From Cephaloticoccus sp. (GTDB taxonomy: Bacteria; Verrucomicrobiota; Verrucomicrobiia; Opitutales; Opitutaceae): a stretch of DNA of 64,000 bases. A program made the translations under genes and the position numbers. Location: positions 1-64,000 of the forward strand of contig JAURHD010000016.1 in the NCBI GenBank assembly GCA_030833445.1, in the 5' to 3' direction. Below, piece after piece: positions 1 to 64,000 of the stretch. The stretch's first letter is position 1; every line of letters starts with the position of its first letter. The notes below the pieces were generated by a model. The model was not told where the DNA came from, ran no database searches, and saw only the letters and a list, made by a program, of their open reading frames with translations.

Positions 1-9
1 TGACCGGCC

Positions 10-343
10 TCAAGTTTTCGAGCCACCCCGAGTGTTAGTCTGGGAGCTTGTTATGGGTTGTATCTGGATTGCGGTTGAAGCTGGCCCGACGGAGGGAGGC
101 CGAAGGCCGACCGGAGTCGGGGCAGCAGTAAGTTGGGCGGCGTAGTTCACGGGACTGCGGTAGCCGAGCCGACTGTGCGGCGGCCGGGTGTTGTAGTGGA
201 TGCAGGAAGTCCTCGATGACGACTCGGGCCTCCGTGAGCTTCCAGAGCTGCTCGCGGTTCAGGCACTCATCGCGGAAGCGACCGTGGAAGGACTCCACGA
301 AGCCGTTCTGCCAGTGACTGGCTGGCTCGATATGGATAAATAT
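10..343 (-). pseudogene. IS3-family transposase (OrfB) C-terminal remnant, frameshifted
   Basis: The minus strand encodes the end of a DDE integrase-type IS3 transposase. The piece WQNGFVESFHGRFRDECL contains the catalytic Glu region typical of OrfB. After IEDF, near base 200, the reading frame shifts by one. The other frame then continues with the family's HYNTRPPHSRLGYRSP tail and runs to a stop at 10-12. Everything upstream of about 343 (the rest of OrfB, and OrfA) is missing, so this is not functional. Bases 1-10 (TGACCGGCCT) resemble an IS3 terminus, but the far side is outside the window. Confidence 0.85.
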
Positions 344-358
344 GGTGCCCGGGAAAGG
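338..358. repeat. 21-bp direct repeat of the tRNA-Leu 3' end (candidate attL)
   Basis: This stretch matches 5707-5727 at 20 of 21 positions (G at 347 versus A at 5716) and lies in the same orientation. The other copy spans the last bases of tRNA-Leu, including CCA, plus 5 bp of downstream flank. Duplicated tRNA 3' ends are the classic signature of integration by tyrosine recombinases. IS3 homology stops at the same place, so this is a rearrangement boundary. That it is an attachment site is inference, since no integrase is seen. Confidence 0.55.
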
Positions 359-697
359 CACCAATTTACCTATGAACGCTTTAACAGGGGACAAAAAGGG
401 GACAAACTTGCCAGAGTTCGCGTTCGAGACGCGCTAGGAGCGCTAGGCCAAGCAGCCATAAGGCTTTAGCGTGGAGGGGGCTGCTATTGGGGTATGACCG
501 GGGGGCGGGGGTTGCGTCAGGGGCAAGCCTTCGATTAGAATTTCTAGGGTAGCCTTGGTAAAATTTACGCAAATTAGCGAAAGTGCTTCAAACCACTCAG
601 CAATCGGCCATAACTTTCACACGCTGAAAATTTGTCTGAGTTAATTTTTCGGCACACCCAAGGGCTACCTTAGTCATCTTCTCTAATCCCGCCTTCC
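359..697. other. Intergenic stretch with no gene
   Basis: About 340 bases between the tRNA-like repeat and the DapA-family gene. I see no convincing coding region. A 10-base direct repeat, AGGGGACAAA, occurs at 386-395 and 397-406. It resembles the short tandem motifs left at the edges of mobile elements. The part from about 540 onward is AT-richer and probably holds the promoter of the next gene, but I cannot assign clear -35/-10 boxes. Confidence 0.5.
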
Positions 698-1630
698 ATG
701 CCCTCTAGTCCGACGATTGCCAAAAAAATAACCGGACCCTTGGTTCCGATCATGCCCGCGTTCGACGCGGACGAAAACCTCGACCTCGACTCCACGTGCC
801 GTTGGGTCGATTGGCAGATCGAGTCCGGCACCCGGCTGTTTTGGACAACCTATGGCACCTCGCACTACATGAGCCTAAACGACGATGAAATCGTTGCGCT
901 CAATCAGGCAGTGGCCGGCGTCACGCGCAACCGCGCCGTGTTCATCGCCAGCACCAATTTCACTTGGTCCGTGGAACGCTGCCTGCAGTTCATCGCTGAC
1001 GCGAAGGGCTGGGGCGCTAATGTCGCTAAGATCCAAGTCGACTGGCGCTGGAATCCCAGCCAGGACGCCGTGTTTGACTATTACCAGCGCATTGCCGCCC
1101 GCACGGCGCTGCCCCTGTTCGGCTACACGCTGGCGGCACCCAACATCAAGGGTATGAGCCGAAGCCTGCTGGCGAGGATTGCGATCCTGCCCCAATTCAT
1201 CGGCATCAAGAACGACTCGGGTGACTTCTACGAACAGTGCGACTACTTGCGCGGCGCACGACTGGCCGGCAGTTCGCTGAACATCATGACCGGCGGGTCA
1301 ATGTCGTCTTTCCTGCACAACCACCGCTTCGGCGCCCGCGCCTATGCGACGGGCCTCGGCATCGTCCTGCCGCGGGTCGTGCAAAAATTCCATGCCGCGC
1401 TACAAGCGGAAAGGTTCGCGACCTGCGCGCGGATCATCCGGCAGTCTGAGGAGGCGTTCCTAGACCTCTACGCCAGTCTGCCGGTGTCACACTGGGCATG
1501 CTTTCACGTGATGCTAGCCGAGCTCGGGCTGTTTCGCTCGGACCGCATGCGATTCCCTCTCCTCTCTCCTCAACCCGCCGACCGCAAAACCATCGTCAAG
1601 GTCATGCGCGCAGCCGTGAAGGCAGCATGA
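698..1630 (+). CDS. Dihydrodipicolinate synthase / N-acetylneuraminate lyase family aldolase
   Basis: A 310-residue TIM-barrel class I aldolase of the DapA/NanA superfamily, which condenses or cleaves 2-oxo acids through a Schiff base. The Schiff-base lysine is Lys171 in GIKNDSGD and the proton-relay tyrosine is Tyr143 in LFGYTLAAP. The usual GTTGE substrate loop is replaced by WTTYGTSHY, so it is unlikely to be the biosynthetic DapA. A catabolic sugar-acid or hydroxy-acid aldolase is more plausible. It lies in the putative tRNA-Leu island and overlaps the next small reading frame by ATGA. Confidence 0.8.
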   Translation: MPSSPTIAKKITGPLVPIMPAFDADENLDLDSTCRWVDWQIESGTRLFWTTYGTSHYMSLNDDEIVALNQAVAGVTRNRAVFIASTNFTWSVERCLQFIADAKGWGANVAKIQVDWRWNPSQDAVFDYYQRIAARTALPLFGYTLAAPNIKGMSRSLLARIAILPQFIGIKNDSGDFYEQCDYLRGARLAGSSLNIMTGGSMSSFLHNHRFGARAYATGLGIVLPRVVQKFHAALQAERFATCARIIRQSEEAFLDLYASLPVSHWACFHVMLAELGLFRSDRMRFPLLSPQPADRKTIVKVMRAAVKAA

Positions 1631-1713
1631 CCGATCAGCCATCTTTACCCATCAAATTAACCCTGCCAGAACCCGTGCCCGTGGCCATAGAACCCGCGGA
1701 GGAAATCCGTTAG
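1627..1713 (+). pseudogene. Truncated reading frame coupled to the aldolase gene
   Basis: The start ATG overlaps the aldolase stop (ATGA), as expected of a second operon gene, but the frame ends after 28 residues. The peptide LPEPVPVAIEPAEE resembles the N-terminal lead-in of isochorismatase-family hydrolases, just before their first strand. The sequence then changes to AT-richer DNA unlike its neighbour. I infer a gene cut off by insertion or deletion. Its identity is tentative because only the leader remains. Confidence 0.35.
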
Positions 1714-1913
1714 GGTGCTCGCAATTAGGATACGTCAGGCTGCATCGGTAAAAATTCAGAGGGATACTTAATTTTGCCACCAGGGCGTTCGTTTAATTCT
1801 TCGTGGTGACGCTTTGGTGTAAGCCCCCTCGAGGCTAGACACCGGCCAAATAAAATCAGAAGGCCGCCCTAACTCACATGATCCCCATGTAACGTCTCTC
1901 AAGTAACATAACT

Positions 1914-3161
1914 ATGGAGTCGCTTAACGAAAAAAAAGTATTTCGGCTACGACTCATGCAAGGCAAGGCGCCACTCTCAAATGCGAGAAGAGTACTAGAT
2001 CTCGCTGTCATATTCTTGGCCGTATCGGTTAGTTACTGCCAGGGCGCTTCGACAACTGACACTTTAATCTCAGTAGCGCGGGCACGTCACGGGGTCCAAG
2101 GCGAGCGAGCGGCACAATTCTTAGTGGATCACATGCCCCTCGCTGATAGAAATTTCCTCGAGGCGGATTTTCTCATCGAAAATCTGGAGCTAGCTTTCGC
2201 GGCTCGAGCAGAATTTCCTTGGTCAGCAACTGTACCCGAAGAGCTCTTTCTAAATGATGTTCTACCTTACGCGGTTTTTGACGAAAAGCGTGAACCATGG
2301 CGCCAACGAATGTATGGGATCGCCCGAGAGCTGGTAAGTGGGTCAGCATCAGCGTCTGAGGCCGTGCAGCGATTGAATCGAGATCTCTTCAACAAAATTG
2401 AAGTGCACTACAGCAGAGAGCGTAATAAACCTAATCAGAGTTGGCGCGAATCTGAGCAGCTGGGTTTTGCATCATGCACTGGCCTCACAATAATTCTTGT
2501 CCAAGCTTGCCGGGCAGTAGGTATACCAGCGCGTGCAGTGGGAACCCCTATGTGGAGTAACCAAAGGGGTAACCATACTTGGATAGAAATTTGGGATGGT
2601 AGTTGGCACTACACTGGAGCAGATGAATACGACCCGCTGGGGCTCGATCGCGGCTGGTTCTCAGCAGATGCCGCCGCAGCCATTAGCGATGATCCCAAAC
2701 TGGCGATCTATGCGACTACGTGGAAAAAATCTGGCCTCAGTTTTCCAATGGTCTGGGCTCAAGAAAATAGCGACGTTGCTGCCATCAACGTTACCGACCG
2801 CTATGCCAGCAGCAGCGCGATAGATCGATCCTATGCTGAGCTGGGAGTGCGGTTATGGGAACGCAAAGGCGGGAATCGAATTGAAGCCCAAGTGAAGATT
2901 GTCGATGCAGACGGTTATTTGCGGGGTGAAGGGGTGACTAAAGGTAGCACTTTTGATCTCAACGACCTCGCTCGTTTTAGAATACCAGTAGGCCTTAGCG
3001 GATGGTTAGAATTCGAACAAGGTGGAGAAATTCGTGTGTCTTCACTTGATCCGCAACCTAGCGGCACAACCACATATGATTATTTTTGGTCGGAATTGAC
3101 CCCAGTCAGGTCAACTTCAACTACAGCCGATCGATCAACCCTTAATAGGCCCCTAGACTGA
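1914..3161 (+). CDS. Exported transglutaminase-like (papain fold) protein
   Basis: 415 residues. A positively charged N-terminus precedes a hydrophobic segment at about 27-42 (LDLAVIFLAVSVSY), probably a signal peptide or anchor. The transglutaminase-like core has Cys188 in ASCTGL, His221 in GNHTWIEIWD and Asp237 in GADEYDP, so the triad is complete. The last 120 residues look like a beta-rich domain. Prokaryotic members act as proteases or amidases more often than as cross-linkers. The substrate is unknown. The gene is clearly AT-richer than its surroundings, with many ATA, AGA and TTA codons, which suggests transfer. Confidence 0.75.
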   Translation: MESLNEKKVFRLRLMQGKAPLSNARRVLDLAVIFLAVSVSYCQGASTTDTLISVARARHGVQGERAAQFLVDHMPLADRNFLEADFLIENLELAFAARAEFPWSATVPEELFLNDVLPYAVFDEKREPWRQRMYGIARELVSGSASASEAVQRLNRDLFNKIEVHYSRERNKPNQSWRESEQLGFASCTGLTIILVQACRAVGIPARAVGTPMWSNQRGNHTWIEIWDGSWHYTGADEYDPLGLDRGWFSADAAAAISDDPKLAIYATTWKKSGLSFPMVWAQENSDVAAINVTDRYASSSAIDRSYAELGVRLWERKGGNRIEAQVKIVDADGYLRGEGVTKGSTFDLNDLARFRIPVGLSGWLEFEQGGEIRVSSLDPQPSGTTTYDYFWSELTPVRSTSTTADRSTLNRPLD

Positions 3162-3233
3162 CTCTCTAGGGGGAGAACGTGAGGTCTGTCACACCTGTGC
3201 ATGTTTCCTGCCCTGCGAGGCCCCCTTTACCCT

Positions 3234-4829
3234 ATGATCTCATTTGTTTCGTTCGTCTCCTTTACCGCCTTGGTCGGGCTGCTGTCGTGGTGGTTTACCC
3301 GCCGCGAAGATCACGGCGATGCCAACAATTACTTTTTGGCGGGCAAAAGCCTCCCTTGGTATGTCGTAGCGGGTTCCCTGATGCTCACCAACCTGTCCAC
3401 GGAGCAGCTGATCGGGCTCAATGGCAGCGCTTACCTGAGCGGAACCGTGGTGATGGCGTTCGAAGTGGTGGCGGCCGTCGGCCTGGTCGTAATGGCACTC
3501 TATTTCCTCCCGCGTTATTGGCATAATGGCATCGCCACGGTTCCGCAGTTTCTCGAGCGGCGCTTTGACGCCCAGACGCGGCAAATTCTGAGCGGAATGT
3601 TTCTTGTATTTCTCGTGCTCAACTTTCTGCCCTTCGTGCTCTACTCCGGCGCCTTGGGGATGAATGGATTATTCAATGTGAAAGCGATCTTGGGCGTCAG
3701 CGAAGCCGCTTCCATTTGGATCATGGTCTGGTTGATCGGCACCGTGGGAGCCATTTATGCCATTTGGGGCGGGCTCAAAGCTGTGGCGGTGTCGGATACG
3801 ATCAATGGCGTCGGCCTGCTGGTTGGGGGGATGGCCATTCCCATACTCGGCCTGCTGGCGCTGGGTGAAGGGAGCCTCTGGACCGGGGTGGATGTGATCC
3901 TGACCAGTCAGGCCGACAAAATCAGTCCGATCGGGGCGGAGGATTCAGCCATCCCTTTTGGCACGCTCTTCACCGGATGCTTGCTGCTCAACGTCTACTA
4001 CTGGTGCACGAACCAGACCATCGTGCAGCGCACCTTTGGCGCAAAGTCACTCGCTGAAGGCCAGAAAGGGGTGCTCACCACGGCATTTCTCAAACTCCTC
4101 GGTCCGCTCTACCTTGTTTTGCCCGGCATCATTGCGTTGGAGATGTTCGGGCCCAGCCTCGGCAATGGTGACAGTGCCTATCCCCGGCTCGTGGCCGAGG
4201 TGCTCCCCCCGTATCTCACGGGTATCTTTGGCGCGGTGATGTTCGGTGCGATTTTGAGTTCATTCAACAGCGGCTTGCACAGTTGCTCCACCCTCTTCGG
4301 GTTGGATATTTATCAGGGCCTCATTAATCCCCATGCCGATGGCCGGCGGGTCGTGGTCGTCGGCAAAATGTTCGGCCTTGGACTGGCGGTTTTCGCGATG
4401 TGCCTGGCACCCGTCATCGCCAACGCGCCCGACGGGCTTTTCATTTTGATGAAGAAATTGGCCGCCATTTTCAATGTCCCGATCCTTGCCGTGATTATGA
4501 TGGCCATGACCACCAAATCGGTGCCGGCGTATGCGGCCAAAATCTCAATGTTCATGGGCATGGCCTCCTATTGCATTTTCACGTGGGGCCTGGGGGAAAC
4601 CCTTTTCGGTTTCAAGATACACTGGCTGCACTTCGTCTTTGTGAACTTCGCCTTTCTTTGTGCCTTCATGCTGTTCATGGGGAAACTATCCCCTGCCGGA
4701 AAAACGGCGCAATTTGCCCAAAATCTGGTGGGGGGCTCAAGCGAATGGAAGCCGGTGCGCTGGGTGAGTGCGGTAGTGATTGCAGCGACGGTTGGAATTT
4801 ACGTCGCCTTGGATGTTCTGGGCTCGTAA
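3234..4829 (+). CDS. SSS-family sodium:solute symporter (SGLT-like)
   Basis: About 531 residues with 13-14 hydrophobic segments, in the solute:sodium symporter (SLC5) family. The N-terminus has the usual NYFLAGKSLPWYVVAGSL motif, and TM1-2 carry LSTEQLIGLNG. Members of this subgroup import sugars or related polyols with Na+. An in-frame ATG exists at 3201, but the ATG at 3234 puts MISFVSF directly before TM1, as in relatives. It is the largest gene of the putative island, and the nearby aldolase suggests uptake of a sugar or sugar acid. Confidence 0.85.
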   Translation: MISFVSFVSFTALVGLLSWWFTRREDHGDANNYFLAGKSLPWYVVAGSLMLTNLSTEQLIGLNGSAYLSGTVVMAFEVVAAVGLVVMALYFLPRYWHNGIATVPQFLERRFDAQTRQILSGMFLVFLVLNFLPFVLYSGALGMNGLFNVKAILGVSEAASIWIMVWLIGTVGAIYAIWGGLKAVAVSDTINGVGLLVGGMAIPILGLLALGEGSLWTGVDVILTSQADKISPIGAEDSAIPFGTLFTGCLLLNVYYWCTNQTIVQRTFGAKSLAEGQKGVLTTAFLKLLGPLYLVLPGIIALEMFGPSLGNGDSAYPRLVAEVLPPYLTGIFGAVMFGAILSSFNSGLHSCSTLFGLDIYQGLINPHADGRRVVVVGKMFGLGLAVFAMCLAPVIANAPDGLFILMKKLAAIFNVPILAVIMMAMTTKSVPAYAAKISMFMGMASYCIFTWGLGETLFGFKIHWLHFVFVNFAFLCAFMLFMGKLSPAGKTAQFAQNLVGGSSEWKPVRWVSAVVIAATVGIYVALDVLGS

Positions 4830-5043
4830 CACAGGTTAGTGATTCCCACTTAAACGCTTGGGCCGGAGCTCGTCTCTGCCAACGAAAAGGTCTGCTTGGT
4901 AGCGGCGGTTGGCCGGCCTTAAATTTTTGGACCCGCCCACTACCGTAATGTCGCCTAGGCGCTACACCGCCGGCGGAAACGATCACCTTGTCGCTCCGAG
5001 CTCACGAATGAGACTGTCTCGCGATATGCGTCGGGTGCCGCGC

Positions 5044-5580
5044 TCAACCCTTGCGCCGCACAGGCACGTGGACCTCGAAGCGCTTTAAAAAGCCGGGCAG
5101 AAACGGACCATTCCAGAACACACCGTATGCCGGGCCCGTCGCCTCCAGCTGCGGCTGGATGCTGAGCCAATCCTGCAATTTGTCGCGCACCTCTACGAAG
5201 TTCTTCTCGGAGTAGCCGCCGCGCGCTCCGAGGCTGACCACCAGACGCTCCGGCACCTCTACCACCTCGACCCCGCCACCGCTGTCGACCACCTTAGCCC
5301 GCTGGCTCGGCGCCACCCAGAAACACATCGCGGTCCCGTCCACCTGAGCCTCGACCGGCGTGGTCATAGCGATGTCGTGCGTCGAGATGTAGCGGAACAG
5401 CGGACGGAATAGTCGGTTGGCCTGGTCGAAGTAGTTTCCGGAGCCGGACGACTTCAGCAGCACGCCGGCGGGCAGAGTCTTAATCTCGGGCATGCCCACA
5501 GGAGACGGGGGAAAGGCTTGCTCGGTGGCTATGGCGATTGAGGGTAGAAAGATGAGGAGGAGCAGTAGGTTGCGCGGCAT
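5044..5580 (-). CDS. SOUL-family haem-binding-like protein, exported
   Basis: 178 residues with a clear signal peptide (LLLLLIFLPSIAIA, cleavage after about residue 18). The body is a SOUL/HBP domain, marked by the conserved IAMTTPVEAQV segment and the central ERLVVSLGARGGYSEKNF region. Bacterial SOUL proteins are mostly uncharacterised. Haem or porphyrin binding is known only for some eukaryotic members, so function stays open. It is the last gene before tRNA-Leu and runs opposite to the symporter. Confidence 0.8.
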   Translation of the reverse strand: MPRNLLLLLIFLPSIAIATEQAFPPSPVGMPEIKTLPAGVLLKSSGSGNYFDQANRLFRPLFRYISTHDIAMTTPVEAQVDGTAMCFWVAPSQRAKVVDSGGGVEVVEVPERLVVSLGARGGYSEKNFVEVRDKLQDWLSIQPQLEATGPAYGVFWNGPFLPGFLKRFEVHVPVRRKG

Positions 5581-5706
5581 GATAGACCGTGGCTATATGC
5601 CACCCGATCGCAAGCGCAGCGTGACCAGTTTCCGAAAGGAGGCCGGAGGCCGACTGGAACCCGAACCAGAGCGAATAGCTCGTAACTCACCTCGAGGGAA
5701 TCGAGG

Positions 5707-5727
5707 AAATATGGTACCCGGGAAAGG
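5707..5727. repeat. 21-bp repeat at the tRNA-Leu 3' end (candidate attR)
   Basis: Partner of the copy at 338-358, overlapping the last 16 bases of the tRNA-Leu gene (5712-5727) and 5 bp downstream. The tRNA remains intact here, as expected when an element integrates into the 3' end and restores the gene. The distance between copies is 5369 bp. Confidence 0.55.
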
Positions 5728-5795
5728 ACTCGAACCTTCACGCCTTACGGCATCGGCTTCTAAGACCGACGTGTCTGCCATTCCACCACCCGGGC
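5712..5795 (-). tRNA. tRNA-Leu (anticodon UAG)
   Basis: An 84-base tRNA including encoded CCA. The acceptor stem is GCCCGGG paired with CCCGGGT. The anticodon loop CTTAGAA carries UAG, decoding CUA/CUN. The long variable arm (TGCCGTAAGGCGT) is typical of class II tRNAs such as Leu. The T-arm reads GGTTCGAGTCC. It lies between the SOUL and amidase genes and its 3' end is partly duplicated at 338-358. Confidence 0.95.
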
Positions 5796-5857
5796 GGGTG
5801 TGATATTCCGCGAAACTGTGCCGTCTCGAGGGTCGGGGGCAAGCGCCTTGTGCAAAA

Positions 5858-7480
5858 CTAGAGTGGGAGTGTCGGTAAAAACTGTGGCGGCCGGCGCGCC
5901 AGGCAGTGCCGTTCAAAATCCGCCGCGATGGCCAGCAGGCTGGCCTCGGTCCAGGCCGTCCCGGTGAAAGAAATCCCCACGGGCAGCCCCCGTACCTGCC
6001 CCATCGGCACCGTCACGGATGGATATCCCGACACCGCCGCCCAACTCGAACTGCCACCGGTATAACAGTCGCCATTGACCGGATCGATCATCCATGCCGG
6101 CCCATTCGTGATCATGACCAACGCATCCAGTTTATGCTCCGCCACCGCCGCATCGATTCCTTCCGCTTGGGATATCCGTCGACAAGTCGCGCGCGCATCA
6201 AGGTAGGCCGGATCGCTCAATGGGCCTTTGCTCTGAGCTTGCTCCAACAGCTCCTGTTGAAAAAATTTCATCTCCGTGTCAGCATGGGCAATATTGTAGG
6301 CGATGAGTTCTTCCAACGTTTTCACCGGTGCGTCAGGACCGCGCGAGGCAAGGTAGGCATTCAATCCCGCCTTGAATTCGTAAAGCATGACCTCGAGCTC
6401 AGCCTCCCCGAAATCGTTCATCGAAGGAAGGATGACCGGCTCGATCAACTCCGCCCCAGCCTGACGCAAGGTGGCCAGCGCTGCATCAAAGACCGGATCC
6501 AGCTGAGGATGCAGATTGAAACCACCCCGCAGCACACCGAGGCGCGCACCTTTCAGCACCGATCGATCCAACCCCGCCGCATAATCGATGGGCAAATCCG
6601 TCGGGCGATTCGTGGTTGTGGCGACATCACGATCATCAACGGAGGCCATCGCCGTGAGTAGATGCGCGGCGTCCCGCACCGTCCGCGCCATCGGACCAGC
6701 GGTGTCCTGACTGGCAGAAATGGGAATAATCCCGGTGCGACTGACCAATCCCACCGTGGGTTTGATGCCCACAATACCGCACACTGAGGAAGGGGAGACC
6801 ACCGAGCCATCAGTCTCTGTGCCGATTCCGACCACACACAAATTCGCCGAGACCGCCGCACCCGTGCCTGAACTGGAACCGGATGTGTTGCGATCCAGTG
6901 CATAAGGATTGCGGGTCTGTCCGCCGCGTCCGCTCCAGCCGCTGATCGAATGCGAGGAACGGAAGTTCGCCCACTCGCTGAGATTGGTTTTGCCCAACAT
7001 CACCGCGCCGGCCTTGCGCAAGTGCGCGACCACGGTCGAGTCCTGCAAGGGCCGTCCCTTCGCCAAGGCCAATGACCCGGCACTCGTGCGCATCTTGTCG
7101 GCCGAGTCCAGGTTGTCCTTCACCAAGACCGGAATGCCATGCAACGCTCCGCGCACTTTGCCCTGCGCGCGTTCCTGGTCCGCCTGCCGCGCAATTTCGA
7201 GTGCATCGGGATTCAGCTCGATTACGGAATTCAATTTGGGTCCGCTCCGATCGATTGTCGCAATGCGGTCGAGGTAGGCCTGCGTCAGCTCGACCGCCGT
7301 CACCTGCCCGGCAGCCATCGCGTGTTGCAACTGATCAATCGTCGCTTCGGCCCAGGGAAACTCCTCGGCCGGTGAAAACGCGGCGGCAGAAGCGGCCACC
7401 AAATCAATCGGCTTCACCGCGGCCATGGCCGCCCCTGCGACCAGGGTCTTTTGGAGAAATTTACGACGCTCGAGTTTCAT
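5858..7480 (-). CDS. Amidase-signature-family amidase, Tat-exported
   Basis: 540 residues from the ATG at 7480, which overlaps the psd stop as ATGA. The N-terminus MKLERRKFLQKTLVAG is a twin-arginine signal. The amidase-signature core contains Lys121 (VLVKDN), the cis-Ser in NTSGSSSGTG (about 202-204) and the nucleophile Ser226 in TETDGSVVSPSS, so the Ser-cisSer-Lys triad is complete. It hydrolyses amide bonds in the periplasm. The Tat signal argues against a GatA role in tRNA amidation. Relatives include peptide amidases. A longer GTG/TTG start would add 18 residues before the Tat motif and is unlikely. Confidence 0.88.
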   Translation of the reverse strand: MKLERRKFLQKTLVAGAAMAAVKPIDLVAASAAAFSPAEEFPWAEATIDQLQHAMAAGQVTAVELTQAYLDRIATIDRSGPKLNSVIELNPDALEIARQADQERAQGKVRGALHGIPVLVKDNLDSADKMRTSAGSLALAKGRPLQDSTVVAHLRKAGAVMLGKTNLSEWANFRSSHSISGWSGRGGQTRNPYALDRNTSGSSSGTGAAVSANLCVVGIGTETDGSVVSPSSVCGIVGIKPTVGLVSRTGIIPISASQDTAGPMARTVRDAAHLLTAMASVDDRDVATTTNRPTDLPIDYAAGLDRSVLKGARLGVLRGGFNLHPQLDPVFDAALATLRQAGAELIEPVILPSMNDFGEAELEVMLYEFKAGLNAYLASRGPDAPVKTLEELIAYNIAHADTEMKFFQQELLEQAQSKGPLSDPAYLDARATCRRISQAEGIDAAVAEHKLDALVMITNGPAWMIDPVNGDCYTGGSSSWAAVSGYPSVTVPMGQVRGLPVGISFTGTAWTEASLLAIAADFERHCLARRPPQFLPTLPL

Positions 7481-8382
7481 GCGTTGATCGCTATGCCCAA
7501 CCGGTCGCCCATGCGTCCGTAGGTTTCCATGCACTGGTTGCTTTGTTGCACGAGATCCGCGTCGAACTTGATCTTATCGCGCTGGAACAGCGTGATGACG
7601 CAAGACCCACCAAATTTGAAGAGGCCCTTCTCGTCGCCCTTGTTCAGCACCCGGCCCTCGACGTAGGTTTGTTTGATGCTGCCGACGTTGGTGGCACCGA
7701 CTTCCAGCATCGCCACCGTGCCGAATTGCGGCGAATTGATCAGGGTCAGCATGCGCTTGTTTTCCACGAGGTAGCGGATGTTTTTGCGCAGCGCGATCGG
7801 ACTCACCGAATAGAGCCAACCGTTGATCAATTTCGGTGTGGCGGGCTGACCGGTGACGGAAAGGTGAAACCGATGATAGTCCACCGGGCACAGGCGGGAG
7901 ATCAACATGGAGCCGCCGGCAAATTTGGCACCGAGTTCGGTGTCACCCAACAGGTCGGTTACGCTGAACTTCGCCCCTTTCACGTAAAAGCCTTCAGCCG
8001 CGTCCAAATTCTGAAATGCCAGGTGCCGGCCATCGGCGGGCAGGACCGCGGTGTGTTCCCCGGCATCAATCGGGCGGCATTCCGGTTTCAGGGCGCGGGA
8101 AAAGAACTCGTTGAAAGTGCGGTAGTCGAAAGCGGACTTCGCAAACTCATCCACGTCCAAGTCATATTTCACGATAAAAGGCAGAACCTTCAGCGCACTG
8201 ACCCGCTTGTTCATCTGCCAGCCGTAGTAGGAGGAAAAAAACTTTCGCCGTGCCAGCAACCACACCGCCGCGCGTCCCGCCGGATTGTCGTAGGCAAACC
8301 GCAACCAGCGTTCACCAAACACTTGTTCCGTCTCCACGGTCTTCTTGTAGCGGTCGTAATAGCGGATCGGATCGGCAGGCAT
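7477..8382 (-). CDS. psd: Phosphatidylserine decarboxylase
   Basis: 301 residues from ATG 8382. Pyruvoyl enzyme that turns phosphatidylserine into phosphatidylethanolamine at the inner membrane. The autocleavage triad is visible: Asp in LPADGRH, His in PVDYHRFHLSVTG and the GGS cleavage site in FKFGGSCVITLF near the C-terminus, where Ser becomes the pyruvoyl group. Length fits the long form that matures into beta and alpha chains. It is translationally coupled to the downstream amidase. An upstream in-frame start would add 14 residues with no family similarity. Confidence 0.93.
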   Translation of the reverse strand: MPADPIRYYDRYKKTVETEQVFGERWLRFAYDNPAGRAAVWLLARRKFFSSYYGWQMNKRVSALKVLPFIVKYDLDVDEFAKSAFDYRTFNEFFSRALKPECRPIDAGEHTAVLPADGRHLAFQNLDAAEGFYVKGAKFSVTDLLGDTELGAKFAGGSMLISRLCPVDYHRFHLSVTGQPATPKLINGWLYSVSPIALRKNIRYLVENKRMLTLINSPQFGTVAMLEVGATNVGSIKQTYVEGRVLNKGDEKGLFKFGGSCVITLFQRDKIKFDADLVQQSNQCMETYGRMGDRLGIAINA

Positions 8383-8489
8383 GTCCCCACAGGTTCGTCC
8401 ATCGCACCGTCCGCGGCAAGCCAACTGTCCGACGCAAATACTGCGGCCCGCATTTGCTACCGGTGGGTCCGCATGCCATGCTTGGCGAC

Positions 8490-9647
8490 ATGGAAAATTT
8501 CACTTTTCACAACCCCACCCGAATTCTCTTTGGCCGCGGCCAGATCGCCTCATTGGACAAGGAGCTTCCAACCGAGGCCCGCGTCCTCCTGCTGGCCGGC
8601 GGTGGCAGTATCAAAAAGAACGGCGTCTACGATCGGGTCATCAAGGCGCTCGGTTCCCGGCACGTGGTGGAATTCTTCGGCGTCGAGGCGAACCCGGATT
8701 TCGACACCCTGATGAAAGCGGTCGAGCTCGGCCGGAAGGCAAAGGTCACTTGGATTCTCCCCGTTGGCGGCGGCTCGGTCCTTGATGGCGCCAAGCTGGT
8801 CGCCGCCGCGATCGATTATAAGGGTGACCCCTGGGACATCCCCGCGAAGCGGATGAGCGACCTGCCGCACGCCCTGCCGATCGGCGCGGTTCTGACCCTC
8901 CCGGCCACCGGTTCGGAATCCAATGGCGCCGCCGTGATCTCTCGCCGCGCCACCAAGGAAAAACTGCCGTTCATCAGCCCGCATGTTTACCCGCGCTTTT
9001 CCATCCTTGATCCGGAGACCACGTTCTCCCTGCCGCCGCGCCAGATCGCCAATGGCATCGGCGACGCGTTTTGCCATGTGATCGAGCAATATCTCACTTA
9101 TCCGGCCAACGCCGCTGTGCAGGATCGGTTTGCCGAAAGTGTCATGCGCACGCTGATCGAAGTCGGACCCAAGACGCTCGCCAATCCCACCGATTACGAT
9201 GCGCGTTCGAATCTCGTCTGGGCCGCCACCTGCGCCCTCAACGGCTGGATCGGGGTAGGCGTGCCGCAGGATTGGGCCACCCACATGATCGGCCATGAGC
9301 TCACCGCGCTCCATGAAATCGATCATGCGTGCACCCTCGCCATCGTGTTGCCCAGCCTGCTGCATATGCAACGTGGTCCGAAGCGGGCCAAGCTGCTGCA
9401 ATACGCCGATCGCGTCTGGGATCTGCGGGACGGTCCGGAGCACGAGCGCATTGACCGCGCGATCGCGAAGACCCGTGGGTTCTACGAGTCCATCGGGATC
9501 AAAACCCGTCTTTCCGATTACAAGGTTGGCGCCGACACCGCCGCTGAGGTTGCCCGTCGCCTCAAGTCACGCGGCATGGTCGAACTCGGCGAGCACGGCG
9601 ATATCACGCCGGAAAAGGTGGAGCAGATCCTCCGCACCGCCGCGTAA
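8490..9647 (+). CDS. yqhD: NADPH-dependent aldehyde reductase / iron-type alcohol dehydrogenase (YqhD type)
   Basis: 385 residues. It reduces short-chain and peroxidation-derived aldehydes to alcohols with NADPH. It follows E. coli YqhD closely along its length: start MENFTFHNPTRILFG, nucleotide loop GGGSVLDGAK, metal-site region GDAFCHVIEQY and the ATHMIGHELTALHEIDHA segment with the remaining His ligands. The start at 8490 matches the YqhD N-terminus. An ATG 12 bases earlier is possible. It is divergent from psd, with a 107-bp spacer that must hold both promoters. Confidence 0.9.
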   Translation: MENFTFHNPTRILFGRGQIASLDKELPTEARVLLLAGGGSIKKNGVYDRVIKALGSRHVVEFFGVEANPDFDTLMKAVELGRKAKVTWILPVGGGSVLDGAKLVAAAIDYKGDPWDIPAKRMSDLPHALPIGAVLTLPATGSESNGAAVISRRATKEKLPFISPHVYPRFSILDPETTFSLPPRQIANGIGDAFCHVIEQYLTYPANAAVQDRFAESVMRTLIEVGPKTLANPTDYDARSNLVWAATCALNGWIGVGVPQDWATHMIGHELTALHEIDHACTLAIVLPSLLHMQRGPKRAKLLQYADRVWDLRDGPEHERIDRAIAKTRGFYESIGIKTRLSDYKVGADTAAEVARRLKSRGMVELGEHGDITPEKVEQILRTAA

Positions 9648-9650
9648 GGA

Positions 9651-11039
9651 TCAGGCACCGCTATCCCCGCTGTTCTTGGCGGAGGATGCGGCTTCCTTGG
9701 CCGCTTTCTTTTCCTCCCTTTGCTGCTGCGCCTTCTTCACGGAAGCCATGCTGCGCTGCCGTAGTGCCTCGTAAATCGGGGTGTTGCCCAGCGCCTCGGC
9801 CACGCCATAGGCACACAGGCAGCTGACCAGCAGCGGCAGCATGAAAGAGTAACTGGCGGTCAGCTCCAGCATCAGAATAATTCCGGTCAGCGGCGCGCGC
9901 ACGATGGCCGTGAACAGCGCGCCCATGCCCAGCACACAGAATACCTGCGGACTGATCCCGGCTGACCCCATGAAATGTTCGACCCCGGCACCAAACCAAA
10001 GACCGCCCAACGCCCCCAACACCAGCAACGGCGCGAAGATACCGCCGGCCGCCCCTGAACTGTAGCTAACCATGGTCAGGGAAAAACGTGCGAGCAGGAA
10101 CAATGGCATCAGCCCGATGGCAATTTTTCCGGACAAGGACAGTTGCACCAGCTCGCCACCGGAACCGGCCAAACCCGGCACCGTCCAACCGACAAAGCCG
10201 ACAAAGATTCCCGCCGCCGCACCCACGGCAAACGCCGGCCATTTCAACAGCCGTTCCCGCAGTGATATCGTGGTAAGCAATCCACGATTGAACACCACCC
10301 CGAGCCCACCCATCGCGAGCCCGAGCAAAGCCGCCCACGGCAGCGAAGACACGCCAGGCGCGGCCAACCCGATAAAATGGAACACCGGGGATTCCCCGAT
10401 CATCAGGCGTGAAACGACATCGGCCGTAACCGAGGACAGAAACGCCGCCACAAACATCACGGGCGTGAAATTGCCGTGCAGTTCCTCGAGCACAAAAATC
10501 AACCCCGAGAGCGGCGCGTTGAACGCCGCCGCCAGACCGGCACCAGCACCCGCGCTCATCAAGGCCCGGCGCTCACCCTCACCGGCCTTTACCTTGAACC
10601 ACTCCGAGACCATGAAGCCGCTCGCCGCACCCATCTGCACCGTGGGGCCTTCGCGACCGAGCGCCAGCCCTCCGCCAATCCCCGCCACGCCGGCCAGAAA
10701 TTTTATCGGCAGGAGCTTCTTCCACTCTGGTTCAGCCTCACGGCGGAGCACCGATTGCACATTGGGAATGCCACTACCGGCGGCATGCGGCGCGAAGCGG
10801 CGGACCAGCCAAACCCCGAGACCGCCGCCTACGGCTCCCAACGCCAAGGCAACTGGCAGGCTGATCCAACCGTCAAAATTCTCTACAAAATGAATCCGCA
10901 GTAGCTCGACTCCGTCCAACGCCAGCCGGAAGACCGAAGCCAGCGTCCCGGCCACCACCCCGACCAAAAGGGCTTTGAGAATGATTTGGCGCCGGCGAAC
11001 CTCGCCGGCGCCAAGACCGAAACTGTTTTCTGCGTGCAC
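9651..11039 (-). CDS. ClC-family chloride channel / H+-Cl- antiporter
   Basis: About 462 residues with 10-12 membrane segments. ClC signature motifs are all present: GSGIP (in AAGSGIPNV), GREGPTVQ with the gating Glu, GGIFAP in the second half, and a Tyr in TASYSFMLPLL matching the central chloride-binding Tyr. The internal proton Glu is retained in FVLEELHGNF, which favours antiport over channel activity. The C-terminal 40 residues are a charged cytosolic tail rich in Lys, Glu and Ala. The start is uncertain: GTG at 11039 is chosen and TTG at 11075 is the alternative. It ends 3 bp from the convergent yqhD. Confidence 0.9.
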   Translation of the reverse strand: MHAENSFGLGAGEVRRRQIILKALLVGVVAGTLASVFRLALDGVELLRIHFVENFDGWISLPVALALGAVGGGLGVWLVRRFAPHAAGSGIPNVQSVLRREAEPEWKKLLPIKFLAGVAGIGGGLALGREGPTVQMGAASGFMVSEWFKVKAGEGERRALMSAGAGAGLAAAFNAPLSGLIFVLEELHGNFTPVMFVAAFLSSVTADVVSRLMIGESPVFHFIGLAAPGVSSLPWAALLGLAMGGLGVVFNRGLLTTISLRERLLKWPAFAVGAAAGIFVGFVGWTVPGLAGSGGELVQLSLSGKIAIGLMPLFLLARFSLTMVSYSSGAAGGIFAPLLVLGALGGLWFGAGVEHFMGSAGISPQVFCVLGMGALFTAIVRAPLTGIILMLELTASYSFMLPLLVSCLCAYGVAEALGNTPIYEALRQRSMASVKKAQQQREEKKAAKEAASSAKNSGDSGA

Positions 11040-11112
11040 GCCGCATACTAACCACCTGCATGCCGGGACATACAAGAAGTTTGCTAAAAAGTGCGGTCTA
11101 GCTCTGCAAAGT

Positions 11113-13698
<2,586 letters not shown>

Positions 13699-13935
13699 GT
13701 TGAGATATCCTTTGCATAGGACAGGCCAACCGCGTCGCGGTGCGCTTGCCCCGCAAGGTTAATAAGCAGGGATCCGGGTAGTGCCAATCCATCCCATCAA
13801 TTGTCGCACTACGGGACAGTCTGACTGCCAACTCACTTGCCCTCCGGGGCGGGGTGCCTGATGGTCAAACCGTATATGAGCCGCGCCGGCAAACCACGCT
13901 CCCCTACTCCAGCCCTCCCCACCGAGGACAGCGCG

Positions 13936-14976
13936 ATGCGCCTGCAATCCAAGCCCCATCAGTTGGCGGAGTTTCTACGCCAGTCGATTCGGCTCGGTAA
14001 ACTGGCCGAACCGCTTCCGGGCATGCGGTCATGGAGTCGCGAGCTCGGGGTCAGCCGGCGCACCTTGGACACCGCGCTGCGGCTGTTACAGGCTGAAGGT
14101 CTGCTCACGATGCATCCGCGGGGTGCCAAATTGAATCCCGTGGTGGCAGCCAAAACTCCGGCGCCGACCGGAGTCAAAAAACGGGTGCGCTGGCTGATCG
14201 ACGGCACGTATCGTCACTATCTGCACAGCCATCACCGGACATTTGAGCTATTGCATGAGCGACTGCGGGTGCGCGGCATCGAGCTGAAGTCCGAGATTTG
14301 CACGCCAGTCCGCTTGCGCGAAATCGCCCGGCAAACGACCAACAGCAACGAACTGCTCCTGCTCGGTTCACTGCCGCCCACCTATCAGGAGCTGTTTGCC
14401 GCAACCGGGAAGCCGGTGCTTGTGTTAGGCGAAGTCGCCGCCGGGCTCGACCTGCCCTTCGTCAATTCCGATCAGGCCGGCGCGGTGCGGCACGCGGCCT
14501 TCCGACTGCTGCGCAAAGGCTGCACGCATCTGAAACTTGTCCACGTCAAATCTGCAGCGACCGGCATGCGTAGCGCCGTGGCGGCGTTTCGGGCCGCCTG
14601 CAGTGAGTGGACCAAAACCCCGGTCACCGGCCAGGCCATCGCCACCGAACTCGACCTTACCTCCCTGCTCAACTCGATGCGGCGGGCCACCGCCCAGATC
14701 AAACAACGCACCGGCATCCTCGTGTTGTCCCCCGTGCCGATCGCGATGGTCATAACCGCACTATTGCAACACGGCGTGGCGGTGCCCGCGCAGGCTGAAG
14801 TGATCGCCCTGCTGCACTCCGCCGAGTCGACCCATCTCTATCCCCCGCCCCCTGCCTACGCTTGGCCCATGACTGCCATCGTCCGCGAAGTCACCAAGGC
14901 CGCGGAGCTCTTTTTCAACACGGGCAGCCTGCCAGCCGGCGGCAAGTTGCTGACCGCCGAAATGGCGAAAGTGTAG
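13936..14976 (+). CDS. GntR-type transcriptional regulator with sugar-binding-like sensor domain
   Basis: 346 residues. The N-terminal winged helix (about 1-65; PLPGMRSWSRELGVSRRTLDTALRLLQAEGLL) is GntR-like. The rest resembles the LacI/periplasmic-binding-protein fold, seen in NSDQAGAVRHAAFRLLRKGC. The ATG at 13936 has a strong ribosome site, GAGGA, 7 bases upstream; several in-frame starts upstream lack this. In Opitutales such regulators usually sit beside sugar catabolic genes, so it probably controls the adjacent PhyH/GH78 genes. The ligand is unknown. Confidence 0.8.
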   Translation: MRLQSKPHQLAEFLRQSIRLGKLAEPLPGMRSWSRELGVSRRTLDTALRLLQAEGLLTMHPRGAKLNPVVAAKTPAPTGVKKRVRWLIDGTYRHYLHSHHRTFELLHERLRVRGIELKSEICTPVRLREIARQTTNSNELLLLGSLPPTYQELFAATGKPVLVLGEVAAGLDLPFVNSDQAGAVRHAAFRLLRKGCTHLKLVHVKSAATGMRSAVAAFRAACSEWTKTPVTGQAIATELDLTSLLNSMRRATAQIKQRTGILVLSPVPIAMVITALLQHGVAVPAQAEVIALLHSAESTHLYPPPPAYAWPMTAIVREVTKAAELFFNTGSLPAGGKLLTAEMAKV

Positions 14977-15054
14977 GGCGGGATCGCCTGATCCCGCCGA
15001 CAGACAAGACAAGGTGGAGCGCATTGACCCCAATGCGCTCGTCGCCCTCCCTAC
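14973..15054. repeat. Structured intergenic repeat (GTAGGG...CCCTAC) with two hairpins
   Basis: Outer arms GTAGGG (14973) and CCCTAC (15049) enclose two perfect stems: GGCGGGATC/GATCCCGCC at 14977-14998 and GAGCGCATTG/CAATGCGCTC at 15017-15040. The TAG stop of the regulator lies in the left arm. A close copy of the first hairpin occurs at 35863-35883, and a minimal GTAGGG/CCCTAC hairpin at 32327-32346. It probably also ends transcription between the convergent regulator and PhyH genes. Confidence 0.6.
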
Positions 15055-15057
15055 AAT

Positions 15058-15828
15058 TTACTTCACAGTCGACTCGATGCCGCGCTTGGCGAGCTGTTCG
15101 GCCAGACTCTTCTTGTAACGGGCATAGGCTTCCTCATCCCGGACGGTGGACCCACCGTAACAGAAGGTAGCCACGGCACGCCGCGTGCGATCGGTCTTGT
15201 TGATGCCACTCCAATGGATCGTCGCACTGGAATGCGCGACGGCATCGCCTGGTTGCAATTCGATCGGCACGGCGTCGACATTCTTGGGATCAAAGTTTTG
15301 CAGGCCTTGGCTGAAGCCGAGCACGCCGCTGGCACCGTGCGGACCGATGCCGCCCTTATGGGAACCGCGGGCATACCAAAGACAGCCGTTGTCGATATCC
15401 ACTTTGTCGATCGCGATCCAGATGCCGCTCGCGATGTTCGGCTTGCGGCACCAGTAGAAGCCGTCCTGGTGCGCCGGGGTCGCGCTGGTGTCGTAGGGCA
15501 GTTTGTTGAACCACTCCAAGCCCTGGGGATCGCACGTGTCCCGCATCAGGTATTCCTGCACCGCGACATGCTTGCCGTTCTGCATGAAATTCTGGAACCA
15601 CGCATCGTGCTTATTCAACGACTGCATCTTGCGCAGCGTTTCGGGCTTCGAGTAATCATCAAAGAAGGCCTGATCCTTCGGCAGGGTCGGCACGACTTCC
15701 TTCACGTAGCGATCGAGGTTACCGGATAACTCGGCAAATTCTTCGGGAGTGAACAGTCCGCGGATGATGACATAGCCATCGCGTTCGTAATCGGTGCGCA
15801 GCTCTTCGAGATTCAATTCATTCTTCAT
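15058..15828 (-). CDS. Phytanoyl-CoA dioxygenase (PhyH) family oxygenase
   Basis: 256 residues. Fe(II)/2-oxoglutarate-dependent hydroxylase fold. The metal triad is His120-x-Asp122 (PAHQDGFYW) and His205 (SSATIHWSGIN), with an Arg-rich segment around 214-217 that would bind 2-oxoglutarate. Bacterial PhyH proteins hydroxylate varied small molecules, so the substrate cannot be read from sequence. It is divergent from the GH78 rhamnosidase gene, suggesting joint control and a sugar-related role. One of five PhyH genes in this window. Confidence 0.88.
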   Translation of the reverse strand: MKNELNLEELRTDYERDGYVIIRGLFTPEEFAELSGNLDRYVKEVVPTLPKDQAFFDDYSKPETLRKMQSLNKHDAWFQNFMQNGKHVAVQEYLMRDTCDPQGLEWFNKLPYDTSATPAHQDGFYWCRKPNIASGIWIAIDKVDIDNGCLWYARGSHKGGIGPHGASGVLGFSQGLQNFDPKNVDAVPIELQPGDAVAHSSATIHWSGINKTDRTRRAVATFCYGGSTVRDEEAYARYKKSLAEQLAKRGIESTVK

Positions 15829-15931
15829 GGTCGGGTGGATTTGGGTGAAACGAAATCAGTGGGACTTAAGTTCGATGACCCAAGCATTGGTCCAACCTCG
15901 CGGATCACAACGCCACGCCATCGGCTCCCTA

Positions 15932-17740
15932 ATGGGGCCGAAGTCAGGTCGTCACAGCGCCGTTGCGCAGCGGGCCGAAATCATTCCGTATCTGCGCAAC
16001 CCCATGGCCACAGCCTACTCCCCCGATGATCTCGTGCATACCCCCAGGTTGCCCATCCGTATGTCGCCGGTCGATGGCAACCGCATCACTGCCTGGAGTG
16101 AGTTGGGTGATCCCGCCACGCTCGTCCCTGGCTCCGGCCTGCTGGTTGATTTTGGCGAGGAACTGGTCGGCTCCATCAGTTTCGGCGTTGAGGTCGGAGG
16201 CACCGCCCACTTGGAAATCATCACCGGCGAAGACCAGGAGGAAGCACTACTGGTGAAGGATCCGTTTCCGCCGGAGCATTGGTATCATCAACCGCACGAA
16301 CACTTTCACCTGCAGGGTCATCAGGATAATTTGGTCACTCCCGGTCGCCGCGGTTTCCGCTACGTTCATTTTCTCAATCATGGCCCGGCGACCATTCGAT
16401 TGAACGGGGTGCGGGCGACGTTGGAACGTGCGCCGGTCACGCCCGTCGGTCGTTTCGCGTGCTCCGATCCGCTGCTCAACCAAGCGTGGAATATCAGCTG
16501 TCGCACACTGCAGCTTTGCATGCAGGGGTTTTATGAAGATGGGGTGAAGCGCGACGGCATGCTCTGGATCGGCGACTACCGTGTGGAGTTTCTGTGTGCG
16601 TGGCCGGTGTTTGCGGACACGACGCTCGCCCGACGCAGCCTGAAAATGATCGCGCACTGCCAGCGGGCCGATGGGGCGCTATCCGCGGTGGCGCTCGATG
16701 CGGGCGGACATCTTTATCCGCGTATCGACTACATGGGCGATCTGAGCGTGCACGGCGGATTGCATGAATGGGTCTTGGACAACTACTGCGCCGACTTTGT
16801 GAGTGCGGTTTGGGAATATGGGTTGCACAGCGGAGATTTGGATTTCGCCCGTGAACTGATGCCCGCGATTCGCGGCGTGCTCGAATACCTCACGCGCGTG
16901 GATTTGACGCAGACCGTGCCCGGGCGCGGGTTCATCACGGACAATCAACCGGAATCGAAAGACTGGTGGGGCAGCCGCGCCGCCTTGGGCTTTCAACTCG
17001 CCGCCGCCTTCCGCGATGGGGCAAAGTTGCACGCTCTGCTCGGCGATGAAATGGCGGCCCGGCAATGCCGGGCATGGAGCGAAGCGCGACGACGCGAGAC
17101 CGTTGAAAAATTTGGCGATCCTGCAGTGGCCGCGACGCGCGACGATCTGCCAGCCGACACCAGCCGTAGTTGGCATGCGCACGCCGCCGCGTTTCATGCC
17201 GGCGCGATTGATGCGACGCAATTGCGGGAAGTATTTTCGAAACTACAGGCCGAATCAGACGTGCGCCGCCCCATGGCGGGCTTTCAGGAATACACTCTGC
17301 TGGAAGCTTGGCTCGAAGCGGGCCTCGTGCGCGAGGCGCTCGATGAAATGCGCTCCTACTATGGACAGATGTTACGCAACGATGCGACGACCACATGGGA
17401 GCTCGTGGATCGGCGCGAACCCGGCATCGATCACATTCAACCCGCGGGCCGCAGTCACTGCCACGGTTGGTCCGCCGGGCCCGCCCGCCATCTGCCCGCA
17501 CACATTCTCGGCATCAAACCCCTTGCGCCGGGATTCAGCGAAGTCTCCATCACGCCCAATCTCGGCGACTTGGCTTGGGCCAAAGGCGCGATGCCTACCC
17601 CACACGGCAAAATTGAGGTAGAGATTACTCTATCAGGCGAATGCATCCTGATGGTGCCAACAGGCATACGCGCCACATTGCAACTACCAGCAAAACCTCC
17701 AGAAAAGATTTCCGGCGGGCGACATACTTTCCGACTCTAG
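15932..17740 (+). CDS. GH78-family alpha-L-rhamnosidase-like glycosidase
   Basis: About 602 residues. The front half is beta-sandwich (LVDFGEELVGSISFGVEV). The (alpha/alpha)6 catalytic barrel follows, with DGVKRDGMLWIGDYRVE matching the GH78 acid region, and a C-terminal beta domain starts at HGWSAGPARHLPAHILGI. Such enzymes release L-rhamnose from glycosides. No signal peptide is evident, so it may act in the cytoplasm on imported oligosaccharides. Start uncertain: ATGs at 15875, 15932 and 16004 are all in frame without a good ribosome site. Product rhamnose would feed rhaB/rhaEW further along the window. Confidence 0.82.
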   Translation: MGPKSGRHSAVAQRAEIIPYLRNPMATAYSPDDLVHTPRLPIRMSPVDGNRITAWSELGDPATLVPGSGLLVDFGEELVGSISFGVEVGGTAHLEIITGEDQEEALLVKDPFPPEHWYHQPHEHFHLQGHQDNLVTPGRRGFRYVHFLNHGPATIRLNGVRATLERAPVTPVGRFACSDPLLNQAWNISCRTLQLCMQGFYEDGVKRDGMLWIGDYRVEFLCAWPVFADTTLARRSLKMIAHCQRADGALSAVALDAGGHLYPRIDYMGDLSVHGGLHEWVLDNYCADFVSAVWEYGLHSGDLDFARELMPAIRGVLEYLTRVDLTQTVPGRGFITDNQPESKDWWGSRAALGFQLAAAFRDGAKLHALLGDEMAARQCRAWSEARRRETVEKFGDPAVAATRDDLPADTSRSWHAHAAAFHAGAIDATQLREVFSKLQAESDVRRPMAGFQEYTLLEAWLEAGLVREALDEMRSYYGQMLRNDATTTWELVDRREPGIDHIQPAGRSHCHGWSAGPARHLPAHILGIKPLAPGFSEVSITPNLGDLAWAKGAMPTPHGKIEVEITLSGECILMVPTGIRATLQLPAKPPEKISGGRHTFRL

Positions 17741-17778
17741 TTGCGAAGTCGGAGGTCCGGCAAACGGCACTCAGTATA

Positions 17779-18519
17779 TCACTGGGATTTCAAGAATGTC
17801 TGCAACTCCTGCTCATACTGTGCCTGGGCCGTCTCGTCATTCATCGAACGCGAGGAGTGATAGGCAAACCCGAAATTGCGGCGTTGCTTGGAGGTGTGGT
17901 TGGGGCCGGTGCGGTGGATCAAGTTGACATGATGCAGCGAGATATCACCCGGCATCAGGGATAATGTCACTTCCCGGTATTCTCCGGCAACTGGGGTCGT
18001 AACCAGACCACGGCTCGCGCCGTAAACTCCGGAAGGTCGGTGGGGCAGGATTCCCTACGTGTGAGAGCCGGCTAGACAAACAATGGCCCCACTTTCCTCT
18101 GTCGATTCATCGAGAGCGAGGGTGACGGCAACCGCATCAGCCGGACTCCAGAACTGATACGCATTGTCCTGATGGTCGGGAAATTCATACGCAGTGAAGG
18201 GCGCTTTCGTAATCATCATGGCCCCGTCAGCCAAAACCTCGTCGCCGTTGAAAAGCTGCCGCACGATCGCGATCAGGCGTGGCTCCCTCATAAGCGCATC
18301 AAAATATTCGGAGCGTTCATGAAGCCGGAATGCGCACCGCAATGATCTCTCCGCATTGTCCTCAAAAATGAACTCGCGCGGAGTTGCGGTGGGGATGGCC
18401 CGATCCAAATAGTCTGCCAGATGAGTTTCGATGTCCTTCAACTCACTCGCTGAAAAGAGGCCGCGGATAATGGCGAATCCGTTTTGGTGGTAGGAGGCCA
18501 CGGTTGATTCGTTGAGCAT
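17779..18519 (-). pseudogene. PhyH-family dioxygenase interrupted by one in-frame TAG
   Basis: The minus strand carries a full-length PhyH gene (246 codons), intact apart from TAG at 18055-18057 after LAGSHT (codon 155). Reading through, the same frame continues as GILPHRPSGVYGASRGLV and on to SMNDETAQAQYEQ, then a TGA stop. His116-x-Asp118 (FPDHQDNAY) is before the TAG. The distal His (LHHVNLIHRTG) and the 2-oxoglutarate Arg lie after it, so the short product would be inactive. A recent nonsense mutation or a sequence error explains this best. It sits 119 bp downstream of the enolase-superfamily gene, same strand. Confidence 0.85.
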
Positions 18520-18638
18520 GAGGCGATTTCGATTTGTTGCTGAACTGGAATTTACCGGCCGATACAACTAAACGCGATTTGGCATGACAAAAGTGAACCT
18601 CGATAGCCAGTTCCGTCTCGTCTGGCACGACCCTCCCG

Positions 18639-19727
18639 TCAGCACTCGATCGCTCGCAACGCCGCTAGGTTGAAACTGAATCCCCAGCCCGGCTCGTTCG
18701 ACGGATAAGCCCGCCCGTTCTCGATACGTAGTGGTCGGTCGATGATGCCGTCCACCCAATCAAACGACTCCACCCCGTAGGCGTCGGGAATCGTGCAGCA
18801 GAGCGGTGCGTCGTATTCCTTGTAGTAGTGCGGCAGCACCGGCAGTCCGTGCTCCCGGGCCAGCTTGGCCGAGTCCAGCCAGCCCTCGACGCCGCCGAGA
18901 CGCAGGATGTCCGGCTGCCAGAGATCGATCGCCTTGCGCTGCGCCAACTCCCGCAACGGCACGAGATCGAACTCGCGCTCGCCCATGGCCAGGTCGATGC
19001 CAGCCTTGGACTTCAGTTTCGCGTAGCCGTCAAAGTCCGTGTGCACCAGTGGTTCCTCAAACCAGTGGATGCCAAACGCCTTGGCTTTTTCTGCCAGCGC
19101 CAGCGCGCCGGCGTAGTCGAGCCCCTGATTCGCATCAATCATGATGCGGACGTCCGGGCCCACCGCTTCGCGCACCAAGGCGATACGCTCCATGTCGCGC
19201 GCAATACCCTCGCGGGCCCCGACCTTTAACTTCACCGCCGTGAAGCCGCGTTTCACATAACCGGTGACTTCGGCGCGCAGTTCGTCGTTGGAGTAGGATA
19301 GCCAGCCGCCGCTGCCGTAGACCGGCACGCTGTCGACCACGGAACCGATCAGCGCACGCACGGATTTGCCGGCCTGTTTTCCCTTCGCGTCCCACATGGC
19401 AATGTTCACCAGACCGCGCGCCCAGCGCAGCAGGCCCACCGCACCGAAATACTCGAATTCCTTGTCACAAACTTCGTCGAATCCCCGCGTATCCGCCACT
19501 TCGCGGCCCAGCGCGATCATCTGCACATCCGCCAAGGCACCCTTGATCGCCTCCGGGTTGAAATGAAAGGCCAACAAATATCCCTCGCCCACCGTGTCGT
19601 CCTCGAGGGTCAGGCGCGCCACCACGAAGTTGATCGAAGGGATCTGATGGGTGGCATCCGCAATCGGTTGCGACAGCGGCGATTCCGCTGAAAAGAAATC
19701 CACGGCCTTGATTGTGGAACTGCTCAT
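18639..19727 (-). CDS. Enolase-superfamily sugar-acid dehydratase (mandelate racemase subgroup)
   Basis: 362 residues with a capping domain followed by a TIM barrel. Catalytic features are the KxK pair in AVKLKVG, metal ligands in IDANQG, WFEEP and GEREFD, and the Asp/His dyad in QPDILRLGG and LPHYYKEYD. The KxK plus His-Asp arrangement places it in the mandelate racemase subgroup, which includes L-fuconate, L-rhamnonate and D-galactonate dehydratases. Exact substrate is not decidable. It is upstream of the broken PhyH gene, probably in one transcript. Confidence 0.85.
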   Translation of the reverse strand: MSSSTIKAVDFFSAESPLSQPIADATHQIPSINFVVARLTLEDDTVGEGYLLAFHFNPEAIKGALADVQMIALGREVADTRGFDEVCDKEFEYFGAVGLLRWARGLVNIAMWDAKGKQAGKSVRALIGSVVDSVPVYGSGGWLSYSNDELRAEVTGYVKRGFTAVKLKVGAREGIARDMERIALVREAVGPDVRIMIDANQGLDYAGALALAEKAKAFGIHWFEEPLVHTDFDGYAKLKSKAGIDLAMGEREFDLVPLRELAQRKAIDLWQPDILRLGGVEGWLDSAKLAREHGLPVLPHYYKEYDAPLCCTIPDAYGVESFDWVDGIIDRPLRIENGRAYPSNEPGWGFSFNLAALRAIEC

Positions 19728-19776
19728 AGAAGGAGCCGATTAGCTCCACAGTCCGCCGCTCCCGCAAACATTATTG

Positions 19777-19917
19777 GCCACGGAGGCACGGAGACACCAA
19801 GAATCTCTCCTGCTCCTGCATGGCCGTATACATTGGGGAGATGATGTATGCGCACTAACCTGGTAATATTCCGTTGGCAGTGTTTTTCCATCCTCCGTGA
19901 CTCCGCGGCTCCGTGGC
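19777..19917. repeat. Paired 'CACGGAG' intergenic repeat
   Basis: GCCACGGAGGCACGGAG starts at 19777 and its near-complement CTCCGCGGCTCCGTGGC ends at 19917, giving a long imperfect inverted repeat in noncoding DNA. Related pairs occur at 25742-25794 and 35891-35963. This family of low-complexity hairpins is scattered between genes. It may mark 3' ends of transcripts. Function is unknown. Confidence 0.6.
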
Positions 19918-19986
19918 AAAATCCCCGGTCACCAATATTTTGGTGGATTTTCCCGGTGGGTTATGGCTTAACCCACCCTCCACAAC

Positions 19987-20063
19987 GGACGCTTAGCTCA
20001 GTTGGTTAGAGCACCTGCTTCACACGCAGGGGGTCTGCGGTTCGAGTCCGCAAGCGTCCACCA
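19987..20063 (+). tRNA. tRNA-Val (anticodon CAC)
   Basis: 77 bases including encoded CCA. The acceptor stem GGACGCT pairs with AGCGTCC, the D-arm reads AGCTCAGTTGGTTAGAGC, the anticodon loop TTCACAC carries CAC (GUG codons), and the T-arm is GCGGTTCGAGTCCGC. It is convergent with arsJ, whose stop lies 46 bp beyond. Confidence 0.96.
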
Positions 20064-20109
20064 TCCTTCGCCCCTCGATAAACTCGGGCTACGGATGGCA
20101 CGGCCAGGA

Positions 20110-21300
20110 TCAGTTCGATTTTGGCAGCGCCAACGCCATAAAGGCCGCGGCCAGCGCGAAACCGAACGCGCCCCAGAGGCAGCCATTCAGGCCGGCGACT
20201 TGATACAGCATGCCGGAGAGGAGACAGCCGATCAGGCGTCCACCGGCATTCGCCATGTAGTAAAAGCCGACGTTGAGCGCTACCTTGTCGCCATCGGTGT
20301 AGTCGAGAATCAGGTAGGAATGCACCGCGGAGTTCAGGGCAAACACGACCCCAAAGACCGCCAAGCCGCCCACAATCACAGGACCGGCGGGCAGTCCTGT
20401 CGCGAACCCCAACGGGATCGCGGCCGTCACTATCGCGAGGATAAAGCAGATCAAGGCAGTCGTGCCGCCCGCCGGGGTGCGTCCGCGTAGCAAGGCCGGC
20501 GCGCCACCTTGAATGATACCGTAGCCAATCACCCAGAAGGCCATGAAGGCGCCTACTTCGGCAAAATTCCACCCAAGCACGCCGCTCAGAAAAACCGGCA
20601 CGCCAACCACAAACCAGATGTCGCGTGCGCCGAATAAAAAGAACCGCGCCACGCAAAGGACATTGATCGCGCGACTCTTGGCAAAGAGCTCGCGCCAACC
20701 GGCCTTGACCTTCGCCCGACCCATCCCGCGCGGTAACGTCAGCCATGCCCCGAGCCATACCAAGACCAGCACCCCGGCCATGATCCAGAGCGCGCCGGAA
20801 AATCCGGCCACCGTGAGCAAAAATCCACCGAGGAAAAAGCCCACGCCCTTAAGCGCGTTTTTAGAACCGGTGAGAATGGCGACCCATTTGAACAAGGTCC
20901 CTTTTGCATCGGGTGGCACGAGCACCTTGATTGCGCTTTTCGAACTCATCTTCGTCAGATCCTTCGCGACGCCGGACAGGGCCTGCGATCCCATCACCCA
21001 CGTCACCGATAACATTTCTGACCACAGCGGATTCAGCAATGCCAGCATCACGAGTGCGACCACCTGCAGGGCTAATCCGGCGACCAAGGTCACCCGCAGC
21101 CCCATGCGCGAGGCAATCCAACCGCCGAGCAGGTTGGTCACGATGCCGCAGAACTCGTAGAGCAGAAACAAGAACGCGAGCGTGACCGGCGAATAGCCCA
21201 GGTTGAAGAAATGCAACAACACCAGCATCCGCAGTGCGCCGTCTGTCAGCGTGAATCCCCAATAAGCTCCGGTGACCACGATGTAGTTGCGAAGATTCAA
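20110..21300 (-). CDS. arsJ: Organoarsenical efflux MFS transporter ArsJ
   Basis: 396 residues, 12 hydrophobic segments, major facilitator fold. The start NYIVVTGAYWGFTLTDGALRMLVLLHF and the MSSKSAIKVLVPPDAKGTLFKWVA loop are typical of ArsJ. ArsJ exports 1-arseno-3-phosphoglycerate, the unstable product made by the partner GAPDH from arsenate, which then falls apart outside. It follows gap by 11 bp and arsR-gap-arsJ form one operon, the known arrangement, making this call secure. Confidence 0.93.
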   Translation of the reverse strand: MNLRNYIVVTGAYWGFTLTDGALRMLVLLHFFNLGYSPVTLAFLFLLYEFCGIVTNLLGGWIASRMGLRVTLVAGLALQVVALVMLALLNPLWSEMLSVTWVMGSQALSGVAKDLTKMSSKSAIKVLVPPDAKGTLFKWVAILTGSKNALKGVGFFLGGFLLTVAGFSGALWIMAGVLVLVWLGAWLTLPRGMGRAKVKAGWRELFAKSRAINVLCVARFFLFGARDIWFVVGVPVFLSGVLGWNFAEVGAFMAFWVIGYGIIQGGAPALLRGRTPAGGTTALICFILAIVTAAIPLGFATGLPAGPVIVGGLAVFGVVFALNSAVHSYLILDYTDGDKVALNVGFYYMANAGGRLIGCLLSGMLYQVAGLNGCLWGAFGFALAAAFMALALPKSN

Positions 21301-21311
21301 CGCGAAGTGAT

Positions 21312-22331
21312 TCAGAGCGAGGTCGCCACTTTACGGGTCAACTCCGCCATACGGTTGGAGTAACCCCACTCGTTGTCATACCACGCGTAGAGTTTCACCA
21401 TCCGTCGGTTCACGACCATCGTCGAGAGTGCATCGATCGTCGCGGAGGCTGGATTGCCCTTGAAGTCGATGGAAACCAAAGGGCGCGTTTCGTAACCGAG
21501 GATGCCCTTGAGCGGTGTTGTCTCACTGGCCGACTTGAGCAGGGCATTCACTTCTTCGACCGTGGTGTCGCGCTTCACCTGAAACACGCAATCGGTCAAT
21601 GAGCCGGTCAGAAGCGGCACGCGTATCGCGTGGCCATTCAGCTTTCCCTGTAATTCCGGATAGATCAGACCGATGGCGGTGGCACTACCAGTGGTGGTGG
21701 GGATAAGCGACAGACCCGCCGCGCGAGCACGGCGCAGATCCTTATGCGGCGCATCGATGATGGTCTGCGTATTGGTCGCATCATGCACGGTCGTGATCGC
21801 ACCGTGTTCAATGCCCAGTCCCTCGTGGATCACCTTCACAATCGGAGCAAGACAGTTGGTCGTGCAGGACGCATTCGTGAGCAAATGATGCTTTGCGGGA
21901 TCATAGAGCTGATCATTGACGCCCATTACGATATTGAGCGCGTCTCCGCCTTTGACCGGCGCCGCCACGATGACTTTCTTCACCCCACGATCAAAATAGG
22001 GCGCGAGTTGATCCGGCGTGCGGAATTTCCCGCTGCATTCCAACACGATATCCACGCCATGCGCCGCCCAATCCACGTCGCCGGGCTTGGTGTATTCGGA
22101 GAATGCGATCCGGTGGTCGCCGATGCGAATGGCATCCGCGCCGTCGGCCATCGCCTCCTGTGACCAGCGACCCTGCACGGAGTCAAAGTTCAACAGATGC
22201 GCCGCACACTCCGATCCACCCTTGGGGTCGTTGATGACCACCCACTCAAACTCCGGCCAGTCCCAGGCCGCGCGCAGGGTGAGCCGGCCGATGCGGCCAA
22301 AGCCATTGATGCCAATGCGGATTTTTTTCAT
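21312..22331 (-). CDS. gap: Glyceraldehyde-3-phosphate dehydrogenase (arsenate-detoxification type)
   Basis: 339 residues. NAD-binding [15 protein letters not shown] at the start, catalytic Cys in [11 protein letters not shown] and the conserved C-terminal [17 protein letters not shown] can use arsenate in place of phosphate to give 1-arseno-3-phosphoglycerate. Placement between arsR and arsJ indicates this copy serves arsenate resistance rather than central glycolysis. A second housekeeping copy would be expected elsewhere in the genome. Confidence 0.94.
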
Positions 22332-22345
22332 TGGGATAGGGTGGC

Positions 22346-22699
22346 TTAGTCACACCCGCAGGCCGCATCGGCCGCCATGGCCTTACGGCAGCGTTTCAAA
22401 CGGGCGAGGTCCTGTTTGAAGACCTTGTCTTCCTGCACGCAGTCCTGCAGGCAGCGGAGATTTTTCCCGAGCTCCTTCGACGGCTTGGCAGGCAGACGGT
22501 AAACCATCCAGTTGCCTTCCCGCTCCGCCTGCACCAAGCCGCGTTTGCGCAGATAGGCCAGATGCTTGGATATCTTCACCTGGGGTTCGCCCAGAATATC
22601 TTGAAAGTGACAGACGCAAAGTTCGCCGGAATTCAACAGATTCAGGATGCGCAGCCGGGTGCGATCACAGAGGCATTCGTAAATCGAGATCAGGTTCAT
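22346..22699 (-). CDS. arsR: ArsR-family arsenic-responsive repressor
   Basis: 117 residues, winged helix of the ArsR/SmtB family. The metalloid site [11 protein letters not shown] is the ELCVC motif of As(III)-sensing ArsR, followed by the recognition helix [17 protein letters not shown]. The C-terminus has further cysteines (RCLQDCVQ and ACGCD). It is the first gene of arsR-gap-arsJ, so it probably represses its own operon until arsenite binds. Confidence 0.93.
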
Positions 22700-22702
22700 A
22701 CA

Positions 22703-22755
22703 CTTTTCGTATACTCATAAAGGTATATTCTTCAAGCGGTATATTGTCACAATAT
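22703..22755 (-). promoter_or_regulatory. Predicted arsR promoter and operator dyads
   Basis: Reading toward arsR: a perfect palindrome ATATTGT-G-ACAATAT (22741-22755), then TTGAAG (22730-22735) and TATACG (22708-22713) 16 bases apart as -35/-10 candidates. The dyad ATATAC-N8-GTATAC (22709-22728) overlaps the -10 box. The -10 box is only 8 bases from the ATG, so the mRNA may be nearly leaderless. An AT-rich dyad over the promoter is where ArsR would bind. Inference from pattern only. Confidence 0.45.
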
Positions 22756-23029
22756 CGAAAACCTCGAACCTGTTGAATGTGGAATGCTGGAAATCCGGAA
22801 AAATACCTGAACCGAAGCCCTAAATAATTGGATGGATTGGATTCCTGATTTCCAGCTTTCCATATTAAATCCTACTGCGTCTCGCCCATGATTGGGCTTT
22901 TTCCAGCCTGCCCACCATAACCTCGGCGAAAGAGGGTTTTCCTGATTCCCACAGTAATATCCTTCCGCACCTCATTCCCGGATCGGGAGTTTTTCACCCT
23001 TCCAGCTTTCCACATTCAAGAGCATCCCC
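22756..23029. repeat. Noncoding stretch with inverted and tandem repeats
   Basis: No gene is visible. TTGAATGTGGAATGCTGGAAAT at 22773-22794 is the near inverse of ATTTCCAGCTTTCCATATT (22848-22866) and TTCCAGCTTTCCACATTCAA (23000-23019). Between them two similar units each contain a plus-strand terminator-like hairpin: GCCCA-TGAT-TGGGC followed by T5 (22884-22902), and TCCCG-GA-TCGGGA followed by GT5 (about 22977-22995). Both neighbouring genes lie on the minus strand, so these do not serve them in the usual way. Confidence 0.55.
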
Positions 23030-23902
23030 TCACCCGCCGGCCGACTTACGCCAGGCGCGCGGAGTCACCTTGAAGGCCCGGCGAAATTGCGTGCTGAAAT
23101 GCTGCGAAGAACTGAACCCGTATTGTAGCGCCACGGTGGTCACGTCGTAACCGGGTTGACGCAGCGTATCGCGCGCGGCTTCGAGGCGCATCTGCAAGTG
23201 GTAAGCAGCCGGGGTCATCCCCACCTCGCGGCGAAACTGGGTGCAGAAATGGGGCACACTGCGCGCGGTCGCCACGGCCGCCAGATCCGCCAAGGGCAGG
23301 CGGCATTGCAGGTTCTGGCGCAGAAAGGCCACCGCCTTTTGCACGCCATAGGAATAAGGCAGGTGAGGCTCCGGCTGACTCCCTTCGCCCTGCGCCAAAG
23401 TATCGAGCCGTTGCTCCAGTAGAGAAATGAACATCACGAGGCACGCGGTGATGGCCTCGGTGCGCCGGGCGCGCGGCGTCACGATCTGCCGCATCAGGCT
23501 GCGCAACACCGGCTCGACTTCATCGCAACCGGGCACCAACTGCGGTCGTTCCTTTTTCAAACGCAGTGCGAGCCGCCGTCCCGCCGGACCGAGTTTCGCC
23601 AAGTCGACCCCCATCCACAAGTGCTGGTTCTCGGGATTACGTTTGGTGCCGGTGCCATGACTCTCCTGCGGATAGGCCACATAGAGATCACCCATGTTTT
23701 GCACCGCCGTCGTGCCATTGGCCCGCCAGGTGGCCTGCCCGCGGGACAGATAGAGAAACTCAAATCCCGGATGCGTATGCGGCTTGAGGAAATGACCCTC
23801 GCAGCACAGCGCCTCCCCGCAATGGGTCAGCTCCGGTAAATCATCCACCGGGTTTTCGTAGGCAAAGCCACTGATGATCTGGGGGTCACGCAGAACTTGC
23901 AT
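23030..23902 (-). CDS. AraC-family regulator with cupin sensor
   Basis: 290 residues. The N-terminal cupin-like domain (about 15-110, HTHPGFEFLYLSRGQATW) would bind a small ligand. The C-terminal double helix-turn-helix (about 190-290) has LADLAAVATARSVPHFCTQFRREVGMTPAAYHLQMRLE and ends GFSSSQHFSTQFRRAFKVTPRAWRK in two consecutive HTH units. It is divergent from the PhyH tandem with a 123-bp shared promoter region, so those oxygenase genes are its likely targets. Confidence 0.88.
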   Translation of the reverse strand: MQVLRDPQIISGFAYENPVDDLPELTHCGEALCCEGHFLKPHTHPGFEFLYLSRGQATWRANGTTAVQNMGDLYVAYPQESHGTGTKRNPENQHLWMGVDLAKLGPAGRRLALRLKKERPQLVPGCDEVEPVLRSLMRQIVTPRARRTEAITACLVMFISLLEQRLDTLAQGEGSQPEPHLPYSYGVQKAVAFLRQNLQCRLPLADLAAVATARSVPHFCTQFRREVGMTPAAYHLQMRLEAARDTLRQPGYDVTTVALQYGFSSSQHFSTQFRRAFKVTPRAWRKSAGG

Positions 23903-24025
23903 AAGGGTCTGCTGCTGACGTTATCTGTGCGCTTATTTCATGCGAGCGTAATTTAATATACAAACTGACGAAACCCGATGAACGCCATTTTCCGGACAAT
24001 CCAGTAAGCTTTCCTTCCCTCAAAA

Positions 24026-24856
24026 ATGCCCACCCCTCCTCCCTACGAACTCACCCCGGCCCAGCAGGAAGCCTATCATCGCGACGGCTATTTGCTGGGT
24101 TTGCCCCCGATCTACTCACAGGAGGAAATGACGCGGATCAATGCGGAGCTGCCCCACCTGCTCACCTTGTTGCGCGAAGGCGAGACCACCAATGAGATGC
24201 GCGAGTGGCATCACGAGAGCACTTACCTGTATGAGATAGTGATGAACCCACGGATCCTCGATCTTGTTGAGGGTATCCTCGGGCCCAATTTCTACGTGTG
24301 GGGCAGCCATTTCTTCATTAAACCGCCGCACAGCAAGGGCACGGTGCCTTGGCACCAGGACGCCTATTACTGGCCGCTGTCACCCTGCAACACGGTCACG
24401 GTCTGGATCGCGTTCGACGACGTCGACGAGCAGAACGGCGGCATGAAGCTCATCCCGGGTTCCCATCTCGGCGGACTGATCAAGCACCGCCAGAAAGACG
24501 ACGCGAACGCCACGCTTTCGCTCGGCCTCGAAGATGGCACCGATTTCAAAACCGATGGCGCCGTGCAGTTCCGGCTCAAGGCCGGCGAAATCTCCATGCA
24601 TGATGATCGCGCCATCCATGGTTCGCAGGCCAACCCTTCCGGTCGACGACGCGCCGGACTTACCATCCGCTATTCCGGCACCAACGTGAAACCCGACCTC
24701 AAGGTGAGTCCCGATTTTGTAGCCCATCTGTGCCGCGGCACCGATACCTACGGTCACACGCCCTATGCCCCGGCGCCCACGGCACGCTACGGCCGCAAGG
24801 ACTACCGCCGGAGCGAGGCACCGGCCGACGGCTACGAACTCAATCCTACCCGTTGA
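24026..24856 (+). CDS. PhyH-family dioxygenase, first of a tandem pair
   Basis: 276 residues. Fe(II)/2-oxoglutarate oxygenase with His110-x-Asp112 (VPWHQDAYYW), distal His198 (DDRAIHGSQANPSG) and Arg207-209 for the co-substrate. The fold-typical VWIAFDDVDEQNGGMKLIPG segment is present. It is very similar along its length to the next gene, with identical residue spacing, so the two arose by tandem duplication. Controlled probably by the divergent AraC gene. Substrate unknown. Confidence 0.9.
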   Translation: MPTPPPYELTPAQQEAYHRDGYLLGLPPIYSQEEMTRINAELPHLLTLLREGETTNEMREWHHESTYLYEIVMNPRILDLVEGILGPNFYVWGSHFFIKPPHSKGTVPWHQDAYYWPLSPCNTVTVWIAFDDVDEQNGGMKLIPGSHLGGLIKHRQKDDANATLSLGLEDGTDFKTDGAVQFRLKAGEISMHDDRAIHGSQANPSGRRRAGLTIRYSGTNVKPDLKVSPDFVAHLCRGTDTYGHTPYAPAPTARYGRKDYRRSEAPADGYELNPTR

Positions 24857-24913
24857 ACCTCTGCATTTTCCTACCCTCGATTACCAACGTCTGAACCCTT
24901 TTCTCCTTTTATC

Positions 24914-25729
24914 ATGAGCAACGAAACCTCCCACCGCCTCACCGCGGATCAAAAGAAATTCTATCACGAGAACGGCTACCTGCTGGGTCTTCCCGCCATC
25001 TTCACCAAGGAAGAAATGGAGAAGATCAATGCCGAGCTGCCCAACCTGCTCGCGCTGCTCAAGCCCGGCGAGTCCACCAAGGACATCCGCGAGTGGCACG
25101 AGACCAGCACCTACCTTAACGATATCTGCAAAAACCCGAAAATTCTCGATCTCGTAGAGAGCATCCTCGGGCCCAACTTCTACTACTGGGCGAGCAACTT
25201 CTTCATAAAGGAACCGCACAGCCTATCCACCGTCGGCTGGCACCAGGATTCATATTACTGGCCGATGGCGCCCAACAATTCCGTCACGGTCTGGCTGGCC
25301 TTCGATGACGTCGACGAGGAAAACGGCGCCATGAAACTCATTCCCGGTTCACACCTCGGTGGCATCATCAAGCACCGCAAATCGGAAGTCACCGATTCCG
25401 TGCTCACGCTTGAACTCGCCGACGGTTCTGACTTCAGCGCCGACAGCGCCGTGCAATTCAAACTCAAGGCCGGCGAGTGCTCCCTACACGATGACCGTGC
25501 CATTCACGGCTCGCAGGCCAATCCTTCCGGCCGCCGCCGCGCCGGTCTCACCATCCGCTACTCGGGCACCAACGTGAAGAATGACCTTTCGGTGAACCCG
25601 AACTTCAAGGCCTACCTCTGCCGCGGCGTGGATGAATTCAACTACAACCCTCCCGGCGTCGAACCCACCCAGCGCTACGGCCGGCCAAACTTCAAGCCCG
25701 TCAGCAACGAGGAGGCTGGGAAAGGGTGA
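24914..25729 (+). CDS. PhyH-family dioxygenase, second of a tandem pair
   Basis: 271 residues, paralogue of the preceding gene with the same metal triad, His110-x-Asp112 (VGWHQDSYYW) and His198. Differences cluster in the substrate-facing middle region after KHRK/KHRQ and at the C-terminus, which may mean a different or modified substrate. The 57-bp gap has no terminator, so one transcript is likely. A CACGGAG hairpin follows the stop. Confidence 0.9.
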   Translation: MSNETSHRLTADQKKFYHENGYLLGLPAIFTKEEMEKINAELPNLLALLKPGESTKDIREWHETSTYLNDICKNPKILDLVESILGPNFYYWASNFFIKEPHSLSTVGWHQDSYYWPMAPNNSVTVWLAFDDVDEENGAMKLIPGSHLGGIIKHRKSEVTDSVLTLELADGSDFSADSAVQFKLKAGECSLHDDRAIHGSQANPSGRRRAGLTIRYSGTNVKNDLSVNPNFKAYLCRGVDEFNYNPPGVEPTQRYGRPNFKPVSNEEAGKG

Positions 25730-25741
25730 GGAATTAAATTA

Positions 25742-25794
25742 GCCACGGAGACACCAAGACACGGAGGACAATCCGTTCTCTGTGCCTCCGTGGC
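25742..25794. repeat. CACGGAG-type hairpin between convergent genes
   Basis: GCCACGGAG (25742-25750) pairs perfectly with CTCCGTGGC (25786-25794), with additional ACACGGAGGA/TCCGTTCTCTGTG complementarity inside. An A-run follows on the plus strand. It lies between the convergent PhyH and nth genes and could stop transcription from both sides. Same family as 19777-19917. Confidence 0.55.
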
Positions 25795-25808
25795 AAAAAG
25801 ACAGCAGG

Positions 25809-26480
25809 CTATTTTTTCGTTTTGACCGGCCGTTTGCGCTTCGGCACGACCGTGCGGCACATTTCGCACACCGTGCCGTCGCAGCCACGGGCGGTGCAGT
25901 GTTCACGGCCGTAGTAAATGATCCGCAGGTGCAACTGGTTCCAGTGCTCGATCGGAAAGAGCCGCTTCAAATCCTTCTCCGTTTGCTCCACGTTTTTACC
26001 CGCGGTCAGTTTCCAGCGCTGGGCCAGGCGATGTATGTGTGTATCGACCGGAAAAGCCGGCTCGCCAAACGCCTGTGACATGACCACCGAAGCGGTTTTA
26101 TGCCCGACGCCCGGCAACGCCTCGAGCTCGGCGTAGGTTCGCGGGACCTGCCCGCTATGCAGGTCGACCAACATGCCAGACAGGACGGAAATCGCCTTGG
26201 CCTTTTGCGGCGACAATCCGCACGGTCGGATGACGGCTTGGATCTTTGCCACCGGCACCTTGGCCATGTCCGCCGGATTATCCGCCAAGGCCCAAAGGTG
26301 GGGTGTGACCAAATTGACCCGTTTGTCGGTGCACTGTGCTGATAGCAATACCGCCACCAGCAGGCTATAGGCGTCTGTGTGGTCGAGCGGCACCGGGGTT
26401 TCCGGATAAAGCTCGGCCAAGCGCCGATCAATGTAGGCGGCCCGGTCAGCCTTGGTGCAGATGGGTTTGGAACGCTCCAC
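25809..26480 (-). CDS. nth: Endonuclease III
   Basis: About 223 residues. DNA glycosylase/AP lyase for oxidised pyrimidines in base-excision repair. The helix-hairpin-helix with catalytic Lys reads LPGVGHKTASVV and the catalytic Asp is in FPVDTHIHRL. The C-terminal cysteine cluster is spaced C-x4-C-x4-C-x2-C (HCTARGCDGTVCEMC), not the E. coli C-x6-C-x2-C-x5-C. GTG at 26480 aligns with the family start. A longer GTG form (26561) would add 27 unrelated residues. Confidence 0.9.
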   Translation of the reverse strand: MERSKPICTKADRAAYIDRRLAELYPETPVPLDHTDAYSLLVAVLLSAQCTDKRVNLVTPHLWALADNPADMAKVPVAKIQAVIRPCGLSPQKAKAISVLSGMLVDLHSGQVPRTYAELEALPGVGHKTASVVMSQAFGEPAFPVDTHIHRLAQRWKLTAGKNVEQTEKDLKRLFPIEHWNQLHLRIIYYGREHCTARGCDGTVCEMCRTVVPKRKRPVKTKK

Positions 26481-26588
26481 GGGAAAAAGGAAACAGTGCG
26501 GCTTTCGCCCTGAAAACAAATCCTTAATTGCCGCCGGATATCCAAATCGCGGTTGCGCCACGCCCGAGCCCGCCTAGGTTCGCCCTTC

Positions 26589-29471
26589 ATGGCATCGCAA
26601 CGCGACCTTCTCGCCCCGCTCGACACTTTTGAACGCCGGCACACCGGTTCACCCGCCGCCGATACGGCGGCCATGCTGCAGCTCACCGGCTTCGCCTCGC
26701 TTGACGCCCTCACCGATGCCGCCGTGCCCGCCAGCATCCGCCTGCCCAACGAATTGAATCTGCCGGCCGCCGCCGGTGAATCGGCCGCCCTGGCCGAGTT
26801 GCGCGCCATCGCCAATCAGAATCAGGTTTTCCGCAGCTTCATTGGCATGGGTTACTACGACACCGCCGTTCCCGGAGTCATCCAACGAAACATCCTCGAA
26901 AACCCCGGCTGGTATACGGCCTACACGCCCTACCAATCCGAAATCTCCCAAGGCCGCCTCGAAGCCCTGCTTAATTTCCAAACCGTCGTCACCGATCTGA
27001 CCGGTCTTGAAATCGCCAACGCCTCGATGCTCGACGAGGGCACGGCTGCAGCTGAGGCCATGATGATGTGCCATCGCATCAAGATCGGGGCCCGGGCTGA
27101 AACCAGCACGTTCTTCGTTTCCGAGAAATGCCATCCGCAGACGATCGACATCGTCAAGACCCGCGCCCAGCCACTCGGCGTTGAAGTCGTGGTCGGCGAC
27201 CACCAAACTTTCGACTTCGCCGGTAAAGTCTTCGGCGTGCTCGTGCAATATCCTGACACGACCGGCAGCATTCAGGACTTCACGGAGTTCTTTGCGAAAG
27301 CCCACGCCGCCGGCGCGCTGGCCGTCGTGGCGACCGACCTGCTCGCGCTCACCCTGCTGCGCGCTCCCGGTGAGTTTGGCGCCGATGTCGCCGTCGGCTC
27401 CGCCCAACGCTTCGGTGTGCCCATGGGTTTCGGCGGACCACACGCCGGTTTCCTCGCCACCAAGGATGCCCACAAACGCCAGATGCCCGGTCGCCTCGTC
27501 GGCGTCTCCAAGGACGCACAGGGCAATCCGGCCATGCGCCTCGCCCTCGGCACGCGTGAACAACACATCCGCCGCGACAAGGCCACGTCGAACATCTGCA
27601 CGGCGCAAGTGCTGCTCGGCGTGATGGCGTCGATGTATGCGGTCTATCATGGACCTGCTGGGCTCAAGCGCATCGCGCAGCGTGTGCGCCTGCTCACGCA
27701 ACTGTTGGCCACAGGACTCAAACAACTTGGCGCTTCGATCAACGCCGACCCGGTCTTCGATACGCTCACCATCGGCAACGTCGCCGCAGATCGCGTGCAC
27801 GCCGCCGCCGCCGCCCAACGTATCAATGTCCGGCGGATCGACACCTACAACGTGGGCATCTCGCTCGACGAAACGGCTTCGCTCAAGGACGTGGCCACTC
27901 TGCTCAGTTTCTTCGGCGATGCGAAATTGCCGGAAGTGGATGACATGGTCATTGATTACCCTTCTCCGATCGGCCGCTCTTCCGCGTTTCTGGCGCACAG
28001 TGTGTTCAACCGTTACCACACCGAGCACGAAATGCTCCGCTACATTAAACGGCTCGAAGCGAAGGATCTTTCGCTCTGCCATTCGATGATCTCCCTCGGT
28101 TCGTGTACGATGAAACTCAACGCCACGAGCGAGATGTTTCCCGTGTCGTGGGCGGAGTTCGGCAAACTGCATCCCTATGCCCCGGTCGAGCAGACCCGCG
28201 GGTATCAAAAGCTCTTTGCCGATCTGGAAACGTGGCTCGCCGAAATCACCGGCTTTGCCGCCGTGTCGTTGCAACCCAATGCCGGCTCCCAAGGCGAATA
28301 CGCCGGGCTGCTCGTCATCAGCGCCTACCACCAGTCGCGCGGCGATGGCCACCGCAACATCTGCTTGATCCCCACCAGCGCCCACGGCACCAATCCCGCC
28401 AGCGCCGCGATGTGCGGCCTGCAGGTCGTGCCCGTCGCCTGTGATGACAACGGCAACATCGACGTCGCCGATCTCAAGGCCAAGGCCACGCAACACGCCG
28501 CCAATCTCGCCGCGCTCATGGTCACCTATCCCTCGACCCACGGCGTGTTCGAAACCTCGATCAAGGAGATCTGCGCCACAATTCACGAGCATGGTGGCCA
28601 AGTTTACATGGACGGCGCCAACATGAACGCGCAGGTCGGCCTCACCTCACCCGGTTTCATCGGCGCGGATGTGTGCCACCTCAATCTGCACAAGACCTTT
28701 TGCATTCCTCACGGTGGCGGCGGACCCGGCATGGGCCCGATCGGCGTGGTGAAACACCTCGCGCCTTACCTGCCCAGTCATGCGGTTTCCGCTCCCTCCA
28801 TCGCCAAGGCCGACACCGCCATCGGTGCGGTCAGCGCCGCGCCTTACGGTTCGGCTTCGATACTCGTCATATCGTGGATGTATATTCGCATGATGGGACC
28901 GGATGGACTGAAACGCGCCACCCAGTTTGCGATTCTCAACGCGAACTACATCGCCAAGCGGTTGGCACAGCATTTCCCCGTGCTCTATCAAGGCGCACAA
29001 GGCTTGGTGGCGCATGAATGCATCCTCGAATTCCGCCCGTGGAAACAGCACGGCATCGAGGTCGAGGACGTCGCCAAGCGATTGATCGACTACGGTTACC
29101 ATGCCCCGACGATGTCCTTCCCCGTGCCCGGCACGCTGATGATCGAGCCGACCGAGAGTGAAACCAAGAGCGAGCTCGACCGTTTCTGCGATGTGCTCAT
29201 CTCGATTCACGGGGAGATGGCTGCCGTGGCCAGCGGTGAAAGCGACAAGGCCAACAACCCACTCAAACACGCACCCCATACCGCGGCGGTGGTAGCCGCG
29301 ACCGAGTGGGACCACCCCTACTCCCGCGAAACCGCGGTTTTCCCCGACAAACACACTCGCGCCGCCAAGTTCTGGCCGGCCGTCGGCCGCGTCGACAATG
29401 TTTACGGTGACCGCAACCTCGTGTGCTCGTGTGTCGGGATGGAGGCCTACGCGGAAAGCACGCAGGCCTGA
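26589..29471 (+). CDS. gcvP: Glycine dehydrogenase (decarboxylating), P-protein
   Basis: 960 residues, the full length of the fused alpha/beta P-protein. It decarboxylates glycine with PLP and passes the aminomethyl group to lipoyl GcvH. The early [14 protein letters not shown], the [27 protein letters not shown] block and the PLP lysine in [16 protein letters not shown] are clear. The ATG at 26589 is preferred over 26553 because [20 protein letters not shown] matches the family start. gcvT and gcvH are not beside it. The methylene-THF made by the glycine system would join the nearby C1 operon. Confidence 0.96.
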
Positions 29472-29472
29472 A

Positions 29473-29931
29473 TTACGCAGTGGGATTCAGGGCGAAGTGG
29501 ATCGTCTGCAGCACGGATGACCACTTGTGATCGCGGCTGGGCATCGCGCATAGACAACCCGCGGAATACGTCTTCGGTCGCCAGCTCATGACTGCCTCGA
29601 GCGGTTGCCCGAGCAGCGGTTTCTCGTCATTGGCGATCTGCAGAATGCGGCCGCTCGTGTGCATGTAACTGCACATACGTTCATGACCATCGGTGCCGGG
29701 AAGGGGTGCGCACTCCATGGTGCGAATAGGACGGCCCTCACCCACTGATCCAAGCGAAACCCGGTAAACCATGGTCAAAGGAATGCCACTGCAGGTCGCA
29801 CCCTCGAACTCGAGGCTCGCATCCACTCCGCCATCCGCCTGCGGGGTCAAGGTGAGGCAACCGTCGCGCCAGCGTTCCAAGGCACTCGGAGTCATCGTAT
29901 AACCGGGAACAGATGGCGTGGTCGGATTCAT
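29473..29931 (-). CDS. Hypothetical protein, 152 residues
   Basis: I do not recognise a family. The protein has no signal peptide or membrane segment, and is predicted beta-rich (DGCLTLTPQADGGVDASLEFEG, MVYRVSLGSVGEG). It has five cysteines, including ATCSG, MCSYMH and GCLCAM. Codon use matches the neighbours, and it ends 1 bp from the convergent gcvP, so it is probably a real gene. The function cannot be inferred. Confidence 0.6.
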   Translation of the reverse strand: MNPTTPSVPGYTMTPSALERWRDGCLTLTPQADGGVDASLEFEGATCSGIPLTMVYRVSLGSVGEGRPIRTMECAPLPGTDGHERMCSYMHTSGRILQIANDEKPLLGQPLEAVMSWRPKTYSAGCLCAMPSRDHKWSSVLQTIHFALNPTA

Positions 29932-30028
29932 GGCGTGGCGTGCCGATAGATATCATCCACTGCCAGAAAAGAATCAACCGCCAACGCACGGATGCGGTGG
30001 GCGATTGAAAACGTCAGAAACACTAACC

Positions 30029-30901
30029 TCAGGAAAACAGGATCGTCTTGTTGCCCTGCACGATCACGCGGTCTTCGAGATGGTAGCGCAACCCACGCGA
30101 CAACACGGCATTCTCCACGTCCTTGCCCAGCCGCATCATGTCCTTGATCGAATCACTGTGACGGATCCGCGTTACGTCCTGTTCGATAATCGGACCCGCG
30201 TCCAACTCCTCGGTGACGTAGTGACAGGTCGCGCCGATGAGCTTTACGCCGCGTTCCTCGGCCTGATGGTAGGGTTTGCCGCCGATGAAGGACGGCAGGA
30301 AACTGTGATGAATGTTGATCACGCGGTGACGGTAGCGTTCGCACAACCACGGCGGGAAGATCTGCATGTAGCGCGCGAGCACGATGGTGTCGGGCTCGGC
30401 CGCGCCAATGAGATCGGCCGTCTTTTCCAGCGCGGCCTGTTTGCCCGCGGCATCCTTCGGCACGGGCACATGGTGGTAAGGAATGCCATACCACTCGACC
30501 AGCGAACGCAGATCGTCGTGATTGGAAATCACGCACGGGACATCGAACTCCAAGTCGCCGACCTTGCGACGGTGCAGGAGGTAGGCGAGGCAGTGGTCGA
30601 ACTTGCTGACGAGCAGGACAACGCGTTGGCGGCGCTCGGCATCGACCAACCGCCAATCCAACTTGAGCGACTCGGCCAGGGACTTGAACTCGGCTTCCAA
30701 TTTTTCACGAACACCGGAACCGCCCTCCACCAGGAACTCCGAGCGCATGAAAAACATGGCGCTGCGGGGATCGTTATACTGGGCGGCATCCGTGATCGAA
30801 GCGCCGCGATCGGCCAGGAAGGTCGCCACGCGGGCAACAATCCCGGTCCGGTCGGGACAGGATGCGATCAACCGCAGACGGGCAGGTTCCGGAGCACTCA
30901 T
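30029..30901 (-). CDS. purU: Formyltetrahydrofolate deformylase
   Basis: 290 residues. Hydrolyses 10-formyl-THF to formate and THF. N-terminal ACT domain (about 8-85, LIASCPDRTGIVARVATFLADRG) for regulation, then the formyltransferase-fold catalytic domain with the signature NIHHSFLPSFIGGKPYHQA and the Asp in TEELDAGPIIEQ. Its ATG overlaps the stop of the upstream O-demethylase (ATGA), so translation is coupled and it very likely serves the same C1 pathway, releasing THF and formate. Confidence 0.95.
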   Translation of the reverse strand: MSAPEPARLRLIASCPDRTGIVARVATFLADRGASITDAAQYNDPRSAMFFMRSEFLVEGGSGVREKLEAEFKSLAESLKLDWRLVDAERRQRVVLLVSKFDHCLAYLLHRRKVGDLEFDVPCVISNHDDLRSLVEWYGIPYHHVPVPKDAAGKQAALEKTADLIGAAEPDTIVLARYMQIFPPWLCERYRHRVINIHHSFLPSFIGGKPYHQAEERGVKLIGATCHYVTEELDAGPIIEQDVTRIRHSDSIKDMMRLGKDVENAVLSRGLRYHLEDRVIVQGNKTILFS

Positions 30902-32247
30902 GATTCGTTGAGCCGGTTGTAGGAAACCGTGGCACGAACTTCGGTTTGCACGTGGCGTTCGACCACGGGACGGTTCGAGCCGCCGTTTTCCTCACCCCAG
31001 ACGAGTTTCACCTCGGTGCCTTCAGCCACATCTTCATCGAGCATGGCGAGCGAGAACCAACCCTTCACGTTGACGGTATAAACGGTATAGGTGGAGAGAC
31101 CGACGAGCTTGCCGTTGATCTGCACCTTGTCGAAGGGCAGAATCGCGTAGTAGGCATTCGGCATTTCCATGTATTTGTAGCGTTCGCCATCGCCGAGCTG
31201 GCTGGCGAAGATCTTCAGGGAGTCTTCCTTGTTCCAGCGCAGCCAGACCTTGCGGCGGTGCGGCTGCGGCTCGAGTTTCTCGAGGGCCTCGCGACCGATG
31301 AAGTCATGGTCAAACTTGACGTGGCGGCCGTAACCGAGATCCCAAGGGGTCTGGTAGTAGTCCTCGATGTTGTTTGAGCTGAAGCTGCCGCCAATGGAGG
31401 CGTTGGCCTCAAAGCCGTTGTCCGGCAACCATTCGCGGTAAGCCTTGAGCTTCTCGGTCCAGATCGCAGGCATAGGGGAAGGGATCCAACCGCTCTCGGG
31501 CGAGACGGTCGAGTAGGAGCGCGCCCCACCTTGCACCAAACCGAATTGCTTGCCGGCCTTGAGGATGGCCGCGCGCACGGTTTCACCATCCGCCGCCGGA
31601 CCGTGCAGTTCGAGACCACCCATGCGGGACATGTTGTGATTGAGGGCGCGGACCTTGCAGCCGGCGATCTTGAGATCGCCCATGTTGAAGAACTTGATCT
31701 CAGGGAACTCGCCTTCGTGCACCGCCTTGATGAGGTCGAGCGCGTTCGGGCCCTGAATCTGGAAACGATAGAGCAGACGGCCCGTCGGGTTGGAGACCGA
31801 GCGTTCGTCACGCGTGACCTTCACGTCGTAGTTGCCGACGATGGCATTGTATTCCACCCAGTTTGGGACGGAGGGGCGGCCAACGATGCTGACCTTGTTC
31901 TCGGAGTGGCCGAAGAGAATCGCGTCACCGATGACGTGGCCTTCGTGGTTACAGGTCACGATCTGCTTCGCCTTGTTGGGCCCGAAGTTCTTGAAGGTGT
32001 TCACCGCGACATCGGAGAGCAGACGCATCACGTCCGGACCTTCGAAGTAGGTGTCCTTCATGTGGAAGGACTGGTCGAAGAGGACGACGGTGTTTTGCCA
32101 GGCGGCCTGCTCATCGCGCCAATTGGAATATTCGGGCTTGTCGGGAAACTGATAGCCGCCGGTGGGGGCGTTGCGCAGCAACACAACGGCATTGCCGCCG
32201 TATTGCTGGAACTTGGCTTCGAGACTGGAGGGTTTTGCTGTGCTCAT
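30898..32247 (-). CDS. LigM-type tetrahydrofolate-dependent O-demethylase (GcvT family)
   Basis: 449 residues. It aligns by eye over its length with LigM of Sphingobium (vanillate/3-O-methylgallate O-demethylase): NWRDEQAAWQNTVVLFDQ, GPNKAKQIV, HVIGDAILF, FQIQGPNALDLI, LKAYREWLPDNGFEA, NNIEDYYQTPWDLGYG and VKFDHDFIGREALE are all family blocks. LigM moves a methyl group from a methoxy-aromatic to THF, giving 5-methyl-THF. Neighbours MetF and PurU would oxidise that methyl and recover THF. Whether the substrate here is an aromatic or a methylated sugar/osmolyte is unknown. Confidence 0.82.
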   Translation of the reverse strand: MSTAKPSSLEAKFQQYGGNAVVLLRNAPTGGYQFPDKPEYSNWRDEQAAWQNTVVLFDQSFHMKDTYFEGPDVMRLLSDVAVNTFKNFGPNKAKQIVTCNHEGHVIGDAILFGHSENKVSIVGRPSVPNWVEYNAIVGNYDVKVTRDERSVSNPTGRLLYRFQIQGPNALDLIKAVHEGEFPEIKFFNMGDLKIAGCKVRALNHNMSRMGGLELHGPAADGETVRAAILKAGKQFGLVQGGARSYSTVSPESGWIPSPMPAIWTEKLKAYREWLPDNGFEANASIGGSFSSNNIEDYYQTPWDLGYGRHVKFDHDFIGREALEKLEPQPHRRKVWLRWNKEDSLKIFASQLGDGERYKYMEMPNAYYAILPFDKVQINGKLVGLSTYTVYTVNVKGWFSLAMLDEDVAEGTEVKLVWGEENGGSNRPVVERHVQTEVRATVSYNRLNES

Positions 32248-32351
32248 AATATGGTGGGTTATTTTCTATCGGTTATTGGCTATTTGTTAAGGACGGATGT
32301 GCGGATCGGTTTGTGTAGATTGGAAAGTAGGGACGGACCGCCCTACCAAGA

Positions 32352-33920
32352 TTAAGGCGGCGAAAGGGTCTTCGGAGATTGGGGTGACTGTTGCTTGGTC
32401 AGATGGTCGCGACCGAGCCAAGTGTTGGCCCAGCTGGAGGTGCCGCGCAAAGTCTGGTCCTGCATCACCGGGGTGTGGGCGAGCAGTTCCTCGGCGCGGC
32501 CTTCGTATTTCAAGCGGTCATAGGCGCGTGACCAGATACACTCAAAGTCATCCACCTCACACAAGCCGTCGCGCGTGCCACCGCAGGGACCGTTGCGCTG
32601 GTTTTTGGCGCAGGATGATTCGGGACAGAGAAAGGCAATCTCGGGCAGCGAGCAATCGCCGCAATCCTTGCAACCGAACATCACGCTCTTGCTCGCATGC
32701 TCGATGGCCCGCATCCAGCCAGGACCCTGCATCGGATCATTGGCACTGCCGCAGAGTTTGGCGCCAAGTTTCGCGATGCCCTTGCCCGGCGTGAACATCA
32801 GATCATGGGTGAATTTCGAAAAACGATACGAGTAGGTGATGTTGCGTGCATTGGGCAACTCCGGCTCGGTCGGCCGCGAAACATCGGCCAATCCGGTTGC
32901 CTCATCTTGGGCGTAGACAAAATACTCGCCGGGTCGCGAGTAGCGGATTTCGCGGGCAAACTGCTTCCAGTCGTCGGCGCTAAAGCTGCGCTCAATCTCG
33001 AGCACTTGGTCAATCTCGGCCACAGTGTGCACGCCGCCAAGATAGGCGCCGCGGTAGCCGAGGCCCCGGTAAATCGCGATCTGCTTGGCCGCGAGTTCGT
33101 GGAAGAATGCTTTGCCCTTATCGTGGCTGGATCCCTGCTGCTCGCAGATTTCGGCGAGCTCGTCGGAAATCACGACGCCGGGAATGCGTTGCGACTTGAA
33201 GACCCGTGCCACCCCGGGGGTGAGCGCATACACATTGCCGATCAGCGGCACGTTGCCGTGCCCGCGCTGCTGCATCCACCCGAGCAACTCGTGGATCTTG
33301 CGCGAATCATAGCCGATCTGGTTAATGAGAAACCGCGCCCCGGCCGCGATCTTGCGCTCCATCTTCAGGAGCTGCGGCACGATCTCATTTTCATGGAGTT
33401 TGAAATTGGTGACAACCGCACCGGGAAAGAACTTGGTCGGATCAAGCCGCGCCTGCTTCTTGGCCGAAGCACGCGTCACATCGAGCCCCGCGTTCATCTG
33501 CCCGAGCAGAGTCAGCAATCCAATTGAATCGATATCAAAAACCGGCTTCGCCCCGCCACCGATGCCACTGCCGGAGTAGTCGCCGCTCAGCACAAGCAGA
33601 TTGTGGAACCCTTCGCTGGCCAAATGCCATGCTTCGCTTTCGAGGCCGTTGCGGTTGAAATCCTTGCATGAGAGGTGAATCACGACCTCCCGACCGGCAT
33701 CCAGAAACGGACCGCCCAAAGCCGGTGCCGCCAACATAGGATTGCCCCCGGCATTGTCGGTGATCGATACCCAGTCGATCGGGGCATAACGCGCGAGTTC
33801 TTGGGAAAACCCCAAGGTCTTGGATGCCCGGGTTTCCAACACGGTGCCGCGGGTCGATACCAGTTCGACCCCGAGCATAAACTCGGAGGACGCGACAAAT
33901 TTATCCGGCAAGGTGGACAT
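32352..33920 (-). CDS. metF: Methylenetetrahydrofolate reductase fused to a MetV-like cysteine-rich domain
   Basis: 522 residues, well above the roughly 300 of plain MetF. Residues 1-400 form the TIM-barrel MetF (FMLGVELVSTRGT, DWVSITDNAGGNP, NLLVLSGDYSG). The rest is the MTHFR C-terminal domain with a dense Cys cluster: MFGCKDCGDCSLPE, FLCPESSCAKNQRNGPCGG and FECIWSRAYDRLK. Such a domain is MetV in acetogens and probably carries metal clusters for electron transfer. Adjacent LigM-type and purU genes suggest MetF here oxidises 5-methyl-THF. The gap to the demethylase gene is 104 bp and holds a GTAGGG/CCCTAC hairpin. Confidence 0.88.
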   Translation of the reverse strand: MSTLPDKFVASSEFMLGVELVSTRGTVLETRASKTLGFSQELARYAPIDWVSITDNAGGNPMLAAPALGGPFLDAGREVVIHLSCKDFNRNGLESEAWHLASEGFHNLLVLSGDYSGSGIGGGAKPVFDIDSIGLLTLLGQMNAGLDVTRASAKKQARLDPTKFFPGAVVTNFKLHENEIVPQLLKMERKIAAGARFLINQIGYDSRKIHELLGWMQQRGHGNVPLIGNVYALTPGVARVFKSQRIPGVVISDELAEICEQQGSSHDKGKAFFHELAAKQIAIYRGLGYRGAYLGGVHTVAEIDQVLEIERSFSADDWKQFAREIRYSRPGEYFVYAQDEATGLADVSRPTEPELPNARNITYSYRFSKFTHDLMFTPGKGIAKLGAKLCGSANDPMQGPGWMRAIEHASKSVMFGCKDCGDCSLPEIAFLCPESSCAKNQRNGPCGGTRDGLCEVDDFECIWSRAYDRLKYEGRAEELLAHTPVMQDQTLRGTSSWANTWLGRDHLTKQQSPQSPKTLSPP

Positions 33921-34135
33921 GGTAAGGAAAGGGAACCTCAGACTACGGGGTAGCCGGAAAGGGACACTCCGACCAGACTCCGCGCGGAGTCATGCAGCAC
34001 GGGAGTGGACGATATGGGGAGACGGAGCAGCACAAATTACAGGGGTTGGGCAATCGGGTGCCAATATTACGCGAGTTAACATTGCACGTCTTGGTGCTTT
34101 GGGCTTGGCTCTATTTGCAAATCGGGCACTCACTC

Positions 34136-35002
34136 ATGAAAAACCCAGTTTCACGTCCCATTGCGGTCACTTTGCCGGCTTACGGTCTCGCTTTTGCAGA
34201 GAGCGTGCACGGGCCGCGTTTTCATATGGGTGAGCGGACAGACCCCTTTCACAAAATCATCTACGTGTTGCAGGGCCGGGTGCAGTTTACCGAGAGCGAC
34301 CACGGCAAACCCATACAAGCCACGGCCGGATCCGCTTTCTGCGTCAATGCGGGTATTCGGCACAAAGTCACCGACTCGGAGCCACCCACCCTCCTGCTAC
34401 TGTGCTTCACCCGTGAATTTCTGTCACGGGATGCCGAACTGGAACGCCTCTGGACGAAGTTAACCGGCACGCGCGCGGCCGGGGTGCGGCCGGACGGAGC
34501 CTGGGGTTCCCGCTTCGAAACCCTATGGCGGGCCGGAATCGTCGAGCAAACCGGCACCCAGCCGGGTCGCGAAGTCGCCTTGCGGGCTGCCGCGGAAAAC
34601 ATCCTCGTCGCGCTGGCCCGACTGCCGGTCGATGCGCCGGACGATCTGGCGGGCCGCCGGGTGGCCAACGTGGCCCGTGAACTCGCCGGGACCTTTTACG
34701 AACCTTGGAGCTTGGAGCGCGCCTGCACTCGCGCGGGGATGTCCCGCCGGCATTTCAGCAAACTCTTCCGCAGCCAGATCGGTTGCTCCTTTTTGGAACA
34801 CCTCACCGAGCTGCGTCTGAACCATGCCGCCAAACTACTGAAGGAGAATCATCACTCGATCATCGGCGCGGCCTTCTCCAGTGGTTACGGCGACCTGTCG
34901 CATTTCTACCGGTTGTTTCGCGCCCGTTTCGGCCAGCCACCCCGGGCTTGGTTGGAAAAAAGACACGGCACGGACTTGCCCTCCAAGAACGGAGGCGGCT
35001 AG
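34136..35002 (+). CDS. AraC-family regulator with cupin sensor
   Basis: 288 residues from ATG 34136; an upstream in-frame region (from 33992) has no family match and is left out. The N-terminal cupin (about 20-110, FHMGERTDPFHKIIYVLQG) binds a ligand. The C-terminal HTH pair is WSLERACTRAGMSRRHFSKLFRSQ and HSIIGAAFSSGYGDLSHFYRLFRARFGQPPRAW. It is divergent from metF across 215 bp and 14 bp ahead of the FAH-family gene, so it may control both the C1 operon and the hydrolase. Confidence 0.87.
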   Translation: MKNPVSRPIAVTLPAYGLAFAESVHGPRFHMGERTDPFHKIIYVLQGRVQFTESDHGKPIQATAGSAFCVNAGIRHKVTDSEPPTLLLLCFTREFLSRDAELERLWTKLTGTRAAGVRPDGAWGSRFETLWRAGIVEQTGTQPGREVALRAAAENILVALARLPVDAPDDLAGRRVANVARELAGTFYEPWSLERACTRAGMSRRHFSKLFRSQIGCSFLEHLTELRLNHAAKLLKENHHSIIGAAFSSGYGDLSHFYRLFRARFGQPPRAWLEKRHGTDLPSKNGGG

Positions 35003-35016
35003 CTGGAATTCGTCTC

Positions 35017-35820
35017 ATGAAAATCATCCGTCACCTCTCCCCTACTGGACCAGCCTACGCCGCCTTGCAGCCCGATGGCTCCGCCCGCGTCATCACTGGC
35101 GACATCTACGGCGAATATAAAGTCGCTGACGAAGTTATCCAACCCGGCAAGCGCCTCGCTCCGATCGTGCCGACCCAGATTCTCTGCATCGGCCTGAACT
35201 ACCGCCAGCATGCGGCGGAGAGTAACGCCAAAGTGCCGGAACGCCCCATCCTTTTCGTCAAGGGCATCAACACGCTGCAAAACCCCGGAGACCCGATTGA
35301 GATTCCGACCAAGCTCGCCAGCCACGAGGTCGACTACGAATGCGAACTCGCCGTCGTCATCGGCAAGGCCTGCAAAAACGTCAGCCGCGAGGATGCGCTG
35401 AACTACGTGCTCGGCTACACTTGTGCGAACGATGTTTCAGCCCGCGATCACCAGATCAAGCTCGGCGGCGGCCAATGGTGCCGGGGCAAGTTCTTCGACA
35501 CTTTCGCCCCGCTCGGTCCGGTGCTCGTCACGACGGACGACATCCCCAATCCCAACACTTTGAAGATCGCCACGATCCTCAACGGCAAGCGCGTGCAGGA
35601 TTGGACCACGAGCGACATGATCTTCGACGTGCCCGCCATCATTTCCTATCTGAGCGGAAGCACGACCCTCGTGCCCGGCACCGTCATTCTGACCGGCACT
35701 CCGCAAGGCGTGGGCATGGCGGCCAAGCCTAATCCGGTTTGGCTCAAGGCCGGTGACAGCGTCAGCATCGAAATCGAAAAGATCGGCACGCTGACCAATC
35801 CGGTGGTCGACGAAGTCTGA
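35017..35820 (+). CDS. Fumarylacetoacetate hydrolase (FAH) family protein
   Basis: 267 residues from ATG 35017. FAH-fold C-C bond hydrolase or lyase. Metal ligands are in EVDYECELAVVIGK (Glu-x-Glu) and the later Asp in CANDVSARDHQ; the family block KFFDTFAPLGPVLV and the end TGTPQGVG are present. Family members split acylpyruvates from aromatic degradation or 2,4-diketo-3-deoxy sugar acids from fucose and rhamnose oxidation. Both fit this window. It is 14 bp after the AraC gene and is followed by a terminator. Confidence 0.87.
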   Translation: MKIIRHLSPTGPAYAALQPDGSARVITGDIYGEYKVADEVIQPGKRLAPIVPTQILCIGLNYRQHAAESNAKVPERPILFVKGINTLQNPGDPIEIPTKLASHEVDYECELAVVIGKACKNVSREDALNYVLGYTCANDVSARDHQIKLGGGQWCRGKFFDTFAPLGPVLVTTDDIPNPNTLKIATILNGKRVQDWTTSDMIFDVPAIISYLSGSTTLVPGTVILTGTPQGVGMAAKPNPVWLKAGDSVSIEIEKIGTLTNPVVDEV

Positions 35821-35862
35821 GCGGATTTAAGCGCAAAGGCGCGAAGTCGCAAAGTAATGTAG

Positions 35863-35887
35863 GGCGGGATCGCTGATCCCGCCTTTT
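35863..35887 (+). terminator. Intrinsic terminator after the FAH gene
   Basis: Perfect stem GGCGGGATC (35863-35871) and GATCCCGCC (35875-35883) with loop GCT, followed by TTTT. It is nearly identical to the hairpin after the GntR regulator (14977-14998), so a repeated element is serving as terminator. Confidence 0.65.
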
Positions 35888-35890
35888 ATC

Positions 35891-35963
35891 TTTAACGCAG
35901 AGGTCACAGAGAACACAGAGTAGAAAATTCAAAACTCCGCGATCTCCGTGCTCTCTGTGTTAA
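35891..35963. repeat. CACAGAG-type inverted repeat
   Basis: TTAACGCAGAGGTCACAGAG... and its inverse ...CTCCGTGCTCTCTGTGTTAA enclose a short AT-rich centre (GTAGAAAATTCAAAACTCC). This is the third member of the CACGGAG-like noncoding family in the window and lies between the FAH terminator and the cupin gene. Confidence 0.5.
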
Positions 35964-36055
35964 AATTCCCGTTGATCAACTTTGTGTCTCCGCACCTCAG
36001 CGTGAGACAAAAATCTGCTTCGCGTCCGGACGGATTTCGGCCGTAATTCAACCTC

Positions 36056-37012
36056 ATGCAACACGTGCATCTCGATAGCGTGCCCTGGATGGAATGGTCC
36101 TCGACCACCGGCAAGTTTCACGGCGCCGGTAAACAGGTCTCCGAGGTGCTCGGCGCCAACCTCAACGCCAACCTCGTGGACGGCGGGCATCCCTTCGATT
36201 TGGAATACGGCAAACTCCTGCCCGGCAAGGCGGGCTGCCCGTTTCACAGTCACTCCGCCCAATGGGAATGTTACTACATTGTCAGCGGCACCGGCACGAT
36301 GCGCTACGGCGATCAACGCCGCCAACTCCGTGCCGGCGACAACGATCTGCTTTACTATTTGGTGGCGGACAATCCCACCAGCGAGTTCTGGCACTACCCT
36401 GATTCCGACAAATACGGCTTCAAACCCGGCGGGGTGATCTTCCGTAAAACGGACGCGCACTACGATCTCGGCGAGGACGATCCTCCCGGCGAACCCTTGG
36501 TGAGCGAACCGCGCAAGGCTTTACCCGAGATGCACGCGCAGTTCATCAACGTGGCCGAAATCAAGGAAGATCACCGGCACTCACCCAAAAATAAATTCAG
36601 CTCTCACTGCCGCGATATTTCCCTGACCTTGGGCGGTAAGCGAAATGCTGACGTCGCCCATGGCGGCCACCCATTCGATCTGCAGATTCGTCGCATCACC
36701 GCCGGCGCCGCCATCTGTCCGTATCACAGTCACAGCGCACAGTGGGAGCTGCTGGTCTTTCTCTCCGGCCACGGCAGCGTGCGCACCCCCGATGGAATCA
36801 AGGAAGTGGGACCAGGCGACATCGTGCTGCATCCGCCCGGCACCCCGCACCAAACCCGGGCCTCCGCTGAGAGTGCCCTTGAATGTCTCATCATCACGGA
36901 CAACCCGCTGGAAGACGTCTGTTACTATCCCGACAGCGACAGGTGGGGTATCCTGTCCGCCCGGAAATACTTTCGTATTACTGCACTCGACTACTTCGAC
37001 GGCGAAGAGTGA
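36056..37012 (+). CDS. Bicupin protein
   Basis: 318 residues with two cupin domains made by internal duplication. The repeats are plain in the metal motifs GCPFHSHSAQWECYYIVSG and ICPYHSHSAQWELLVFLSG, and in the preceding DGGHPFDLE and HGGHPFDLQ. Each domain ends with a conserved YYPDSDRWG-like block (HYPDSDKYG in the first). Bicupins act as dioxygenases, isomerases or storage proteins. The His pattern suggests a metal site in both halves. It follows the FAH gene, but the reaction cannot be named. Confidence 0.82.
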   Translation: MQHVHLDSVPWMEWSSTTGKFHGAGKQVSEVLGANLNANLVDGGHPFDLEYGKLLPGKAGCPFHSHSAQWECYYIVSGTGTMRYGDQRRQLRAGDNDLLYYLVADNPTSEFWHYPDSDKYGFKPGGVIFRKTDAHYDLGEDDPPGEPLVSEPRKALPEMHAQFINVAEIKEDHRHSPKNKFSSHCRDISLTLGGKRNADVAHGGHPFDLQIRRITAGAAICPYHSHSAQWELLVFLSGHGSVRTPDGIKEVGPGDIVLHPPGTPHQTRASAESALECLIITDNPLEDVCYYPDSDRWGILSARKYFRITALDYFDGEE

Positions 37013-37060
37013 GACCCCGGAGGGTTTAGGGCCCACCGGAGGATCGCGTGATTTGGTGAC

Positions 37061-38041
37061 TCAGACCAACCGGCGACGGCGGGCTACCATCACCCCGACT
37101 AGGGCCACGGCTCCGAGTATCGCGGCATAAGTTGCGGGTTCAGGCACCGCGGAAACCGCTTGAATATAAAACTGGGTCCGCGAAGTGAACAAAGCTACCC
37201 CCAATACCCCGGAAAGCTCATCGCTGGTATCCACCACCACATTGAATTCGATTTCCACTAGATAAGACTGGCCACCTGTTAATGAGAAAGCATTCAGAGT
37301 CGTGGAAAGTGAATCCGTCGTCAATTCACCAGGAAACAGTGTATTGTCGGAAAAACTCTCCAGCTCGACAAAATCACTGCCGTTATTGCTAATGAATAAG
37401 CCAATATGGCTTAGGTAGCCGTTGGTGTAAAAGTCAGTAAACGTGCTCGTGGAAATGGTCAGTGCCTGATCTGTGTTCAGATACAACGTGTTCACCCCAC
37501 CGCCGGCCCAAGTGCCTGCGCTGAGTGTCGCCACCGGCACATTGGGATAAATATCCGCATTGGCCGCGGCGCCGAGATTCAGGTTCACCGCCGTCGAATC
37601 GACGGTCAATGTATAGGCTCCATTGTTGAATAAGCCATCAATGCCGCCTGGACCAGCTCCGCCGGGAGGTCACCCGGTCGCGCTATATTTCGAACCATAG
37701 TAAAACGTGCGCCCCCATTCATCCCCGGATGCATTGTAAACCATCTGGCCCAATATAGGATCCGTGCCATTCAGATAACTGCTGCCAGCGGGTGCCGCGA
37801 AGGTTGGCGTTGCCAATGCACCCAAGTCGGTGCCTTCCACATGAACTCTGAATTGATATGGGACCGAAACGGGAGGCTGGCCCATAGCCAAAGGTGCAAT
37901 GAAAGTTTTTAGAGTGACCGTCCCGGTATCGGTTTGGACATGGTCGGCGAGCTTCTCGACCGAGATGAATTCGATTTGGGCAGAAAGGTGAGCGGCAAGG
38001 CCCACCGCAATTACTGAGGCAAACAATGAGCGAACTTTCAT
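37061..38041 (-). pseudogene. PEP-CTERM exported protein interrupted by one in-frame TGA
   Basis: A 326-codon gene with a signal peptide (MKVRSLFASVIAVGLAAHLSA) and an intact PEP-CTERM sorting signal at the other end (VPEPATYAAILGAVALVG, then MVARRRR). TGA at 37670-37672 splits it after KYSATG. The same frame continues directly as PPGGAGPGGIDGLFNNG, so no bases are lost or gained. TGA may be a GGA or CGA change. TGA is an ordinary stop for other genes here, so recoding is unlikely. Such proteins are exported and processed by exosortase in polysaccharide-rich envelopes. AT-richer than its neighbours. Confidence 0.82.
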
Positions 38042-38299
38042 AGTCCACCCTGTCTAACCCCTTGTTTATAAGTAGCCTACTTCAATTAGAAACGGCGATC
38101 CCGATATTAGTTTATAATTTTATAAGCAAACTCCGATCGAAACCTAAGATCTTCGCCACCACGGCGAAATCAGCTCTCAAAACAGCTAGAAACACAGATA
38201 AGGAAATATCATTAGATTTACTGTTTTTATACCAAACGCTGGAAATCCGAGCTTATCGTGGACACCCTGTTTTGGTGCCGTCGTGCCATACTTTGTCTG

Positions 38300-40597
38300 C
38301 TAAATTCTCGATTTTTTGGTCAGCCACTGCTCCCGACCAACTACATACAACAGCGCCACCAGCACTGCAAACGGGAGCAATGAAAGCAAATCTGCCCATG
38401 CTCCGTTGTAGAATGGGTTGTGCGCACTCGACCAAGTGAAGAGCGCCGCATCAAATTCGTCCAGCACGCCGGCGAGGAACGCGATGATGATACCGGCGAT
38501 CGCACCACCCGCAATGTAACCGGAAGCCAGCAACACACCCGGACTCTTGTCGCTCGCCTCGATATGCTGCGCCTCGGTCAGGTGAGCGCGTTCGGCCTTT
38601 TTGCGGCCATGCCGATCCACCAGCCAACGGATCAAGCCACCCACAAAAATCGGCGAGGAGGAGGACAACGGCAGATACACCCCCACGGCAAAAGCGAGCG
38701 CCGGGACGAACGACATCTCCAACACCACCGCGATCATCACTCCGAGGAGGACGAGCGCCCAAGGCAACTTGCGATCGAGAATACCCTTGATGATGTAGGA
38801 CATCAGGACGGCCTTGGGGGCGTCGAATTTGTTGGTCACATGCGAACCATCGGGCCGCGTTTTGTAAGCACCATTGATGCCGGGGTCGACGAACCAGATC
38901 GCCTCACCGGCATCATTGACGAGGTAGCGGCCGGCCGGACCGCCGGCTTCATCGGTTTTCTGCCAAACGAGATAGCTGTTGCCGTCGTCGCGCGCCTGCG
39001 GACCGATCAAAGATTCGTGTTTGGTGAGCTGACTCGCATCCGTGTGCAACTGAGCCCGGGCCACTTGGGCCGCCGGCATGTAAACCGTGCCGGCTTCGTT
39101 CAGCTTCATCAGGATCGGACCCAGCAACAATGCGGAGAGAAATGCGCCGCCGAGAATCGCGAGTTGTTGATACTTCGGCGTGGCGCCGAGGAGAAAGCCT
39201 GTCTTCAGATCCTGCGAGGTCGTGCCGCCATTCGAAGCCGCGATGCATACGATCGCGCCGACCGACAGGGCCGTCACATAATGCGTGCCGCCGGTCCAAC
39301 CGACCATAAGGAACACCAAGCAAGTGAACAGCAGGGTGGCGACCGTCATGCCGGAAATCGGATTCGATGATGATCCGATCTCACCGGTCAGCCGCGACGA
39401 AACGGTCACAAAGAGAAATCCGAAGATCACGATCAAGAGAGCCCCGAGCAAGTTCATGTGCAGCGAAGGCGCCATGACCACCACCGCGATCAATGCCACG
39501 ATGCCAATCGCCACAAACTTCATCGAGAGGTCCCGGTCCGTGCGCGGCGTATCCACGCTGTCCGCCGGTTGGTCCTTGGTCAGTTTGAAATCCCGCAGAC
39601 CACCCTTCAGACCGTGCCAGATGGTCGGGAGAGATTGAATCAAACTGATAATGCCGCCCGCCGCCACTGCGCCCGCGCCAATGTAGAGAATGTAGGCACC
39701 GCGGATATCCCCGGGACCCATTTCGGAAATCGGGATGGTGCCCGGTGCCAGAGCCTCAGTCATGCCTTCGCCAAAAAATTTGATCAACGGAATCAGCAAC
39801 AGGTAACTCAACACGCCGCCGCCGCACATGATTGCGGCAATCCGCGGTCCGATGATGTAACCCACACCGAGCAGTTCAGGAGATACCTCGACACTGACCG
39901 ACCCCGCCTTGAAGGGCGCGCCGAAGATTTTCTCCGGCACATCCTTCCAGCCTTTGAAAGCCACATTGAGCGTTTTGTAGAGCAGCCCGATACCGAAGCC
40001 GGTAAAAATCACCTTGGCGCCGGGCGAACTGCCCAAACCCGCGGTCTCGGCCGCTGCCATTTCCTGTTGCGCGGCGGGTGATGCTGCTGCTCGATCCGCC
40101 GCATTCGCACCCGCCTTGAGCACCGCGGCACAGGCCGTGCCCTCGGGATACTTGAGCGTAGCGTGTTCCTTCACGATCAGCGCGCGCCGCAAGGGGATCA
40201 TCATCAGAATGCCCAACAAACCGCCCAACATCGCCACCAGCATCACGCGGGTGAGTTCCAGATCGAAACCAAGGATTAGGATCGAAGGCATGGTCACGCC
40301 AATACCAAACGCTAGCGATTCACCGGCCGAACCCGCGGTCTGGGTAATGTTGTTCTCCAGGATCGTGGCGTCGCGGCCGCCGACCTTTGACCAGCCGCGA
40401 AACATCGCGAGGGAGATGACCGCCACGGGGATCGAAGCGCTGACCGTCAGTCCGACCTTGAGGACCAGATAGAGCGAGGAGGCCCCGAAAACAAAACCGA
40501 GGATCGCTCCGGTGATCACGGCCCGGGCCGTGAACTCCTTCATCACGGTATCTGCGGCAATAAACGACTCAACTTTGGGGGCGGGAGAAGCAGCCAT
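38300..40597 (-). CDS. OPT-family oligopeptide/metal-chelate transporter
   Basis: About 765 residues with many hydrophobic segments over the whole length ([42 protein letters not shown] at the start is the OPT family entry). Bacterial OPT proteins import oligopeptides or metal-chelating peptides with protons. There is a hydrophilic insert of about 100 residues near 470-590 ([20 protein letters not shown] and on), which is unusual but in frame. ATG at 40597 is preferred because [18 protein letters not shown] leads directly into the first helix. It stands alone and is transcribed toward the PEP-CTERM gene. Confidence 0.88.
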
Positions 40598-40771
40598 GTG
40601 GGACGTCACTATTATGACATGAGCGCCCAACTCAATCCGGGAATCCTATTGGGTGGCGATCGCGCATCCGTTCCTAAAATCTTCCGATCAACTGTTTAAC
40701 CTCAGAACTCGATCCCCTCAGTCGCCGCTTGCTTGACGCTGCCCGGGGCACGTTTACGAATTTCCCCCTGC

Positions 40772-42271
40772 ATGAAGCACTCCACGCACGTTGAAAACCC
40801 GGACGTCATCCTCATTGGGAGCGGCATCATGTCCGCCAATCTCGGGGCGCTGTTAAAACGCTTGGAACCCAAACTGCGCATCCAGCTGTATGAGGTCACC
40901 GATGAGCTGGCCCAAGAAGCTTCGCATGGTTGGAACAACGCCGGCACGGGCCACGCCGGCATCTGCGAACTGAGCTATACGCCCAACCGCGGGCCGGATG
41001 GCGAAGTCAATGTCGCCAACGCGATCAAGATATTCGAGCAGTTCGAGCAATCGCTGCAATTCTGGGGCTACGCCGTCGCCAACGGCATGATCGACACGCC
41101 ACGCGACTTCATCAATCCCGTCCCCCACCTCAGTTTTGTGCACGGCCAGGAACAGGTGGATTTTCTGAAATCCCGTCATCGCGGCATGTCCGCCCACCAT
41201 TTCTTTCGCGAAATGGAATACACCACGGATCGCGACCAGATCGCGAGCTGGGCTCCGTTACTGCTCGATCAACGCGGCAATGTGCCGATCGCCGCCACCA
41301 AGATGGATGGCGGCACGGATGTGAACTTCGGCGGGATTTCGCGCAAGCTGCTCGCGTGGCTGGGTCAACAGGAGGGTTGTGGCATTGCCAGCGGTCACCG
41401 TGTCGTCGATCTGGAAAATACCGCCAGCGGTTGGAATGTGAGCGTCAAGGACCTCGCGACCGGACAGCTGCGCCACAACACCGCCAAGTTCGTCTTTATC
41501 GGTGCCGGTGGGGGCAGTCTGAGACTCCTCCAAAAATCCGGCATCGCCGCCAGCAAAGGCATCGGCGGATTCCCCATCGGCGGACAGTGGCTGGTTTGCG
41601 AAAATCCGGAACTCGTCGCCCAGCATCGAGCCAAGGTTTACGGTCAAGCCCTTGAAGCGGCTCCAACCATGGCGGTGCCTCACCTCGATACCCGCGTAAT
41701 CGACGGCCAACGCTCGCTCCTCTTCGGTCCCTTTGCTTCGTGGACGACCAAATTTCTCCACAAGAAAGGCAGTTGGACCGACCTCCCCGGTTCCATTCGT
41801 CCACACAATCTCCTTACCCTGCTCAAGATCGGTGCGACCAATATCCCGCTCGTCAGATACCTCGTGCAGCAAGGGACGCAAAGCATGCAGGACCGCATGG
41901 ACGTGCTACACGTGTTCTATCCCGGCGCCAAAGCAGAAGATTGGAAATTGATCGACGCCGGTATCCGCGTGCAGGCGATCAAGAAGACCGACGGTGAGGC
42001 CGGCATCGTGCATTACGGCACGGAAGTTATCACCAATCCGGAGAAATCGATTTCCGCCCTGCTCGGCGCCTCCCCCGGTGCCTCGGTCTCGGTCAATATT
42101 GTGCTCGAGGTCATCAAGACGTGTTTCAGCCATCTGCTGGAAACGGACGAAGGTCGCTCCCGGATGAAGGCGATGATTCCCACCTACGACCTTGATCTCA
42201 AACAGGCCCAACACGCTGACTTCTTCCACCAAGTGCACGCGGAGGCCCGCAAGAATCTGCAACTCGACTGA
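40772..42271 (+). CDS. mqo: Malate:quinone oxidoreductase
   Basis: 499 residues from ATG 40772. Membrane-associated FAD enzyme that oxidises malate and reduces quinone in the TCA cycle. The FAD-binding loop is DVILIGSGIMSANLGALL, followed by Mqo blocks HGWNNAGTGHAGICELSYTP, VDFLKSRH and the C-terminal GASPGASVSVNI. It is 8 bp before rhaB in the same direction. The reason for this pairing is not clear, unless both supply carbon from rhamnose breakdown. Confidence 0.95.
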   Translation: MKHSTHVENPDVILIGSGIMSANLGALLKRLEPKLRIQLYEVTDELAQEASHGWNNAGTGHAGICELSYTPNRGPDGEVNVANAIKIFEQFEQSLQFWGYAVANGMIDTPRDFINPVPHLSFVHGQEQVDFLKSRHRGMSAHHFFREMEYTTDRDQIASWAPLLLDQRGNVPIAATKMDGGTDVNFGGISRKLLAWLGQQEGCGIASGHRVVDLENTASGWNVSVKDLATGQLRHNTAKFVFIGAGGGSLRLLQKSGIAASKGIGGFPIGGQWLVCENPELVAQHRAKVYGQALEAAPTMAVPHLDTRVIDGQRSLLFGPFASWTTKFLHKKGSWTDLPGSIRPHNLLTLLKIGATNIPLVRYLVQQGTQSMQDRMDVLHVFYPGAKAEDWKLIDAGIRVQAIKKTDGEAGIVHYGTEVITNPEKSISALLGASPGASVSVNIVLEVIKTCFSHLLETDEGRSRMKAMIPTYDLDLKQAQHADFFHQVHAEARKNLQLD

Positions 42272-42279
42272 CTTTTCCC

Positions 42280-43710
42280 ATGCCCAAAACCCTCTACACC
42301 GCCGCCGTCGATCTCGGCGCCACCAGTGGCCGCGTCATTCTCGGCGTCTGGTCCAAGAACAAACTCCAGCTGACCGAAGCGCATCGTTTCCCCAACGACT
42401 ACCGCGAACTCGGCAATAATGCCTATTGGGAACTCGGCACTTTCTGGCACGAGGTGCAAACCGGTCTGCGCAAAGCCGCCGCCCTCCTGCCCAAAGGCTC
42501 GAAGTTGTCATCCGTCGGGGTCGATACCTGGGGTTGCGATCACGTGCTGCTCAACGACGCCGGCCGCCTCGTCTTCCCGCCGCATGCTTATCGCGACGAC
42601 CGCACGCAGGCCGGCCTCAAGGCCCTCGCCCAAAACGGCGCCGACCGCATCTACGCCGCCACGGGCATCCCCAACGTTTTCTACAACACGAGTCTCCAGC
42701 TTGCCGAGACCGTCGCCCACTGCCCGGCCATCACCGATCTCGCCACCCGCTGTCTCTTTCTATCCGACTATTTCAACTACCTCCTAAGCGGAAAAATGGA
42801 GAACGAATTCACGGTCGCCAGCACATCCCAGCTGATCGACGTGCACGCCAAGTGCGACTGGTCGCGCGCCGCACTCGAACACTTCCGCATCCCGCCTTCT
42901 TGGTTCAATCAACCGATTCGCGCGGGCAAAAAACTCGGTCCCGTGCGCGGTTTGCCCGAACTGAAGGGCACGCAGGTCATCGTCGTGCCCGGTCACGACA
43001 CGGCCGCCGCCTTTGATGCGATGCCCGCCGCTGAGGATGGCAACGATCTCTTCCTGAGTTCCGGCACGTGGTCCCTCGTCGGCTTCGAAAGTGCCACACC
43101 TGTCCTCGGTGCTGAGGCAGAAAAAGCCCGGGTCGCCAACGAACGCACGGGCGATGGTGGTTACCGCCCGCTGACCAATGTCGTCGGCCTCTTCCTTCTG
43201 GAGCAGATCATGCGCGACTTCAAGCATCGGCCGCAAAGCGATCACGAATGGGCTGCACTCATCAACGCCGCGGAAAAACTGCCCGTCCCGAAAGACCTGC
43301 TCGACCTGACCGACGGGGCCTTCACCAATCCCGATTCGATGAAGGCCGCGATCGATGCGCAGTTGAAGAAGCGCAAGCTCAAGGCGCCGAAAGACCTTGC
43401 CGGCTACACCCGGTTGATCTGCGACTCTATCGGCCAGGGCCACGCCAACTGCATGCAGGCTTTCGAGCGTATGACCGGCAAGACCTTCAAGCGCATCCTG
43501 ATCGTTGGCGGAGGTTCGAAAAACCGGTTGCTCTGCCAAGCCACGGCGAATGCCGCGGGCATCCCGGTCATCTCTTTCAGTCTTGAGGGCACGGCCGTCG
43601 GCAACATCGCCCGCCAGCTCATCGCGCTCAAGGCCGTGAAGGATCTCAAGACCTTCCGCCGCCTGCTCACCGCCAATCTCGTGCAGAAAACCTATCGGCC
43701 GATCAAGTAA
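42280..43710 (+). CDS. rhaB: Rhamnulokinase
   Basis: 476 residues, FGGY carbohydrate kinase. It phosphorylates L-rhamnulose. The N-terminal phosphate loop is AAVDLGATSGRVILG, the sugar-site block is GVDTWGCDHVLL, and GHDTAAAF plus FLSSGTWSLVGFE mark the middle. The adenosine motif is LIVGGGSKNRLLCQATANA. Together with rhaEW and GH78 this shows use of L-rhamnose. It is convergent with the epimerase-like gene by 9 bp. Confidence 0.92.
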   Translation: MPKTLYTAAVDLGATSGRVILGVWSKNKLQLTEAHRFPNDYRELGNNAYWELGTFWHEVQTGLRKAAALLPKGSKLSSVGVDTWGCDHVLLNDAGRLVFPPHAYRDDRTQAGLKALAQNGADRIYAATGIPNVFYNTSLQLAETVAHCPAITDLATRCLFLSDYFNYLLSGKMENEFTVASTSQLIDVHAKCDWSRAALEHFRIPPSWFNQPIRAGKKLGPVRGLPELKGTQVIVVPGHDTAAAFDAMPAAEDGNDLFLSSGTWSLVGFESATPVLGAEAEKARVANERTGDGGYRPLTNVVGLFLLEQIMRDFKHRPQSDHEWAALINAAEKLPVPKDLLDLTDGAFTNPDSMKAAIDAQLKKRKLKAPKDLAGYTRLICDSIGQGHANCMQAFERMTGKTFKRILIVGGGSKNRLLCQATANAAGIPVISFSLEGTAVGNIARQLIALKAVKDLKTFRRLLTANLVQKTYRPIK

Positions 43711-43719
43711 CGCCTCATT

Positions 43720-44559
43720 TCAGATCAAGGGCTTGACGAATGCGAGGCTCTGCCGGACGAACTCGTCACCGTCGGGGCATTGGTTTTGAAACATGCCGCG
43801 GCGCCAACCGAAGTCGCCGAGCGAGGTGTTGTAACTTTCAAACTCCACAAATTCCGCCGGCGTTTCACGCATGGCCGCGAAGATTTCCTTCCACGGTGTG
43901 ATGCCTTTACCCGGCACACCTCGATCATTCTCACAGGCATGCAGTGCCATCAGGCGCGGACCGACTTTGCGAATCTCGGTGGGCAGGTCGCGCACCTCGG
44001 TCGCCAAGTGATAGGTGTCGATCGCAATCTTGAGGTGCGGATGCCCGGTCATCTCGACGAGCTTCAGGGCTTGGGCCGGCGTGTTGACCAAATGCGTGCG
44101 AAAGCGGCTCATGGGTTCGATGCCCAATTTGACGCCGGCTGATTGCGCGTAGTCCGCGAGGCCATGTAGCCCTTCGGCGGTGCGCGCGTATTCATCCGTT
44201 GGCGGACGGCGACGCAGCACCTTGCCGGGACGACCATAGAGCGCACCAGAGTAGGCTTGTGCGCCTATCGCGACCGCGAGGTCGATCTGTTGTTTATGCC
44301 ATTCGAAAGCGCGTTGCCGGTGGGCCGGTTCATCACCCGATAAATCCGCATCATCCGGCCACTGGCCGCCGGGACCGATGACAATACTCATTCCAGCCGC
44401 TTCCGCCGCAAGTTTCGTCAACGCCGGATCAAAATGCACATCGTCGCCGATGGATATTTCCAAGAGGTCAATGCCCAGGGCCTTGGCCCGGTCAAACAGA
44501 CCGACCTCCCGGTCGCTCCAGCATTCGGTCCACAGATAGATGTGTGCGGCGTATTGCAT
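43720..44559 (-). CDS. Sugar isomerase/epimerase, TIM barrel (D-tagatose 3-epimerase type)
   Basis: 279 residues from ATG 44559. Xylose-isomerase-like barrel. Expected metal ligands are Glu in GIEPMSRFRTHLVNT, Asp in IAIDTYHLATEV, His in LMALHACENDRG and Glu in FVEFESYN. The RFRTHLVNT strand is typical of ketose 3-epimerases. It may epimerise a ketose such as rhamnulose or fuculose. It is not the usual RhaA or RhaI isomerase, which is not found in this window. Divergent from the permease gene, 143 bp apart. Confidence 0.83.
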   Translation of the reverse strand: MQYAAHIYLWTECWSDREVGLFDRAKALGIDLLEISIGDDVHFDPALTKLAAEAAGMSIVIGPGGQWPDDADLSGDEPAHRQRAFEWHKQQIDLAVAIGAQAYSGALYGRPGKVLRRRPPTDEYARTAEGLHGLADYAQSAGVKLGIEPMSRFRTHLVNTPAQALKLVEMTGHPHLKIAIDTYHLATEVRDLPTEIRKVGPRLMALHACENDRGVPGKGITPWKEIFAAMRETPAEFVEFESYNTSLGDFGWRRGMFQNQCPDGDEFVRQSLAFVKPLI

Positions 44560-44702
44560 GAGTGTCTCGAAGAAAAGGGGCCCGACGGATTGAATACAAG
44601 CCGACATGGCCCGCGGAAGCGGACGGTCCGAATTCGGCGGTCACGCTCACGATTGCCAACCCGTCCGGTCCAAGTCAGGCTGCCGGTGCTTTACTTTACC
44701 CC

Positions 44703-46049
44703 ATGGATCACGATTACGCCCTTACCCCGGTGCCGTCGGAAGCACGCGGCCGCACCCCCCGATTCTGGAGCCTCTACGCCGGCGAACATGCCGCCGGCAC
44801 GGAGTTCATGATCGGCCCCCTCTTCATCGCCGCCGGTATCGGCGCCCGCGATTTGTTACTCGGACTACTGCTCGGCAACCTGCTCGCGGTGCTCACGTGG
44901 CGGTTTCTGACCATGCCCATCGCGGCCACGTGGCGTCTCACGCTTTACCGGCAACTCGAACTGGTGGCGGGGCATCGTTTCGTGATCGTCTACAACCTCG
45001 CCAATGCCCTGCTCTTCTGCGCCCTGGCCGGGGCGATGGTCACCGTGTCGGCCACGGCGGTCGGCGTCGTGGTGCCGGTCACCATGCCGCAGCTCAACGA
45101 ACTTTGGCCGACCGGGCTGGCGTGGGTCGGGATCGTCGCAGTGATCGGCGCATTGTTCACGCTCTTTGCCGCCATAGGTTACGAATGGGTCGCCCGCGTC
45201 GCCAACTGGTGCGCGCCGTGGCTGTTGGTAGGTTTTCTTGCCTGCGGATTGGTCGCATTGCCGAAACTCGGTGTGCACAGCCTCGCTGACTTTGCCCGTC
45301 TGTCCGGTGAAATCTGGACCGGCGGCGATCCCTTGCCGGGACAAACCAAGTTCACCTTCTGGCATGTGCTCTTCTTTTCCTGGTGCTGCAATGCGGCGAT
45401 GCATTTCGGTATGGGCGACCTCTCCATCCTGCGCTTCGCGCGATCAAAGGCGGCCGGCTGGGCTCCCGCGGGTGGCATGTATCTGGGTCACTACATGGCG
45501 TGGGTCGCCGCCTCACTGCTTTACGCGGTGCAATTGCGCGCCGACCCCACCAACACGGCCGTGCTGCCCGGTCCCCTCGCCTATGGCGCCATCGGCATAG
45601 CGGGTTTGCTCTGCGTGATCATCGCCGGTTGGACGACGGCCAACCCAACCATCTATCGCGCCGGGCTGGCGGTGCACGCCTTGCGGCCGCAGTCATCCCG
45701 ATTTGTCGTAACCTGTGCCGTGGGTGTCGTGGTCACGATCATCGGCATGTTTCCAGTCATCGCGATGCGACTGCTCGATTTCGTCGGCCTCTATGGCACA
45801 GTCCTCGCGCCGGTGGGTGCGTTACTGGCGGTGCATCATTTTGTGCTGCGCAAGGGTGAACCGATGACGAGTGCCGATCCGCATCCGGCCACTTGGATAT
45901 TCTACACGGCATGGCTGGGTTCACTCGCCCTCTGCGCCATTCCGCTGAGTCGGGGAGTCTTCGCTTCCTTCCTGACTGTGCCGGCTTGGCTGCTGTGCGG
46001 TGTGATCTTTTGGGGACTACACAAGGTCACCATAAAGACTCAGGGATGA
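44703..46049 (+). CDS. NCS1/cytosine-permease-like transporter
   Basis: 448 residues with about 12 membrane segments. The N-terminal block FWSLYAGEHAAGTEFMIGPLFIAAG resembles the NCS1 family (nucleobase:cation symport-1), as does FTFWHVLFFSWCCNAAMHFGMGDLS in the middle. Given the divergent sugar-epimerase gene, the substrate may be a sugar or a related small molecule rather than a nucleobase. ATG 44703 puts a short charged N-terminus before TM1; a start at 44562 would overlap the divergent gene. Confidence 0.78.
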   Translation: MDHDYALTPVPSEARGRTPRFWSLYAGEHAAGTEFMIGPLFIAAGIGARDLLLGLLLGNLLAVLTWRFLTMPIAATWRLTLYRQLELVAGHRFVIVYNLANALLFCALAGAMVTVSATAVGVVVPVTMPQLNELWPTGLAWVGIVAVIGALFTLFAAIGYEWVARVANWCAPWLLVGFLACGLVALPKLGVHSLADFARLSGEIWTGGDPLPGQTKFTFWHVLFFSWCCNAAMHFGMGDLSILRFARSKAAGWAPAGGMYLGHYMAWVAASLLYAVQLRADPTNTAVLPGPLAYGAIGIAGLLCVIIAGWTTANPTIYRAGLAVHALRPQSSRFVVTCAVGVVVTIIGMFPVIAMRLLDFVGLYGTVLAPVGALLAVHHFVLRKGEPMTSADPHPATWIFYTAWLGSLALCAIPLSRGVFASFLTVPAWLLCGVIFWGLHKVTIKTQG

Positions 46050-46237
46050 TCCCGTGACGGGCCGGGATGCTCGGCTTCCCGCTGACGCTGCGTCGCCGCC
46101 ATGTTATCCACCAAGTTGGGATAGCGTCGCCCGGCTAAGCGGGCCCGTTCACGTGCCCACTCAATCGATTCCGGCGTGAGTTTCGTTTTCGACTCACCCT
46201 CGGCGGGTTTATTCTGCTTCCAAGGCGGCGTGGGCAT
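46040..46237 (-). CDS. Small hypothetical protein, 65 residues
   Basis: A hydrophilic, Arg/Lys-rich peptide (MPTPPWKQNKPAEGESKTKL, then WARERARLAGRRYPN). No membrane segment or signal. Its end overlaps the convergent permease by 10 bp. Codon use fits the neighbours, but length and composition leave some chance it is not translated. No family recognised. Confidence 0.5.
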   Translation of the reverse strand: MPTPPWKQNKPAEGESKTKLTPESIEWARERARLAGRRYPNLVDNMAATQRQREAEHPGPSRDHP

Positions 46238-46317
46238 AACGTCAAAGTCTCATGGCTGCAGGCACGACTCAAGCCAGAGACGCTCATTATGCGAAATGCA
46301 TTTTAGTCAGCCCAATG

Positions 46318-46347
46318 AAAAGGCCGCACCGTTTCGGGTGCGGCCTT
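46318..46347 (-). terminator. Intrinsic terminator after rhaEW
   Basis: Perfect 11-bp stem AAGGCCGCACC (46320-46330) and GGTGCGGCCTT (46337-46347) with loop GTTTCG. On the minus strand it ends in TTTTC. It lies 22 bp past the rhaEW stop, so it ends the rhaEW transcript. Confidence 0.8.
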
Positions 46348-46369
46348 GTAAATGATCGAGCGAATTGAC

Positions 46370-48562
46370 TCAGCGCAGAAACGCTTCGTGGAGGCCGCCG
46401 TCGACCGTCACGATCTGCCCCGTGGTCTTGCTGAGACGCTGCGAGATCAGGAGGAAGTAAGCCTCGGCCTGATCCGCCGGCGTGATCGGCGCCTTGGTGA
46501 GCGTGCGATCCGCATAGAACTGAGCGAGCTTGGTCACGAGGGAGTCGGTGGCCTCGTCGTCCTTGTAGGCGATATTGTATTTCGCGAGCGAACCGATGAC
46601 ACGGTCGCGTGGGAACATCGCGGAACCCTGCACCACCGTGGCCGGAGCCACGCCGTTGACGCGGACCAACGGCGCGAGCTCGATGGCCATCTCGCGCACG
46701 AGGTGGTTGGCGGCGGCCTTGGAGGTGTCGTAGGCAAGCGAACCCTTCTTCGCGACGGCGGCGTTGGCCGAGGTCGTGAGCACGAGCTGACCCTTGAGGC
46801 CCTGCTCCTTCCACGTCTTGTGTGCCTCGTCGCCGACGATGTAGCTGCCGGTGACATTGACGCCGAAGGTGAAGGCCCACTTGTCGTCGGGGATGTGGCC
46901 GGTCGTATCGCTCGGCCAGAAAACGCCGGCGGTCACCACGATGGAATCAAAGCCACCGTAAGCGAGTGCGACTTGGTCGAGCATGGCGCGAACGCTGGCG
47001 CGATCCGTGATGTTTGCAGCGAGCCCGATGGACGGACCGCAGCCGGAGATGCCGGAACCGGCGACGCCGATGCCTTGGCCGAGCTTGGCGGTGATTTCCT
47101 TGGCGGTCGCCTCGGCGGTTTCGAGCTTCATGTCGACGCAAACAATGTTCGCGCCTTCTTTGGCGATGCGGTGAGCGGTTTCCTTGCCGATGCCGGAACC
47201 GGCGCCGACCACGATGATGGTCTGGCGGGCGAGTTCCTTCTCAGCCGGCATGCGCTTGAGCTTCGCTTCTTCCAAAAGCCAATATTCGATGTCAAAAGCC
47301 TCCTGCTGTGGCAGGGCGATGTATTGGTCGATCGCCTCGGCGCCGCGCATGACCTCAACGGCGCAATTGTAGAACTCGGCGGTGACGCGCGACTCAGACT
47401 TGTCCTTGCCCCAGGCAATCATGCCGAGACCGGGGATGAGCACCACGGTCGGGTTTGGATCGCGCATCGCGGGCGAGTTGGCGTGTTTGCACTTCGCGTA
47501 GTAGGCCGCGTAGTCCTTGCGGTATTGCTCGATGCCGGAGGCTAGCTTCGCTTTGAGGGCGGCGGCGTCCTCGGTCTGCGGATTCCAATCCACATAGAGC
47601 GGCTTGATCTTGGTGCGCAGGAAGTGGTCGGGGCAGCTCGTGCCGAGCTCGGCCAGGCGCGGCGCGTCCTTCGAGTTCACGAAGCGCAGGATTTTTTCGT
47701 CGTCCTGAATCGTGCCGATGAACCGGCGCTGCTGGGAAATCTGCCCGCGCAGCCACGGCAGGATGGCAGCGAAGTTCTCGCGGCGCTTGGCCTCGTCGAG
47801 CGACTGATACTTGGCGCCACCGAAGGCGGCCTTGTCGCCGCCCTTGGCCTGATATTTTTCTTCAATGTAGGCGGCGGCCTTCTCGATGCAGTCGAGCGTG
47901 TAAATATAGCAGGCCTTCTCCTCGGCATCCCATGAGATGAAACCGTGCTGGCCCATCATGATGGACTTCACCTTCGGATCGGCCTTGCAGATTTCCTGCA
48001 TGGCGAGTCCGAGCTCGAAGCCCGGGCGCATCCACGGCACGTAGCCCATCTCGCCGCCGAAGATTTCCTGCGTCAGTTTTTGGCAGTTCTTCGAGGCCGC
48101 GATCGAGATGATCGCATTCGGGTGCATGTGATCCACGAACTTCGTCGGGATGAAACTGTGCAGGGGCGTGTCGATGGACGACGGGCGCGGGTTCAGGTTG
48201 AAGGTGGTGTGGGAATACATCCCGACCATCTCATCTTCCGCGGGGGACTTGAGCCCCTTGTCACTGCGGGCGGCGTAGGGGCCCTGCAGGTCGATGAGCT
48301 TTTGCTGATAGAGGGAGGAAAAGTTTTCGCGCTTGCTCGTGCGCAGGTCGCCCCCGGAGCCCTTGACCCAGAGCACTTCGACGTCCTTGCCGGTGAGCGG
48401 GTCTTTTTCGATCAGCTTGGACGACGTGTTGCCGCCGCCGGTGTTGGTGATCCGCTGGTCGCTGCCGAGCAGATTGGAACGATAAACGAGGCGCTCCACT
48501 TGATCGAGGGACGCGGCTTTGGCGTCATCCCAGAGATAATTCACATAGCTGTATTTTTTCAT
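46370..48562 (-). CDS. rhaEW: Bifunctional rhamnulose-1-phosphate aldolase / short-chain dehydrogenase (RhaEW)
   Basis: 730 residues. The N-terminal class II aldolase half (about 1-440) has GGGNTSSKL, VDHMHPNAIIS with the HxH zinc ligands and MGQHGFISW. The C-terminal SDR half (about 455-730) has VVGAGSGIGKETAHRIAKEG and the Ser/YxxxK site in TTSANAAVAKKGSLAYDTSK. It matches B. subtilis YuxG/RhaEW. It splits rhamnulose-1-P to DHAP and lactaldehyde, then oxidises the latter. Upstream gene is a second, separate class II aldolase, 20 bp away. Confidence 0.92.
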   Translation of the reverse strand: MKKYSYVNYLWDDAKAASLDQVERLVYRSNLLGSDQRITNTGGGNTSSKLIEKDPLTGKDVEVLWVKGSGGDLRTSKRENFSSLYQQKLIDLQGPYAARSDKGLKSPAEDEMVGMYSHTTFNLNPRPSSIDTPLHSFIPTKFVDHMHPNAIISIAASKNCQKLTQEIFGGEMGYVPWMRPGFELGLAMQEICKADPKVKSIMMGQHGFISWDAEEKACYIYTLDCIEKAAAYIEEKYQAKGGDKAAFGGAKYQSLDEAKRRENFAAILPWLRGQISQQRRFIGTIQDDEKILRFVNSKDAPRLAELGTSCPDHFLRTKIKPLYVDWNPQTEDAAALKAKLASGIEQYRKDYAAYYAKCKHANSPAMRDPNPTVVLIPGLGMIAWGKDKSESRVTAEFYNCAVEVMRGAEAIDQYIALPQQEAFDIEYWLLEEAKLKRMPAEKELARQTIIVVGAGSGIGKETAHRIAKEGANIVCVDMKLETAEATAKEITAKLGQGIGVAGSGISGCGPSIGLAANITDRASVRAMLDQVALAYGGFDSIVVTAGVFWPSDTTGHIPDDKWAFTFGVNVTGSYIVGDEAHKTWKEQGLKGQLVLTTSANAAVAKKGSLAYDTSKAAANHLVREMAIELAPLVRVNGVAPATVVQGSAMFPRDRVIGSLAKYNIAYKDDEATDSLVTKLAQFYADRTLTKAPITPADQAEAYFLLISQRLSKTTGQIVTVDGGLHEAFLR

Positions 48563-48582
48563 GATTCAGATGGGTTTTGAAA

Positions 48583-49341
48583 TTAGCGAAGGCCAAGGAC
48601 CTTCTCGCGGTAATGTTCGTCGGGTCGGCCGGCGATCCGGTCCATGGTGGCCTTGCTCAGGAAGCGAGGCGAGCCCAGAGCGGTGGCGCCGATGTAAACC
48701 TCGGCAGCCTTTACGGCCATGAGGGTGGCGGCCATCACGGCCTTCGGCGTGCCACCGAGAGCGATCAGCCCGTGGTTTTCCAAGAGGATCACCCGCGGCG
48801 GACGAGCCAGCCGCTTGATGTAGGCGGTGACGCCCTTGCGGATGGCTTGGGCCAGTTTCAGACCGGGATCGACATAGGGCACCAGCACAAACTCCGCGCC
48901 ACAGCAGACGATCTCGTCGGGACACATCCGCTTGGTCGCGAAGGCAGCCGAATGCTTGGTGGCGATGATTTGATTCACGGCCACCGGATGGGTGTGCCCA
49001 ACAAAATTGACGCCAGGCAAAGTAAGCAGCCAGGCGTGAAACATCGCCTCAACGGAGGGCTTGCGCGATTTCGCACTAACGCGCGAAGCCAGCAGTGCGT
49101 CATCCACCTCGGCATCGCTCATCCATTTGGCATCGAGGGCCGGGAGCAATCCATCGAAGCGACATTCGGCGACTGATTCCGTATCCAAGGTGGCGAGATT
49201 TGAGCCACTGGCCTTCACCAAAAACGTGGTGTCCGTTACCCGCGTCGACGTGTTGCCCTCGCCCAGAATCGCCAATTTGCGTTCCTCAAGTCCAAGTTGA
49301 TGCGAGAGGTCGAGCAGCTGATTTAGGTGGGGGTTTGCCAT
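48583..49341 (-). CDS. Class II aldolase/adducin-family protein
   Basis: 252 residues. Zn-dependent aldolase fold as in L-fuculose-phosphate aldolase. Ligands and acid are present: Glu in PSVEAMFHAWLL, HxH in VGHTHPVAVNQ and His in LLENHGLIALGG. GEGNTSTRVTDTTFLVKASG is the phosphate-binding start. It lies 20 bp before rhaEW in the same operon, so it may act on a related sugar phosphate (fuculose, rhamnulose). The two differ enough that redundancy is not certain. Confidence 0.87.
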   Translation of the reverse strand: MANPHLNQLLDLSHQLGLEERKLAILGEGNTSTRVTDTTFLVKASGSNLATLDTESVAECRFDGLLPALDAKWMSDAEVDDALLASRVSAKSRKPSVEAMFHAWLLTLPGVNFVGHTHPVAVNQIIATKHSAAFATKRMCPDEIVCCGAEFVLVPYVDPGLKLAQAIRKGVTAYIKRLARPPRVILLENHGLIALGGTPKAVMAATLMAVKAAEVYIGATALGSPRFLSKATMDRIAGRPDEHYREKVLGLR

Positions 49342-49446
49342 AGTGGAGGGGTATTAGATGGTAGATTCTGGTAGATTTCGACCACAAACTACCAATTACA
49401 TCTAATCGTAACGTCAGAATCTAACGGCTCAACACACTAAACTACT

Positions 49447-50289
49447 CTACAAAAGCATGTTATCGACGATACGCATCTCATCGATCCATACCGCGATCAT
49501 CATCAAACACTTCCCGGGTTCGACTTCACGCACCGGCTCCATCGTGCGCATATCCACAACCGAAACATAAATGACCCGGACTTTGCGATTCTCCCCGAGA
49601 ATATGTGTAGCCTCGGCCACGAGGCGATCGGGACTGCGCACCCCAGCAGCCGCCATCTCACTGACCTTTTTCAATGCGCGGTAAATGGACAACGCCTCCT
49701 GGCGTTGGGCGGTGGAAAAGTCCCGGTTGCGAATCCCGTAGGCCAAGCCGTCGCTTTCACGTTTCGTGGGCACGACAACCACTTCGATCTGATAAGCCAG
49801 ATCGGTGATCATCTTGTGCACAACGGCCGCACGCTGGGCGGTCTTTTGCCCGAAAAACACCGATCCCGGCTGAACGATGTTGAAGAGCTTGGTCATCAAA
49901 GTGGTCACGCCGCGAAAATGATTCGGCCGGGAAACCCCGCACAAAGGTTTGGCCAGCAATTCTTCACTCACGAAGGTGGAAAATCCCGCCGGATAAATCT
50001 CCGCGGTCTCAGGACAGAAAAACACCGTCGCGCCGGCAGCTTTGCACAACTCGCGATCCTCCTCCGGATTGCGCGGATAACGCGACATGACTTCGTTCGG
50101 TGCGAACTGGAGCGGATTCACAAATGCCGCAACCACGACAATGTCCGACTGCCCGGCCGCCGTCTTGACCAACGCCTCCTGCCCCGCGTGCAAGGCCCCC
50201 ATGGTCGGCACCAGTGCCACTTTCTTGCCCGCCGTGCGCCATGCCGCGGCCAGCTGTTTCATTTCGGAGACGGTTTCAACGATTTGCAT
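49447..50289 (-). CDS. panC: Pantoate--beta-alanine ligase homologue with altered active-site motifs
   Basis: 280 residues of the normal PanC size and overall pattern (ALVPTMGALHAGQEALV, RGVTTLMTKLFNIVQPGS, TKRESDGLAYGIRN). However the nucleotide motif HxGH reads HAGQ, so its second His is Gln. The GEKDFQ loop reads GQKTAQ (Lys kept, Glu and Asp lost). The LSSRN serines are replaced by GI. Known PanC enzymes need these for pantoyl-adenylate chemistry. It may be a divergent ligase, a paralogue with another role, or inactive. It is divergent from dapL. Confidence 0.85.
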   Translation of the reverse strand: MQIVETVSEMKQLAAAWRTAGKKVALVPTMGALHAGQEALVKTAAGQSDIVVVAAFVNPLQFAPNEVMSRYPRNPEEDRELCKAAGATVFFCPETAEIYPAGFSTFVSEELLAKPLCGVSRPNHFRGVTTLMTKLFNIVQPGSVFFGQKTAQRAAVVHKMITDLAYQIEVVVVPTKRESDGLAYGIRNRDFSTAQRQEALSIYRALKKVSEMAAAGVRSPDRLVAEATHILGENRKVRVIYVSVVDMRTMEPVREVEPGKCLMMIAVWIDEMRIVDNMLL

Positions 50290-50376
50290 GGGTAGATAAC
50301 GTCATGAGACAACGTCGGGCTTGAACTAACGTCAGCCTGTGGGTTTGTTCAAGTTTTTCGCCGAACCACTTACATC

Positions 50377-51600
50377 ATGATCCGCATCAACGAAAACTAC
50401 ACGAAGCTCAAGGCTTCCTACCTCTTTGCCGATATCGCCAAGCGCGTAAACGCCTATACCGCTGCCAACCCCGACAAGCCGATCATCCGGCTCGGTATCG
50501 GCGATGTGACCGAACCCTTGCCGCCTGTCTGCATCGAGGCCCTGCACAAGGCCACGGACGAGATGGCTGATCGCGCCACTTTCAAGGGCTACGGACCGGA
50601 ACAGGGTTATGCCTTCCTGCGTGAGGCCGTGGCCAAGAACGATTACACTGACCTCGGCTGTGCGATCGAGGCCGACGAAATCTTCATTTCCGATGGTTCC
50701 AAGTGCGACTGCGGCAATATCCAGGAAATCTTCAGCACCGACATCAAGCTCGCGATCCCTGATCCGGTTTACCCGGTCTACGTCGACACCAACGTCATGG
50801 CCGGTCGCACTGGGGCCAACGTCGACGGTCGCTACCCCGGCATCACCTATCTGGAAAGCACCCCGGGGAACGGCTATGTGCCTTCAATCCCGAGCGCGGC
50901 AACGGATCTGATCTATCTCTGCTTCCCCAACAATCCGACCGGCGCCGTCGCCACCAAGGAGCAACTCGCCGCCTGGGTCGCCTACGCCAAACAGAACAAG
51001 GCGATCATCCTCTTCGATTCCGCCTACGAGTCCTACATCCGCGACCCGGAGATTCCCCGTTCCATCTACGAAATCGAGGGCGCGCGGGATGTGGCCATCG
51101 AATTTCGCAGCTTTTCCAAGATCGCCGGCTTCACCGGCACGCGTTGCGCCTACACCGTAGTGCCGAAGTCGCTCAAGGCCTTCGATGCCGCCGGCAAGGA
51201 ACACTCGGTGCACGCCTTGTGGAATCGCCGCCACACCACCAAGTTCAACGGCGTCGCCTACCCGATCCAAAAAGCGGCCGCCGCGATCTACACCGCGGAG
51301 GGCAAGGCCCAGACCAAGGCGCTGACGGATTTCTATCTCGGTAACGCCAAGCTGATTCGCGAGGCCATTACAAAGCTCGGCCTGTCCTGCGTCGGCGGTG
51401 ACAACGCCCCTTACATCTGGATCAACACCGGCACGGATTCATGGACTTTCTTCGACAAGCTGCTCAACGAAGCCCAGGTGGTTTGCACACCCGGCGCTGG
51501 ATTTGGTAAGTGTGGCGAAGGTCACGTGCGAATCAGCGCCTTCAATTCGCGTGAAAACGTGGAGAAGGCCCTCGCCCGTATCGCGGCCGCGCTGAAGTAA
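50377..51600 (+). CDS. dapL: LL-diaminopimelate aminotransferase
   Basis: 407 residues. PLP enzyme that makes LL-diaminopimelate directly from tetrahydrodipicolinate, bypassing DapD/C/E. Key segments are the start [62 protein letters not shown], and PLP Lys in [13 protein letters not shown]. DapL is found in Chlamydiae, Verrucomicrobia and plants, which fits the lineage. Supplies lysine and peptidoglycan. Followed by a hairpin at 51633-51663. Confidence 0.96.
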
Positions 51601-51632
51601 ATCCGTGAATGTGGACTGGCCGTCATGTGATA

Positions 51633-51663
51633 CACCCAGCACACCGAATTTCCGGGCTGGGTG
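51633..51663. terminator. Hairpin after dapL
   Basis: CACCCAGC (51633-51640) pairs with GCTGGGTG (51656-51663). It lacks a T-run, so termination here is tentative. Confidence 0.35.
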
Positions 51664-51701
51664 ACCTAGAATGTAACATTTAATGGCCGGACCCTTTTGA
51701 G

Positions 51702-52439
51702 ATGAGCGAACTTCCGTGGGGTGACTGGAGCCTGATCCTGCTGATTTTCGCCGTCTCTGCATTCGCGCAAGGCGTGATGGGTTTTGCTTTTGGTATCGTC
51801 GCCATGACGCTGCTGCCCTTGGTGATGGGCTTCAAAGATGCCGTCGCTCTGCTCGCGATCCTGAACGCCGGCGTAATGCTGTTCGCCCTGTATTGGCAGC
51901 GAAGCTCCTTTCGCTGGGGCGACGCGCGCAATCTGGTCATCGGCTCATTGATCGGCATCCCGGTCGGGGCATATATGGTGGGGGCACTCCCCGAGCGGAT
52001 CCTGTTTATCGGCTTGGGAGCAACCATGGTGGCGATCTGCATCAACCATTTCGTCAAGCGCAAGCAAGCCGCCCAACCACCTCTGGGTAAGTCGGCCGTC
52101 TTCATCGGGGCAGCTTCCGGCATCTTGGCCGCAGGGTTCAATATGGGCGGCCCACCGCTCGTCGCGTATATATATTCCAGAGACTGGAAACTGGATCAGG
52201 CCAAGGCCGTGCTAGCGTCCTGCTTCGTCGTTACCGGGATATCTCGCCTGGCTTTCCTCGGCCTCACCGGAGTGCAGTTGCCCGCCCTCTTTAAATTGGC
52301 GGCCATCATGCTGACTCCAACCGTGCTGGTGCTATGGCTCGGTATCCAGATCGGGCACTGCATCCCACAACTTTGGCTGCGCCCAGCTGTGTTCGCCTAC
52401 CTTGGGTTAGTGGGGCTTTATTATCTGGTCCTCCGCTAA
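51702..52439 (+). CDS. TauE/SafE-family sulfite exporter-like membrane protein
   Basis: 245 residues, 7-8 hydrophobic helices with the two-fold repeat typical of the family (FAQGVMGFAFGIVAMTLLPL in the first half, GILAAGFNMGGPPLVAYIY in the second). Family members export sulfite, sulfoacetate or other small anions, but most are untested. It stands alone between dapL and the Mla lipoprotein gene. Substrate unknown. Confidence 0.85.
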   Translation: MSELPWGDWSLILLIFAVSAFAQGVMGFAFGIVAMTLLPLVMGFKDAVALLAILNAGVMLFALYWQRSSFRWGDARNLVIGSLIGIPVGAYMVGALPERILFIGLGATMVAICINHFVKRKQAAQPPLGKSAVFIGAASGILAAGFNMGGPPLVAYIYSRDWKLDQAKAVLASCFVVTGISRLAFLGLTGVQLPALFKLAAIMLTPTVLVLWLGIQIGHCIPQLWLRPAVFAYLGLVGLYYLVLR

Positions 52440-52453
52440 TAGCGGATCCGCTG

Positions 52454-53080
52454 TTATTTTGGGGGCAGTGCGGCCACCACTTCATCGCCAAGGGAACTCG
52501 CGGCCTGCGTGAGTCGCTGCACCAAGGCACCATAATCACGGCCATCCCACTCCGTCTCAGGCGCGGCAAAAACCTTGCGCACCAACACCGCGCCGTTGGA
52601 GCCGGTTGAGGTAATCTCAATTGTGGCCACAAAGCGCGCGACAAACCGACCATCGAGATCAATCCCTTCACAGCGCTGAATTCCGACGCTGACGTCACAA
52701 TCCCGTTTTTTATCAAAGGGGAACCCCTCTGTGAAAACCCGCGTCACTCGCGAACTGGCCATCAAGCGTCCCTGCATGATCCGACCAAGACTGTCCGCCA
52801 ACGGTTCGGCCCACCGGGCATAATCGTTGTAGACCAATTCGCTCTCAGCGTGGCGAACCACCACCGCCCCTTTGTCCAAATAAGTTGGCAACTCCACCTT
52901 GGTCAAACCTACCACCAAACCGGATCCCATGGGGGTGGACTCGCTGACCGTCACCGTGTCACCGAGCACATAGTAACGGGTCAAATCCGCTTGCGGTTCG
53001 GGCACGACCGAGCAACCGAACGATCCCAAGAAGCCGAGTGCTGCGGTCATCTGCCATAGTTTCGTAAAGGATGCATTCAT
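52454..53080 (-). CDS. ABC-type transport auxiliary lipoprotein (PqiC/Mla type)
   Basis: 208 residues. A signal peptide ends in a lipobox, LGSFGC, so it is lipid-anchored at Cys23, probably to the outer membrane. The domain (TRYYVLGD, VGLTKVELPTYLDKGAVVVR, RWAEPLADSLGRIMQGRL) is the PqiC-type auxiliary lipoprotein family. It is the last gene of the mlaE-mlaF-mlaD operon, starting 2 bp after mlaD ends, and would bridge MlaD to the outer membrane. Confidence 0.85.
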   Translation of the reverse strand: MNASFTKLWQMTAALGFLGSFGCSVVPEPQADLTRYYVLGDTVTVSESTPMGSGLVVGLTKVELPTYLDKGAVVVRHAESELVYNDYARWAEPLADSLGRIMQGRLMASSRVTRVFTEGFPFDKKRDCDVSVGIQRCEGIDLDGRFVARFVATIEITSTGSNGAVLVRKVFAAPETEWDGRDYGALVQRLTQAASSLGDEVVAALPPK

Positions 53081-53082
53081 AC

Positions 53083-54081
53083 TTATTCGGGACGTTTGCG
53101 ACCGGCGAGCAGGGACTGCGGGTTGCGTTCAAGAAAATCAGCCAAGCGCTGCACGGCATCCGCCGCCTTGGATAGTTTGACAAAGGTTTCACCGGCATCG
53201 GTGCCAAGATTGTGCTGGGCGTTGATTAATTGACCCAGCATTTGCGCGGCACTGTTGAATGTATCGAGCGTGGTGCGCACATCGGTCAGGGCTTCACCCA
53301 GTTTGGCCCCCGTGGGTTCGATCTGTCCGTCCAATTTGGCCATCAGGTCGCGCAACTCGATGGAAGCTTTGTTCAGATTGACCAAGGTTTCCTTCAATTG
53401 AGGATCCGAGGCCACGGCGTTGACCGATTTCGCCGTCTGCGTCCATTCGGTGACGAACTCATCCAAATCCAGAGCGTTAACCTGCTTCCGCGCATCGGCC
53501 AGAAAACCGCGCAATTCACCGGCCAACCCGGCGAAATCGATGTGTTTGACGTCGGCCAGAATCTCGGTGATACTGGCCTGAAATTCGGAGATTGTGGAGA
53601 GCACGGAAGGCACCACGGCATATTTTAACTCCGCAGTGCTCGCATCCGCCGGGTATTGCTTTGGATCGAGAAAATCGAGTTCCACATAGAGCAAACCCGT
53701 CGCGAGCCCAATCACGCCCAACTGGGCGCGAAGGCCCTGATCGATCAATTCCTGCAATACATCGCGGCTGGTCACATCCACTTCACTGGTCTGATTGCGG
53801 ATGATATTCCGGTTGAATTCGCAGACAACGCGGACCACGGATCGCTTGGCCTGCTCGTCGAATTGGACATTGAGATCCACCACCCGGCCCACCCGCACGC
53901 CGCGCAATTTTACCGGTGAACCCAGGTCAAGCCCGTGGATGGATTCATTGAAGTAGACGACAAATCGCTGCGGCTTGGAGAACAGGCTGATACCGCCAAA
54001 AGACAGCAGGGCAATCACGCCCAAGGCGAATGCACCAATCACGAAAGCGCCGACGATGGCTGGGCTAACCTTGGTTTTCAC
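53083..54081 (-). CDS. mlaD: MlaD/MCE-domain substrate-binding protein
   Basis: 332 residues, GTG start. One N-terminal TM helix (about 8-30, AIVGAFVIGAFALGVIALLSF), then a single MCE domain (about 38-120; FNESIHGLDLGSPVKLRGVRVGRV), then a long helical C-terminal part (about 160-320). It forms a periplasmic ring on MlaE that carries phospholipid. The extended helical region is longer than E. coli MlaD and suggests a tube-like shape as in PqiB or Mce1. Part of the four-gene operon. Confidence 0.88.
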   Translation of the reverse strand: MKTKVSPAIVGAFVIGAFALGVIALLSFGGISLFSKPQRFVVYFNESIHGLDLGSPVKLRGVRVGRVVDLNVQFDEQAKRSVVRVVCEFNRNIIRNQTSEVDVTSRDVLQELIDQGLRAQLGVIGLATGLLYVELDFLDPKQYPADASTAELKYAVVPSVLSTISEFQASITEILADVKHIDFAGLAGELRGFLADARKQVNALDLDEFVTEWTQTAKSVNAVASDPQLKETLVNLNKASIELRDLMAKLDGQIEPTGAKLGEALTDVRTTLDTFNSAAQMLGQLINAQHNLGTDAGETFVKLSKAADAVQRLADFLERNPQSLLAGRKRPE

Positions 54082-54136
54082 GGATGCTGGTTATTAAAAG
54101 AATTTAAAGAAATGGACAGGATTAATCGGCGATTTC

Positions 54137-54916
54137 TCATCGGGTGTTCGCCAAAAGATCGCCGCGATGGAGGAATTCGGTTACCCGGGGATCCCGGCTG
54201 GTGGTCGCCAGTTGCCGGGGAGCCCCTTGCGCGATGATTCCCCTCTCTCCCTTGTCGAGCATGATCACCCGGTCGGCGATACTGAAGATCGAGGCCAGTT
54301 CATGTGACACCACGACCAAGGTCGTGCCGAATAACTCGCGAATCTGCAGCACCAGTTCGTCGAGTTTTCGTGAGGTGATGGGATCCAACCCGGCGGAAGG
54401 CTCATCGAGAAACACGATCTGGGGATCCAGAGCCAATGCCCGGGCCAACCCCGCCCGTTTCTTCATCCCCCCGCTGATCTCCGCCGGGTAATAATCCTCA
54501 AATCCGGTCAGTCCGACTTGAGCCAGTTTCAAGGTCGCGATTTCGGCGATCTCCCGTTTGTTCAACGCGGTGTATTGCTCCAACGGCAGGGAGACATTTT
54601 CCCGCAGGGTAAACGAACTCCACAACGCCGCACTCTGGTAGAGCACGCCGAAAGTTTTCAGCAACGCACGTCGGGCAATCGCATTGTCGTAATCGAATGG
54701 CTCGTCGAAAAAGGAAACTTGGCCGGACAAGGGTCGGTTGAGTCCGATCATGTTGCGCAACAAGGTGCTTTTGCCGCAACCGGACCCACCGATAATAAAC
54801 AACACTTCGCCCGGAGTGACGGTGAAGTTGATGTTTTCCAAAATGGTCGTGCCGTCGTAGCCGCATCTTAAATCGGACACGGTGATGGCGGAGGCGTTGT
54901 TGCTTGTATCACTCAT
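54137..54916 (-). CDS. mlaF: ABC transporter ATP-binding protein, MlaF type
   Basis: 259 residues. Walker A is GGSGCGKSTLL, the signature is EISGGMKKRAGLARALAL and Walker B is QIVFLDEPSAGLDP. The GGMKKR signature is typical of Mla/TTG2 ATPases. It powers phospholipid movement between membranes with MlaE. The gene follows mlaE by 3 bp and mlaD begins 55 bp after it. Confidence 0.93.
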   Translation of the reverse strand: MSDTSNNASAITVSDLRCGYDGTTILENINFTVTPGEVLFIIGGSGCGKSTLLRNMIGLNRPLSGQVSFFDEPFDYDNAIARRALLKTFGVLYQSAALWSSFTLRENVSLPLEQYTALNKREIAEIATLKLAQVGLTGFEDYYPAEISGGMKKRAGLARALALDPQIVFLDEPSAGLDPITSRKLDELVLQIRELFGTTLVVVSHELASIFSIADRVIMLDKGERGIIAQGAPRQLATTSRDPRVTEFLHRGDLLANTR

Positions 54917-54919
54917 GCG

Positions 54920-56047
54920 TCAAATCCCCAGGATATCGAACAACACCGCATACACCGCGTCGGCCACGATGATAAAAAGAATGGCGGTCACGACGGCCGA
55001 GGTCGCTGCCTTGCCCACGCCCATGGCACTGCGCTCGGCCTGTAGGCCACGCAGACAGCCGGATACTCCGATAATCACCCCGAAGGTCCCCGCCTTGATG
55101 ATACCTGATAACACATCGGACATGTCCACAATCGTGAGCATCTCCACCCAATAGGCTGCCGGCGGAATGCCCAGCACCGACATGGCGACAAACATGCCGC
55201 CCAGAATGCCGAGACAGTTGGCATAGAGCCCCAGCAACGGCATCATGAGTCCAAGGGCGATCAAACGCGGCATGACCAAAAATTCCACCGGGGAAATCCC
55301 CAAGGTCGTAAACGCGTCGATTTCCTCATTCGCCCTCATGTTGCCCAATTGCGCGGCAAAGGCCGCCCCGGTGCGACCGGCCAGCACAATGCCAGTCATC
55401 AATGCGCCCATCTCACGCACCATCGAAACTCCCACCAGATCGGCCACATAGATATCGCCGCCATACTGACGGAGAATCAGGGCTCCAGTGTAGGCCAACG
55501 TCATGCCCACGAGGACACTGATCAAGCTGACGATGGGCAGGGCCATCGCGCCACACTGCTGCATTTCATCCACGCAATCCCGCCAACGAAATCTTTCCGG
55601 ATGCTTCAACAAGGTGATCTGACTGATCACACACTCACCGACAAACGATGAGATATCCTTGCACTTCATCCACGCGTCTTGGGTTGCCAGACCGACCGCT
55701 GTTAAAAAATTCTCGCTGCGATCAAACGGCACACTCGTCTCATGCGAGCGCGACAGCTGGCCCAGCATCTCGCGGGTCTTCTCAGGCAACGCATCCAGAT
55801 CACAATATACCCCGGCCATCCGGCACCACTGCTGCACATCGAATACAAAGAGCAGCAGTGAACTGTCCCACTTTTCCACTTCGGCTACTTCCAAGCGGAT
55901 TCGCTTCGGGGTCCCCGGACCTTCCCGTAATGTCCACTTCGGCCGCGATTCCGTCACCCGCCAGTGACCGGCCAATGTTACCACCATGCGATCCCCCTCG
56001 GTTTGGGTTGATACGCGTGCTTGGGTATTGGCCTTCGCGACGGACAT
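54920..56047 (-). CDS. mlaE: ABC transporter permease, MlaE type, with N-terminal STAS-like domain
   Basis: 375 residues from ATG 56047. The first 110 residues form a STAS-like domain (VVTLAGHWRVTESRP, VEVAEVEKWDSSLLLFVFDV pattern). The permease part has 5-6 helices with the MlaE block LISVLVGMTLAYTGALILRQYGG and REMGALMTGIVLAGRTGAAFAA. It forms the channel core with MlaF. Fusion of STAS to MlaE replaces the separate MlaB of E. coli. First gene of the operon, divergent from the phosphatase gene. Confidence 0.9.
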   Translation of the reverse strand: MSVAKANTQARVSTQTEGDRMVVTLAGHWRVTESRPKWTLREGPGTPKRIRLEVAEVEKWDSSLLLFVFDVQQWCRMAGVYCDLDALPEKTREMLGQLSRSHETSVPFDRSENFLTAVGLATQDAWMKCKDISSFVGECVISQITLLKHPERFRWRDCVDEMQQCGAMALPIVSLISVLVGMTLAYTGALILRQYGGDIYVADLVGVSMVREMGALMTGIVLAGRTGAAFAAQLGNMRANEEIDAFTTLGISPVEFLVMPRLIALGLMMPLLGLYANCLGILGGMFVAMSVLGIPPAAYWVEMLTIVDMSDVLSGIIKAGTFGVIIGVSGCLRGLQAERSAMGVGKAATSAVVTAILFIIVADAVYAVLFDILGI

Positions 56048-56174
56048 GCTTGCTGAGTTGTAGTGGCTGGTCTCCAAAGCAAAACTTAAAAAGCACGCCC
56101 ACCGCATCTTTGTTTCCAAACCGCCTGTTTCAAGGCTGGTCGCCCCGAACGATCTGCGGCATGGTCGCGCGCTC

Positions 56175-56828
56175 ATGGCTTATCGCACCATCCTTCTCGA
56201 TCTCGATGGCACCTTGGTGGACGCGTTCACGACCATCCATCGCGCCTACCAGCACACCTTGCCGCAGTTTGGCCGACCGGCGCCCACCATGGCCGAGGTC
56301 CGCAATGCGGTGGGCGGCGGCCTGCGCAACGCCATGGGGCACTTTCTGCCCGAGGAGCAGATTCCTCGCGCGCTCGAGGTGCATCAAACCTACACCGACC
56401 AAATCCTGCTCGAGGACGTCAAGGCGATGCCCGGAGCCATAGACCTCCTAGAGGTATTGCACACAAGCGGCCTGTCTCTCGCCGTTTACACCAACAAGCA
56501 TGGCGGTTCATCGCGGCGGATTTGCGACCACCCTGGATTCACTCAACTGCTCAAGGCAAATTACGGCGCCGGTGACACTCCATGGATCAAGCCGCAGCCG
56601 GAATTGGCCGCTCATGTGCTCGGCGAACTCAATGCGGAACCGGCCACCACCCTGTTGATCGGCGATTCCCCTTACGACGTGCAGGCCGCGCACAACGGTG
56701 GTTTTCAATGCTGGTGCGTCACCACCGGCACACATACAGAGGAACAGCTCAAGGTAGCCAAGGCAGACCGGGTTTTCGCCAACCTGCCGGCACTGCAGGC
56801 AGCGCTGTTAGCTGCTGATAATCAATAA
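56175..56828 (+). CDS. HAD-superfamily phosphatase (phosphoglycolate-phosphatase-like)
   Basis: 217 residues. HAD motif I is LLDLDGTLVDAF, motif II Thr in VYTNKHGG, motif III Lys and motif IV IGDSPYDVQAAHN are visible. The helical cap (about 20-85) places it in the Gph/PhoU-like subfamily, class C1. It removes phosphate from small metabolites, such as 2-phosphoglycolate. It overlaps no neighbour and is divergent from mlaE. Confidence 0.85.
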   Translation: MAYRTILLDLDGTLVDAFTTIHRAYQHTLPQFGRPAPTMAEVRNAVGGGLRNAMGHFLPEEQIPRALEVHQTYTDQILLEDVKAMPGAIDLLEVLHTSGLSLAVYTNKHGGSSRRICDHPGFTQLLKANYGAGDTPWIKPQPELAAHVLGELNAEPATTLLIGDSPYDVQAAHNGGFQCWCVTTGTHTEEQLKVAKADRVFANLPALQAALLAADNQ

Positions 56829-56840
56829 CCGGTTTAAAAT

Positions 56841-57692
56841 TCACGCTGTGGCGGCGCATTTTTTCGCGACCACGATCATCTCCCCGGCGCTCCAACCCGC
56901 CTCGTTGATGGAATGACGCGTGCCGAAGGGCGTCTTCTGAAAATCCTCGTAAATGGCCTCAACCGCAAAGCCAGCCCGGGCCAACAGGTGCTCCATTTCG
57001 TTGCGGAAGATATAGCGCATCGGCAACTCGTGCACCAATCGCTCCTGGTTGCCATCGAGATTCGTCACGAGGTAAATAAATTCGGAAGTAATCACTTGGT
57101 TTACCAAGTCCTTTTTCGAATCACGGATTTTCCGAATCACTGATCGACCGTCGGGCAGTTTGAATTCGGGCTCTGGTTGGATTTCGTCGAAAGACTTGCC
57201 ACTGACAATCCGCGGCAACGAAGGATTGGTTACGTTGATTACCAGCCGTCCATCGTCCGCCAGATGCCGGTGACAAGACCGCAAGCAGGCTAATTGGTCG
57301 TCCGTTTCCGTAAGATGCTGAAACGAATAAAATGGAATGGTGATCAGCTGATAGCGGACTCCGAGGTCGAACTGCCGCATGTCCGCTTCAGCAATTCTGA
57401 CCCGTTCACTGACTTCTTTCGGCTCGCGCGCCAATGACTCCTGCAGTGCCGCCAGCATATAAGTTGAAAGATCCAAGGCTGTGATCGGCACCCCCGCCCT
57501 GGCCGTGGGGATTGCAATGCGACCGCTGCCGGCGGCCAGTTCCAACACCTCGCCGCCAATTTGCTTGGCGATTTCAACATGGAAATCCACATCCCGCCGG
57601 TGCTTCGCGGCCGGGAGATGATCATATACATACTGAACAAATGGAAAATCCGCGTAACCGCCCGCGTGATGGTGAGGAGATTCGGCAGACAT
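56841..57692 (-). CDS. Class I SAM-dependent methyltransferase
   Basis: 283 residues. Motif I is GGEVLELAAGSGRIAIP, followed by the acidic ALDLSTYML and IRIAEADMRQF, then FQHLTETDDQLACLRSCHRHL for the post-I region. Substrate not decidable; the family includes small-molecule methyltransferases. It is the last gene of a tight minus-strand run (58790 group): 11 bp after the acetyltransferase. Confidence 0.85.
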   Translation of the reverse strand: MSAESPHHHAGGYADFPFVQYVYDHLPAAKHRRDVDFHVEIAKQIGGEVLELAAGSGRIAIPTARAGVPITALDLSTYMLAALQESLAREPKEVSERVRIAEADMRQFDLGVRYQLITIPFYSFQHLTETDDQLACLRSCHRHLADDGRLVINVTNPSLPRIVSGKSFDEIQPEPEFKLPDGRSVIRKIRDSKKDLVNQVITSEFIYLVTNLDGNQERLVHELPMRYIFRNEMEHLLARAGFAVEAIYEDFQKTPFGTRHSINEAGWSAGEMIVVAKKCAATA

Positions 57693-57703
57693 TCCCGGCA
57701 GCC

Positions 57704-58228
57704 TCAGGATTTATCCGCAGGTATCAATACCTTCCTGACCATGTGCCGTTCGCCATGAAACACGCCGTCTACCAACAGAACTTCCGGTTCTTCGCCATAC
57801 ACCGTGAAACCCAAGGATTCATACAGCCGTTGCGCAGGATCATTGCCGACCGTCACAGATAGCCGAACCGAACGTAACCCAGGCAGTGATGCAATTTCGG
57901 ACAACAATGCCTTCAGCAACTCGCGGCCTGCACCCTGCCCACGACTATCCGGATGCACATACATACTATAGATGGCGCCGCGATGCCGCGTTTTGAGGGC
58001 GGTATCCCGCACAAAGGCCACCATCCCAATCAAGCGGTCGCCGTCAAAAGCACCCATCACCATCCGATCTGCACTACTGGCAATCCGACCGGCAAAAAAC
58101 TCCAGTGGCTGCACACTTTCCTGTTCAAAGCTGGCCCCGAATGCCGTGGGGCTTTCCTGCAATCCGTAAAGCCGCAACACACGAAAAACCGAGGCATCGT
58201 CGATGGTGAGTTTTCGCAACATGATCAT
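57704..58228 (-). CDS. GNAT-family N-acetyltransferase
   Basis: 174 residues. The acetyl-CoA loop is VHPDSRGQGAGRELLKALL, and the surrounding strands (DRLIGMVAFVRD, HRGAIYSMYV) fit the fold. It transfers acetyl to an amine, but the acceptor is unknown. It lies 3 bp after the DUF1697 gene, likely in the same operon. Confidence 0.87.
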   Translation of the reverse strand: MIMLRKLTIDDASVFRVLRLYGLQESPTAFGASFEQESVQPLEFFAGRIASSADRMVMGAFDGDRLIGMVAFVRDTALKTRHRGAIYSMYVHPDSRGQGAGRELLKALLSEIASLPGLRSVRLSVTVGNDPAQRLYESLGFTVYGEEPEVLLVDGVFHGERHMVRKVLIPADKS

Positions 58229-58231
58229 GTA

Positions 58232-58783
58232 TTAGGATATTACGGCCATGCCATGCTTCGCCGCGAGTTTGCGCACCGACGTCATGTTGCGCATCGTAGC
58301 CAACGGAAACTTGAGGGTTTTCATGGCGGGTGAAGTCCAAACCTCCGATTCGGAACTGCGGATGCGGCATAGCCAGTAGACCTCGCGCCCATTGACACAA
58401 AATTCGTCCACGTCCGTGCAGCACCCCTGCAGTCGTTTCGCCAGGTCACTGCTCATGGGATCCTTCAGGAAATTCACGTAAACGGCTCCTCCCTCCGGCA
58501 CCTCGCTGCCGAAGGCTGGATAGGCCAGCACTGCCTTCACTTCCGCCTCGCTGCGGATAAAGGTCGCCACGCCGTAGCCGAGGGATTTTTCGAGATGCGC
58601 TTCAATCCTGAATTCCAATATGGTCCCGTCGTGCGACTTGGTTTCAAAGAGCACATTCCCGCTCGCGATAAACGTGGCCACGTTGGTGAAACCCAATTCT
58701 TCAAACAACCGTTTCAACTCCGACATCGGCGGACGCCGTTTGCCGAGGTTGATCCCGCGAAGAAAGGCGACGTAGCGCGGCAT
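58232..58783 (-). CDS. DUF1697-domain protein
   Basis: 183 residues. The start YVAFLRGINLGKRRPPMSEL, then LGFTNVATFIASGNVLFE is the DUF1697 signature. These cytosolic proteins are widespread, of unknown biochemical role. It starts 6 bp after the ceramidase-like gene ends. Confidence 0.88.
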   Translation of the reverse strand: MPRYVAFLRGINLGKRRPPMSELKRLFEELGFTNVATFIASGNVLFETKSHDGTILEFRIEAHLEKSLGYGVATFIRSEAEVKAVLAYPAFGSEVPEGGAVYVNFLKDPMSSDLAKRLQGCCTDVDEFCVNGREVYWLCRIRSSESEVWTSPAMKTLKFPLATMRNMTSVRKLAAKHGMAVIS

Positions 58784-58789
58784 GGCGGT

Positions 58790-60118
58790 TCAATTTTTCG
58801 CCAATGCAACATCGAGCAATTCGTGCATCGCTGCAAAAATCTGGTCCTCGGTGCCCGAGACCAGCGGACCAGGTTTCATGATGTATTGCATGGAATCAAA
58901 CACCTCATAGCCCCTCTCAGGGAGCTGACGTTCGCTGCAAATATACCCGACAATATCGTTACTGTAGGCAAAGGGCCAAACATGACTGTAGTCGCGGCCA
59001 AACTCTTTCACCGCGCGCAGCGCATATTCCACGCTCATCTCACCGGACAGCGCGATCCACGCGAGCGAGGAGCCAAAACAAACCGTCTGCACTTCAAATT
59101 CCACCGTGGCCCGCGGATTGTGGCCGGCGGCCAGTCCCGCAAGACTTTCCCGGGCCCAGCGCGCAAAAAACTCATTCTCGGAAGTCAGCCACGGCGTGTA
59201 GTCTTCCTTGGTCAGCTCGGTGTAGCGCAGTGTCAGCACCCGGTGGTCAATCCTCAGGTTGCCGTGCACCGCTTGCCATTGCCCTTGCCGCAATTCGCGC
59301 ATCACGGCCGCGGCCACCTGGCGGCCCATCGATTCAATCTCGGGTAATGGATACTTGGGATAGTTGTCGTGTGCCAGGTTCGGGATGAAAGGTTTCTGAT
59401 CTCCCGCGCAGCCCTGCAGAAATGCCGCCGTGCAGCCGAGTTGCTGCTCCAGTTCACGCAGCGCAAAGCCCACATAGTCACCGCCAAACTCCAGGATCGC
59501 GCCTGCGGCTGTGGGATGCGCCGCGTAACCGAAAAGCACATGCTTCAACTTTTCCGTCTCATCATGAAAAGCCAGCATGGGGACTGTGTGATCGTGCGGG
59601 GCATCGAAGGTCGGCGCCCACATTACCCCACCTTTGCCATCCGGTCGGCGACGCGAATACCCAATACCACACCATCCAGTCGAACTGCTGAGTCGCACCG
59701 GAACCCGGTCGGCCAACGCCGACTGCGCGGCCGTGACCACCTTGGCAAATGCAGCTTGTAGATAGCTTTCATCAATCCCACCGCGACAATCCGCATCCAC
59801 GAATTTGCGGATCGGCGGGCCGCAATGCGTGTGCGTGCCGCAAAGCAGAATATCGCCTCCCGGAACGCCGGTAGCGGCAGTGAGTATCGCGCGCACTTCC
59901 GGGGTGTTGTCGTAGAAGCCGAGCCATTCAATGCTGACGATCAGCAGAGTCCGCTCGGTTGCCCGCTCCGTAATCGCCGTGACGATGCAACGCAGCGGTA
60001 GATACACGCCGGTCGAGTCTTCCGTGCGGGCGGCAAACCCCGCGAGTTTGGAACCCACCGCCGGCGTGACATCGACGTCGGCCACTCCGACCAGATACGG
60101 ATAACCTGACTCACTCAT
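58790..60118 (-). CDS. Neutral/alkaline ceramidase-like hydrolase domain protein
   Basis: 442 residues. The start YLVGVADVDVTPAVGSKLAGFAAR and CGTHTHCGPPIRKF with a His-x-His pair match the N-terminal domain of neutral/alkaline ceramidases. GYAAHPTAAG and QGCAGDQKPF are further metal-site blocks. No signal peptide is evident. Bacterial relatives are often uncharacterised and do not always act on ceramide. It leads the four-gene run. ATG at 60118 is chosen over a GTG seven codons earlier. Confidence 0.8.
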   Translation of the reverse strand: MSESGYPYLVGVADVDVTPAVGSKLAGFAARTEDSTGVYLPLRCIVTAITERATERTLLIVSIEWLGFYDNTPEVRAILTAATGVPGGDILLCGTHTHCGPPIRKFVDADCRGGIDESYLQAAFAKVVTAAQSALADRVPVRLSSSTGWCGIGYSRRRPDGKGGVMWAPTFDAPHDHTVPMLAFHDETEKLKHVLFGYAAHPTAAGAILEFGGDYVGFALRELEQQLGCTAAFLQGCAGDQKPFIPNLAHDNYPKYPLPEIESMGRQVAAAVMRELRQGQWQAVHGNLRIDHRVLTLRYTELTKEDYTPWLTSENEFFARWARESLAGLAAGHNPRATVEFEVQTVCFGSSLAWIALSGEMSVEYALRAVKEFGRDYSHVWPFAYSNDIVGYICSERQLPERGYEVFDSMQYIMKPGPLVSGTEDQIFAAMHELLDVALAKN

Positions 60119-60173
60119 GCCGTGAGGAAGCGATTTCACGCGACCTCACGCAAGCATAGGATGTGCTAATGCC

Positions 60174-60262
60174 AAAGGGGTCAGGCCGTTATTTGTTAAT
60201 TCCATTAGAGGAGGACTGTAATCTCTGAGAAATAATTAACGAATAACGGCCTGACCCCTTTT
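60174..60262. repeat. REP/RAYT-type palindrome (AAAGGGGTCAGGCC)
   Basis: An inverted repeat of 28 bp with one mismatch: AAAGGGGTCAGGCCGTTATT at 60174 and its inverse ending at 60262, with a 33-base centre. The GGGGTCAGGCC core is the type associated with REP-associated tyrosine transposases (RAYT) in several phyla. No transposase is in the window. It lies between the ceramidase-like and PhyH genes, both on the minus strand, and may end transcription of PhyH. Confidence 0.75.
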
Positions 60263-60269
60263 ATGAAAA

Positions 60270-60965
60270 TTAGGCGGCCGGATCCCAGACGACCTTGCGC
60301 GCGGGGAACTCGAGATCGAATGCCTCGTCGCTCGCCGGGGCGTGGTAGGTATTGATGATCGCATAGCGATCTTTGCCGGCCACGTTCGGTGTCGAACCGT
60401 GCACGAGGCGGTCGGAAAACACGATGGCCGTGCCGCGCTTGATCGCACAGGTCACCACATCACCATCGGACCAGTCGCCATCCTCGATCCCGTTGTCGAA
60501 TTCGCCGGAAGGCAGACCCATCTTGACCATGCGCCAGTCGCGCTTGTGGCTGCCGGGCACCACGGTGAGCGTGCCGTTCTCGGCCGTCGCATCATCGAGC
60601 GGAATCCAGACCGAAAGCTTCGGCCGCGTGTTGCGCCAGTAGTAACAATCGATGTGCCACGGGGTTGGAAACTTTTTGTCGGCGGACTTGTAGACGATCT
60701 TGTCGCTCAGAAACATCACGCCGTGCGGCATCACGGGCTTCAGCAGCTTCACGATCCGCGGATCCTCCGCCAAGGCCCTAAATTTTTCATTTACGACGGC
60801 AACGTGCACATAAACCGAGGCACCGGGCTTGGCATGCTTGTCGAGCACTCCGCGGGCCTCGGTTTTCAATTTTTCGCATTCCTCGACACTGAGAAAATTG
60901 GGGACGACGATAAATCCGTCACGATCGTAACGGGCGGCTGGACTGAGAGAATCGTTGGTTTTCAT
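60270..60965 (-). CDS. PhyH-family dioxygenase
   Basis: 231 residues. Fe(II)/2-oxoglutarate oxygenase with His104-x-Asp106 (TPWHIDCYYW) and distal His189 (SDRLVHGSTPNV), and Arg200 nearby for 2-oxoglutarate. SVWIPLDDATAENGTLTVVPGSH is the family strand pair. Divergent from an AraC gene across 78 bp, as in the 23-24 kb cluster, so regulation is likely similar. Substrate unknown. Confidence 0.89.
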   Translation of the reverse strand: MKTNDSLSPAARYDRDGFIVVPNFLSVEECEKLKTEARGVLDKHAKPGASVYVHVAVVNEKFRALAEDPRIVKLLKPVMPHGVMFLSDKIVYKSADKKFPTPWHIDCYYWRNTRPKLSVWIPLDDATAENGTLTVVPGSHKRDWRMVKMGLPSGEFDNGIEDGDWSDGDVVTCAIKRGTAIVFSDRLVHGSTPNVAGKDRYAIINTYHAPASDEAFDLEFPARKVVWDPAA

Positions 60966-61043
60966 ATGAAGACGATCAGACTATGCCCGATTGCATGGAA
61001 ATTGTCTTTAGCTGCCGGAAAATCTCATTTAGCAATTATCTCC

Positions 61044-61841
61044 ATGCCTGCTCATCCAGCGAGTGGTCCCTCGCCCATCGAAAGTATCCGGTTGATCGAG
61101 CGCTTTGAGCGTTCAGAAACGGGGTTTAAGTATCAAGCGACCTCCCTGCCGGGCCACTTGATCCACTTGGTCGTGAGCGGGGTGGTCGAGCAAACCTGCA
61201 ACGGCCGGCAGCAAAAACTCCGACCTGGCAGCATCGTTTGGTATCATGAAGATGAGTGGGTTGAAGGCCGTGTGATCAAGGCCCCATGGATTTACTACTC
61301 GGTCAATTTCACCGCTCCGACCCTCGCGCCGCCGGACTTCAATGCGCGGCTAATCGACCATCGCGATGACCTCCAAACCCTGTTCATCGACCTGCATATA
61401 GCCTGGCAGTTATCACCATCGCGCGAACGAGACTACCGCTGTCAGGCACACTTACTGGAGTTGTTGGCCGCACTCAACCCGGGTGGTGTCGGCCAAGCAC
61501 TGGTCACCCCCAATGGCCGCTTGTGGTGGGAGGTGGAAACGTGGGCCCGGCAACGGATCGACGAAGCCGTAACCTTGGGAAATTTGTGCACCCAGTTTCA
61601 CCGCAGTGCCAACACCCTGACCCGCGCCTGCATGGATGCCGTCGGCACCACGCCAATGAAACGCTTAAAACAGATCCGTCTTAGTCTCGCTCGAGGGCTG
61701 GTGCATTACTCGGACCTGACAATGACGGAAATCGCCCTGCGGGTCGGCTACGCTCGGGTGCATGAATTCTCCCGGGATTACCGCAAGGCGCACGGCTTTC
61801 CGCCCAGTCGCGACCGGTTAAGCAATCGGCTGAAACCGTAG
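61044..61841 (+). CDS. AraC-family regulator
   Basis: 265 residues from ATG 61044. The N-terminal cupin-like sensor (about 30-110, GHLIHLVVSGVVEQTCNGRQQ) precedes the C-terminal HTH pair (TLGNLCTQFHRSANTLTRACMDAVG and MTEIALRVGYARVHEFSRDYRKAHGFPPS). It stands between the divergent PhyH gene and the symporter gene 81 bp downstream, so it may control both. Confidence 0.85.
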   Translation: MPAHPASGPSPIESIRLIERFERSETGFKYQATSLPGHLIHLVVSGVVEQTCNGRQQKLRPGSIVWYHEDEWVEGRVIKAPWIYYSVNFTAPTLAPPDFNARLIDHRDDLQTLFIDLHIAWQLSPSRERDYRCQAHLLELLAALNPGGVGQALVTPNGRLWWEVETWARQRIDEAVTLGNLCTQFHRSANTLTRACMDAVGTTPMKRLKQIRLSLARGLVHYSDLTMTEIALRVGYARVHEFSRDYRKAHGFPPSRDRLSNRLKP

Positions 61842-61922
61842 TCTGGATCTACGTTTATCGGATTCGGCTTTATTCCTGCTGGTATCCGGACAGCGTGGTG
61901 AACCTACCCCGCCGCATCCGTC

Positions 61923-63401
61923 ATGACGCTTACCCTGTTCGACTGGATTATCATTGTTGTCTACCTGGCCGGCTGCCTCATCGCCGGCCTCGCGATGCGC
62001 CGCTATGTGCGCGGCGTAGAAGACTTCGCTGTCGCAGGGCGCGAGATGAACGTTAACCTCGGCATCGCCTCACTGGCCGCGACCGAGATGGGGCTGGTGA
62101 CGATCATGTATACGGCCCAACTGGGTTTCGAGAAAGGTCTCGCGGGAGCCAGTATCGGCGTGTTGATGGCCGCGGCTTTCTGGATCGTCGGTCGCACGGG
62201 TTTCATTATCGGTCCATTGCGCAACGCCGGGGTGATGACGATTCCGGAATTGTTTGAGAAACGATTTCATCGACGGGTGCGCTGGCTGGCTGGGTTGTTT
62301 GTGGTGCTCGGCGGTCTGCTCAACATGGGCATCTTTCTGCGGCTCGGTGGTGAGTTTCTCGTCTGGGCCACCGGCATACCCCCGTCGTGGCTCGAATGGG
62401 TGATGACCGTGCTGCTGGGGCTTGTGCTGCTTTACACCGCGCTGGGTGGCATGCTTTCGGTCCTCGTGACCGACTACCTGCAATTTCTAGTGATGGGCGT
62501 TGGCATCGTAATTACATCGATACTCGTCCTGATCAACGTCGGCGGACTCGACCTGATCACCTCGCTGCAAAACGCGTGGGCCGGTCATGCCGGCATGAAA
62601 CTCAACTCGCATCCATTCAATCCGTTCGATGGGTCCAGTCTCGGTTGGGGTTATCTGCTGTGGATGCTGGTGCTACAGGTCGCAGCAGCCACCACTTGGC
62701 AAACCGTGATCAGCCGCGTGCTTGCCGCCAAAGACGTCGATACCGCCAAGCAGATGTATCGGCGCACTTCGTTTTATTTTGTCGGCCGCTTCCTATTGCC
62801 CGGTCTGTGGGGCGCGGCGGCCTTTGTGTATTTCGCCAATCAGGGAGGTCTGCCCGAGGGCACCACCACCCTCACGGCCATGCCGCAATACCTCGGCACG
62901 ATATTGCCCATCGGGTTGCTGGGTTTGGTGATCGCTGCGATGCTCGCCGCCGAAATGTCCACCGACAGCGGTTACCTGCTGACTTGGGCCACGGTGATCT
63001 ACAACGACCTGATCACGCCCTGCCTGCGTCAGCCGCTTTCTCCGCGGGGACGGTTGCTGCTCACCCGATTGCTGGTGCTCGGGATCGGTGTGTTCCTGTT
63101 GTTCTACGGGTTGTGGTATGAGCTGCCCGGTAACGCGTGGGATTACCTCGCGGTCACCGGCAACATCTACCTCGCCAGTGTCTTCACCCTGCTGGTCGCC
63201 GGACTCTACTGGCCGCGCGCCAACGCCCGCGGTGCTTACTGCGCCCTGATCATGGGCGCAATCGGACCGATCACCTTTCTCCTTATCGGTAAAACGTATT
63301 CCATCCCGCCCGAAGTCGCGGGCGCGGCGGCGTTCGGCCTTGCGGCCTTGGGCATGATCTTCGGTTCCCTCTCCAAACCATCAACCGTCAACGCGACCTG
63401 A
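61923..63401 (+). CDS. SSS-family sodium:solute symporter
   Basis: 492 residues, 13 hydrophobic segments. Family blocks: the SLC5 entry VRGVEDFAVAGREMNVNLGIASL, ATEMGLVTIMYTAQLGFEKG in TM1-2, and LAAEMSTDSGYLLTWATVIYNDL in the later half. Uptake of a sugar, sugar acid or other organic solute with Na+. Followed 3 bp later by a 50-residue membrane peptide, a known accessory arrangement. Confidence 0.88.
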   Translation: MTLTLFDWIIIVVYLAGCLIAGLAMRRYVRGVEDFAVAGREMNVNLGIASLAATEMGLVTIMYTAQLGFEKGLAGASIGVLMAAAFWIVGRTGFIIGPLRNAGVMTIPELFEKRFHRRVRWLAGLFVVLGGLLNMGIFLRLGGEFLVWATGIPPSWLEWVMTVLLGLVLLYTALGGMLSVLVTDYLQFLVMGVGIVITSILVLINVGGLDLITSLQNAWAGHAGMKLNSHPFNPFDGSSLGWGYLLWMLVLQVAAATTWQTVISRVLAAKDVDTAKQMYRRTSFYFVGRFLLPGLWGAAAFVYFANQGGLPEGTTTLTAMPQYLGTILPIGLLGLVIAAMLAAEMSTDSGYLLTWATVIYNDLITPCLRQPLSPRGRLLLTRLLVLGIGVFLLFYGLWYELPGNAWDYLAVTGNIYLASVFTLLVAGLYWPRANARGAYCALIMGAIGPITFLLIGKTYSIPPEVAGAAAFGLAALGMIFGSLSKPSTVNAT

Positions 63402-63404
63402 ATC

Positions 63405-63557
63405 ATGCAAGACCCTTTCATCCTTTTCTGGGCCGGCCTCATCCTCGCTTCGATTGTATGGTATGGCGTGCTCGTGTTTTATGTCGGCATCAAGGCCGGC
63501 CGCGACATCAAGACGATGATCAAATCGTTGAAGGATGATCCGTCTCAGGATCGCTGA
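63405..63557 (+). CDS. Small membrane protein, probable symporter accessory subunit
   Basis: 50 residues: MQDPFILFWAGLILASIVWY, one hydrophobic helix (about 6-28), then a basic cytosolic tail (GIKAGRDIKTMIKSLKDD). It starts 3 bp after the symporter stop, in the same direction, with the same codon use. Small single-helix partners encoded just after SSS transporters are known as symporter small accessory proteins. It is easily missed because of its length. Confidence 0.7.
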   Translation: MQDPFILFWAGLILASIVWYGVLVFYVGIKAGRDIKTMIKSLKDDPSQDR

Positions 63558-63570
63558 ATCAACGGGCACT

Positions 63571-63921
63571 TTAACACGTCAACGCCAAGGCGATCGCTGC
63601 CGGGACCGCTTGCACCCAAAATATTTTTCGCCCGACCGTCGCGCCGCCAAATATTCCCGCCACGATCACGCAGCCGAGAAAGAATACTTTAACCGGATAC
63701 CCATCCGCGCCGGCGTAGATTCCCCATCCCAATCCAGCCGCGAGAAATCCATTATACAGTCCCTGATTCTGCGCGAGTGACTTGGTCAGTTCCGCCTTCT
63801 CGGCTGACAGTTTAAAGACGCGCCGGCCATAGGGCTTGGTCCACAGAAACATCTCCAGCACCAGAAAGTATATATGCAGCGCGGCGACCAATCCCACCAG
63901 AAAATCCGCGAGTAGTTTCAT
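63571..63921 (-). CDS. DUF1304-domain membrane protein
   Basis: 116 residues with four hydrophobic segments. The start ADFLVGLVAALHIYFLVLEMFLW and the block LAQNQGLYNGFLAAGLGWG are typical of the DUF1304 family. Function unknown. Its stop is 13 bp from the convergent accessory gene. Confidence 0.85.
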   Translation of the reverse strand: MKLLADFLVGLVAALHIYFLVLEMFLWTKPYGRRVFKLSAEKAELTKSLAQNQGLYNGFLAAGLGWGIYAGADGYPVKVFFLGCVIVAGIFGGATVGRKIFWVQAVPAAIALALTC

Positions 63922-64000
63922 TAGGCCAACCTAGGTCAATAGCGTGGGCAAGCAACGTCGGAAATCAAACCGGGGTTCGTCGCGCGATCAGAAGATTGGC

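Follow-up and report, generated by a model that had tools for sequence, protein, structure and literature searches.

The window, a stretch of 64,000 nucleotides of Cephaloticoccus sp. DNA, carries on its minus strand three consecutive open frames that encode, in this order, a protein with both MetF and MetV-type domains, a LigM/DesA-type demethylase and PurU (Table 1), as the initial annotation had read them. The metF stop and the ligM start lie 104 nt apart, and the demethylase stop and the purU start share four nucleotides, ATGA (the junction reads ...GAATCATGAGTGC...), an overlap that had likewise been reported and is found in the sequence. The three genes would be transcribed as an operon, with translation of purU coupled to that of ligM. 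A 152-aa ORF past purU (29473-29931) probably does not belong to the operon; it has no Pfam match and no counterpart in the loci of relatives, four of six of which reach that far.

On the divergent side, a gene encodes an AraC-family protein with a predicted AraC-type ligand-binding domain, possibly the regulator of the operon. Its start is probably at 34136, and not at 33992, because the frames in relatives begin at the matching methionine. Genes for an FAH hydrolase and a bicupin follow on the same side.

Table 1. Features of the locus and the basis of their assignment.
Feature	Position	Strand	Basis
MetF-MetV fusion gene	32352-33920	-	Open frame; PF02219 and PF12225
LigM/DesA-type demethylase gene	30898-32247	-	Open frame; NCBIfam and solved-structure matches
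purU	30029-30901	-	Open frame; TIGR00655; PF01842 and PF00551
Divergent intergenic region (possible promoter/operator)	33921..34135	.	Position only
AraC-family regulator gene (divergent)	34136..35002	+	PF12833 and PF02311 (found on frame 33992-35002)
FAH hydrolase and bicupin genes (divergent side, with AraC)	35017-37012

Enzyme families encoded by the three genes

The demethylase matches the NCBIfam models for DesA (573.5 bits, cut-off 800) and LigM (534.4 bits, cut-off 580), yet scores below both equivalog cut-offs, as do L044, L052, and L053, the three further members from Verrucomicrobiota/Lentisphaerota that were scanned. Scores are far lower with the GcvT model (66 bits, cut-off 300) and the soxA model (41.3 bits of 1164). 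The closest solved structure is LigM itself (5x1i, E 9.7e-139), the top GcvT structure being 1woo (E 1.1e-11). Tyr245, His62, and Arg124 are conserved in the alignment and presumably correspond to Y247, H60, and R122 in LigM numbering. The position of the catalytic tyrosine of LigM is occupied by Tyr in all 19 rows from Verrucomicrobiota and in 89 of the remaining 90 rows of the family, and by Arg in the four GcvT rows, all of which pass the GcvT cut-offs. Six residues that presumably line the LigM pocket (Tyr32, Arg124, Phe186, Phe187, Tyr245, and Trp254) are present in all 19 verrucomicrobial rows and in all nine LigM-type comparison rows, the latter hand-picked; position 61, in turn, is Phe in 18/19 verrucomicrobial rows versus His in 9/9 LigM-type rows, with Phe also seen in 18/90 other family rows. 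The methyl-transferring tyrosine of LigM is named in a published account (PMC9296663).

In the tree, 18 verrucomicrobial LigM rows form a single clade with a support of 100, and the demethylase is split from the four GcvT rows. The genome has a GcvT of its own, located away from the operon (C33; 443.1 bits, cut-off 300). A GcvT or sarcosine-type identity, named in the initial annotation as the outcome that would contradict its LigM-type call, is rejected on the low GcvT and soxA scores, the split in the tree and the retained tyrosine: the protein groups with LigM and DesA. We thus assign it, from its sequence, as a THF-dependent O-demethylase of the LigM/DesA type that belongs to a subfamily of its own.

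The product of the upstream gene combines an N-terminal MetF domain (PF02219, 30.9 bits, cut-off 24) with a C-terminal MetV-type Cys-rich domain (PF12225, 85.4 bits, cut-off 23), which bears out the previously noted MetF with an added Cys-rich domain. The NGPCGG motif and the Cys residues of the MetV-type domain are invariant in the six sequences aligned. The predicted structure matches those of MTHFRs, 1v93 among them (E 7.9e-11; TM-score, by target, 0.82). Its C-terminal part is poorly modelled, with a pLDDT below 50 for residues 354-522, and does not resolve the MetV-type domain; searches against solved structures gave matches to the MetF part alone or no match. By its MetF fold and its Cys-rich domain with NGPCGG, the fusion is classified as a MetVF-type MTHFR, and it is probably a methyl-THF dehydrogenase. 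The order of the two domains is opposite in different lineages. The genome also encodes a canonical MetF away from the operon (at C70; 300.6 bits), so that the MetF of the operon is an extra copy.

PurU, predicted to be a 10-formyl-THF deformylase, passes the cut-off of its model (TIGR00655, 343.7 bits, cut-off 285.95) and has the ACT and formyl transferase domains. Asn196, His198, and Asp234, which we assume to form the functional triad of the enzyme, are invariant in the 11 PurU sequences aligned. The 13 PurUs encoded next to ligM fall within one clade (100/100), together with two PurUs from relatives devoid of ligM.

Recurrence and genomic context

Gene order was surveyed in 20 distinct ligM loci of Verrucomicrobiota and Lentisphaerota. 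A MetF-type gene adjoins ligM in 18 of these and purU in 13; 12 of the 13 adjoining ligM-purU pairs overlap and the remaining one abuts, with starts as read by us. The compact set described initially hence recurs in several verrucomicrobial lineages, although ligM is patchy (7/57 genomes searched). In 16/20 loci, an AraC gene encoded on the other strand is found no more than 3 kb from ligM. Where loci are organized like that of the window, the FAH gene adjoins the AraC gene in 9/9 and the bicupin gene is kept in 7/9.

FolD, which had been supposed to be encoded elsewhere, was indeed found by a genome search. No PF01268 match, i.e., no formate-THF ligase (Fhs), was found in this genome (G000, 97.75% complete). 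Among the three other ligM genomes with an in-operon PurU, the ligase gene is broken and adjoins the operon in G002, no ligase is found in G003 (74% complete), and an intact one coexists with the in-operon PurU in G004. It is intact in all three ligM genomes that lack an in-operon PurU (G006, G023, and G029), the last of which has no PurU over the cut-off. The proposal that PurU takes the place of LigH is thus favored by G000 and G002 and opposed by G004, which makes a strict exchange of PurU for Fhs a weak candidate.

LigB-type dioxygenases were matched in none of the five genomes searched, and intradiol dioxygenases in none of seven, this genome being included in both counts, the control searches being positive for each in 4 of 14 known genomes; an aromatic product of demethylation would therefore have no obvious fate. 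No formate dehydrogenase alpha subunit exceeds the cut-off in this genome (218.2 versus 666.25 bits).

Proposed pathway and alternatives

We consider it likely that the locus is an AraC-controlled methyl-harvest operon that leads from O-demethylation to formate. The demethylase would demethylate a methoxylated aromatic acid, similar to vanillate or syringate, and pass the methyl group to THF; the MetF-MetV fusion would oxidize 5-methyl-THF to methylene-THF, also open to biosynthesis; FolD would convert methylene-THF to 10-formyl-THF; and PurU, presumably translationally coupled to the demethylase, would hydrolyze the latter to formate and free THF. A bolder version, speculative and rather doubtful as a whole, is that of a cobalamin-free methoxyl-scavenging operon, patchy in Verrucomicrobiota, that takes the methyl group only and leaves the ring uncleaved, with an acetogen-like MetF-MetV running in reverse on an acceptor other than NAD and with export of formate, which would become a one-carbon public good. 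Two questions could be tested directly on the operon: whether MetV domains have the function of driving the oxidation of methyl-THF, and whether there are bacteria that harvest methoxyl groups with the ring unopened; formate output, if true, would tie lignin-type methoxyl turnover to formate users.

Instead of ending in formate, the route could feed methylene-THF to glycine/serine, thymidylate, and purine synthesis, with PurU as an overflow valve only. Such a role, possible but somewhat unlikely, has a precedent in Sphingobium SYK-6, where LigM and S6MTHFR stand in for a missing glycine cleavage system (PMC12585457), and purU does not adjoin ligM in 7/20 loci; however, both gcvP (TIGR00461, 1485.7 bits) and gcvT are present here, so that no such gap is seen as judged on these two genes, and in every one of the 20 loci where purU adjoins ligM, the genes overlap or abut. 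It is rather unlikely that the substrate is another methyl donor, such as a methylated sugar or another methylated natural product, and that the resemblance of the enzyme to LigM is limited to fold and chemistry. The sub-cut-off scores, Phe61 and the missing dioxygenases would fit this, as would a polysaccharide-degrading host, as the initial annotation described it; against it, the six pocket residues are kept throughout, Phe61 is not restricted to these bacteria, and LigM, DesA, Dmt, Dmt50, and Dmt06 use methoxylated aromatic acids (PMC9404685, PMC5547118).

That the AraC-FAH-bicupin cluster opens and hydrolyzes the ring of the demethylation product appears improbable. Its conserved arrangement would be in keeping with this, and the FAH family takes in HpaG, also the best solved-structure match (1gtt), and maleyl/fumarylpyruvate hydrolases. 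Yet the best NCBIfam match of the FAH protein is 2,4-didehydro-3-deoxy-L-rhamnonate hydrolase, all six matches listed being below cut-off, the bicupin matches no dioxygenase significantly (E 0.061 with the gentisate model), and neither gene was found to adjoin ligM in verrucomicrobial operons of the other types, some with short flanks. Finally, PurU-like and MetF-like genes are common on their own (13/14 and 11/14 known genomes in control searches, PurU being over the cut-off in 8), as would be expected of unrelated housekeeping genes that are neighbors by chance. We reject this highly improbable view on the recurrence among the 20 loci and the overlap or abutment of ligM and purU; clusters in other phyla and the separate canonical MetF and GcvT genes likewise speak against it.

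Relation to known systems

The proposed methyl-harvest pathway had been put forward as a possible new route, and its newness does not hold: its chemistry is known from other bacteria, and what is distinct here is the MetF-MetV fusion, the sub-cut-off demethylase and the lack of a formate-THF ligase, LigB-type or intradiol match. It would extend THF-dependent O-demethylation to Verrucomicrobiota, for which no THF-dependent account of LigM was found among the matches listed in the openly readable literature. The ligM/metF/purU combination is not described in any title or abstract start among the matches listed. One text that mentions both Verrucomicrobi and LigM does so in community lists, and applies the LigM name to a Rieske-type enzyme; another deals, to judge from its title, with humanized mice.

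In Methylobacterium CM4 (CmuAB-MetF2-FolD-PurU), metF and purU are essential for growth on chloromethane and the MetF2-FolD-PurU route is published (PMC3621897); the branch that oxidizes methyl-THF to formate is alike, including PurU and a divergent MetF, but methyl groups enter by corrinoid proteins there and by a LigM-type enzyme here. Sphingobium pairs a demethylase of the same family, LigM, with an MTHFR that oxidizes methyl-THF, S6MTHFR, and SYK-6 differs from the present genome in lacking the glycine cleavage system (PMC12585457). Further differences are the MetV fusion and the demethylase scores, which here stay under both equivalog cut-offs. In SYK-6 the genes are ordered, as initially annotated, LigM/DesA-metF-ligH; LigH is found there and PurU here, where the genome shows no match to a formate-THF ligase.

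The same three enzymes are encoded side by side on annotated plasmids: R. opacus pRop44186_a carries ligM-metF-purU-folD, with genes for class III extradiol dioxygenases coming next, R. opacus pR1CP1 carries metF-ligM-purU, and Agrobacterium pAt, whose LigM is over the LigM cut-off, carries ligM-metF-purU. Their metF genes encode proteins of 286-299 aa; that of L032, which was the one scanned, is devoid of PF12225, in contrast to the fusion described here; their PurUs are 41-49% identical to the present one, and aromatic ring-cleavage genes are annotated close by in two of the clusters (L032 and L033). In Rhizorhabdus, the cluster for dicamba demethylation may also carry metF, a folD-type gene and purU, which would further reduce novelty. 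Lastly, the MetVF-type MTHFR of acetogens likewise combines MetF with an iron-sulfur MetV part bearing NGPCGG, but its subunits are separate, metV being located upstream of metF (PMC8515935), whereas here a single polypeptide has MetV at its C-terminus and is set in a demethylation operon.

The gene set and the placement of its demethylase

The three genes of the set are divergent from an AraC regulator gene, with 104 nt between metF and ligM, while the ligM stop and the purU start share the sequence ATGA. The initial annotation had claimed both this overlap and an added Cys-rich domain in MetF, and both are borne out, the latter by PF12225. PurU scores 343.7 bits against a curated cut-off of 285.95. 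Neighboring genes are included in the table.

Features of the window
Feature	Position	Strand	Remarks
metF fusion	32352-33920	minus	PF02219 weak; PF12225 clear at the C end
ligM-type demethylase	30898-32247	minus	DesA/LigM model scores, LigM structure matches
purU	30029-30901	minus	over curated cut-off
FAH-family hydrolase and bicupin genes	35017-37012		downstream of AraC; FAH in 9/9 and bicupin in 7/9 window-like loci
gcvP	26553-29471		convergent to the operon; near ligM in several relatives as well
PhyH-family dioxygenase gene, first of tandem	24026-24856		65% identical to the second
PhyH-family dioxygenase gene, second of tandem	24914-25729		

For the demethylase, the DesA model gives 573.5 bits (cut-off 800), the LigM model 534.4 bits (cut-off 580) and the GcvT model only 66 bits (cut-off 300); its E-value is about 1e-138 against solved LigM structures and 1.1e-11 against the best GcvT structure. 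A 113-row tree built by a quick method separates 109 LigM/DesA-family rows from four GcvT rows, all of which exceed two GcvT cut-offs. Eighteen verrucomicrobial rows group in a single clade with an SH-aLRT of 100, adjoined by L053 from Opitutaceae and L052 from Lentisphaeria; none of the nine long branches flagged falls within this clade. Where LigM has its catalytic tyrosine, Tyr is found in 19/19 verrucomicrobial and 89/90 other family rows, and Arg in all four GcvT rows. Arg124 is kept in 19/19 and 68/90 rows, respectively, and position 61 is Phe in 18/19 verrucomicrobial and 18/90 other family rows, and His in the nine rows chosen from the tree as LigM-type (9/9). The tree split, the tyrosine and the low GcvT score uphold the proposed LigM-type identity over GcvT. 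Since the curated cut-offs are missed while tree and conserved residues agree, the protein is, as judged from sequence, a member of the LigM/DesA family that is neither LigM nor DesA by those cut-offs. Of ten family members scanned, two, both from plasmids, exceed the LigM cut-off; the remaining eight, L044, L052 and L053 among them, fall short of both the LigM and the DesA cut-off.

Within its genome this is the sole such gene found, the other match being a true GcvT. A ligM gene occurs in 7 of 57 genomes (its own and 56 relatives), the six relatives' copies being 79-88% identical to that of the window; non-ligM matches cover the protein partially, at 20-32% identity.

Recurrence of the set and forms of MetF

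A contig scan kept 79 loci from the best 80 of at least 600 pattern matches, 15 of them from Verrucomicrobiota or Lentisphaerota; these 15, two of which duplicate contigs already included, give 20 distinct loci together with the window and six relatives. The initial annotation had called for such a survey of gene order. Among these 20, a MetF-type gene lies near ligM in 18/20 loci, as read from the frames; within 3 kb of ligM are PurU in 13/20, AraC in 16/20 (always on the opposite strand), GcvP in 5/20 and a broken formate-THF ligase gene (Fhs) in 1/20. A tblastn tally of MetF gave 14/20, lower because the queries missed reversed fusions. One locus lacking MetF has a contig that begins 41 nt before ligM (L041); in the other (L052), no MetF-type gene was seen near ligM. 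Twelve of the 13 ligM-purU pairs overlap and one abuts. Within 3 kb in the 64 other loci, MetF is found in 18, PurU in 15, both in 13 and FolD in six; ligM with MetF/PurU is therefore commoner in Verrucomicrobiota, among the best matches listed.

In a 40-row tree, the 13 in-operon verrucomicrobial PurUs form one clade (support 100/100) that also includes PurUs of two ligM-less genomes of the same genus, G005 and G007. These two stand on L129 and L128, respectively, the latter copy adjoining a GFO/IDH/MocA oxidoreductase gene. PurUs of three other relatives (G001, G006, G023) are of a different type (42-44% identity). The PurU clade and the ligM tree would thus fit an old pairing with later losses.

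MetF-MetV fusions account for nine of the 18 MetF-type loci. The reverse order, MetV-MetF, is complete in three (L045, L046, L048; both domains by Pfam) and cut by the contig end in L050, leaving the MetF part alone visible. Five loci have a short MetF: in L044 and L053 it is barely over the PF02219 cut-off; in L047 and L049 it has no match in the Pfam scan and was named by about 36% similarity to an annotated plasmid MTHFR; in L051, outside that scan, it was named by frame reading. Vestigial MetV genes that retain both ends of the MetV-MetF type of fusion and lack its middle (L047:269-760, L049:2097-2492) precede the short gene in two loci, where the fusion has apparently been replaced within the operon.

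The window fusion carries CxxCGxC, RNGPCGG and further Cys residues at its C end, invariant in six sequences. Its model was built from six sequences and has a mean pLDDT of 62.1 (range over five models 42.6 to 62.1), with values under 50 at residues 354-522 and in some loops; it resembles MTHFR structures, 1v93 giving an E-value of 7.9e-11 and a TM-score, by target, of 0.82. According to one study, MetV is an iron-sulfur component for electron transfer and has NGPCGG as its MTHFR C-terminal signature, and the two-subunit MTHFR examined there makes no use of NAD(P)H (PMC8515935). Relatives carry another MetF-MetV fusion that shares 46-48% identity with the operon copy (L119:5193-10781 of G023; also L120, L121). 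That it adjoins formate-THF ligase in G023, G006 and G029 suggests that the fusion may act on methyl-THF beyond a single pathway; the G023 locus, where genes for an AraC regulator and for a pterin-binding protein are also present, is possibly a corrinoid-linked methyl pathway.

Genome context, proposed function and precedent

The window's genome (97.75% complete) encodes FolD, a molybdopterin oxidoreductase and a canonical MetF (at C70, 300.6 bits) in addition to the operon copy. It gave no match to formate-THF ligase or to the B12-dependent methionine synthase domain PF02965, and no formate dehydrogenase alpha over cut-off. In relative G002, formate-THF ligase lies in two broken pieces directly after purU (L025:11817-13479); across the seven ligM genomes, the pattern only leans towards PurU without Fhs, G004 being a clear exception. 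The ring-cleavage search covered two classes, LigB-type (0/5 genomes) and intradiol dioxygenases (0/7 genomes), each control being positive in 4/14 known genomes.

The demethylase would take a methyl group from a methoxylated aromatic acid and the operon would release formate, a reading we consider probable; methylated sugars are a less likely substrate. Patchy ligM distribution and PurU-less loci slightly lower this confidence. Here we infer the operon's transcription, the demethylase substrate, the MetF direction, the electron acceptor and the fate of formate. Three features are of foremost interest: MetV is fused to MetF in two opposite orders, ligM and purU overlap repeatedly across several lineages of Verrucomicrobiota, and the proposed demethylation is accompanied by no match to two main ring-cleaving enzyme classes.

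The scheme initially proposed, from demethylation through methyl-THF oxidation to formate, is sound; its description as perhaps a new route does not stand, because published branches and annotated plasmid clusters precede it. In one report, growth on chloromethane requires metF and purU, and a FolD/PurU oxidation branch is described (PMC3621897). LigM is reported with S6MTHFR, which oxidizes methyl-THF, and similar gene sets are said to occur in many other bacteria (PMC12585457); a further report concerns Atu1420/Atu1418 in Agrobacterium (PMC7797058). Among 11 plasmid stretches (ten annotated; L036 without annotation), ligM, metF and purU are not side by side in seven annotated ones and stand side by side in three, one of which also carries folD and class III extradiol dioxygenase genes.
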